A DNA stretch of 34,016 nt, from positions 1-34,016 of IMG/VR virus record IMGVR_UViG_3300025616_000026. One strand, written 5' to 3'. Shown here one piece after another: positions 1 to 34,016 of this stretch. The position numbers and the translations under genes are program-made. How positions within the stretch are numbered: the stretch's first letter is position 1; the number at the start of each line of letters is the position of its first letter. The stretch is from a virus. The notes below the pieces were generated by a model. That model was not told the origin of the DNA. It ran no database searches and worked only from the letters and a program-made list of their open reading frames with translations.

Positions 1-25
1 CCATGATTTTTTCTGCTAAGTTCAT
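1..25 (-). CDS. Start of XkdW-like small protein (cut by window edge)
   Basis: These bases encode only the first residues (MNLAEKIM) of the 53-aa protein found whole at 33727-33888. The rest lies across the circular junction. It is listed because it shows that the two window ends are continuous. Confidence 0.7.
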
Positions 26-153
26 GTTATGCGCTCCTTACCATTGAGCCATTAAACCAAGAATAAGCCGATGTAGTTCCTTGTGTCGTTAAAGTTCCGC
101 CTGAGTTTTGGAATCCATATATCTCAACATAATCAGTTGAACCATTAAGATAG
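1..153. repeat. Terminal repeat, left copy (circular-map overlap)
   Basis: This stretch recurs at 33864-34016 in the same orientation. I compared both copies base by base and found two differences: A at 51 and 54 here, G at 33914 and 33917 there. Both fall in third codon positions of a fibre gene (Phe TTT/TTC and Asn AAT/AAC). The simplest reading is an overlap of a circular or circularly permuted genome assembled from a slightly mixed population. A true direct terminal repeat is the alternative. Confidence 0.9.
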
Positions 154-578
154 ACAACACAATTCACTAATGTAGTTATATCCATAATTGTAGAATTTGG
201 TGTAACTGCACCTATTTTATAAATAGAACCATTTTTATAAATAGTTGAACGAACACTTGTTAAAGATGAACCATTGCCCCAGTAAATACTAGAATTTATT
301 TGATAGTAACCAGCTACTAGAGGTTGGAATCTATAATTAGTTACATTGTCATAAGCACTAGCAGTATCAAATTCTTCCGCTTGGAATGTTATTTTTGTAT
401 ATACAGAGTTTGTTATGCTCACAGCAGAATTAACATAAGCACTAAACGCTGGCATATTACCGCTAACCATTACTGTGCCTGTAGCGGCTGGAAGTGTTGC
501 TGTATTCGTACCTGATACGGCTGGTGCGGCTAATGTTAGCGTTCCCGATGTATCACCTGAAATGACAATAGAACTCAT
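27..578 (-). CDS. Fibre/adhesin protein with C1q-like C-terminal domain
   Basis: The protein has 183 aa. The N-terminal 40 or so residues are Thr/Ala/Gly-rich with the pattern TLPAATGTVM, often seen where phage adhesins join a fibre. Residues about 43-183 look like a C1q/TNF-type jelly roll: an AFSAY start, F-x-x-x-x-FD, an AGYY strand, a YLNG-x-x-DYVE strand and a final G-S-M. Such domains trimerise and usually bind receptors, so a host-recognition tip is likely. The start has AAGGA six bases upstream. It follows the 724-aa fibre gene directly. Its last 42 codons are repeated at 33890-34016 with two silent changes. Confidence 0.75.
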   Translation of the reverse strand: MSSIVISGDTSGTLTLAAPAVSGTNTATLPAATGTVMVSGNMPAFSAYVNSAVSITNSVYTKITFQAEEFDTASAYDNVTNYRFQPLVAGYYQINSSIYWGNGSSLTSVRSTIYKNGSIYKIGAVTPNSTIMDITTLVNCVVYLNGSTDYVEIYGFQNSGGTLTTQGTTSAYSWFNGSMVRSA

Positions 579-587
579 ATATTTTCC

Positions 588-2762
588 TTAAAGGATAACC
601 CAACGGCTACCTGAACTAACTGTAACTGCTAGACCGATTGGGATAGTAAACCCACTTGTACCGCCAACAGAATTAGCACTTTGACCCGATGCAATCGTAT
701 AGCTTGAAACAAGGGTAGTTGCGTTTACTACGATTCCATTCGTTGCTACTAAAGCACTAGCTTGTAGTTCACCAGTAGAAGGTTTATATAAATACTTTGC
801 ATTGCTTGTGTATACAGTTGTTGGAACTCCAGTAGTAACAGTTGCAAACAATGGATAAAGATTAGTTGCAGTAGTTGTATCGTTACTAATAGATGCACCT
901 GAAACAATGCCAGTTAATGAAGAACCGTCCCCAAGGTACTTAGTAGCGGATAAAGTACCCGTTGATGGGTTGTATTGCAATTTAGTAGAACTGACATTTT
1001 CAGTAGTAATGTTTCCGCTTGTAGCACTTGTAAAGGTGACATAACGGGTTGCATTAGTAGTTGTATCGTCAACAATACCTAATCCTGTAGCGGGAAGGGC
1101 TTGCCAAGTAGGAGCAGAAGCCCCATTAGAAGTCACTACATAACCGCTAGTTCCAGTTGAACCCGCTAATGAAAGTGTGCTATTGATTCTTGCTGTAGTA
1201 AATGTTCCAGCTAAAGGGGTTGTTCCACCGATTACTAGATTGTCCATTGTTCCAGCATTGGTAGGTTTAATTTCTACTGACCCTGTACCCGATGGATTTA
1301 AATGAACATGACCCGTACCAGTAGGGCTAATATCTACTTGTGCATTTGCCCCATTAATATTAATAGAAGTATCTACTGTGCAATTTGGAGAACCGCCAGC
1401 ACCCCATTGGAAACAAACAGTTCCACTAGCAGTTCTTAATGCCCCACCGCCTGAACCTACAGCATCAAAATAAGGGCCTACAAATTTAGTATTTGCAGTA
1501 ATGGTTGTACCAGTAATGGAGTTTGCAGTAGTACCACCAATAGCGGGGGGTGCGGATAAATCCAATGTACCGCCCAAGGTAAGACTTCCAGTAGAAGTGA
1601 CTGTACCGCTAAGACTAATTCCTGAAACTGTCCCTGTACCGCTTACTGAAGTAACAGTACCAGTTTGATTATTAATCCAAGATGGAATTCCTAAAGCTAA
1701 AGATAGGATCTGACCATCAGCTCCTTTAGCAAGCAAGGAAGTTGCCCCTGATGCTGTTTGGTAAGGAACTGAGCCTGATAAACCGCCAGCAATATTAGTA
1801 GCTGTAGTCGCTAATGTAGCTGATCCTGCTGTTGTAGCAGTAGCAGCATTTCCTGTAATAGAACCAGCAATAGGGTTGGTTACAGTTAAACCACCAAGAG
1901 TTCCTAAACCAGTAATTCCAGTATAAGAACCGCTTAAACGAGCAGAATCTATTGTTCCGCTAGTAATTTGAGTCGCACCAATAGCAATACTGGTATTAGT
2001 TACAGCAGTTACTTGACCGCTTGCATTAGTAGTAAATACAGGAACGGAACTACCTGAACCATAAGTAGAGGCTGTTCCTACTGGGGTAATGCTAAATACT
2101 GTACCTGTTAGGGATAAACCCGTACCAGCAGAATAGGTAGCAGAAGTTGTAAATTGCGACCAATTAAGGGCAGTTACTCCTAATGTTCCACCAGCTTGAG
2201 CTGTGCAAAACCATGCACCACCAGCTTGAGTACCATATTCAATAAAGGAAATAGCGCAAATTAACTCATCCCAAATATTAGCGTCTAGTGATCTTGTCCA
2301 TGCAGTAGCAGATGCTAGGTAAATACCATTATTAGCAGGCAATGTTTGGTTTTTAACCAATACTCGATCACCAACTAAAGTTACATAACCATCAATGGTT
2401 TGCAAGCCTGATAAAGTAATGTTTGCTAAAGTACCTACAGCACAAGGTTGCTTCCAACTAATTCCAGCGGCATACGACTGTAATGCCAACAAGTTAACAA
2501 TGTCAGTAGCACCGATAGGTTGAGTTGAAACAGTACCCGTTGTAGTCGCTATATTAGTAAAAACCCCTGTAGAAGGGGTAGTTGCTCCAATAGTTGAACT
2601 ATCAATCGTGCTATTTGTTATATGTAAACCTGATTGAAAAGGATTTGCCGTTGCATAAAACGGCTGATTCTGACCAATAAAGGTTACAAAATTATTTTGA
2701 GCATCAAAATAAGCCTGAACAGGCAACAAATTCTGAACAGATGAATCTGCTGGATTAGTCAT
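588..2762 (-). CDS. Long tail fibre protein
   Basis: The 724-aa protein is rich in Thr, Ser, Gly and Ala and has almost no charged stretches, as in extended beta-rich phage fibres. Residues about 90-205 contain a recognisable fibre segment (GDRVLVKNQT, then NGIYLASATAWTR, then a WFCTAQ strand) that recurs in many phage side fibres. Residues about 220-650 hold loose repeats of the type GTVTSVSGTGTVSG and NAATATTAGSATLA. The end (GFTIPIGLAV-x-x-SSGSRW) resembles a short C-terminal cap. GAAGGATG lies just before the start. The exact receptor role is inferred. Confidence 0.8.
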   Translation of the reverse strand: MTNPADSSVQNLLPVQAYFDAQNNFVTFIGQNQPFYATANPFQSGLHITNSTIDSSTIGATTPSTGVFTNIATTTGTVSTQPIGATDIVNLLALQSYAAGISWKQPCAVGTLANITLSGLQTIDGYVTLVGDRVLVKNQTLPANNGIYLASATAWTRSLDANIWDELICAISFIEYGTQAGGAWFCTAQAGGTLGVTALNWSQFTTSATYSAGTGLSLTGTVFSITPVGTASTYGSGSSVPVFTTNASGQVTAVTNTSIAIGATQITSGTIDSARLSGSYTGITGLGTLGGLTVTNPIAGSITGNAATATTAGSATLATTATNIAGGLSGSVPYQTASGATSLLAKGADGQILSLALGIPSWINNQTGTVTSVSGTGTVSGISLSGTVTSTGSLTLGGTLDLSAPPAIGGTTANSITGTTITANTKFVGPYFDAVGSGGGALRTASGTVCFQWGAGGSPNCTVDTSININGANAQVDISPTGTGHVHLNPSGTGSVEIKPTNAGTMDNLVIGGTTPLAGTFTTARINSTLSLAGSTGTSGYVVTSNGASAPTWQALPATGLGIVDDTTTNATRYVTFTSATSGNITTENVSSTKLQYNPSTGTLSATKYLGDGSSLTGIVSGASISNDTTTATNLYPLFATVTTGVPTTVYTSNAKYLYKPSTGELQASALVATNGIVVNATTLVSSYTIASGQSANSVGGTSGFTIPIGLAVTVSSGSRWVIL

Positions 2763-2785
2763 AAATCATCCTTCTAGATCAAGTT

Positions 2786-3139
2786 TTAAGACTGATCGCT
2801 AACTGGTGTTATATATACAAGTGCAGGCCCTGCCGCCGATCCAATAGCGGATACTTGGAAAGTATTAGCAGGAACAGCCAAAACAATAGGCTGAACCATA
2901 GATGCTGGCAATATAAACGATCCTGTCGCACCATCAGCGCCAATAGAAGCTACTGTAGCCGTTACTCCAACTGGTGAAATTTCAATAGCAACTCTAGTTG
3001 CACCAGTATTTAAGAAGGAAGCATAGTTACTAAGAACGCTACCGCCTACAGCCGAAACAGTTACAGCAGTATGAGCTGTTTCTATTACAGTTAAAGCAGT
3101 AGTTTGTCCTGCTAAACGCAAAACAATAGTATTAGACAT
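2786..3139 (-). CDS. Hypothetical structural protein, beta-rich
   Basis: The 117-aa protein has no family I can name. It is rich in Val, Ala, Thr and Ile with few charges and no transmembrane helix, consistent with a small beta-sandwich virion protein. AAGGATAAATT precedes the ATG. It sits between a 76-aa protein and the long fibre in the fibre block, so a decoration or fibre-base role is possible but unproven. Confidence 0.7.
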   Translation of the reverse strand: MSNTIVLRLAGQTTALTVIETAHTAVTVSAVGGSVLSNYASFLNTGATRVAIEISPVGVTATVASIGADGATGSFILPASMVQPIVLAVPANTFQVSAIGSAAGPALVYITPVSDQS

Positions 3140-3148
3140 AATTTATCC

Positions 3149-3379
3149 TTAAATAGTAGCTAATTGTTGCCATTTAGAACCATCAGACATCCACAATTTG
3201 CCAGTTCCAGTAGCGTTAGAAGTAACGGCTAGGCTGTTTGCAGGAGTTGTTGTAGTGGTTACATTGTCTGTAATAGCAATGTCAAGAGCAAGAATCTGAA
3301 CTAAACCAGTTGATAGGGTAATGCTGTCTAAGAGTGGATCTGCGTAAGCTACACCAGTAGCTTTAGTATTTGAAGTCAT
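3149..3379 (-). CDS. Hypothetical protein, fibre block
   Basis: The 76-aa protein ends in a G-K-L-W-M-S-D-G-S-K-W pattern. That resembles the short motif 'yvsdGskW' that ends or links many phage fibre proteins; the 57-aa protein at 33554-33727 has a similar ending (YNGSAWQ). It is the first gene of the fibre transcription block after the 3.4-kb promoter candidate. Its SD AAGGA lies inside a perfect palindrome, CCTTTGCAAAGG (3387-3398). Confidence 0.7.
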   Translation of the reverse strand: MTSNTKATGVAYADPLLDSITLSTGLVQILALDIAITDNVTTTTTPANSLAVTSNATGTGKLWMSDGSKWQQLATI

Positions 3380-3417
3380 GTTATTTCCTTTGCAAAGGGG
3401 TTGAATACTACGCTCTT

Positions 3418-3445
3418 ATTATCCTATTTTTTAATAAATATTCAA
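3418..3445 (-). promoter_or_regulatory. Candidate leftward promoter for fibre genes
   Basis: On the minus strand a -35 TTGAAT (3440-3445) and a -10 GATAAT (3418-3423) are separated by 16 bp in the AT-rich 73-bp gap between the glycosyltransferase and the fibre block. The gap is one of the longer ones in the leftward unit. This is a pattern match only. Confidence 0.4.
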
Positions 3446-3452
3446 TAAAAGA

Positions 3453-4112
3453 TTAACGATTTCTCAGCCAATCACCGAAATGACCGACAAAGGTTTTATT
3501 TCCTGTATGACCCATTTTAATTTCAGGATCGCACCAAACTTTACCGCCTATTTTGCTCCATCTAAAACAAAATGAATAGTCCTCACCATATTTCTTATCA
3601 CCTTCAGCAATATGGGCAAAAAAGTCATAAAACAAATTATCTTTAGCTCCATCATGGAAGTATTGTTCAGGATAGGCTTCTGCCAATTTCTCTAAACAAT
3701 TACGACTAATCTTCATAAATCCTGTTGGAATGGCAGCTACTTCTAAAAGTTTGGTTTCAGGATCTGCCCATAATTGAGGTTTATCTAAATATTTAATAGG
3801 AAAACCTAAGTCATCTATGCGATAAGGGTAAATACCGCCAACTAGATCAACTTTATGATCTACAAGCCTTAAAAGAGCGCCTTTTTCCCAGGCAACATCA
3901 GAATCAACAAAAACAAGACAATCAGATTCTGTTTTAAGGAAATTTGAGGCTATTGCGCCTCGGCAATCCGCTATATATGCGCTTCCAATATCATCAACTA
4001 GGGTAAATGTATCGCCTCTAGATACAAGCATTACAAGATCATTGATTAAAGATCTCATAGTTGCCATATAAACTGAGCCTGTATAGGCTGGAATTGCTAT
4101 GGTTATATGCAC
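3453..4112 (-). CDS. Glycosyltransferase-like protein, GT-A type
   Basis: The 219-aa protein starts with HITIAIPAY, the first Rossmann strand typical of GT-A family 2 enzymes. An acidic FVDSDV site (DxD type) lies near residue 69 and a GEDYSF motif near residue 177, fitting the metal-nucleotide site and the catalytic 'ED' position of GT2 enzymes. No membrane helix is seen. I chose the GTG at 4112 because AAGGA lies seven bases upstream; an upstream in-frame GTG at 4127 overlaps that SD. The gene sits between a terminator and the fibre promoter, partly isolated from the head genes. It could glycosylate a virion protein or host surface sugar; the target is unknown. Confidence 0.7.
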   Translation of the reverse strand: MHITIAIPAYTGSVYMATMRSLINDLVMLVSRGDTFTLVDDIGSAYIADCRGAIASNFLKTESDCLVFVDSDVAWEKGALLRLVDHKVDLVGGIYPYRIDDLGFPIKYLDKPQLWADPETKLLEVAAIPTGFMKISRNCLEKLAEAYPEQYFHDGAKDNLFYDFFAHIAEGDKKYGEDYSFCFRWSKIGGKVWCDPEIKMGHTGNKTFVGHFGDWLRNR

Positions 4113-4131
4113 TTTTCTTTCCTTCACAAAG

Positions 4132-4162
4132 AAAAAAGCCCACCCCTTTTGAGGATGGGCTT
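4132..4162 (-). terminator. Intrinsic terminator after the head genes
   Basis: On the minus strand AAGCCCATCC pairs with GGGTGGGCTT (one G-T wobble) across a short A-rich loop, followed at once by TTTTTTC. This is the clearest intrinsic terminator in the window. It lies directly after the 77-aa gene at 4178-4411 and before the glycosyltransferase, so it should end or reduce the portal-scaffold-coat transcript. Confidence 0.85.
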
Positions 4163-4177
4163 CGTTTTACAACATTA

Positions 4178-4411
4178 TTAGGCTGTTACACCGATATTCT
4201 GCAATGCAGTAATGATGCTATTAACTGCTGTAGAAATCGCTGTGCCTGTTGCGTTTGTTGCAATAGTAGTAATTGCAGCAGCTTGCACAACTGGAGTTTC
4301 GCCATAAAAACTAATTTTACCGCCTGAAATACCTAGTAAAACACCATCGGCAGCATTGCCGTTTAGTAAATATACAGGGGTAATTGTTGATGCTGGTCCT
4401 GGATTAGACAT
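4178..4411 (-). CDS. Hypothetical small protein after the coat gene
   Basis: The 77-aa protein is rich in Ala, Thr, Ile and Gly with few charges. Its middle reads GKISFYGETPVVQAA, and its C-terminal half is a run of A-T-T-I-A-T type residues. The gene follows the coat gene by 27 bp and has a good SD within the ACTAAGAAAGG box also used upstream of small genes at 13.7-14.1 kb. A small capsid or head-linked beta protein is plausible from position; no family is recognised with certainty. Confidence 0.7.
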   Translation of the reverse strand: MSNPGPASTITPVYLLNGNAADGVLLGISGGKISFYGETPVVQAAAITTIATNATGTAISTAVNSIITALQNIGVTA

Positions 4412-4438
4412 GATTAAGTTCCTTTCTTAGTCTATAAA

Positions 4439-5668
4439 TTAAGATGCAATACGGCAAGCCAACTCAGGATAGAGTGGGGCCCAACCATATAGAACATCCA
4501 AGCGAGTAGGAATCGAGTCATTGTTAATAGTGTATTGACGAACTACACGCATTGACAGACCAATTTCTTTATCGGAGGCACGACCAGCAAAATGTACACC
4601 TTCAGGCAATTCAAGATCGGCTACTGCGAGAGTAAACGCATTTTTGTGCATGAGGATGTTTTGTGGGCTAGTTACACCAGTTTTGTTAAAAAAGGCTACA
4701 GCTTGTGCGCCTGAACTTGTTACGCTGATGTTTTGGAACTGACCAGCAGAAATAGGAGCAGGAGAAACATTGACAGTAATAGTCGCATCAGTACCGCTAA
4801 CAGCAGTATTAACTACGAAATTACGCAACTTGCCATAAGACTGACGATTTTGTGGGTTGACAGCGAAAACACCAGCGATAGTAAATGTATCACCTTGGTT
4901 TAAGCTAACAGCACCACTAGCAATCACAGCGATATTAGCAGAGGAAGCCCAACCTGAAGTCAAGAAGCCAGTAGCTGTAGTCACATTGACTGTAGCTGTT
5001 CCAGCAAATGAGCCGTAAGTTTGGTTCACAATGTTTTGATCCATCTTCCAGTTCATACCAGCAGAATCACGACCCATCAAACCTTTACGATATTGAGTAG
5101 AAATCGCTTCTTGTGGCACAAATAGACCTTTCAAGCTATCTACAATAGTAGCGCTTGAGAATGGATCAATAATGACTGATCTACGACCATCACGAGGAGC
5201 GCCTTCAGAATCAAGGTAAGCACCAGCGTTCAAGAAGGTAATCAAGCCTGTTGGAGGAGTTCCTGCTGTTCCTACTGTGTTGTAAGTAGCATTTTTAGCC
5301 ATTGTCAAACCATCTAAGTCGATTTTGTTGGCAATAGCGGCAACTGCTGGCTTCAAAACACGATCAGAGAACATATCCAAAGACAAAGCTAAGTCTTGAG
5401 TTGTGAATTGTGTGTCCACATGGAACTGAGTTGAAAGGGTTACAGGAACTGAAGTTTCGTTGAAATCTTCAACATTCAATGCAGGACCAGTTGTACCGAT
5501 GAAACGACCAGGTCTACGGACATTGACTGTGTTACCAATCTTTGCACCGACTACAGCAAACTGGTCATCATAGTTACGATCTACTTCTGAAGTGAATGTT
5601 AGTTCGTTTTCCAAGACCATCAACGCTTCGTTGGTGATCTTGCTAATGGTTAATAAAGTATTGCTCAT
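4439..5668 (-). CDS. Major capsid (coat) protein, P22 gene 5 family
   Basis: The 409-aa protein is close to P22 coat (430 aa). The N-terminus (NTLLTISKITNEALMVLENE, then a YDDQFA-x-x-GAKIGNTV-x-VRRP stretch) and the SLDMFSDRVLKPAVAAIANK helix near residues 96-115 are typical of the P22 coat family of HK97-fold proteins. The middle (about 215-330) is Thr/Val-rich and probably holds the inserted beta domain of this family. Hundreds of copies form the icosahedral shell around the scaffold encoded just upstream. AAGGA lies nine bases before the ATG. Confidence 0.93.
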   Translation of the reverse strand: MSNTLLTISKITNEALMVLENELTFTSEVDRNYDDQFAVVGAKIGNTVNVRRPGRFIGTTGPALNVEDFNETSVPVTLSTQFHVDTQFTTQDLALSLDMFSDRVLKPAVAAIANKIDLDGLTMAKNATYNTVGTAGTPPTGLITFLNAGAYLDSEGAPRDGRRSVIIDPFSSATIVDSLKGLFVPQEAISTQYRKGLMGRDSAGMNWKMDQNIVNQTYGSFAGTATVNVTTATGFLTSGWASSANIAVIASGAVSLNQGDTFTIAGVFAVNPQNRQSYGKLRNFVVNTAVSGTDATITVNVSPAPISAGQFQNISVTSSGAQAVAFFNKTGVTSPQNILMHKNAFTLAVADLELPEGVHFAGRASDKEIGLSMRVVRQYTINNDSIPTRLDVLYGWAPLYPELACRIAS

Positions 5669-5696
5669 TTTTTCTTTTCCTTAAAAGAATTAGTTT

Positions 5697-6647
5697 TTAC
5701 CTGATCTTCCCTGCTTTTCGAGCCGCTTTCCACGCTTGGAATGACCCATGAAACTCACCATCTGAGCCAATAGGATTTTCCATTGCGCTTCCAGTAGCTT
5801 TAATAGGGCTAAGAGGAGCAGGCGCTTTAGACTTCTGAGCAACAGGTTTACTTCTAACGGCAGTTTCTTCAGCAATTTCTTGCCTTTCAAAACGAGCCTC
5901 CAATTTCCCAATTTCTCTAAGCGCTTTTGACATAGGCAATGCTTGGAACTTCTCAGCTTCTTCGCCATCTAGACTAGCTAAATGGTAAAGAATCTCAGGG
6001 CCAACATCGGATTCAATAATGGCATCACGCACTTCGTTGCTTACAACGACTTGGGTTGAATTCACTATATCGTCAAAATCAACTAGATTTGGTTTCGCTT
6101 TTTCAAGTTTCTCAGACCAAGTTTTTAATAGCTTGTTCCGATCTTCCTCAACTTTGCGATTGGCATCTTGTTGATCCCTGTCATACAACGCTTTCTCTGC
6201 TGACCATTGTGCTAATGCCTTTGCATATTCAAAAGCATCATCAAACTGGCTTGCTTTAGGTTCTTCTCCAATCGGGCTTTCATCAGCTTTAGGCTGTAAA
6301 GGTTGCCGATCTTCATATTCCCTAAGTCTTGCTTCCAGCACTTCATTATCAGCTTTGGTTTTAGCAGCATTTTCTTCTGCTTGTTTCCTAGCTTTAGTTA
6401 GTTCTGAAAACCGCTTTTCGAGTTTAGGATTTTGTTTCCGTTCATCTGTTGCTTTACCTTCAGGTTCTGACCCTTGTTCACTCTGTTCGTCATCTTCTCT
6501 TGGCTCTGATTCAGGAGTTTCCTCTACTTCATCAGCCTCAATAGGAGAATCTTCGCCAGCTAAACCAAGGCGATTCATATTCCATTCGGTTAAATTTTCG
6601 CTAGTTACTACATTACTAGCCTGTTTTGCTTCTTGCACTTCAGCCAT
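5697..6647 (-). CDS. Scaffolding protein, P22-type
   Basis: The 316-aa protein (P22 scaffold is 303 aa) is highly charged and helical. Residues about 34-70 are very acidic, about 75-180 are predicted coiled coil, and the C-terminus is basic (AWKAARKAGKIR), as needed for P22 scaffold to bind coat. Its position between portal and coat fits exactly. GAGGA lies six bases before the ATG. Function is inferred from position and composition more than from a sharp motif. Confidence 0.85.
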   Translation of the reverse strand: MAEVQEAKQASNVVTSENLTEWNMNRLGLAGEDSPIEADEVEETPESEPREDDEQSEQGSEPEGKATDERKQNPKLEKRFSELTKARKQAEENAAKTKADNEVLEARLREYEDRQPLQPKADESPIGEEPKASQFDDAFEYAKALAQWSAEKALYDRDQQDANRKVEEDRNKLLKTWSEKLEKAKPNLVDFDDIVNSTQVVVSNEVRDAIIESDVGPEILYHLASLDGEEAEKFQALPMSKALREIGKLEARFERQEIAEETAVRSKPVAQKSKAPAPLSPIKATGSAMENPIGSDGEFHGSFQAWKAARKAGKIR

Positions 6648-6702
6648 GAGTATTCCTCAAGATTTAACCCATTGATCCCAATGGTAGGTTTAAAACAATT
6701 CT

Positions 6703-6731
6703 TTTGTACCACTAAATACTGTTTTTAACAA
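6703..6731 (-). promoter_or_regulatory. Candidate leftward promoter before the scaffold gene
   Basis: On the minus strand a -35 TTGTTA (6726-6731) and a -10 TACAAA (6703-6708) are 17 bp apart in the 86-bp gap upstream of the scaffold gene. The leader also has a CCATTG/CAATGG hairpin with a four-base loop (6669-6684). An internal promoter here would raise scaffold and coat levels above portal. Pattern match only. Confidence 0.35.
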
Positions 6732-6733
6732 TA

Positions 6734-6943
6734 TTATTGCTTATCATTTAATTCTTTTAACAAGGCATCCATAGCGCCTTTTTTGCCAAGTTTGATCTTT
6801 AGCATTGCATATTTAGGATGCTTTTTAATTCTATCGAACTGGTCATCCTTTTTTTCTTCCATTGGTCTTTTGCCAGCTTTCTCAGCTAGTTTCTTTTCCA
6901 TGTATTCTTCACGATTTTCTGAGGTAACAGTTTCTATTGCCAT
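6734..6943 (-). CDS. Hypothetical charged protein between portal and scaffold
   Basis: The 69-aa protein is very rich in Lys and Glu and predicted helical. Two-thirds along it has KKHPKYAMLKIKLGKKGAMD. The SD AAGGA sits in the last codons of the portal gene, so the two are translationally linked. No function can be assigned. Confidence 0.75.
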   Translation of the reverse strand: MAIETVTSENREEYMEKKLAEKAGKRPMEEKKDDQFDRIKKHPKYAMLKIKLGKKGAMDALLKELNDKQ

Positions 6944-6945
6944 GA

Positions 6946-9144
6946 TTACATTCCTTGCATTGGGGGTTGTGGTTGAGCTTGCTCCATAGGCTGTTGAACT
7001 GGCATAGGCTGTTGAGGAGGTTGCATTAATGGATTTTGACCTTGATCTATATCTTGTTGGGCTTGCATAGCGAAAGCATATTGTTCCTCATTTCTACGAT
7101 CCAACTCCGCTTTAATAGATGAAGTATCTAAATTGGCAATAAGCATTTTCACAATCGCATCAATTTCAGTCTTATTCTGACTTGTAATGGAGCGGGTGTT
7201 TTGGTCATTAACCTTAACTTCTGCCATTGTTTCTGTATTGTGCGCTCTAGCAGTCACATCCATCAATTTACGAGCTGTAGATGCTCTTTCTTTGGTTTCA
7301 GCAACAGTAGCGCCATACTGAATATCCATCTTAAGGGCAGAGTTTTCTTGTTGCATTTGCTGAATCATCTGTTTAGCTTGAGCCAACTGCATCTGCACTT
7401 GTGGAGGAATGTCAGATTTCTCATCAATTTGGGCTAATGGATTGGAAGCCGCCATTCGATCCGCAATAATATCCGCACCAGGGAAGTCCATATTACGGAA
7501 GATTAAATCACCAGCCGTCTGCATTAAAGTCGGATCAGCCGCTAATAATGTCATCATCGCCTCTACAGCTTCACCACGCTTAGTAGCAAAGCCTGGACCT
7601 GTATCCATCACCACATCATATCGACCTACAGATACATCATTAAGGATCTTTTCTACCCCATCTTCAGTAGTAACCCGTTGATTTAGGGTAATAATCTCAG
7701 GCTTTTCATCAGCGCCAATGATCCGCATTACTCGCTCTGTATCGTAAATCTTAGGGATCAAATCAAGAATAATGCGACCACATAGGGCAATAGAACGGGT
7801 TAAATTGTCATAATAGTGAAAGTTCACCATATCAACTTGTTGTTGCTGTCCAGCGATTGCTTTTCCTGACATATTACCTTGAGGCAACATACTAGGATCA
7901 TAGATACCAACGACAGTCATTAAGTCATTTGACATTCCTTGAGTGGCTGTAACAATGCCAGCAGGAGGAGGTTCAGGCTGTAAACGCTGTGGAGCAGGGG
8001 CTTCTCTACCCTCTGTATCAGTCTGTTTATAACGCAAAACAGGCATTGCTTTGATATTAGCTTGCGCCCACTCATTCTCATGTCCTTCATCTTGACCTTC
8101 AGCCATAACCCATTTAGCTTTAGGTGCTAATGCAACGGATTCTGTTAGCGCTGTAGTCCAATAGTTATACATCCGTTGTGGATCTTTAGCCATACGAACT
8201 AAGCCAAACTTCTTATGTTTGCCATCAATTACGGCTGTTTGACCATAAACAGGGATTACAGGGATATATTTACCAGCCCAATCCCTTTCCTCAAGGATTT
8301 CCATTGCTGTAAGTTTGCACCATTTAATCTGTTTTTTATAGGTATCACGCTTTTCAATGATCTCAATCCCTGCATCCTCTAAGACTTGAGCATCAGGCAA
8401 TTCTTCTTCATATACGCTAGTTCCATCAGATAAAAGGACTAATTTAGCAGGGGCTCTAACTGTATAAAAGTATTCAGCAATCCGAACATCCTCTTTAGTA
8501 ACCCATTCTGAGTCTGAATCACCAGTTCCACGACTTGTAAATCCTTGACCATCTTCCTTGTCAGGGTACATTGCTCTAAAAGTCTTTTTGCTTACAACAG
8601 TAGTGATGAGGCAACGCTCTGCATCTGAACCATCGGGAAGCTGTGAATTAGGGTCAAAATAGACTGTAAATGGATTATCAATCGGTCTAATGTAGATTTC
8701 TTGCTCAAACGAATCAGGAGAAATATAGTCTGTAGTCACTCTAAAGTAACCCCAACCCATCTTAACGGCATATTCTGAGGCTTGATCGTAGGCTACATCA
8801 GCAGAGGATTGATACTCAATATGACGGCAAACACCACTTAAAATGTCAGCTAACTTAGCATCAGCTTCATTATTCATACCTTGAACTTTAATTCTAGGTC
8901 TTTGTTGACGGATTTGATTACAAATTTGACGAACATAAGCATCTACCTTATTAATCGTCAAGCAAGGTCTAGATTCAAGCACTCGGCTATTTTGCACATC
9001 TACAGGCCATTGATCGCCAGCACAAAAGCGAACATCATCTAAAGCCTCAGCCCTATTATTGGAATCAACATCATTACAAAGATTTAAAAACTTCTTTGCA
9101 TCATTGATTCTAGTATCTTCGCTTGAATCTTGATAATCTGCCAT
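6946..9144 (-). CDS. Portal protein, P22 type
   Basis: The 732-aa protein compares with 725 aa for P22 portal. It has the N-terminal R-F-C-A-G-D-Q-W-P element with the following P-C-L-T-I-N-K-V-D-A-Y-V-R-Q-I, and the RPIDNPFTVYFDP segment characteristic of this family. The C-terminal third is a long Gln/Ala-rich coiled coil, like the P22 barrel, ending in a Pro/Gln-rich tail. Twelve copies form the DNA entry channel and bind terminase and gp4. I chose the ATG at 9144 (GGGA upstream); an in-frame ATG at 9159 overlaps the terminase end. Confidence 0.92.
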   Translation of the reverse strand: MADYQDSSEDTRINDAKKFLNLCNDVDSNNRAEALDDVRFCAGDQWPVDVQNSRVLESRPCLTINKVDAYVRQICNQIRQQRPRIKVQGMNNEADAKLADILSGVCRHIEYQSSADVAYDQASEYAVKMGWGYFRVTTDYISPDSFEQEIYIRPIDNPFTVYFDPNSQLPDGSDAERCLITTVVSKKTFRAMYPDKEDGQGFTSRGTGDSDSEWVTKEDVRIAEYFYTVRAPAKLVLLSDGTSVYEEELPDAQVLEDAGIEIIEKRDTYKKQIKWCKLTAMEILEERDWAGKYIPVIPVYGQTAVIDGKHKKFGLVRMAKDPQRMYNYWTTALTESVALAPKAKWVMAEGQDEGHENEWAQANIKAMPVLRYKQTDTEGREAPAPQRLQPEPPPAGIVTATQGMSNDLMTVVGIYDPSMLPQGNMSGKAIAGQQQQVDMVNFHYYDNLTRSIALCGRIILDLIPKIYDTERVMRIIGADEKPEIITLNQRVTTEDGVEKILNDVSVGRYDVVMDTGPGFATKRGEAVEAMMTLLAADPTLMQTAGDLIFRNMDFPGADIIADRMAASNPLAQIDEKSDIPPQVQMQLAQAKQMIQQMQQENSALKMDIQYGATVAETKERASTARKLMDVTARAHNTETMAEVKVNDQNTRSITSQNKTEIDAIVKMLIANLDTSSIKAELDRRNEEQYAFAMQAQQDIDQGQNPLMQPPQQPMPVQQPMEQAQPQPPMQGM

Positions 9145-9146
9145 AT

Positions 9147-10433
9147 CTATCCCATCCAACTGCCACCCAAGGCATAATTTTGTTTAACTGGTTGCCTTTT
9201 CTTAGGCTCATTTACCATTAATCCGATGTATCGCCAAGCATCTGCACCATGACTGTAAATATCATGGAGTGGTTTTTGACTAAAAGTTCCATTTATATCT
9301 ACATCATAGCGATAATGTCTCAGGCAGTTTAAACCTTCTTCTGTATTTTTTCTATCAAAATAACAGCGATTGAATATAGTCCTAGCAGCATTAATTGAAT
9401 CAACGACAGGAACTCTACCAAGCATTTGTACCTTCATGCCTGTTCCCCTGACTATTTCCTCGATGGATTTCCCTGTTCCTAGCGATTTAGCGGCGGCATC
9501 ATGGGGAAGCCAAATGGTGTCATACATATAACCAAAGTTTTGCATTAAAGCTAAATAATGCTGGATGGTCTTTTGACTATCCTCAAAATAACGCAATACT
9601 CTGATCTCAAACCCTACAAATTGAATGATCCAACAAGCTGTGTTATCAGCCCAACCTAAATCAAATATGGCATGAACAGGCTTTGTAGAGTCATAAGGAA
9701 CAGTTGTAATACGACCATCAAGCTCTGCCATTTCCATTTCTTTAGAGAAGATAGCGCCATCAATAGTATTTCTTGTTCCACCTTCCCATACATTGTTATA
9801 AGCACTCATATCCCTAGATTTAAGGGATAAACGCTCCATGTTCAATGTTTCAGGAAACCAAGGATTGTCTGACCAGTTTACTTTTACAACTACTGAACTG
9901 GTTGGAGGATTCTCTACAAAGCGCTTCCAAGTGTCATCAGTAGGTAATTCAGGGTTAAAACTAACCCAAATCTCTGAGTTTTCTTTACGAATGGTAGGAA
10001 TTAGCACATTCCAGCTATTAGCCGATACGCTTTGGGCTTCTTCTACCCAACATACATCAATGCCTTCAATAGACTTAATGTTGTTGGTATTGTTCTTGAT
10101 TCCAGCAAAGATAAACTCCGTTCCATTGACCCCTCTAATAGTGCTTTGAGTGATCTCATAGAAGGTTTCCATACCTAATTCATAGATTTGATCTGTTAAT
10201 AGCTTATGAACAGAATCTTTCATAGAGGTCATAAACTCCCTAGCGCAGAGAATACGCATAGGTTCTTTTGTGCCTTTAGCTAGTAATGCTCTAGCAAAGC
10301 ACCAAGACTTAGCTCCTCCTCGCCCACCATAGAATATTCTATATCGGGTGTTTTCAGGCTTAAAAAGTGCCTCAAATTTCTTAGGAAACTTAATCCTAGA
10401 AATGGCATCCTTAATCTTTTGACTTGTTTCCAT
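9147..10433 (-). CDS. terL: Terminase large subunit
   Basis: The 428-aa packaging motor has an ATPase domain with a Walker A variant GGRGGAKS (about 36-43), Walker B IDVCWVEEA (about 125-133) and the SFNPE coupling motif (about 158-162). The RNase H-like nuclease carries acidic residues in FDLGW (about 258), PHD (about 312) and DIYSHGADAWR (about 391-399). It overlaps the small subunit gene by 23 bp. P22-like headful packaging would explain a circularly permuted map, but the packaging mode cannot be read from this gene alone. Confidence 0.95.
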   Translation of the reverse strand: METSQKIKDAISRIKFPKKFEALFKPENTRYRIFYGGRGGAKSWCFARALLAKGTKEPMRILCAREFMTSMKDSVHKLLTDQIYELGMETFYEITQSTIRGVNGTEFIFAGIKNNTNNIKSIEGIDVCWVEEAQSVSANSWNVLIPTIRKENSEIWVSFNPELPTDDTWKRFVENPPTSSVVVKVNWSDNPWFPETLNMERLSLKSRDMSAYNNVWEGGTRNTIDGAIFSKEMEMAELDGRITTVPYDSTKPVHAIFDLGWADNTACWIIQFVGFEIRVLRYFEDSQKTIQHYLALMQNFGYMYDTIWLPHDAAAKSLGTGKSIEEIVRGTGMKVQMLGRVPVVDSINAARTIFNRCYFDRKNTEEGLNCLRHYRYDVDINGTFSQKPLHDIYSHGADAWRYIGLMVNEPKKRQPVKQNYALGGSWMG

Positions 10434-10896
10434 CAAACTCTAAGGCATTTGTTGGTTCTGCATCAATAAACATGATTTCCACGCTCTTGAGCAATGGAGC
10501 GCCTTCTGCTCCAGTTATCTCTTGTCTAATGCGCTCTGAATACTTTTTAGGGAATCGAGCCGCCATTGATCTAGACCACAAACCAACATTTAACTTTTCC
10601 CCATCCTTATGTTCTACAAGGTAACTTTGAGCATGATCCTCCCACCAAATCATCTCTCTTACCTTCGCTTCTTCCAAGGCATGACAAAAATCTTCATATT
10701 CGTCTTTCCATCGGCATAAGGTTCTGTAAGTAATTCCCAATGCGCCTGAAATCTGTTCTAAGGATTTACCCTTAGTTCCCAGTTCAATCGCTCTCTGACA
10801 ATAAGAAGGATCATAGGAGGAAGGTCTACCTACAGGATTAGTTCCTTGACTTGTCAAAGGTTGTTCAGTAACAGAAGTTTGCATTATCTGAGGCAT
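10411..10896 (-). CDS. terS: Terminase small subunit
   Basis: The 161-aa protein has a helix-turn-helix around residues 40-65 (SLEQISGALGITYRTLCRWK), following a GRPSSYDPSYC lead-in common in small terminases. The rest is helical with a charged C-terminus. It would bind the pac or cos site and regulate TerL, which overlaps its 3' end. The SD is weak, suggesting coupling or moderate expression. Confidence 0.85.
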   Translation of the reverse strand: MPQIMQTSVTEQPLTSQGTNPVGRPSSYDPSYCQRAIELGTKGKSLEQISGALGITYRTLCRWKDEYEDFCHALEEAKVREMIWWEDHAQSYLVEHKDGEKLNVGLWSRSMAARFPKKYSERIRQEITGAEGAPLLKSVEIMFIDAEPTNALEFDGNKSKD

Positions 10897-10901
10897 TTTT
10901 A

Positions 10902-11102
10902 TTATTCAGAGATCTTTTCTGTATTCTCTACCAATTCTTGAGCTTTTGCATCAGCTTGTTCTTGCATGATGGCATGAGCTTGTGGAATAGCTTGAACTTT
11001 AATCTTATCTATTAATGGGGCTACTAGACTGTATTCACCCTTAGATAGAGCGCCAATCATAAATTCTACTTCTTGGATAGATAGTTCTTTAAGGGTAATC
11101 AC
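10902..11102 (-). CDS. Hypothetical helical protein before terS
   Basis: The 66-aa protein starts with GTG; the start overlaps the previous gene's stop (GTGA) and has AAGGA nine bases upstream. The sequence is predicted helical and amphipathic, rich in Ala, Gln and Glu, with EVEFMIGALSKGEY near the start. No family is recognised. Confidence 0.7.
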   Translation of the reverse strand: MITLKELSIQEVEFMIGALSKGEYSLVAPLIDKIKVQAIPQAHAIMQEQADAKAQELVENTEKISE

Positions 11103-11302
11103 TTAGCTTTTCCTTTTATAGATGGTTTTTTAATTGATTTTGGCAGCTCGCCTTTAGTTACGACTACTGCTTGTTTATACAGTCTTGGTCTTTTCTTGGG
11201 TTTTTGCGCTTCTAGTCTTAATCTAACCTCTGCTTCATCTAGTTTTTTACTAATTTCAGCTAATGTAGCCCAATCCCATAATTTTTTAAGCCAATTAAAC
11301 AT
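11099..11302 (-). CDS. Hypothetical basic protein
   Basis: The 67-aa form starts at MFNWLKKLWDW, with GGAGG six bases upstream inside the final codons of the GroES-like gene. A longer in-frame version to 11365 lacks a good SD. The N-terminus is an amphipathic Trp-rich helix, the middle a charged helix and the C-terminus strongly basic (KSIKKPSIKGKAK). It may bind membrane or nucleic acid; function unknown. Confidence 0.65.
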   Translation of the reverse strand: MFNWLKKLWDWATLAEISKKLDEAEVRLRLEAQKPKKRPRLYKQAVVVTKGELPKSIKKPSIKGKAK

Positions 11303-11603
11303 TTGCATCCTCCATAAAGCAAATATCTTGCCAAGAAAGAATAAGGTATCGATGACCATTTTCAAAGTATTCAGGGAATTTGAGGTATTCCTCCCCTTTA
11401 TCGTTGTTCATAGTGCCAAATCTAACCCTAGCACCTACTTCAACAGGCATTTCTTCCCTACGACCATTTTTAACCTTGCCTGGCCCTACCGCAATGACAG
11501 TTCCCATATTATCGACTTCTTTGTTATCAATAAAGATAATGGAACTAAGCTCTCTAGTATCAGGTTTGATTACGATTCGGTCTTGTAATGGTTTAAGGTT
11601 CAT
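11295..11603 (-). CDS. groES: GroES-like co-chaperonin (Cpn10 family)
   Basis: The 102-aa protein has the Cpn10 layout: LKPLQDRIVIKP start, a mobile-loop region around residues 17-30, MGTVIAVGPG, then VGARVRFG and a C-terminal LILSWQDICFME matching the 'sesDIlai' end of GroES. The mobile loop is shorter than in E. coli GroES but keeps a hydrophobic IIFI patch, the part that binds GroEL. No GroEL gene is present, so it would work with the host chaperonin, as T4 gp31 does in coat folding. Its place just before terminase and coat genes fits that role (inference). Confidence 0.85.
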   Translation of the reverse strand: MNLKPLQDRIVIKPDTRELSSIIFIDNKEVDNMGTVIAVGPGKVKNGRREEMPVEVGARVRFGTMNNDKGEEYLKFPEYFENGHRYLILSWQDICFMEDANV

Positions 11604-11887
11604 GCCACCACCTTTTTAGGTCTGCCTTTAGGTTTAGGTTCTACCTTTCCAGCTTCTTGAATCACTTTTTTACGCTTTTCTTTGGCAAATTCAGCAGTAA
11701 TTTCAATATCTTGCACTAATGCTTCAAATACTGGATTTGGAGGAACAATAGCAAATTCCCCACACCATTCCGAACTATGTCGGTTTTGGTAGAGGGGAAA
11801 TCTTCTACAAGATCCAATAAAATCATTATCTGTATTCAAGAAATATATACAAACAATGCAAGCATCTTTAGAATTTACAACAGCCAT
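11600..11887 (-). CDS. Cys-containing protein with basic GRPKK tail
   Basis: The 95-aa protein has four cysteines arranged C-x2-C (10,13), C (27) and C (42) in the pattern CRRFP...WCGEF. This resembles small bacterial and phage proteins thought to bind a metal or Fe-S cluster. The C-terminus KPKGRPKKVV resembles an AT-hook, which may help DNA binding. It overlaps the GroES-like gene by ATGA and has GGAG upstream. Biochemical role unknown. Confidence 0.7.
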   Translation of the reverse strand: MAVVNSKDACIVCIYFLNTDNDFIGSCRRFPLYQNRHSSEWCGEFAIVPPNPVFEALVQDIEITAEFAKEKRKKVIQEAGKVEPKPKGRPKKVVA

Positions 11888-11916
11888 TTAGTTCTCCGAT
11901 TACTATTTGGTTAGAG

Positions 11917-11943
11917 ATGCCCTAGACCTTCACGCTAGGGCAT
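11917..11943 (-). other. Perfect hairpin in a short intergenic gap
   Basis: ATGCCCTAG and CTAGGGCAT form a perfect 9-bp stem with a 9-base loop, the only notable structure in the 65-bp gap between 11953 and 11887. No T-run follows on either strand, so it is not a typical intrinsic terminator. It may protect or process mRNA, or bind a protein. Confidence 0.6.
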
Positions 11944-11952
11944 TTCGCTTAT

Positions 11953-12162
11953 TTAACAGCCACGCTTATGAGTATAGCAAGTGCCTGATGTTTTACCTGT
12001 ATTGAACAGTTTGTCTTTACCAGTAGAATCAGCCATTCCCATAGCTACACCGCCATCTTTGCGCTCCATGCGTTCACCAGTTTTATCTGAAGAAGTTGCA
12101 CCAGCAGGGAGTTTAGCACCAGTAACTGAAGGAATACCCTTCATAGAATCCATTATTCCCAT
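11953..12162 (-). CDS. Hypothetical small Gly/Lys-rich protein
   Basis: The 69-aa protein is low in hydrophobic residues, rich in Gly, Lys, Thr and Met, and probably unstructured. It has two Cys near the C-terminus (GTCYTHKRGC). AGGAG precedes the ATG by seven bases. It is the first gene after a leftward promoter candidate with a consensus -35. Function unknown. Confidence 0.65.
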   Translation of the reverse strand: MGIMDSMKGIPSVTGAKLPAGATSSDKTGERMERKDGGVAMGMADSTGKDKLFNTGKTSGTCYTHKRGC

Positions 12163-12196
12163 GTTTATTCTCCTAAGAAATGGGGTTTGAGCCTAT

Positions 12197-12224
12197 ATTT
12201 TGCCTCATTGATTAGCATTGTCAA
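12197..12224 (-). promoter_or_regulatory. Candidate leftward promoter before the late genes
   Basis: On the minus strand a consensus -35 TTGACA (12219-12224), inside the end of the VRR-NUC gene, is followed after 16 bp by CAAAAT (12197-12202). It sits where early/replication genes give way to packaging and head genes, so it could mark a late unit. The -10 is only a fair match. Confidence 0.4.
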
Positions 12225-12498
12225 GAAGTTTCACTAAACGAATTGCACCATCAATATCATTAATTCTAACAACAGTTGAGCCTCTCCAGTTAAGCATAAA
12301 TAATTCTTGAGCTGGAGTGTATGAAGCCTTTTCTGATGATTTAATTTCCACTAATACAGTTTTGTGATTTTTTCCTAACATCAGATCAGGAAACCCACCA
12401 GCAACCCTACTACAGTCAAATACTGAGCAACCTAACTGTTTAAATACTTTAATAATCTCAGATTGATTTACATCAACCTTTTTTGCATACTTACTCAT
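12205..12498 (-). CDS. VRR-NUC domain nuclease
   Basis: The 97-aa protein is almost entirely a VRR-NUC domain of the PD-(D/E)xK superfamily. GGFPDLM gives D38, VEIK gives E51 and K53, and the following S-Y-T-P-A-Q-E-L supplies the downstream helix with Q64. Phage members of this size are thought to cut branched DNA such as Holliday junctions. It overlaps the HNH nuclease gene by 8 bp, suggesting a joint role in resolving recombination intermediates before packaging. Confidence 0.88.
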   Translation of the reverse strand: MSKYAKKVDVNQSEIIKVFKQLGCSVFDCSRVAGGFPDLMLGKNHKTVLVEIKSSEKASYTPAQELFMLNWRGSTVVRINDIDGAIRLVKLLDNANQ

Positions 12499-12778
12499 CT
12501 AATAATTCTCTAACTTTATCAATGAGATCCTCTTGTGAATACCCCCAATAAGAAGTGAACTTTTTAGCCCCAGCGAGGTGAATACTGGTATCTCCAAGTC
12601 GGTGATGCTCTGCGCACAAAGGGATAACGGGACTGAGGTGTCTTGGCATGCCAAATCGCCTGCAATGGTGCATTTCAACGGGTGAATCATCTAAATTCCT
12701 AATATCTATCTGTCTGCATAAAATACACCCAATACGGGAAAGTTTAAGATAAACATTCTTTTCTTCTTTAGTTGCCAT
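12491..12778 (-). CDS. Ref-like HNH nuclease
   Basis: The 95-aa protein has C18-x2-C21, a VEMHHC motif (34-39), and IPLCAEHHRLGDTSIH (52-67), the Cys/His pattern of the RecA-dependent nuclease Ref of phage P1 and its short phage relatives. P1 Ref cuts DNA at RecA-made D-loops; this protein is shorter than P1 Ref and covers mainly the nuclease domain. Whether it needs host RecA is inferred from the family. Confidence 0.82.
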   Translation of the reverse strand: MATKEEKNVYLKLSRIGCILCRQIDIRNLDDSPVEMHHCRRFGMPRHLSPVIPLCAEHHRLGDTSIHLAGAKKFTSYWGYSQEDLIDKVRELLDE

Positions 12779-12923
12779 TAGCTATATCTTCTAGCTTTAA
12801 AGAGGCTTCTACAAGCTCATTGGCAATTTGACTAGCAAGGGATTTATCCTTTAAAGTCATGGCTTTATAGTAATCCTCTATAAGCCTTTTGGCTATCAAG
12901 AACTGCGAGCTGAAGTCTGTCAT
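12768..12923 (-). CDS. Small helical protein, 51 aa
   Basis: Reading from the ATG at 12923 gives 51 aa ending at TAA 12768. AAGGA lies just upstream (TAAGGAAAAAAG before ATG). The sequence is mostly helical, with IEDYYKAMTLKDKSLASQIA near the middle. It overlaps the end of the 169-aa gene by 59 bp and the start of the Ref-like gene by 11 bp. Similar short helical proteins are common in phage nuclease clusters, but I cannot give it a function. Confidence 0.6.
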   Translation of the reverse strand: MTDFSSQFLIAKRLIEDYYKAMTLKDKSLASQIANELVEASLKLEDIANGN

Positions 12924-13374
12924 CTTTTTTCCTTATATTTAAGTTTCTATATACAACTCCATCATGCCATTGCTGATCTTCTGATTCTTTGTAAAGATCC
13001 ACTAACTTATTAGGCTTAACCCATATAGGAAAGCTGTTTTCCTTAAAGCAAAAAGCATAAATCAAAGGCGCTTCCTCAGAGCCGTAAGTTTCTACCATGC
13101 TAGGAAGCAAATCAAACTCTTTTTTCTTAAAGTTATCCGTACCTTTGACCGCCACTACAAAAGTCTTTCCTTTAGCATTAAGGACATAATCAGGCAAATT
13201 TCTAAGTAAATTGCTTAATCTCCAGTAATTAGGGACATTATTCTCATGCTCATCAAAACCAATCCTTTGAAATTCACAATGATTTAAATTGCAAAACTGT
13301 TCAAAAAGATACTCGCCATCATTTTTAATGGTTTTTACCCTTTCAGAATAGGATTGACCGCTATTACCGATCAT
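12865..13374 (-). CDS. Possible PD-(D/E)xK-fold protein lacking a key acid
   Basis: The 169-aa protein carries LPDYVLNAKGKTFVVAVKGT at about residues 59-78. This looks like the PD...(D/E)xK core of restriction-type nucleases, but the acid before x-K is Ala (A-V-K, codon GCG). It therefore could be an inactive, DNA-binding member, or a chance resemblance. A Trp-rich C-terminal half follows. It overlaps the coiled-coil gene upstream by 11 bp and lies next to two real nuclease genes. Confidence 0.65.
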   Translation of the reverse strand: MIGNSGQSYSERVKTIKNDGEYLFEQFCNLNHCEFQRIGFDEHENNVPNYWRLSNLLRNLPDYVLNAKGKTFVVAVKGTDNFKKKEFDLLPSMVETYGSEEAPLIYAFCFKENSFPIWVKPNKLVDLYKESEDQQWHDGVVYRNLNIRKKDDRLQLAVLDSQKAYRGLL

Positions 13375-13600
13375 TTACCCATCCCTGTACCATTTCAAGG
13401 ACTTTAGTTTTAAGCATTAATTTATCTTTTAAAGACTCAACTTCATTTAAAGCATTTTCAACAACAATATGCTCATGCTTATTGATACGCTTCAAGTTTT
13501 CTATTTCTTCTTGTTGTTGTCGTAACATGATAGCGGCATCTTTTCTGAATATATCAGCATAATCATTATCTAAAGCATCAGCCAGTTCAGTAGCGTTCAT
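13364..13600 (-). CDS. Hypothetical coiled-coil protein
   Basis: The 78-aa protein is predicted to be largely coiled coil (residues about 26-68), with MLRQQQEEIENLKRIN typical of heptads. AAGGAG lies eight bases before the ATG, and the start overlaps the 42-aa membrane protein gene by ATGA. Similar N-termini (MNATELADAL) occur in small phage proteins. No function known. Confidence 0.75.
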   Translation of the reverse strand: MNATELADALDNDYADIFRKDAAIMLRQQQEEIENLKRINKHEHIVVENALNEVESLKDKLMLKTKVLEMVQGWVNDR

Positions 13601-13725
13601 TTCTCTTGCTCCTTTCTTTTGGCTTCACTAACATTCGTTGAAAAGCCAATTAAACCCATAACAAGAGTAATAATTATTGCCAAAATAGAAAACCAACCAG
13701 TATTGTTTTGTATAAATTCAATCAT
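13597..13725 (-). CDS. Single-pass membrane protein, 42 aa
   Basis: The ATG at 13725 gives 42 aa: a short polar start, one hydrophobic helix at about residues 11-29, and a charged tail ending KRKEQEK. It overlaps the next gene by ATGA and the 34-aa gene before it by 8 bp. AAGG from a repeated TACTAAGAAAGG box lies nine bases upstream. The tight coupling supports a real gene. Role unknown; it could be an accessory membrane protein. Confidence 0.6.
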   Translation of the reverse strand: MIEFIQNNTGWFSILAIIITLVMGLIGFSTNVSEAKRKEQEK

Positions 13726-13822
13726 TTTTCTGTGCCTTTCTTAGTACATAACTTACAAACACATGACAAAAATAACCCAATGCAAAAGCAATGTCGTAGC
13801 TAATCATGTCTATTCCACTCAT
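13718..13822 (-). CDS. Very small membrane-like protein, 34 aa
   Basis: The ATG at 13822 overlaps the stop of the 91-aa gene (ATGA), and the ORF runs to TGA at 13718. It is hydrophobic and aromatic (about 10-28) and ends VLRKAQKND. That tail echoes the ILRKANEK and ILRKVQEG ends of the two genes before it because all three are encoded over the same repeated box. Its coding status rests on position and SD. Confidence 0.5.
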   Translation of the reverse strand: MSGIDMISYDIAFALGYFCHVFVSYVLRKAQKND

Positions 13823-14116
13823 TTCTCATTAGCCTTTCTTAGTATTGCTTTAATAAATGCAATTTCATGCAAATATCCGTCAGGATCAACAATATGCACA
13901 TCGCCCCAATATTCTTGAATAAGGTCTTTCATTTCCTCATCTGTTAGTTCACGCATTTGAGCATAGCCTTCTACCATCTGTTGCACTCTTGAATCCCTTT
14001 GCTTTGCCATGCCGTCAATAAAACCCTTTTCGTATGGGTCTGTTGGTTCAAGACCGCCCCAGTAAGTCATTGGTCTACCTTTTTCGTCTTTCATCCCTCT
14101 TGTACCTTTCTTAGTA
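13735..14116 (-). repeat. Three copies of TACTAAGAAAGG ending consecutive genes
   Basis: On the minus strand the 12-mer occurs at 13735-13746, 13833-13844 and 14105-14116, each at the 3' end of one small gene and just before the start of the next. It encodes the common L-R-K tail and supplies AAGG as SD for the following start. An 11-base version is at 4421-4431 before the 77-aa gene. Confidence 0.8.
13819..14094 (-). CDS. Hypothetical protein, paralogue of its neighbour
   Basis: The 91-aa protein starts GRPMTYWGGLEPTDPYEKGF, then has ELTDEEMKDLIQEYWG and ends IAFIKAILRKANEK. The LTDEE...AILRK end is shared with the 112-aa protein at 14091-14429, so the two are probably tandem relatives. They overlap by ATGA. 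No catalytic motif is seen. Confidence 0.72.
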   Translation of the reverse strand: MKDEKGRPMTYWGGLEPTDPYEKGFIDGMAKQRDSRVQQMVEGYAQMRELTDEEMKDLIQEYWGDVHIVDPDGYLHEIAFIKAILRKANEK

Positions 14117-14429
14117 TTGCTCTAGCAAACCCAAGCAAATCCATTGGAGTAAAGATAATAGGAAACACAGTTATAAATTCTCTTATTTCCTCGTCTGTTA
14201 AAGTCTTTGCTGGTGGTTTTTTCCATAACACTTCCACAATCCTATGCTCATCATCTGTATAAGTAACAGCTAGTAGTTCACCTGTTTCTTTATTTTTTTG
14301 AAGTGATAGGTGTAGTTCTTTTGCTAGATGGGTGTAGAGTGGCTGACCATCAATACTCATAGGGTCTGCCTTCCAATTGATGTAGTCATTGCACATACTG
14401 TTTACATACGCTACTGGTTCATTGTTCAT
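14091..14429 (-). CDS. Hypothetical phage protein with LTDEEI tail module
   Basis: The 112-aa protein begins NNEPVAYVN and has a GQPLYTH segment near residue 28; phage proteins that combine a 'PLYthp' piece with a C-terminal 'LTDEEI...aRAIL+K' helix are common and uncharacterised. AAGGA is five bases before the ATG. The C-terminal module is shared with the next gene. Confidence 0.75.
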   Translation of the reverse strand: MNNEPVAYVNSMCNDYINWKADPMSIDGQPLYTHLAKELHLSLQKNKETGELLAVTYTDDEHRIVEVLWKKPPAKTLTDEEIREFITVFPIIFTPMDLLGFARAILRKVQEG

Positions 14430-14758
14430 ATTGATCCTTGTCTGCGATTACTGGATAAAGTGCGCCAAATATCAATGATCCGAATTTCATGATTACGCTC
14501 ATTGTCAATTAGCTTAAAGTCTTTAAAAGCCTGAATATGCTCTAAAACCGCCTGATTGTATTTAAGGCTTGCCTTGGCTTTTGCTTCCCTTTCGGCTACT
14601 GTGCCATCAGAAAGTAAAAATTCATGCGCCTGAGCCTGTTTAATGCCTTCCTCAAGCCTTTTAACTTCACCACCTAGATCTGCATGAGATTTATCTGTAT
14701 CGGAAAGGTAAATTAATGCTTTTTCTACCCGATCTTCATTTAATTTATCAAGACTCAT
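14426..14758 (-). CDS. Hypothetical helical phage protein
   Basis: The 110-aa protein is almost wholly helical and charged. It has YLSDTDKSHADLGGEVKRLE near the N-terminus and a conserved-looking AERE-x-KAKAS stretch, as in a family of small phage proteins without a known role. I chose the ATG at 14758 because AAGGAG is seven bases upstream; the ATG at 14764 overlaps that SD. The start overlaps the previous stop by ATGA. Confidence 0.75.
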   Translation of the reverse strand: MSLDKLNEDRVEKALIYLSDTDKSHADLGGEVKRLEEGIKQAQAHEFLLSDGTVAEREAKAKASLKYNQAVLEHIQAFKDFKLIDNERNHEIRIIDIWRTLSSNRRQGSI

Positions 14759-14949
14759 TTCCATTCTCCTTTTTCATCAGCTTTATTTCCTTTTAACCAT
14801 TGATCTTCAAAATCCCTTAACAACTCCCAACCTAGCTTTTCCTTATGCTTGTGCATATATTCCCTAAAAGCCTTTAAACCCCAAATCCTGCGCCACATAA
14901 TAAGTTGGCGAACAGCGCATTGATGGCAATGTTTTGCTTCATTTTTCAA
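14755..14949 (-). CDS. Hypothetical protein with C-x2-C, TTG start
   Basis: The 64-aa protein starts at TTG (14949), overlapping the CmoA-like gene by 11 bp. It has CHQC near residues 8-11 followed by a basic, Trp-rich helix (MWRRIWGLKAFREYMHKHKE) and a WELLRDFEDQW segment. An ATG nearby opens only a 22-codon ORF in another frame. DNA or metal binding is possible; function unknown. Confidence 0.6.
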   Translation of the reverse strand: MKNEAKHCHQCAVRQLIMWRRIWGLKAFREYMHKHKEKLGWELLRDFEDQWLKGNKADEKGEWK

Positions 14950-15577
14950 TTACCCATCCCTTGAATTCACCAAGCTGAAAAAATTGTTTTGCATTTAAAG
15001 GCATTTTTATGGGTCTTTGTATTCCTGAAAGGCTTAATTCTTTATTTAAAATATCTTCAGGTTTAGCGCCATTTTTAAGTTTCCAATACATTGTTAAGCG
15101 CTTCATGACTGTTGAAAAATACCCTTCTTCATCACAAACCTTATCAACTACGATGATTGCTCCACCTTTATTCATTTTTTGATACAATCTCTCAATAAAC
15201 GCTTCTTGACCAATAACAGGAAAAAACATAGTTGTAAGCATCAAAATGGCTACATCAAACGATTGATATTGATGTTGCATCGCATCACAAGATTGAACTT
15301 CATAGCAATGCTTGGTATTAAATTTATAAGCCTCGCACATTTCATCACTTTCATCTAAAGCAATAATCTTGGCATTTCTTTCATTTATTAAATCTTTTAG
15401 TGCCAATGTCATGTTTCCAGTTGAGCAACCAATGTCATACACAAGACCATTTTTAGGTAAATAGTTTCTTGTTATATAAGAAACAGACTCAGTAACCAAT
15501 TCATACCAAGGCAACTGTTCCCGAACATGAGAATCAAATTTACTAGCAAACCCTTCTTTAAAACTCCAATCTTTCAT
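14939..15577 (-). CDS. SAM-dependent methyltransferase, CmoA-like
   Basis: The 212-aa class I methyltransferase has motif I VYDIGCSTG (46-54), an acidic end of strand 2 in IALDES (72-77) and NKGGAIIVVDK (about 136-146) as post-motif III. The order and the N-terminal F-D-S-H-V-R-E-Q-L-P-W-Y segment resemble CmoA, which modifies tRNA wobble uridine using carboxy-SAM. The phage protein is shorter and its actual substrate is uncertain; tRNA, another RNA, or a small molecule are all possible. It overlaps the C5 methyltransferase gene by ATGA, and AAAGG precedes the start. Confidence 0.8.
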   Translation of the reverse strand: MKDWSFKEGFASKFDSHVREQLPWYELVTESVSYITRNYLPKNGLVYDIGCSTGNMTLALKDLINERNAKIIALDESDEMCEAYKFNTKHCYEVQSCDAMQHQYQSFDVAILMLTTMFFPVIGQEAFIERLYQKMNKGGAIIVVDKVCDEEGYFSTVMKRLTMYWKLKNGAKPEDILNKELSLSGIQRPIKMPLNAKQFFQLGEFKGWVIEK

Positions 15578-16674
15578 AATGGCAACCTTTTAGCAATTTC
15601 ATAAATTACATTGACAGTTACAGCTCTACCGCAACGCTCATATCTTTGAGCATCGCCAACCAAAGATCCATCTGCATACCATTTAGTCCAGTTATCAGGC
15701 AATGATTGGAGTCTTTCACACTCTAATGGGGTTAATTTTCTTAAAGTTGACCCAACAATTACCCCATGCCTATCTTGTGCTGTAACTGTAAAAGCTACTT
15801 CATTATGATTTTTAATTTGCCTGCCATTTTGTCTTTTTTCTTTGCGATCAGGAGTTAATACAGCTCTAACTTCAGATCCGATATATGGGACATTATTTCC
15901 ACCTGTTCCCATATTTGCAGTCAAAGTTGGAGCATAAGCACCTTTTATATCCCTGAAATGGGTTCTTCTCCATTGAGTTGCCCGAACAAATCCATCTGAC
16001 TTGTATTGATCCCCTTCATCAATAACGGCTCTTGTTCCCCCGCCTTTGTAATAGTGTCCGTCAATCGTTGGTAAATAACTTGTCCGAATCCGTTTCCTTT
16101 TTCCTTGTGTTTCTTGGTTCTCTCCACCATCCTCTGCAAAGCACCTTCCGACAGGAAATACTTTGGGAGGGGGTTTTCCTCTAAGATGCCCGACAATAAA
16201 CACTCTTTCCCGATTCTGTGGGACTCCAAAATTCTTGCTGTTAAGACATTCCCATTGGCAGTCATACCCCAATTCATCCAAGCTGGAAAGGATGACTGCA
16301 AAGGTTCTTCCTCCGTCATGGTTGAGGAGTCCTTTAACATTTTCAAGGAAAAAATATGGGATTCTTTTACCAGCGAGGATTCTACAGATTTCAAAAAAGA
16401 GAGTGCCTCGTGTATCTTCTGTTCCGAATCCTGTTCTTCTTCCAGCAACTGAAAAAGTTGCACATGGAAATCCTCCAACGAGTAAATCGGCTTGTGGGAT
16501 TTCATCAGGTTGAATGATTCTGATATCTCTTGGGTCGGGTTTGTCTTTAAAGTTATGTTCATAAATTCTCCTTGCTTTATCTTCTATTTCATTTGACCAA
16601 ACGCACTCATGACCCGCTTTTTCAAGACCAAGCCTAAAACCACCAATTCCAGCAAATAATTCAATAAATTTCAT
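15574..16674 (-). CDS. DNA cytosine-5 methyltransferase
   Basis: The 366-aa enzyme shows the C5-MTase motifs in order: I FAGIGG (7-12), IV GFPCATFS with catalytic C71, VI ENVKG (111-115), VIII QNRERVFIVG (153-162), a variable recognition region (about 165-305), and the end motifs (LTPLECERLQSLPDNW, then CGRAVTVNV, where Asn is more usual than Arg). It probably methylates phage DNA to evade host restriction; the site is unknown. Base use at 16.0-16.5 kb looks richer in G+C than its neighbours. A second long frame is nested inside (15945-16562). Confidence 0.93.
   Translation of the reverse strand: MKFIELFAGIGGFRLGLEKAGHECVWSNEIEDKARRIYEHNFKDKPDPRDIRIIQPDEIPQADLLVGGFPCATFSVAGRRTGFGTEDTRGTLFFEICRILAGKRIPYFFLENVKGLLNHDGGRTFAVILSSLDELGYDCQWECLNSKNFGVPQNRERVFIVGHLRGKPPPKVFPVGRCFAEDGGENQETQGKRKRIRTSYLPTIDGHYYKGGGTRAVIDEGDQYKSDGFVRATQWRRTHFRDIKGAYAPTLTANMGTGGNNVPYIGSEVRAVLTPDRKEKRQNGRQIKNHNEVAFTVTAQDRHGVIVGSTLRKLTPLECERLQSLPDNWTKWYADGSLVGDAQRYERCGRAVTVNVIYEIAKRLPL
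15945..16562 (-). CDS. Nested gene in another frame of the methyltransferase
   Basis: A 205-aa ORF lies entirely within the C5-MTase gene, same strand, different frame. Its ATG has a perfect SD, AAGGAG, five bases upstream; the outer frame spells the SD with the Arg codons AGG-AGA. Residues about 115-145 read GKECLLSGILEENPLPKYFL and then SEGALQRM. From memory this resembles a family of phage hypothetical proteins with 'SLS-x-x-LE...P-x-KYFLS-x-x-A-x-x-x-L+R' that are themselves found in or beside C5-MTase genes. Function unknown. The SD, length and family-like pattern support translation; it may still be a shadow frame. Confidence 0.55.
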   Translation of the reverse strand: MNITLKTNPTQEISESFNLMKSHKPIYSLEDFHVQLFQLLEEEQDSEQKIHEALSFLKSVESSLVKESHIFSLKMLKDSSTMTEEEPLQSSFPAWMNWGMTANGNVLTARILESHRIGKECLLSGILEENPLPKYFLSEGALQRMVERTKKHKEKGNGFGQVIYQRLTDTITKAGEQEPLLMKGINTSQMDLFGQLNGEEPISGI

Positions 16675-17060
16675 TTCATCACTTTCCTAGTAAATTCCTT
16701 GATCTTTGCCATCGCTTCTTCCCTCATCTTTGCTCCAGCCTCTATTTCAGCTTGTGTCTTTTGATGAGTGAGGGTTGCTTCAGGCTTTACAGGAATCCTG
16801 CCAGCTTGAGAACATAAATCCTTAAATTCAATGGCAGATGGCACAAAAGACTTATTCATGGAGTTCAAAGCAAAATCTAGTGTTGGTTTGTATGTTGCAT
16901 AAATACCAAGCATTTCTTTCCATGTTTGGCGAACTAATCCCAAATCAACACCATCCCAATGTCTTGTAAAGGTAGCGCCATAGATAGCTCCCATCTTGCC
17001 AAATACATAATCCATGCCGTTATCGGCATTTGTAAAGTCACTTTCCAAGTAAGCCAACAT
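16671..17060 (-). CDS. Replication protein, lambda P-like helicase loader
   Basis: The 129-aa form starts at the second of two adjacent ATGs, with GGAGG five bases upstream inside the end of the DUF1376 gene. The pattern W-x-x-x-L (TWKEMLGIY), ALNSMNKSFVPSAIEFKDLC resembles the conserved 'al.......pPs..eF..lC' part of P-like loaders, followed by a charged coiled coil. It would recruit host DnaB to the origin bound by the upstream initiator. Moderately sure of the family. Confidence 0.7.
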   Translation of the reverse strand: MLAYLESDFTNADNGMDYVFGKMGAIYGATFTRHWDGVDLGLVRQTWKEMLGIYATYKPTLDFALNSMNKSFVPSAIEFKDLCSQAGRIPVKPEATLTHQKTQAEIEAGAKMREEAMAKIKEFTRKVMK

Positions 17061-17736
17061 CATTCCCTCCGCCAATCAATCCACGAGTTAATCCTTGTAA
17101 AACTGTAGAAGTTCTTTCTGCATTAGTCTGTTTTTCCTTAACCCATTCCGCTTTAAATCCTCTCCATCCCCTAGCGGAACATTCAGCTAATGCTTGCTCT
17201 AAAGACCATCCAGCTTTTTGAGCCTCTTTAGAAATAGTTTTTATGACATTTTCAGAAACTACAGCTCTAGCTTTTTTTCTTTGCAAAACAAAATCATTCC
17301 AAATTTCGATTGATACACCTTCAGGTGCTTGTATTGTTTTTATATGGTTATTGGTTAATGGTTCTTGGTTCTTGGTTAGGAGCTGATTCGGTGCTGATTT
17401 CAGTTCTGATTTCAGAGCTGATAACTTCTCTGATTTGATTCTGTTTGCGTTCCGAGCCGAGTCTGCTTTCAGACGATATTTAGCAATTTCATCATCACAG
17501 CGCTTAGAAATCCATAAATCTCCATATTTTTCAAAAAATGTTTCCAAAATGTATTGAACATCAGAGCTGAAATCAGACATTCCAATTCTTCTAGCAATAA
17601 TGGATGGCTCACCATTAAGAGGGTTTTCATCTAAATAATATTGGTCAATTAGCCTTCTATAAGCCAAATCTTCCATAAAACTAAGATGCCTAGTGTGAGC
17701 TGCGTAATCCCCAATATGAAATGGGTAAAAGTTCAT
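17038..17736 (-). CDS. DUF1376/YdaU-type replication initiator
   Basis: The 232-aa protein begins NFYPFHIGDYAAHTRHLSF and continues with E-D-L-A-Y-R-R-L-I-D-Q-Y-Y, the hallmark of DUF1376 (YdaU) winged-helix-like proteins, which take the place of lambda O in many phages. Residues about 60-105 continue the DNA-binding part; a linker at about 115-135 is followed by a C-terminal domain (WNDFVLQRKKARA...ARGWRGFKAEW) typical of replisome organisers. It precedes the P-like gene, as O precedes P. AAGGA lies six bases before the ATG. Confidence 0.85.
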   Translation of the reverse strand: MNFYPFHIGDYAAHTRHLSFMEDLAYRRLIDQYYLDENPLNGEPSIIARRIGMSDFSSDVQYILETFFEKYGDLWISKRCDDEIAKYRLKADSARNANRIKSEKLSALKSELKSAPNQLLTKNQEPLTNNHIKTIQAPEGVSIEIWNDFVLQRKKARAVVSENVIKTISKEAQKAGWSLEQALAECSARGWRGFKAEWVKEKQTNAERTSTVLQGLTRGLIGGGNDVGLLGK

Positions 17737-17738
17737 GT

Positions 17739-17936
17739 TTAGTCCTTTTTGAAAAGATCAGGTCTAAGTTGTTCTCTAGTCAATTTGTAATCTGTCAGCT
17801 CCTCAATAGCCTTTAAATACTTAAATGGAATCTTTGTTTGACCCCATAAATAAACAGTATTTGGCTTTAAACCCAACTTTTCAGCCAAATCTTTAAGCTG
17901 ACCGAACTCAATTCGTAATAAATCCATTGGACTCAT
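17739..17936 (-). CDS. Cro/YdaS-like HTH regulator
   Basis: The 65-aa protein starts at ATG 17936 with AGGGAG six bases upstream; a longer frame to 17990 would run through the promoter region. The helix-turn-helix reads LKDLAEKLGLKPNTVYLWGQ (about 14-33), followed by KIPFKYLKAIEELTDYKLTREQL, typical of YdaS/Cro-like regulators of phages. It is the first leftward gene beside the divergent operators, so it should repress or switch that region. No CI partner is seen. Confidence 0.82.
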   Translation of the reverse strand: MSPMDLLRIEFGQLKDLAEKLGLKPNTVYLWGQTKIPFKYLKAIEELTDYKLTREQLRPDLFKKD

Positions 17937-17959
17937 GTATTTCTCCCTAAAAGTTATAC

Positions 17960-18000
17960 CATCATACATTATTTGCAAAACATCATACAATTATTTGTAT
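17960..18000. promoter_or_regulatory. Tandem operator sites in the divergent control region
   Basis: ATACAATTATTTGTAT (17985-18000) is a perfect palindrome with 6-bp arms around TTAT. A near copy, ATACATTATTTGCA, is at 17964-17977. Both are preceded by CATCATACA (17960-17968 and 17981-17989), a 21-bp period equal to two helical turns. They lie over the leftward promoter, as expected for sites bound by the adjacent Cro-like protein. Confidence 0.65.
17961..17990 (-). promoter_or_regulatory. Candidate leftward early promoter
   Basis: On the minus strand TTGTAT (17985-17990) and TATGAT (17961-17966) are 18 bp apart. The -35 is one arm of the perfect palindrome and the -10 touches the second operator copy, so binding there would block transcription of the Cro-like gene and the long leftward unit. 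Confidence 0.5.
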
Positions 18001-18034
18001 TAGGGAAAGCACCTATAAAAAATAATTAATAAAG

Positions 18035-18063
18035 TTGTTGTAAACCTTAATTTAGTGTATATT
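18035..18063 (+). promoter_or_regulatory. Candidate rightward early promoter
   Basis: TTGTTG (18035-18040) and TATATT (18058-18063) are 17 bp apart, about 20 bp before the first SD of the rightward operon. It lies outside the two palindromes, so control may differ from the leftward promoter. Confidence 0.5.
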
Positions 18064-18082
18064 GGAGTCTAGTTCAACAGTA

Positions 18083-18100
18083 AAGGAGTAAGTGATGAAA
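18083..18100 (+). promoter_or_regulatory. Repeated start cassette AAGGAGTAAGTGATGAAA (copy 1 of 3)
   Basis: The same 18 bases occur exactly at 18083-18100, 18297-18314 and 20301-20318. Each gives a strong SD six bases before an ATG-AAA start of a short gene. In copies 2 and 3 the leading A's form the upstream stop codon. The identity outside coding constraint suggests duplicated start modules. It sets the starts at 18095, 18309 and 20313 rather than the GTG two codons' breadth upstream. Confidence 0.85.
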
Positions 18101-18298
18101 TGCGTAATCAACGGATGTAAATGCAGTTTTGGTTCTATGCCTCAAACAGGCAACAGGGTTAAATTATTTGACCTTGAAGGAACAGTCACTAAAGGTATTT
18201 GCGAAAAACCTTTTTTATCTGATTACAAAGTTAAAGTTTTATGGGATGGTGCAAGCCAATCTTTTGCAACACCAAGTGATGTATTGACCATTATTTAA
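18095..18298 (+). CDS. First early protein, hypothetical
   Basis: The 67-aa protein begins MKCVINGCKCSF, with three Cys early on and a fourth further on. Its middle and end (GNRVKLFDLEGTVTKG, KVKVLWDGASQSFATPSDV) suggest a small SH3-like or KOW-like beta barrel. It is the first gene after the rightward promoter and would be made very early. No clear family. Confidence 0.7.
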   Translation: MKCVINGCKCSFGSMPQTGNRVKLFDLEGTVTKGICEKPFLSDYKVKVLWDGASQSFATPSDVLTII

Positions 18299-18308
18299 GG
18301 AGTAAGTG

Positions 18309-18389
18309 ATGAAAACAGCAATACTTGAATGGACAGCAGTAGTCGTAATGGGAATTCTTTTGGGCGCAATGTTCGCCTATGGAGCTTAA
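18309..18389 (+). CDS. Tiny membrane protein, 26 aa
   Basis: This ORF is short but has the exact strong start cassette used twice elsewhere in the operon. The product is a short polar N-terminus (MKTAILEW) and one hydrophobic helix (TAVVVMGILLGAMFAYGA). Its last codons contain GGAG, the SD of the next gene, two bases away. Possible roles include membrane signalling or exclusion; none can be shown. Confidence 0.65.
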   Translation: MKTAILEWTAVVVMGILLGAMFAYGA

Positions 18390-18391
18390 TC

Positions 18392-18673
18392 ATGTCAAAA
18401 CTTGAAGCCTATTATGAAGCACCCTACGATGACCAAGACTCAGAAGAATTTGAGTTTGAAGTGACAGAACTCATGAAAACCGAATTTAGCCCCGATACCT
18501 TTACTAATTTTGAGCAAGCCATTGCTTATGCCAAAGCTAGTGATGTTGAGGCAGTTGAGGCTATTTTAAGCCAACCTGAAGTGGATTTTAAGGCTTTAGG
18601 TCGCAAACTGTATTGCATGGCTTATGACTATCAAGAATTTTATGCAAAACGCAAAGTAAGAGAGGGTTATTAA
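18392..18673 (+). CDS. Hypothetical acidic early protein
   Basis: The 93-aa protein starts at ATG 18392 (GGAG seven bases upstream). A longer frame to 18329 would overlap the 26-aa gene and has no SD. The N-terminal third is strongly acidic (YDDQDSEEFEFEVTELM), the rest helical with AIAYAKASDVEAVEAIL. Acidic early proteins can be inhibitors or DNA mimics; this is only a thought. It directly precedes the annealing protein gene. Confidence 0.7.
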   Translation: MSKLEAYYEAPYDDQDSEEFEFEVTELMKTEFSPDTFTNFEQAIAYAKASDVEAVEAILSQPEVDFKALGRKLYCMAYDYQEFYAKRKVREGY

Positions 18674-18674
18674 A

Positions 18675-19214
18675 ATGAGTAATTTTTTAGAACTACGAAA
18701 AATCAATGTAAATGAAAAAATAGAGAAAAAAGGTAAATTTAGCTATTTGTCTTGGAGTTGGGCTGTAGATCAGCTTTTGCAACAAGATCCTTTAGCTACT
18801 TGGACTTATGGCGATCCTGTTTACTTTTCTGAATCTTTAATGGTATTTTGCTCAGTAACGGCTTTTGGCAAAACCATGACAGCTCAAATGCCTGTCATTA
18901 ACAATCAAAACAAAGCTATTCAAAACCCTGATGCAATGGCTGTAAATACCGCTATGCAACGCTGTTTAGTAAAGGCAATAGCCTTACATGGTCTTGCTCT
19001 GTATATTTACTCAGGAGAGGATTTGCCTGAAGAAGATCCAGTTGATTTAACAGATCAAACGGATCTTTGGGTAAAAGCAATCAATACATCAAAAGACATG
19101 GATGATTTAAAAGTAATCTATGGTAACGCTTACCATCAACTTTCAAAAAATAAATCAGCAGTTGCTAAGATTTCTGATGCCAAAGACAATAAAAAAGCGG
19201 AGTTAACACAATGA
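18675..19214 (+). CDS. Single-strand annealing protein, DUF1071 (Rad52-like)
   Basis: The 179-aa protein has the DUF1071 pattern: N-terminal KKGKFSYLSWSWAVDQLL (18-35), TWTYGD, VFCSVTAFGKTMTAQMPV, and NTAMQRCLVKAIALHGLALY followed by YSGEDLP (about 94-121). The family is placed with Rad52-type annealing proteins such as phage Sak. It would anneal strands made by the exonuclease encoded two genes later. The last 50 residues are a charged tail, a possible partner-binding region. Confidence 0.87.
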   Translation: MSNFLELRKINVNEKIEKKGKFSYLSWSWAVDQLLQQDPLATWTYGDPVYFSESLMVFCSVTAFGKTMTAQMPVINNQNKAIQNPDAMAVNTAMQRCLVKAIALHGLALYIYSGEDLPEEDPVDLTDQTDLWVKAINTSKDMDDLKVIYGNAYHQLSKNKSAVAKISDAKDNKKAELTQ

Positions 19215-19414
19215 AAGCATTTCCTACAACTTGGTTTGGAGGAGAAGTTGAAAAACCAATTCAATATGTTCAAGAAGGAATGGATTTACGAGATTACTTT
19301 GCGGCAAAAGCCTTACAAGTTTTTCTTTCACAATTAACAGAAGAATATGTTATTTCAGATGCTTGCATTGATGCTTATTATGTTGCAGATGCAATGATGG
19401 AGGCAGGAAAATGA
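19211..19414 (+). CDS. Small conserved-type phage protein, GMDLRDYFAAKAL
   Basis: The 67-aa protein carries GMDLRDYFAAKALQ and ends AYYVADAMMEAGK. Short proteins with this 'G.tlrDyFAakAl...ay.lADaml.aR' pattern are widespread in phages and uncharacterised. It overlaps both neighbours by ATGA-type junctions, placing it inside the recombination set. Confidence 0.8.
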   Translation: MKAFPTTWFGGEVEKPIQYVQEGMDLRDYFAAKALQVFLSQLTEEYVISDACIDAYYVADAMMEAGK

Positions 19415-20061
19415 CCACATTTACTACAGAAGATCGAATTTCAGCAATTCAACAAGGAACTCCTGAATGGCATCAACTTAGGCTTGGCAAAGTTACCGCA
19501 AGCAGAGTAGCTGATATATTAGCTAGGACAAAATCAGGTACTTCAGCTAGTCGAGCTAACTATCTGATTGAGCTTGCCTTGCAACGAGTTACAAAGACCA
19601 TAGAGCCATCTTATACTAACTCTGCAATGGAATGGGGAACAGCAACAGAGCCTCAAGCTAGGGTTGCTTATGAAGTTGCTACAGGAAATTTTGTAGATCA
19701 AGTTGCTTTTGTAGATCACCCTACTATTACTAATTTTGGATGCTCACCTGATGGGTTGGTAGGATCTGATGCCCTTATTGAAATAAAATGCCCAAACTCA
19801 GTTACCCATTGGACTTATATAAGAGCCAATGAACCGCCTAATAAATATGTAATTCAGATGCAAGCACAAATGGCAGTTACAGGGGCTAAATGGTGCGACT
19901 TTGTGTCATTTGATCCCCGTATGCCTGAACGCAGTCAATTATTGATTGTCAATATTCCTAGAGATCCTGAGTTCATACTTTTTATGGAAACAGAAATTAA
20001 GCAGTTTTTAAATGAAGTGCAAGTTGAAGTAAACCTAATGGAGAAAAGAAATGGCGATTAA
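19411..20061 (+). CDS. YqaJ/lambda-type 5'-3' exonuclease
   Basis: The 216-aa protein shows the YqaJ viral recombinase pattern: QGTPEWHQLRLGKVTASRV (15-33), MEWGTATEPQAR with E74/E80, SPDG (112-115), IEIKCP with E124 and K126, and the QMQAQMAVTGA helix (149-159). This is the PD-(D/E)xK core of lambda exonuclease relatives, which resect double-strand ends. It works as a two-component system with the DUF1071 annealing protein. Confidence 0.92.
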   Translation: MTTFTTEDRISAIQQGTPEWHQLRLGKVTASRVADILARTKSGTSASRANYLIELALQRVTKTIEPSYTNSAMEWGTATEPQARVAYEVATGNFVDQVAFVDHPTITNFGCSPDGLVGSDALIEIKCPNSVTHWTYIRANEPPNKYVIQMQAQMAVTGAKWCDFVSFDPRMPERSQLLIVNIPRDPEFILFMETEIKQFLNEVQVEVNLMEKRNGD

Positions 20062-20302
20062 ATACTTTGTAAAAGCAGCAGTTTCCGAATATGAATCTGA
20101 AGGAAAAACCAAAAAGCGTTATCAATCCATTGGTATTGTAATGGAAACAAAGCATGGGCTTATGCTAAAACTTGAGTCTTTGCCTATTTTTGCTATGAAA
20201 GAAGGTTCTATTCTTGCTTATTTAAATGAGCCTGAAGAAAAAACAGATCAACCTAAATCATCCCCTAACTTAGCAACTTTGGAAGATGATCCACCATTTT
20301 AA
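20051..20302 (+). CDS. Small putative ssDNA-binding protein with SSB-like tip
   Basis: The 83-aa protein has a compact beta-rich N-terminal part (KKRYQSIGIVMETKHGLMLK, LESLPIF) resembling small phage OB-fold-like proteins. It ends in a flexible acidic tail finishing EDDPPF, very close to the DDIPF tip by which bacterial SSB recruits partner proteins. It overlaps the exonuclease gene by 11 bp. A role as a phage SSB or host-partner recruiter is an inference. Confidence 0.65.
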   Translation: MAIKYFVKAAVSEYESEGKTKKRYQSIGIVMETKHGLMLKLESLPIFAMKEGSILAYLNEPEEKTDQPKSSPNLATLEDDPPF

Positions 20303-20312
20303 GGAGTAAGTG

Positions 20313-20576
20313 ATGAAAAAATTATTATTGATTTCTGTATGTTTAGCTATGGTAGCTTGTTCTTCAAACCCAACAGTTTATAGTCAAGCCCCAGTTCAAC
20401 AGCTAATATTAGATAAGCAAGTAGCCTCATTAACTAGAAATGAAGTAATAAATGGGGTAACTGAATGTCAAGGTGCTGGTTTAAGGGCAGTAGTAGTTAC
20501 TACTAAAAGGGCTATTAATGGATTTACATCCGATATTCCTGTAGAAGTGACTTGTATGCCTAGATACCAATATTGA
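20313..20576 (+). CDS. Early lipoprotein
   Basis: The 87-aa protein has a lysine start, a hydrophobic stretch and a lipobox ending at C16 (AMVAC-SSN), so it should be lipidated. The mature part is short and has two cysteines (C52, C81) that could form a disulfide in the periplasm. It uses the third copy of the strong start cassette. Early phage lipoproteins such as T5 Llp block receptors against superinfection; that role is possible here. A Rz1-like function is less likely given its distance from the lysis genes. Confidence 0.75.
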   Translation: MKKLLLISVCLAMVACSSNPTVYSQAPVQQLILDKQVASLTRNEVINGVTECQGAGLRAVVVTTKRAINGFTSDIPVEVTCMPRYQY

Positions 20577-20586
20577 AAGGAATGAT

Positions 20587-20793
20587 ATGAATACTCCCCA
20601 TATTTGGACTACTGCTGGAACTGATATTACAATCAGATGGAGGCTTAATGGTTGGATTCCCCCATCAGAACAACAGGAATATCTAGATAAATGGTCTTAC
20701 TGGCAAAATATACCCTTGCGAAAGCTAGACGATCAAGCCAAGCAACAATATGAAGCTGTATTGCGTAAGGCTAAAGTTTCGAGGATTAGATGA
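20587..20793 (+). CDS. Hypothetical phage protein with RLNGWIPPSE
   Basis: The 68-aa protein has WRLNGWIPPSEQQEYLDKW and IPLRKLDD, a pattern common in short uncharacterised phage proteins near recombination or replication genes. GAAAGGA is about five bases before the ATG. It overlaps the next gene by ATGA. Confidence 0.75.
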   Translation: MNTPHIWTTAGTDITIRWRLNGWIPPSEQQEYLDKWSYWQNIPLRKLDDQAKQQYEAVLRKAKVSRIR

Positions 20794-20981
20794 TATTTGA
20801 GTCTATCCCTTTTGCAGGAGAAATGATAATTCCTGAAGATGAGTGCGAAAGGCAGTTTCTTGAAACTTTCCCTGATGTATTTAATCACAATCCCATATAT
20901 TTAAAGGTTTGGACGACAGCTTGGATTAAAAGCCGAATCTTTACTCTTAAAGACATGGAACAGGAATTTAAAAAACTTTAA
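20790..20981 (+). CDS. Hypothetical last gene of the rightward operon
   Basis: The 63-aa protein is acidic in its N-terminal half and helical at the end (IKSRIFTLKDMEQEFKKL). Its 3' end overlaps that of the convergent 46-aa gene by four bases. No family is recognised. Confidence 0.65.
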   Translation: MIFESIPFAGEMIIPEDECERQFLETFPDVFNHNPIYLKVWTTAWIKSRIFTLKDMEQEFKKL

Positions 20982-21118
20982 CCTTTCATGGGATGAGCCT
21001 TGTTCATAGGCTCTTTCTCATGTTTTTTTAGTTCTTGTTTAACTTCATAAACAGCATTTCTTAGCTTAATTACTTGGGCTTCTTCCCGTTTTTCATGCTT
21101 TTTAGTTTCTGTAATCAT
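20978..21118 (-). CDS. Small charged protein after the endolysin
   Basis: The ATG at 21118 gives 46 aa, very rich in Lys and Glu with no hydrophobic stretch. AGGAG lies in the last codons of the endolysin gene, six bases before the start, which supports translation. It is the final gene of the leftward unit. It has no signal or membrane segment, so it is not a spanin. Unknown function. Confidence 0.6.
   Translation of the reverse strand: MITETKKHEKREEAQVIKLRNAVYEVKQELKKHEKEPMNKAHPMKG
20995..21017 (+). terminator. Weak terminator candidate for the rightward operon
   Basis: GAGCCT (20995-21000) and AGGCTC (21009-21014) form a 6-bp stem with an 8-base loop followed by TTTCTC and, a few bases on, a run of T. 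It lies 14 bases past the last rightward stop and inside the opposing 46-aa gene. Modest strength. Confidence 0.45.
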
Positions 21119-21119
21119 T

Positions 21120-21716
21120 TTATGCTCCTAATATGTCCATTGCTTTATGGGTTCTATCAATGCGATCTTGTAATCCAATAGTACCGCCATTGATCCGTTT
21201 AGTAATAGTAAGCCAATCTTCATTGTCTGCCAAAGCATTTAAGCCTCTTTTATTCCAAAACCAACCAGCAGACATACAAGCGTTTTCAGGCTCTAAAATA
21301 AGTTCAGGATATTCTGCAAAAGGTTTACCTAATGCCAAACCGCATACTGTGTAATTGGAGCGCCCTGTAAGCTGTATTAAGCCTCTCCCATGGAAGCGCC
21401 AGCCATCGCCATCCTCAGTATTTCCTAAATCAGCTCTACCGCCATAGACTTTATTGGCAATCTTTTCAGGTTGGCGCTCAAACTTTTCAGCAATATCAGC
21501 ATCATGAAATCGGCTAGGCCATGTAGCCATCAATCCTTTAGCGCTGTAATTTAAGTTTTCCTCAAGCACTTTAAAAGAATTGGACTCATGACCACATTGA
21601 CCAATAAAAGATGCTTGGCGCTTTGGAGTATTAATATCATACTTTTTAAAAGTATCGTTTAATGGTTTTAACCATTCAGGGCCAATACCTAAAGACTTTA
21701 ATTGCTCAATATTCAT
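21120..21716 (-). CDS. Endolysin, glycoside hydrolase family 19
   Basis: The 198-aa protein is a single GH19 catalytic domain. It has CGHESNSFKVLEENLNY with the catalytic acid at E44 and a second acid at about E52-53, the LMATWPSRF segment, and the GDGWRFHGRGLIQLTGRSNY loop (about 104-123) typical of phage GH19 lysins. No signal peptide or binding domain is seen, so the holin must release it. It cleaves the glycan strands of peptidoglycan. The start overlaps the holin stop by ATGA. Confidence 0.92.
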   Translation of the reverse strand: MNIEQLKSLGIGPEWLKPLNDTFKKYDINTPKRQASFIGQCGHESNSFKVLEENLNYSAKGLMATWPSRFHDADIAEKFERQPEKIANKVYGGRADLGNTEDGDGWRFHGRGLIQLTGRSNYTVCGLALGKPFAEYPELILEPENACMSAGWFWNKRGLNALADNEDWLTITKRINGGTIGLQDRIDRTHKAMDILGA

Positions 21717-22138
21717 TTCTTAATTTCAGTTTCCGCTACTTTAGCCCTGTCCTTCATGCCCATAATCTTTTCTAAAGACCGGCCACCAAAGTAAGCTGTC
21801 ATCACTAACATCCCCCATTGACCTAATAGTTCTACATAAGCTGATTTAGTTTCTATGTCAAACATGGACATAAACGCAAAGAATGAATACGCAAATAGAA
21901 TAAAGATAAGGGTTAAAGGGCGAATGTTATTAGCTAACCATGAATCACTAGCCATATCCGCTTGCCAACGCTTAGTCACCTCTTGCTGTTCGGCAATGTC
22001 GGCATTGATTTGGGCTAGTTCCCCATTTTGTTGCATTTGCAACAGTTCTAGTTGGGCTTTGGCTTTTTGTTCGGGGTCAGGAAAGAACTTGTCAACTAGT
22101 TTCATTCCTACATCAAAGATAGCGGCTAATGGGAACAT
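21713..22138 (-). CDS. Holin, GTA three-TM type
   Basis: The 141-aa protein begins with an amphipathic region (FPLAAIFDVGMKLVDKFFPDPEQKAKAQLE), has a Gln-rich helix, then NNIRPLTLIFILFAYSFFAF as the main membrane helix and a second hydrophobic stretch near GMLVMTAYFGGRS. This is the layout of 'holin of 3TMs, for gene-transfer release' proteins. It is followed directly by the endolysin. It would permeabilise the inner membrane at lysis. Confidence 0.88.
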   Translation of the reverse strand: MFPLAAIFDVGMKLVDKFFPDPEQKAKAQLELLQMQQNGELAQINADIAEQQEVTKRWQADMASDSWLANNIRPLTLIFILFAYSFFAFMSMFDIETKSAYVELLGQWGMLVMTAYFGGRSLEKIMGMKDRAKVAETEIKK

Positions 22139-22677
22139 TATCTATACCCCGATATTCTAGGTGAAAAAACAAAAGTAGCTTGGTATGGGTTTGGTTTGGG
22201 ATTTACATTAGGGTCAGCTAAAGCAAAAATATTATGGCCAAAATTACAATAGATACACCGACTAAATCCGATTGGGAAAACCCAACGGAATTGAAATAAG
22301 CCGTTAGCAGTAACAAAACACCAACCAGCTTTTGCGTTATCGTTATCTTTGATTGAAATATCGCCTTTAACAACGACTGCATAAGGGTCAGAAAGGTATT
22401 TAAGCGAAAAAGAATATAAAGGATTGCGCCGCAGCCACTTAACTTTAGCAAAATATCCAGTTCCATTGATTCTTTCAAAAGTAGCATCACCATCTAATGA
22501 ATTGTCGGGGGTCATAAACCAATTTAACCAAGACGGCAATACAGGGCCTATGCCACGCTTTGCATGATTGTCTAACCACCATTCCTTTTGTACGGCAAAG
22601 ACGGGTAATACAGGGGCTAAAATGACCGCTATTAGTGTTAGCAATAAGCTAATCGGAACTAATAGGATGTAGGTCAT
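22138..22677 (-). CDS. Hypothetical membrane-anchored protein of the lysis region
   Basis: The 179-aa protein has an N-terminal membrane segment (about 3-28) and then LPSWLNWFMTPDNSLDGD, a motif I associate with a widespread phage family of unknown function found near lysis or tail genes. The C-terminal part is rich in aromatic residues and beta strands. AAAGG lies seven bases before the ATG. Its role in lysis is inferred from position only. Confidence 0.75.
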   Translation of the reverse strand: MTYILLVPISLLLTLIAVILAPVLPVFAVQKEWWLDNHAKRGIGPVLPSWLNWFMTPDNSLDGDATFERINGTGYFAKVKWLRRNPLYSFSLKYLSDPYAVVVKGDISIKDNDNAKAGWCFVTANGLFQFRWVFPIGFSRCIYCNFGHNIFALADPNVNPKPNPYQATFVFSPRISGYR

Positions 22678-22925
22678 TTATCTACCTTTCTGTCTAACTT
22701 ATCTTCAATCTTATCAAGTTTTGTAAAAATAGCCGCAGCAATCTTATCAAAATCTATTTTAGACATATAGTTACCCGCTATCAAAATTTCAATCGTATTG
22801 ACTTTTTCAACCAATATTTTATCTGCTATTTGTAAGTCTTTAACTGATTCCCATACCACTTTGAGTGTCCATCCACCTAAAAAACCAGCTACCGAAATAG
22901 CAATGTTAAAAATATATTGGTCCAT
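22674..22925 (-). CDS. Putative holin-like or accessory membrane protein
   Basis: The 83-aa protein has one hydrophobic helix at about residues 5-25 (AISVAGFLGGWTLKVV) followed by a coiled coil ending KLDKIEDKLDRKVDK. This shape is typical of small phage membrane proteins beside lysis genes, some of them antiholins or second holins. It overlaps the next gene by ATGA. Confidence 0.65.
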   Translation of the reverse strand: MDQYIFNIAISVAGFLGGWTLKVVWESVKDLQIADKILVEKVNTIEILIAGNYMSKIDFDKIAAAIFTKLDKIEDKLDRKVDK

Positions 22926-22927
22926 GA

Positions 22928-23650
22928 TTAAGTCTTTTGAATATATGCCAATGCGTAGTATGGGGGAAGATTCGCATTTGTGCCACTTACACCAGTTGAA
23001 GCATTGGTTACAGAAATACCCGTTACCGATGAATTTGTATTGTAATTTGAACCTGAACCTGGGATTACTGGGCCACCAGCATAACTAGCATTGGAGTTTT
23101 GAACGGCAATACCATGTAAATGCCCTGGATCAGTTACAGTAGCTGCGTGAGTATGGCTAACAACAATAGCATCGGCTGTACCGCCTGTAGCGTTGACAGC
23201 ATAAGTAGACCCTGCTCCTACAATAAATGAGTTTCGTAAATCAGGAGTTCCGTTTGTTCCATCGCATAAATTCCATCCAGCAGGAACTGATCCTGTAGAG
23301 CCTGACCAAAGAATAATTCCCCCTGTAGGAACAGCAGGAGCTGATTCGGGAGCATTTTGTAAGATTGGATAAATATTGTCTAAAGTTTGAATCAATACAT
23401 CATCGGCATTTTTAAGAACAAACTTATATGAAAAACCTGTAAATAACCAAATTTCATTAGGAACTCGACCTGAAGCATCCAAAACAATAGGATTAGAGTT
23501 TGGAATAGTTCCAGCATTAGTTGTATAAGTTGCTAATGGTGTAGAAGATCCAGCTTGATAAGTATAAATTAATCCACCAGCTAAAGGAGTTCCATTGTCA
23601 TCAAAAAATTGCTGACCTATTCCAAATGGGGATAAAAGAACTGATGCCAT
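22928..23650 (-). CDS. Tail fibre with head-binding-like N-terminus and tail collar domain
   Basis: The 240-aa protein begins with a segment (FFDDNGTPLAGGLIYTYQAG...NPIVLDASGR) like the N-terminal virion-binding domain of podovirus tailspikes. From about 108 it has a Tail Collar domain: GGIILWSGSTGSVPAGWNLC, DLRNSFIVGAG and a His pair region HTHAATVTDPGHLHG typical of metal-binding fibre tips. It closes with LPPYYALAYIQK. It occupies the P22 gp9-like position after the ejection genes. A short receptor-binding fibre is likely. Confidence 0.83.
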   Translation of the reverse strand: MASVLLSPFGIGQQFFDDNGTPLAGGLIYTYQAGSSTPLATYTTNAGTIPNSNPIVLDASGRVPNEIWLFTGFSYKFVLKNADDVLIQTLDNIYPILQNAPESAPAVPTGGIILWSGSTGSVPAGWNLCDGTNGTPDLRNSFIVGAGSTYAVNATGGTADAIVVSHTHAATVTDPGHLHGIAVQNSNASYAGGPVIPGSGSNYNTNSSVTGISVTNASTGVSGTNANLPPYYALAYIQKT

Positions 23651-23652
23651 GA

Positions 23653-25950
23653 TTATTCCTTGCCTATGTCTTTAAGTTTGATTCCTGCGCCTGGTTTCAG
23701 CGATTCTTTTACTTTTTGTGCTTCTCTAACATTATGAATTGCGCTTCTTGCGATTGACCCAACAGGAATCACATTACCGCCTAAAGTGTAATTTAAACCA
23801 ACTTCAACCCCAGTTTTAGCCTTTTCAGCAAGAGCGGCAGTAAATGTATTGGATTCACTTACATAAGCCCCTGCTGGTCTTTCTTGAATGTTTCTAGCTG
23901 TTCTACCTAATGCTTGTAATTGTGCATTAACTTCAGGGCCAACAATAGCTAAAATTTTAGGATCAACATTATTTAAGGCTTGATTAAATCCTTTTTGAGT
24001 AAAGTTTCCTGACCCATCAGGCAATATTCCAGCTTTTGATTTAAGCCAATTAACAATTCCAGCAGCCATTACTTGTCTAGCTTGTGAATCTGCACCTAGA
24101 TGAGAAACCATCATATCAATATCAGCTTTTTTGCCATTAACAACAAACTTTTGAATAAAGTCATCAGGGGCAACTTTTCCATTAATAGCAGCTTTATAGG
24201 CTTTGTCTTTACCAATTAAATCAAAACGCTGTTTAGCAGCCGATCTTGCATCATCAGCCAATATTTTTAATTCTTTGGTTTCACCTACTAAAGGCAAATC
24301 TTCAAGCGCTTCTCTTACTTTTCCAAGAGAAAATTCAGCATTACCATCGCCAGCTCTATCTGCTTTACGCATTTCAGAAGCCAAGTTAGTTCTCATGGCT
24401 TCAAATTGCTCAAAAGTCATGGGTTCGCCACGCTTAAAAGCATTTACTTGTCGCATGATTGAATCAGGCAAAAACTCTGTTTTAAGGTTTTTCTTTAAAG
24501 AATTTAGCGCATTTTCAGCAAATGCAACCCCATCAATAGGGAATTGACCACCAGCGGCATCTCTTAAAGCCTGATATTTAGTATCAATAACATCCAATCT
24601 AGCTTTATCAAGATCCAAATATGAATCAATTAAAGATTGACCATTTTCGACATGGTTTGTTCCATAAACATCAGGGGATGCTTTTTCTTTAATAGCGTCA
24701 ATATTTTCAACAAGTTGTTTATTTTGTTGATTATATTTATTGGCTAATTCAGGATTTTTTCCTCTGCTATTCATTTCTTCTGAAAATAATTGTGGGCTTC
24801 TAGTTGCTTGACCTTCAGATAAACTAATAGGAACAGGCAAAGAATCTGCTTCTAACTGCCTTTCAAGAACAGGCGCATTTACTTGTTCAGGTTTTAATTT
24901 TTGTAATTCTTGTTTTAACTCAGGAGTTGCTTTGTTGATTGCATCCTGTAAAACAGTTTCTTTAGAAACTTGGGCAGCCCCGACTCCAGCCATTTTAGGA
25001 GCTGGTGCTGTTTCTTCCATTTTTGGAAATGATTTTTCAAATTGTTGGCTTAATTTAGTTCTTGCACCTTTAGTAGCTGAAAATGCTTTTCCAGTTGTAA
25101 AAGATAAAGTATTAATCATGTTTTCTACATCAGACTGGGGAATACCCGTCTTTTGAGAGATTACTTCAGCGCTTTCTCCAATGTATTCACCAATAGAATC
25201 CATAGCCCTACGCACAGCTTCATTTTTATAAGTTGGATCTTCAGTAATACCCATTGCTTTACCAATAGGGCTTTCTAAAGGAGCTGATACTTTTTGCGCC
25301 AATGTTTGCGCTTCTTCAGGAGTCTTTTGAAATGCTCTAGCACCAGCATAAGTAGCACCACCAACAACAGCAGGAATAACTCCTAATGCAACATCCCCAA
25401 TGGAAGCAATACCTTTTCCAAGGTCTGCCAATGGTTTGTTTGATTCTTGTGTTGACTTAGCAATTTCAACAAAGCCTCTTGGCTTTTGCTTTTCTTTAAC
25501 TTCAGTAGGAGCTACATCGCCTACTTCATTCCATATATCAGCAAAATTAGTGCTTGCAGGAGCGCCTGAAACTGTTACTGATGGACCTTTAGCCACATAA
25601 GATGACTTAGGGTTAATCTCAACATGAACTGGATCTTTAGAGCCAAAAGGTCTATGAAGTCCATATTGATCTAAAAAAGCGTTAGGAACTTCTGTTGATA
25701 TATCCGCAGCCATGCCTTTTTCATGCAAACTTGTGCCAGGCTTTGCTACTAAATTAGGGTTAGATCCTCTTTGACCCCATAACCTAATGCCTTCTTCTTT
25801 TGATCTTGTAGCGCTATTTAAAGGTAATTCTCTGCCTGTTTTAGCTTTCCATGCGTCATTAGCAGCCTTTAATCGGCTAGACATATCTTCATTTAAACCG
25901 CCAAATTTATCGGCTGGTTCTGCTTCCCATAAATCAGCGAAATTACCCAT
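23653..25950 (-). CDS. Ejection protein with N-terminal M15-type peptidase domain
   Basis: The 765-aa protein has an N-terminal domain (about 15-115) with the VanY/M15 zinc pattern: SLHEKGMAAD gives H76 and D83, and DPVHVEI gives H109 with E111. This predicts cleavage of peptidoglycan peptides. Residues about 150-765 are Ala/Lys-rich and helical, like P22 gp16 (609 aa), which is ejected with the DNA. Its place after gp7- and gp20-like genes matches P22 order. It would open the wall and form part of the DNA channel. The start has a weak SD and is probably coupled to the gene before. Confidence 0.8.
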   Translation of the reverse strand: MGNFADLWEAEPADKFGGLNEDMSSRLKAANDAWKAKTGRELPLNSATRSKEEGIRLWGQRGSNPNLVAKPGTSLHEKGMAADISTEVPNAFLDQYGLHRPFGSKDPVHVEINPKSSYVAKGPSVTVSGAPASTNFADIWNEVGDVAPTEVKEKQKPRGFVEIAKSTQESNKPLADLGKGIASIGDVALGVIPAVVGGATYAGARAFQKTPEEAQTLAQKVSAPLESPIGKAMGITEDPTYKNEAVRRAMDSIGEYIGESAEVISQKTGIPQSDVENMINTLSFTTGKAFSATKGARTKLSQQFEKSFPKMEETAPAPKMAGVGAAQVSKETVLQDAINKATPELKQELQKLKPEQVNAPVLERQLEADSLPVPISLSEGQATRSPQLFSEEMNSRGKNPELANKYNQQNKQLVENIDAIKEKASPDVYGTNHVENGQSLIDSYLDLDKARLDVIDTKYQALRDAAGGQFPIDGVAFAENALNSLKKNLKTEFLPDSIMRQVNAFKRGEPMTFEQFEAMRTNLASEMRKADRAGDGNAEFSLGKVREALEDLPLVGETKELKILADDARSAAKQRFDLIGKDKAYKAAINGKVAPDDFIQKFVVNGKKADIDMMVSHLGADSQARQVMAAGIVNWLKSKAGILPDGSGNFTQKGFNQALNNVDPKILAIVGPEVNAQLQALGRTARNIQERPAGAYVSESNTFTAALAEKAKTGVEVGLNYTLGGNVIPVGSIARSAIHNVREAQKVKESLKPGAGIKLKDIGKE

Positions 25951-25952
25951 AT

Positions 25953-27221
25953 TTAGATCAATCCAAGTGATTTAGCCAATTTAATCTTGTCACCCATGCG
26001 TCTTTGCTCATCTAAAGACATTGAGGCTTTTAATTTTCTAATTTCATCAGGATTTGACTCTTGGAAAATACGGGAATCATTAATTTGATTAAATATATTC
26101 ATGCGCTTTTGATATTCGCTAGCATCTTGAACATTGCCTAAGTATTTAGCTTTAGCTTGATTCATTCTTTCAACACCAATAAGCTGATCTGCCATTAATT
26201 TAATAGCAGTTTCAGTCATTTTCTTATTAGGGTTAGCAGTTTCAGCAATTTGACGAGCCAAATCAGTATTACCGCCAGCTAATGTAAGCATTGCTGAATT
26301 CTTAGCCAATTCATCTGTAGCAGTCTTTTCTGCTGTATATACATCCATTCCAAGCGCTTGTGCAATACCTGAAGCCAATTCTTTTCTAGCCCCACCTGTG
26401 CTTGTAAATGCTTCAGGTGCAAGTTTTTTAATGTTTTGAAAAATAGCAATTCTAGGCTCTGCCCCTTTGGACAAAGCAATAGTATCTGCTAAATCCCTAG
26501 ACGCTATTTCAATAGGGGCTGTTGTAAATCCAGCCTCTGCTCTAGTTGGGTTTAATTTTTTAGGAGTAAATTGACCCTGTAACTGACTAGAAGCGCCACC
26601 AGCAACAGGAGCTTGTCCTTGAACAGGAACTTGTCCTTGTTCGGTTGGAGAAACAATTTGATTTGATCCTGATTTAATTCCAATAATTTCACCAGCAGCA
26701 TTAGTTGTATAAGCAGGAGTTTGTAATGCTTGTTGCCCACTTGCGCCAACTCTAGCTTGAATTGAATTTTTTAAATTTTGAAGAACATTTCCTGATTGGT
26801 TTGGATCATTCAACATTTGAAAATAAGGCGCTGTAAAAGAATGGGACAAATGAGCAGGAACTCCTTGTTTAGTCATTCTATCCGTTACATGAGCAAAAGC
26901 ATCGCCAGCGGCTTGTATTGATTTAGGGTCATTAGGGTTAATATTTAACAATCTAGGGTCATTTACTAAAGAAGAAGCCTCATCAGCAGCAATCCCAAAA
27001 TAATCTTTTTGTAGTTTTGCTTTTGCGCTTTCTGCTCCAGTAACAGCAGTTTCTGATGTTGCTTTGGCTTGAGCTACAGAAGGTTTATATAACTCCCTTT
27101 CTTTTTGAAAGGCAAGATTTTTTCTTCCAAGATCAGTTAAATCGCTCATTTGCGTAAGCGCATCAGTTTGCTTGATGTTTTGATAAATACTTGGGTCGGA
27201 TAATGAACTAAGTGCTGGCAT
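25953..27221 (-). CDS. Internal virion (ejection) protein, P22 gp20 position
   Basis: The 422-aa protein is predicted mostly helical, rich in Ala, Gln and Lys, with a low-complexity Gln/Pro/Val stretch at about 190-210. It lacks signal or membrane segments. P22 gp20 (471 aa) lies at this position between gp7 and gp16. The assignment rests on size, composition and order, not on a diagnostic motif. AAGGA precedes the ATG. Confidence 0.65.
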   Translation of the reverse strand: MPALSSLSDPSIYQNIKQTDALTQMSDLTDLGRKNLAFQKERELYKPSVAQAKATSETAVTGAESAKAKLQKDYFGIAADEASSLVNDPRLLNINPNDPKSIQAAGDAFAHVTDRMTKQGVPAHLSHSFTAPYFQMLNDPNQSGNVLQNLKNSIQARVGASGQQALQTPAYTTNAAGEIIGIKSGSNQIVSPTEQGQVPVQGQAPVAGGASSQLQGQFTPKKLNPTRAEAGFTTAPIEIASRDLADTIALSKGAEPRIAIFQNIKKLAPEAFTSTGGARKELASGIAQALGMDVYTAEKTATDELAKNSAMLTLAGGNTDLARQIAETANPNKKMTETAIKLMADQLIGVERMNQAKAKYLGNVQDASEYQKRMNIFNQINDSRIFQESNPDEIRKLKASMSLDEQRRMGDKIKLAKSLGLI

Positions 27222-27230
27222 ATTTATTCC

Positions 27231-27986
27231 TTATGTCCTAATACCAAAACCACTAGACCCTGATGATCCTATTTGTGGGGCTTGATAATTTAATGAAGAT
27301 AAGTTGCTTGCTGTAGAACCTCCAGCAGGAGGGGCAGCCATATAACCACTCATTCCTGATCCAGCCGCTCCAATTACACTTTGCGCCATATTTCCATAAA
27401 TTTGACCTTGTGCCATAGTAGAAGCGGCTTGTGCATTTCCAGCGGCTAACATACTACTTGCAATATTTGTTCCAGTTCCCATAATCGCATTTCCTTGACC
27501 TTGAGTTCCTGTCATACCTAGATTTGCTATATTGGAAAGGTTTGAATAAATGTTTCCACGCTGAGTTTGATACTGATTAAAAGCATTGGCATATTCACCT
27601 GAAGCAAAGTTTTGGCTGTAGTCTTGCAATGATTTCAAAGCATTACCGCCAACCACTCCACCAGTTGCATTATTAGCCATCATGTTTGCTTTTTGACCTT
27701 GTTGTAGTCTAAAGTCATAGCCTGGTGCTAAACCAGCATTTAAATCTTGATTATTAAATTGATGAGTAAAATATGGATCGTCACTCATTTTATTAAGGGC
27801 AGTTATACCCTTAGAGGTGTATGGGCTGTATAAATCAACAGTTCTATCACCACTAGCAACTAATTGCCCTTGCGCTCTAGCCGCAGCATCTGCTTGTTGT
27901 TGAGCAGCGCTTTTAGCAGCTTGACCTTGCAAATATCCGTTGGCTACCGAACCTACTACAACCGCACCAGCTACCCATCCTGACAT
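27231..27986 (-). CDS. DNA transfer protein, P22 gp7-like
   Basis: The 251-aa protein (P22 gp7 is 229 aa) has a hydrophobic Ala/Gly start (VAGAVVVGSVANGYLQG) and then YDFRLQQGQKANMMANNATG, seen in many podovirus injection proteins. It continues with an Ala/Gln/Gly-rich helical body (SANYxxF-like SGEYANAFNQYQTQRGN) and a disordered Gly/Ser end. It would leave the capsid with the DNA. GGGGGAG lies before the ATG, inside the end of the cupin-SET gene. Confidence 0.75.
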   Translation of the reverse strand: MSGWVAGAVVVGSVANGYLQGQAAKSAAQQQADAAARAQGQLVASGDRTVDLYSPYTSKGITALNKMSDDPYFTHQFNNQDLNAGLAPGYDFRLQQGQKANMMANNATGGVVGGNALKSLQDYSQNFASGEYANAFNQYQTQRGNIYSNLSNIANLGMTGTQGQGNAIMGTGTNIASSMLAAGNAQAASTMAQGQIYGNMAQSVIGAAGSGMSGYMAAPPAGGSTASNLSSLNYQAPQIGSSGSSGFGIRT

Positions 27987-28834
27987 GGTAACTCCCCCAT
28001 TAAATTAATACCAAAATTGACTCTCATAGATGCTCTGTAATCAACTAATAATTCTTCATTTTCATAAATTTTACGAGTTGCTATTGCATATATGTCATTT
28101 CCAACTAATTGAGGAAGAATGTTGCTTTCAAAAGAATGGTTTATGAACCTTCCAGCAGGGGTTCTTTTACCATTTAATCTACCAGCGCAAATTACTTCAT
28201 CAATTTCAAAATCTTTTAATGCAAACATACCTAATCCATGAATCTTAGATTTCCTAAGTTCAACAGCATAGCTTTCAGGCATTTCTATAATATCGGATTC
28301 AATAGTTACTATTTTATCCATTTCCTCTTGATTTATCCCTATTTGCGATAAAAAAAGACTGTAATCATTTTGAGCGCTCTTAATCTGTAAAGCAACTCTA
28401 TTTTCGCCTAAACCGCAATCAGGAACAACATATAAACGATTTTCAATAATTTCTAAATCTTGGCAATTATCAGGGTTTTCATAAATATCCCTCCAAATTA
28501 CTTCTTCTTCAAAAACCCTTCCAACCCTTTGCTCTCCAGCTTTAGCATTTAATTCACAAGGAGCTGTCAAAATTTTGACTTCAGAACCTACATTTACCGC
28601 AATAGTGCCTTTTTCAAGCCTAATCTTATAGTCGGTTTTATGAGCCGCCCCTGTTAATACAGTCCAAGCGGGTATGGTAATCACCCGTTCATAAATGCCA
28701 TCTGTAAATAAATGCTCAGTAACAATATCTGATTGAGGCATTTTTAAGATTTCATCCTGTAAATGTTCTATTTGCACCTTTTGTATATTGGCACTTAAAG
28801 CACTAGAGGATAAGCACTCTACAATTTCATTCAT
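27971..28834 (-). CDS. Cupin-like plus SET domain protein
   Basis: The 287-aa protein joins two parts. Residues about 37-117 form a cupin-like beta barrel (ERVITIPAWTVLTGAAHKTD, then KGTIAV and RVGRVFEEEVIW). Residues about 190-268 are a SET methyltransferase domain with HGLGMFA (199-205), RFINHS (229-234) and ENEELLVDY (258-266), the binding and catalytic motifs of protein lysine methyltransferases. The substrate is unknown; a virion or host protein lysine is the family expectation. It sits in the tail operon between gp10- and gp7-like genes. The start overlaps the previous stop by ATGA. Confidence 0.8.
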   Translation of the reverse strand: MNEIVECLSSSALSANIQKVQIEHLQDEILKMPQSDIVTEHLFTDGIYERVITIPAWTVLTGAAHKTDYKIRLEKGTIAVNVGSEVKILTAPCELNAKAGEQRVGRVFEEEVIWRDIYENPDNCQDLEIIENRLYVVPDCGLGENRVALQIKSAQNDYSLFLSQIGINQEEMDKIVTIESDIIEMPESYAVELRKSKIHGLGMFALKDFEIDEVICAGRLNGKRTPAGRFINHSFESNILPQLVGNDIYAIATRKIYENEELLVDYRASMRVNFGINLMGELPCQDG

Positions 28835-29073
28835 TGGTTATAGTAAGGAACTTTAACAATTCTGCCATTAACAGTCATTTCAATGAAGCCTACAGGGTTT
28901 GTAGGCAAAACAGCTCCCCCTGTTGTTGCTGAAGATGATGTTTTAGTAAAATTAAGCAGATTTAAAAACCATACTTGCCAAGCTCTAGATGGTCTTTTGG
29001 TTTGCTCATCAAGAAAATCTGTTTGGGGGTAAGGGTTATCTTGGCTTGGCCCCCATATTTGATTTGTAGCCAT
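28831..29073 (-). CDS. Small hypothetical protein after gp10
   Basis: The 80-aa form starts at ATG 29073 (AGGAG seven bases upstream), overlapping the gp10 stop. It has a Pro/Asp-rich start, a WQVWFLNLLNF helix and the ending GRIVKVPYYNQ, which I recall from short uncharacterised podovirus proteins at this position. P22 has its tail needle gene here, but this protein is too short and has no coiled coil to be that. Confidence 0.72.
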   Translation of the reverse strand: MATNQIWGPSQDNPYPQTDFLDEQTKRPSRAWQVWFLNLLNFTKTSSSATTGGAVLPTNPVGFIEMTVNGRIVKVPYYNQ

Positions 29074-31199
29074 CAATTTTCTCCTACTGAGGCTTTTAAA
29101 TTGGCAGATATAATGACCGCTTTTACTGGATCTGTAACCACCACTTCATAAATTCGATCCCTAGCTTGACCTAATCTGCGCCAAATAATACGATTTTGGT
29201 ATTTACCAACTTTACCAATACCAGCCCAATGTTCATTTGACCATGTAGAACCACCATCATTTGACCAACGGAGCATCGCCTGTGGATCAGCGCCTTCAGT
29301 TTCCAAGTTTAAAGGGGGTGTTGTTATTCCTTGTAAACCAACCCCAGGTTGGAATTGAATCTGTAATTCTTCAAAATACTGTCTTTGGAAATCTGTTACC
29401 AAATGAGGGCATCTACGAACTCTACGAATATTCTGCCCATTATCGGTATAGTTTTCAGGGTCTAATTTATAAATCTGCCCATTTTCCCAATCTCCTACCA
29501 ATACTGAGCCTTGAAAAAATGCAGAGCAATTTGATCTGTGGCGCTGATAGTTGTTTTGATTGTCGCAATATAGCCATTTATGCCACATTTGACTAGATGC
29601 GTCATATACCCAAGTCAAATTTAAACTAGGGAAACTAACCACATAGCACTCATGCCCTTCAAGCTGATAGGTATAAGCTACTGCATCGCTAATATTTTGA
29701 TTTACAAGGCTATTTTCTACTGCATGAGTAGATATTCTTTGTGGAAAATAACCATTCATTTGCACAATAACAGCTTGACCACGATCATTCCTTGAAACAT
29801 AAGCAAAGGAGTTACCAAATCGAGCCATGCTAAATTCAGCCGCTATTCCATGCTGGCTAGAAGCCCCTGGTATTCTTTGGAAAGGAAATGGGAAAGTTCC
29901 TGTATCTGCCCAAACTTCTGAAGTCTTTTCGCCCAATAAATAGATTTGCCCATGATCTACGATCAATGAAACTAAATCATCAGGGCCAGTAAACTTGCTT
30001 GCAAAAGCCAAACCATAAGTAATAGGGGAAAGCAAATCAGATGATGCGTATTGTTGAGTATGAGGATTGTTATAAACAAAATAATTATCTACTACATCAA
30101 CAGAAGAAGCCCCTGAAAATGCGCCATCGGTAGAAGGCATTTCGCTAAAGTTTAACGCATACATAGTTCTAGAAGTAACAGTTTGACTATTATTAATGAC
30201 ATAGTTACCAGTAGAGCCTGTTCCTGTTCCAAAGGTCAGTGTAAGGGTTAATCCTGTGCCAGCTCCATCTGATGAGGTAGAAGCATTATTAGATGGAGTA
30301 GAAGTGTATTGACCTGAAAAAGACCTCTTTAGCCCTGTAACAGTTCCTGAAGCGCCAATAGCTGTAACTGTATAAGTAGCTGGACTAGATCCATAAACAC
30401 CGCCTAAAATAGTAATATTTTCATTAATTGCATATCCTGAACCACCAGTTGCAATCGTTTCGCTAAGAACAGTTCCACTACCTAAAGCAGTAATAATGGT
30501 TTTAGCTGTTACTGTAGATCCTCTGATAGTCTGTCCAACAAATAAAGTTCCGCTAGTGACTGCGCTTACAGATAAAGTAGTTCCCGACATTGATGCTGTG
30601 ATGACAGAAGCTACTGTAGCTGAATTCATACGAATAGCTGTTGTAATGGTATTACTTTGATTTAATGTCCAAGTGCTTCCTGATCCTGAAACAATCACAG
30701 TTTCATTAGAAATACCCACTCCAAAGAGGGCTTGACTAGCGGCTATTGTTCCTGAAAGGACTCTAGTTACAGTAAGCGTTGTTCCGCTAATTGTTCCTTC
30801 AAACACAGCCGAATTTGGATTAGAAATGCGCCATGTATAACGATAAGTTCCATCCACTATATAGACATTTAAGCCATTATCGCTAATAGATACTTGCCCT
30901 GTAGAAGTATTTAATTGGCCAATAATAGTAGCTGTAAAGCCTGTTCCCATGACATATACATAAGGGCCACATACTGCTACTAAATAATCTTGACCTGAAA
31001 GCGCTCTCATTCCTCTAACGGCTTGAGAAGTTTGAAGTGTTACAACATTAGTAATACCTGGTGTAGGGTATAAAGCTACTACTCCTCTAGAGCCTTGAGG
31101 CTTAGTAGGGTCAATTTCAGGTCTAAAGTTTATACATTCCTGCGCATCTTGATAGATGGAAGGCGCTTCATAAGCAGAACCAACAAAGCCAAAGTCCAT
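29073..31199 (-). CDS. Tail accessory factor, P22 gp10-like, with inserted beta modules
   Basis: The 708-aa protein compares with 472 aa for P22 gp10. The start (GSAYEAPSIYQDAQECINF...YPTPG) and the later core (about 350-430: GAFSGASSVDVVDNYFV, FASKFTGPDDLV, YLLGEKTSEVWADTG) are of the gp10/Phage_stabilise family, which plugs the portal and joins the tail. About 220 residues (130-350) are extra: module A about 133-195, module B about 199-242 continued at 325-346, and a Gly-rich module (243-324) nested in B. Module A and B resemble those in the gp4-like protein. Confidence 0.88.
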   Translation of the reverse strand: MDFGFVGSAYEAPSIYQDAQECINFRPEIDPTKPQGSRGVVALYPTPGITNVVTLQTSQAVRGMRALSGQDYLVAVCGPYVYVMGTGFTATIIGQLNTSTGQVSISDNGLNVYIVDGTYRYTWRISNPNSAVFEGTISGTTLTVTRVLSGTIAASQALFGVGISNETVIVSGSGSTWTLNQSNTITTAIRMNSATVASVITASMSGTTLSVSAVTSGTLFVGQTIRGSTVTAKTIITALGSGTVLSETIATGGSGYAINENITILGGVYGSSPATYTVTAIGASGTVTGLKRSFSGQYTSTPSNNASTSSDGAGTGLTLTLTFGTGTGSTGNYVINNSQTVTSRTMYALNFSEMPSTDGAFSGASSVDVVDNYFVYNNPHTQQYASSDLLSPITYGLAFASKFTGPDDLVSLIVDHGQIYLLGEKTSEVWADTGTFPFPFQRIPGASSQHGIAAEFSMARFGNSFAYVSRNDRGQAVIVQMNGYFPQRISTHAVENSLVNQNISDAVAYTYQLEGHECYVVSFPSLNLTWVYDASSQMWHKWLYCDNQNNYQRHRSNCSAFFQGSVLVGDWENGQIYKLDPENYTDNGQNIRRVRRCPHLVTDFQRQYFEELQIQFQPGVGLQGITTPPLNLETEGADPQAMLRWSNDGGSTWSNEHWAGIGKVGKYQNRIIWRRLGQARDRIYEVVVTDPVKAVIISANLKASVGEN

Positions 31200-31206
31200 A
31201 TATTAC

Positions 31207-32403
31207 CTATCTAAAGAATCCACCATTCAAGATCCAGCCTGCGTCTTTTTGACGGCTAGAAAGCATTGCATCAGCAAATTGGGCTGTTTGTGCTGGTTTC
31301 ATATTGGTGCGTTTAAGAGTGGCTTTAGCTTGAGAAGCATAAGCATTAATCATTGTAATTTGCGTCTGTGATGCTTTGCCATACATAGGCATTAATCGCT
31401 CTGCTAAACACCATCTAAGAGCCATTGAATAGCCTTGTGGAAGCACTATATCGTCATACATAGTTCCATAATTGCTAAACAATGTTTGTGCAAACAAATG
31501 AACTTCGCCTTGTGAAGGATTAGGCCATAAAAATACATTTCCTGATTGTTCGCCAGCATTAAAATAAACTGCTTTTGGCCATGGACCATTTAAGGTTTTT
31601 AAGCCAATGGAATTATAATTATCTAAAGCCAAAACTGCCATTTGGTAATCTAAACCACCATTAGCAATAGGTTGACCATTAGAATTAGTATTTACCCTAA
31701 CATAAGCAGAATCAATACCTAATGGTTTTTGATAGTAAGCAGTAATCGTAGATGCTACGATTGTTCCTGTAATGGTTGTAGAAGCGACTGTTTGAGAAGC
31801 GCTTACTGTATAAGTTCCAGTTCCACCAGTTCCAGTTATTAAAGCTGAAATAGTAGTTCCAGCAGTAACCCCAGTTCCACTAATGACAGAACCAATATTG
31901 ACAGCTCCTGAAGCAATAGCCGTTACTGTTAGGGTTGTACCTGATATAGAACCAGTAAATACAGGGGTTTGCGTTTCCTGAACTTTATTAAGCAAGTAAG
32001 TGCCTTGCTCATTTACATTACCACCAGCGCCTGTTAAAGATCTAACAATTTGTGTTCCAGCAGTAATACTTTGACCTTTAAGATATTGTCCTTGAGCTAC
32101 AGCTCCTGAATTAATGCCAGTAACAGTTAAAACATTACCTGAAAAAGTACCAGTAAAGGAAGCTCCAATAAAATTAGCTGTAGATGGATCAGGGCCAATT
32201 GTGTATTGAACTTGACCAGCAATAACTGGGAAAATGATCTCAGTTATATTGAAAACCATCATATCCTCATTTGACCATTGGTCTATAAGGTCATTCATCA
32301 TTTCAAAAGCATCTCTAGCGGAATCGGCTGAAGGCTGTTCTCCAGCTTCCAAAGCCCCAATGTCTTTTAAGGATCTGCTAATGATGTCAATCGGCTTTGT
32401 CAT
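31207..32403 (-). CDS. Tail accessory factor, P22 gp4-like, with inserted repeats
   Basis: The 398-aa protein is much longer than P22 gp4 (166 aa). Residues 1-75 ([29 protein letters not shown]) and about 222-398 ([23 protein letters not shown]) carry the helical gp4 core that binds the portal. Residues about 83-147 and 148-214 are two beta modules of the type [19 protein letters not shown]...[13 protein letters not shown]. The second is nearly ideal. Similar modules are in the gp10-like protein encoded next. Confidence 0.85.
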
Positions 32404-32411
32404 AACTAATC

Positions 32412-32723
32412 CTATCCAATAGTAAAAGTGTCATTTTCCCAAGGAAAAGCCATCTTTTTACTTGTTTTTAATGCTTTTAGTTGGTTTTCTAGGTTTAATT
32501 TTATAAGGTTTACATGGTCTTGGGTAATATCTTTTAGAACCCCGTCAATTAAATCTTGCTCTTTAATACTTTCTAAAACCTTAGTAATCGTGCCTTCATT
32601 AAAGGTATGTTCACCCTCAGTTTCAGCCGTATCAACTTCATCTTGGGCTTTTAATACATAACGAACCTTAGTGATGGTTGTATCACCAAAAGTTTCTAGG
32701 ATGGACCATTTATAAGTAATCAT
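32412..32723 (-). CDS. Hypothetical protein upstream of gp4
   Basis: The 103-aa form starts at ATG 32723, overlapping the previous stop by ATGA; a GTG six bases further up is the alternative. It has a beta N-terminal half ([24 protein letters not shown]) and a helical, Lys-rich C-terminal half ending [12 protein letters not shown] recall similar short phage proteins near fibre and chaperone genes but no function. Confidence 0.72.
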
Positions 32724-33031
32724 TGCCACACCGCTTTAGGCACATCAGGAAACACCGCATCCACTACTGGACTAATCACTAGCCCACGCAAGATTGCTCG
32801 ATAAGTTACAAAGTCAGCAGAGTTAGCTAGTCCAACATCAGGCAATACAGCCCAATCAGTTTGGCTTAGCAGTTGCTTGGCTTTAGCTTTACAGTCATCC
32901 TTTTGGGATTGTTCGTTTACCGCTTGTAGGTCATAGGCTACTTCATTGCCGTCTACATCGTAAGCTGTATCGCCTACTGTGCGTACTGTCTGAGGATAGA
33001 GTTTGTAGATTGCTTCTGTAGTATTAATCAT
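32720..33031 (-). CDS. Tail assembly chaperone-like protein (Phage_tail_APC type)
   Basis: The 103-aa protein has CKAKAKQLLSQTDWAVLPDVGL followed by TYRAILRGLVISP and FPDVPKAVW at the end. This is the 'A...L..TDW...pDv....n...f..YR..lR......P....fP..P...W' pattern of small tail or fibre assembly chaperones. It lies among fibre genes and overlaps both neighbours by ATGA, so help in folding a fibre is likely. Confidence 0.82.
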   Translation of the reverse strand: MINTTEAIYKLYPQTVRTVGDTAYDVDGNEVAYDLQAVNEQSQKDDCKAKAKQLLSQTDWAVLPDVGLANSADFVTYRAILRGLVISPVVDAVFPDVPKAVWQ

Positions 33032-33519
33032 GCTGCAATCTCCATAAGGGTAATCGTTGAAACTGGCAATAAACCACCTGAGTTTCCATTTATAAAAGCA
33101 CTAGCCACATTACCCATGGATGCAAATTGAATTTTATAGGTAGTGCTTGATGTAGTTGCTGGACTATCTAAATAAGTTGAAGATATAGAGCCAATCCAAT
33201 TTACTCCTGTTGTATTATCGTAACCAGCCAAAGATTCCATTATTTGAATATCAGTGCTACCTCGCATCAGCTTAACACCTAAATAAGTGTTGCCAGTTTG
33301 TTTTCCACAAGCCTGTAATTGATTAATAACAAGAATTCTACTTGTTGTAAATTTAGGTGTAATGGATGCAGTTATTCCTGTATCAGCAAAGGTACTAGAA
33401 GAAGATGAAATTTGAGTTCCATAAGTAGCATTAACTACTTGCAACACTACTCCACTACTAGCTTGTACTGTACTGTTATTAAAGGTTAGACCATTAGTCC
33501 CATCGATAATCATGCTCAT
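33028..33519 (-). CDS. Fibre/receptor-binding protein
   Basis: The 163-aa protein begins with IIDGTNGLTFNNSTVQASSG, a common start of small phage adhesin proteins. It then has a beta-rich domain with alternating strands (FADTGITASITPKFTTSRILV, YLGVKLMRG, YKIQFASMGN), ending TITLMEIAA. It resembles the last domain of tail fibres made as separate proteins. The start has no strong SD, suggesting coupling. Confidence 0.78.
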   Translation of the reverse strand: MSMIIDGTNGLTFNNSTVQASSGVVLQVVNATYGTQISSSSSTFADTGITASITPKFTTSRILVINQLQACGKQTGNTYLGVKLMRGSTDIQIMESLAGYDNTTGVNWIGSISSTYLDSPATTSSTTYKIQFASMGNVASAFINGNSGGLLPVSTITLMEIAA

Positions 33520-33557
33520 ACTGTAGCCTCTGCTTTGAATAAATTAAAGGTAATCAT
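33516..33557 (-). CDS. Possible 13-codon leader ORF
   Basis: From ATG 33557 a peptide MITFNLFKAEATV is encoded and ends at TGA 33516. Both ends overlap neighbours by ATGA, so ribosomes finishing the 57-aa gene could pass through it to the fibre gene. No strong SD. It may simply be spacer. Confidence 0.25.
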   Translation of the reverse strand: MITFNLFKAEATV

Positions 33558-33727
33558 GCTGAAGTCACTGTTTGCCACGCAGAGCCGTTATAAACACATA
33601 TTTTGCCAAGCGTTGAATCAAACAAAATTGCACCTGTTCCTGGGGCAACAATAGCGTTCTTTTCCGTTGTAGTAAAAGAAGGAAGTGATAGACCTTTTAA
33701 AGAATCTAATAAAATTGGGCTTGCCAT
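33554..33727 (-). CDS. Small fibre-block protein, 57 aa
   Basis: The ATG at 33727 overlaps the previous stop (TAATG). The 57-aa product has a polar middle and ends GKICVYNGSAWQTVTSA, like the ending of the 76-aa protein at 3149-3379 (GKLWMSDGSKWQQLATI). Such 'G-x-x-x-yy-G-s-W' ends are seen in phage fibre pieces. It is probably a real small structural protein or fibre linker. Confidence 0.62.
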   Translation of the reverse strand: MASPILLDSLKGLSLPSFTTTEKNAIVAPGTGAILFDSTLGKICVYNGSAWQTVTSA

Positions 33728-33888
33728 TATGCTAATTCCTCATCTGTTGGTTTAGCTAGTGTTGGGTGTTCCCATTTAGCTATGTAGTCACCCTTGCCGT
33801 CTGAATCGTTTTGTAGTGTGATTACAGTCAAGAAATCCTGTTGTGTAAGGCTAGGATAGAGAGCCATGATTTTTTCTGCTAAGTTCAT
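33727..33888 (-). CDS. XkdW-like small protein, 53 aa
   Basis: The 53-aa ORF (MNLAEKIMALYPSL...GDYIAKWEHP...KPTDEELA) matches the shape of XkdW-like and fibre-assembly proteins: an N-terminal 'i..lyP', a central strand with I-x-x-W, and a PT-x-EEL end. It follows the C1q fibre gene on the circular map, with one base pair of gap to its copy at 33890. Probably helps assemble the fibres. Confidence 0.68.
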   Translation of the reverse strand: MNLAEKIMALYPSLTQQDFLTVITLQNDSDGKGDYIAKWEHPTLAKPTDEELA

Positions 33889-34016
33889 GTTATGCGCTCC
33901 TTACCATTGAGCCGTTGAACCAAGAATAAGCCGATGTAGTTCCTTGTGTCGTTAAAGTTCCGCCTGAGTTTTGGAATCCATATATCTCAACATAATCAGT
34001 TGAACCATTAAGATAG
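33864..34016. repeat. Terminal repeat, right copy (circular-map overlap)
   Basis: These bases repeat 1-153 with two A-to-G differences (33914, 33917). They carry the start of the XkdW-like gene and the 3' end of the C1q fibre gene, so joining the ends restores both genes. The unit length implied is 33863 bp. Confidence 0.9.
33890..34016 (-). CDS. C-terminal 42 residues of the C1q fibre (cut by window edge)
   Basis: This is the same coding end as at 27-153, in the same frame. The two base differences are silent (Phe and Asn codons). It supports circular joining rather than a second, diverged gene. Confidence 0.85.
   Translation of the reverse strand, partial: YLNGSTDYVEIYGFQNSGGTLTTQGTTSAYSWFNGSMVRSA

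Follow-up and report, generated by a model that had tools for sequence, protein, structure and literature searches.

A gene nested in the +1 frame of a phage C5 cytosine methyltransferase gene is under purifying selection and may encode a small subunit of the enzyme

The C5 cytosine methyltransferase gene (alpha) of a 34,016-base virus record from IMG/VR (the whole stretch of DNA analyzed here, called the window; G+C 38.5%) contains a same-strand ORF in its +1 frame, the product of which we call beta. Comparison with homologues shows that 15945-16562 is a real dual-coding gene under purifying selection. We favor the view that beta is probably the smaller partner in a C5 methyltransferase built from two polypeptides, where it would supply a structural segment and probably tether the enzyme to the host clamp. 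The 205-codon ORF and the AAGGAG five bases before its ATG are as the first-pass annotation had described them. The conserved dual-coding arrangement it had proposed is supported by phage homologues, by the open frame in these homologues and by the loss of synonymous change in the overlap.

Table 1. Features of the methyltransferase gene and of the ORF nested in it (positions in the window)
Feature	Position	Strand	Basis
Alpha: C5 cytosine DNA methyltransferase, 366 aa, motifs I-X in frame 0	15574..16674	-	PF00145 E 6.8e-83 and motif positions
Beta: nested ORF in the +1 frame of the C5 methyltransferase, 205 aa, ATG start	15945..16562	-	phrog_16143 E 6.7e-33 and dual-coding tests
Shine-Dalgarno sequence AAGGAG, ATG of the nested ORF 5 bases further on	16568..16573	-	sequence; start and Shine-Dalgarno sequence kept in 30/33 relatives vs 41% under the null
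Suppressed synonymous change, methyltransferase codons 54-236	15967..16515	-	best change points of synonymous rate
Conserved core of beta, residues 122-160, LLSGILEENPLPKYFLSEGALQRMVERTKKHKEKGNGFG	16083..16199	-	similarity to a segment that other C5 methyltransferases have in frame after motif VIII
Sliding-clamp-binding-like pentapeptide QMDLF, residues 189-193 of beta	15984..15998	-	invariance of Q189 and F193, enrichment
Methyltransferase motif VIII, GVPQNRERVFIVG, in frame 0 and extending into the beginning of the nested core	16189..16227	-	motif positions
Methyltransferase motif IX, RKLTPLECERLQ, frame 0	15706-15741	-	motif positions

The nested ATG coincides with codon 38 of the methyltransferase gene. 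On the opposite strand the nested stretch is covered by two open frames with TTG starts, 16105-16452 (+) and 16163-16513 (+), each 115-116 codons long and probably a by-product of doubly constrained sequence. The C5 methyltransferase gene is followed, with a 4-base overlap, by a gene for a class I SAM methyltransferase (14939-15577 (-); phrog_4752, 'tRNA methyltransferase', E 1.2e-47), and a YdaS/Cro-like DNA-binding protein is encoded at 17739-17990 (-) (PF15943, E 5e-12). A P22-type coat protein (4439-5668 (-); PF11651, E 4.5e-40) and a SU10-adaptor-like protein (31207-32403 (-)) identify the record as that of a tailed phage. Further same-strand ORFs within longer ones in the window are 22218-22493 (-) in 22138-22677 (-) and 12499-12690 (-) in 12491-12778 (-).

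Each of the 38 full-length homologues at or above 41% identity (41-100%) had 143-251 open codons in the +1 frame, compared with 20-75 in the +2 frame. Stops in most close homologues, which the first-pass annotation had named as a refutation, thus did not break the frame. Five methyltransferases at 26-29% identity had just 30-49 open codons in +1. When the synonymous codons of the window methyltransferase were shuffled, a +1 stretch of this length occurred with p ~0.001, and the +2 frame was unremarkable. Shuffles that kept the methyltransferase protein gave p values of 0.0005-0.0085 per gene in 14 genes and of 0.2-0.7 in control methyltransferases. Because the mean +1 stretch of a shuffled gene was already about 90 codons, a lone open +1 frame is not overwhelming; the weight lies in its repetition across divergent homologues.

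Selection was analyzed with 33 relatives in 409 pairs, which are phylogenetically non-independent, so that the intervals are indicative: dSN/dSS was 0.34 (95% 0.25-0.49) in the overlap as against 1.02 (0.77-1.55) outside and 0.97 in the +2 frame. Hence changes silent in the methyltransferase but altering the nested protein were rarer in the overlap than changes silent in both frames. The loss of synonymous variation that had been anticipated for the overlap was found in the same relatives, the methyltransferase-frame rate being halved there (0.335 vs 0.62-0.66). Between methyltransferase codons 54 and 236 the rate fell from about 0.65 to about 0.3. Suppression set in near codon 54, later than the nested ATG at codon 38, and the first ~17 residues of the nested product therefore look unconstrained. 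At codons 168-198 the synonymous rate was merely 0.02-0.14, while nonsynonymous change was at its highest, up to 0.24, so that +1 is the constrained frame there. An independent set of 51 Streptococcus/Enterococcus/Listeria-type sequences gave a dS of 0.253 in the overlap and 0.51-0.60 outside. In this Streptococcus-type set dSN/dSS pointed in the same direction, but the interval was wide (0.30-1.42) because there are few doubly silent sites.

These data bear on the notion that there is no second protein, the open frame being due to codon usage and the low synonymous rate to RNA structure or another constraint. The long +1 stretches of shuffled genes speak for it, yet the constraint is frame-specific, recurs in two clades and matches the limits of the ORF, and the usual pattern is reversed at codons 168-198; we give this notion almost no credence. 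A mere shadow of frame-0 conservation was ruled out, as dS drops and the core varies in frame 0 but not in +1. A natural negative control was met in a Spirochaetaceae genome (G005, of L275), where three places had +1 similarity to the nested family with many stops and ended before the core, showing that shadow similarity can coexist with many stops.

A start codon with a Shine-Dalgarno sequence was kept at alternate-frame index 37 or 46, the relatives without ATG at 37 having one at 46 with a Shine-Dalgarno sequence of its own. This conservation, at one of two places in nearly all relatives (Table 1), stands against a product made without a separate start by frameshifting from the methyltransferase frame into +1, so that motifs I-VIII would be joined to the core. 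The +1 core does continue naturally from motif VIII, as it does in frame in canonical enzymes. But suppression also affects about 115 codons preceding the core, needlessly if the shift were at motif VIII, and we consider frameshifting highly improbable. At one locus (L182, 618-1319 and 781-1953) alpha stops prematurely, with the nested frame extending through to the methyltransferase's C-terminal part; this could be a split arrangement, or be explained by a sequencing error or a natural frameshift.

A search of the product against phage proteins, as the first-pass annotation had advised, yielded homologues in 232 phage records, and the match to phrog_16143 covered positions 11-134 of the 139 model positions. 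Matches were also found in 60 plasmid records, the weakest of which are in-frame matches to ordinary methyltransferases, and in species genomes of Streptococcus, Enterococcus, other Bacilli, Lachnospiraceae, Patescibacteria, Halorussus and a Thermoplasmata archaeon. With an HMM of the nested proteins, 171 of 181 loci were a +1 ORF within a C5 methyltransferase and nothing else, and the phage family with a 'SLS..LE...KYFLS...A' core that the first-pass annotation had named is indeed mostly nested in this way. Strict nesting was likewise seen at 74 of 75 loci in a second count. The nested element also occurs in the SPCQDLS methyltransferase subfamily (L089-L091, L188, L192), and phrog_1008 is a further nested family. 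No free-standing, non-nested family was present among the loci collected; phrog_1008, too, proved to be nested. In a sample of Bacillota C5 methyltransferases the element was a minority trait, found at one locus, in the genome used as the sample centre; alignment A1 was too diverse for a scan of the collection. The arrangement has not gone unseen, because phage records already label some copies 'beta subunit' or 'internal gene': depositors annotated it in Streptococcus phage MM1 1998 ('beta subunit'), in phage Lily ('g62 internal gene') and in the Streptococcus thermophilus phage P0091 (gp40). A literature search, mostly without subscription papers, found no paper analyzing the nested arrangement.

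Canonical C5 methyltransferases encode LKDILEENVDEKYYLS within their main reading frame, about 27-50 residues past motif VIII in those in which this motif was locatable, and the nested core (ILEE..KYFLS) is similar to it. An HMM built only from nested proteins matched the in-frame post-motif-VIII segment of four methyltransferases (L052, L057, L070, L071) with E values of 3e-4 to 4e-6, a short resemblance. These four had not been chosen by core similarity, whereas three others (L092, L093, L095) were found because they matched. In canonical enzymes with the in-frame segment the +1 frame is closed there and full of stops. Frame 0 of the window methyltransferase reads differently at the post-motif-VIII stretch, and it is the nested product that appears to carry the segment. 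This is most naturally read as a segment displaced into another frame and now provided by a partner, which may have arisen through a compensated frameshift. The AlphaFold model of beta had a pLDDT of 55.5 and a pTM of 0.23, with only residues 121-150 confident (mean pLDDT 79-90), and that of alpha was weak as well (pLDDT 51.7). PDB profile and Foldseek searches found no solved relative by sequence or fold. Candidate remote homologies, to FR47 or YvfG (Pfam E 0.005-0.03, under the cut-off) and to PDB entries of designed PPR proteins (best E 1e-6, no stretch passing alone), were rejected as composition-driven.

Among annotated relatives, the 'C5 methyltransferase beta subunit' of Streptococcus phage MM1 1998 (AAZ82426.1, phrog_16143) is likewise nested in the +1 frame of a C5 methyltransferase and has the same core. 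It differs in having 141 residues and QMTLF near its N-terminus, whereas QMDLF of the 205-residue window product lies in a C-terminal extension. Proteins of phrog_1008, labelled 'DNA methyltransferase', are encoded by +1 ORFs nested in short C5 methyltransferases without motif IX in their own frame (L310, L311, L312, L323). Like the window product they come from a +1 ORF in a C5 methyltransferase, and Lily g63 has a clamp-like QLTLF, but they belong to another methyltransferase subfamily. Their products (L310, L312, phage Lily g63) have a motif-IX-like end, 'E.IMGFPIGWTDL', which is missing from the window product, and the corresponding alpha lacks motif IX.

We take the small-subunit gene of M.EcoHK31I to be nested. 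In this naturally two-polypeptide C5 methyltransferase the conserved parts are divided over a large and a small chain, the small one holding motif IX (PMC3404938), and both are reported to be needed for activity, going by the title of a study cited there. The motif-IX split of phrog_1008 corresponds to the division of labor described there for M.EcoHK31I. In the window, by contrast, motifs IX and X remain in alpha, and what the nested product appears to carry is a post-motif-VIII segment. As motif IX is absent from the small polypeptide and lies in frame 0 instead, the window enzyme is not filed as M.EcoHK31I-type and the two are compared by function only. M.AquI also forms one enzyme from two polypeptides (PMC3404938), as proposed for the window, but is split in the variable region with IX-X in the small subunit, whereas the window alpha is complete.

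The partner role of beta is supported by its near-strict nesting in C5 methyltransferases, by the likeness of the core to the canonical segment and by the motif-IX split in the related phrog_1008 family. Against a subunit counts that alpha has every motif including IX and X, and alpha might therefore work alone. Phage SpSL1 has an active m5C methyltransferase (PMC6755750), the gene of which contains an intact nested ORF with QMSLF; the case shows only that a methyltransferase with an intact nested ORF is active and is silent on the need for beta. The complete set of motifs would also suit a regulator of the methyltransferase, either an inhibitor or a folding chaperone, that is no structural part of the active enzyme. 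Such a protein would be matched in expression by sharing one gene, and its core, mimicking a methyltransferase segment, could compete for the same place. Yet the M.EcoHK31I precedent is a required subunit (PMC3404938), and alpha of the phrog_1008 type has no motif IX in its own frame, so that we regard a pure regulator as improbable. The first-pass annotation had guessed that the second protein modulates the enzyme or counters host defense; a role with the enzyme is likely, while for counter-defense as such there was no evidence here.

The pentapeptide QMDLF fits the bacterial clamp-binding consensus QL[S/D]LF (PMC9690074), and Q189 and F193 were invariant across 29 window-clade sequences. A loose clamp pattern occurred in 27 of 51 nested-family clusters versus 0.88 expected, a count that overstates independence as clusters within a clade share ancestry; it was absent from frame 0 and rare in the other frames. 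The pattern had been noticed first and was tested afterwards on overlapping data. Window-clade products have the pentapeptide close to the C-terminus, those of the Streptococcus, Listeria, SPCQDLS and phrog_1008 types close to the N-terminus, and these different ends in different lineages argue for repeated selection for the motif. About half of the clusters are without it. The archaeal and Patescibacteria/Paceibacterota nested copies looked at (L226, L239, L229, L249, L252) had no pentapeptide. We conclude from the motif that QMDLF probably binds the host beta sliding clamp.

The enrichment would also fit a nested protein that is real but independent of the methyltransferase, i.e. a clamp-binding phage protein, for instance one hindering or redirecting host replication, parked in the methyltransferase gene; clamp-binding inhibitors such as SocB are known (PMC9690074). 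However, the element is nested in C5 methyltransferases of several subfamilies and almost never stands alone, its core resembles a C5 methyltransferase segment, and half of the families lack the motif. An independent clamp binder is thus unlikely, if still to be reckoned with.

In the subunit model that we prefer, the long frame would be translated into alpha, and an internal start at ATG 16562, read in the +1 frame, would give the 205-residue beta. The core of beta would provide in trans the segment that separates motif VIII from the target recognition domain in other C5 methyltransferases. Beta would bind alpha and be required for activity, and QMDLF would bind the host beta sliding clamp, whereby phage DNA would be methylated as it is replicated. 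Expression of beta, its binding to alpha, the need for it and the clamp contact are steps we infer. DNMT1, another C5 methyltransferase, is brought to the replication clamp PCNA (PMC9690074) and would be a comparable case if the window pentapeptide works; it is eukaryotic, and its clamp motif is on the enzyme itself rather than on a nested partner.

Long same-strand overlaps of phage genes are usually dropped by annotation; the window case is backed by frame-specific selection, and loss of synonymous change at the overlap is seen in two clades. Nested copies range from Streptococcus phages to archaeal genomes, many of them unannotated. Should the nested protein prove to be a subunit, a methyltransferase expressed from a recoded gene would give wrong activity results; clamp binding by the pentapeptide, if real, would link phage methylation to replication. 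As a tentative generalization, to which we give somewhat less than an even chance, several C5 methyltransferase subfamilies of mobile elements may be heterodimers made from one stretch of DNA in two frames, where the nested subunit couples methylation to the bacterial replication clamp as a prokaryotic counterpart of DNMT1-PCNA.
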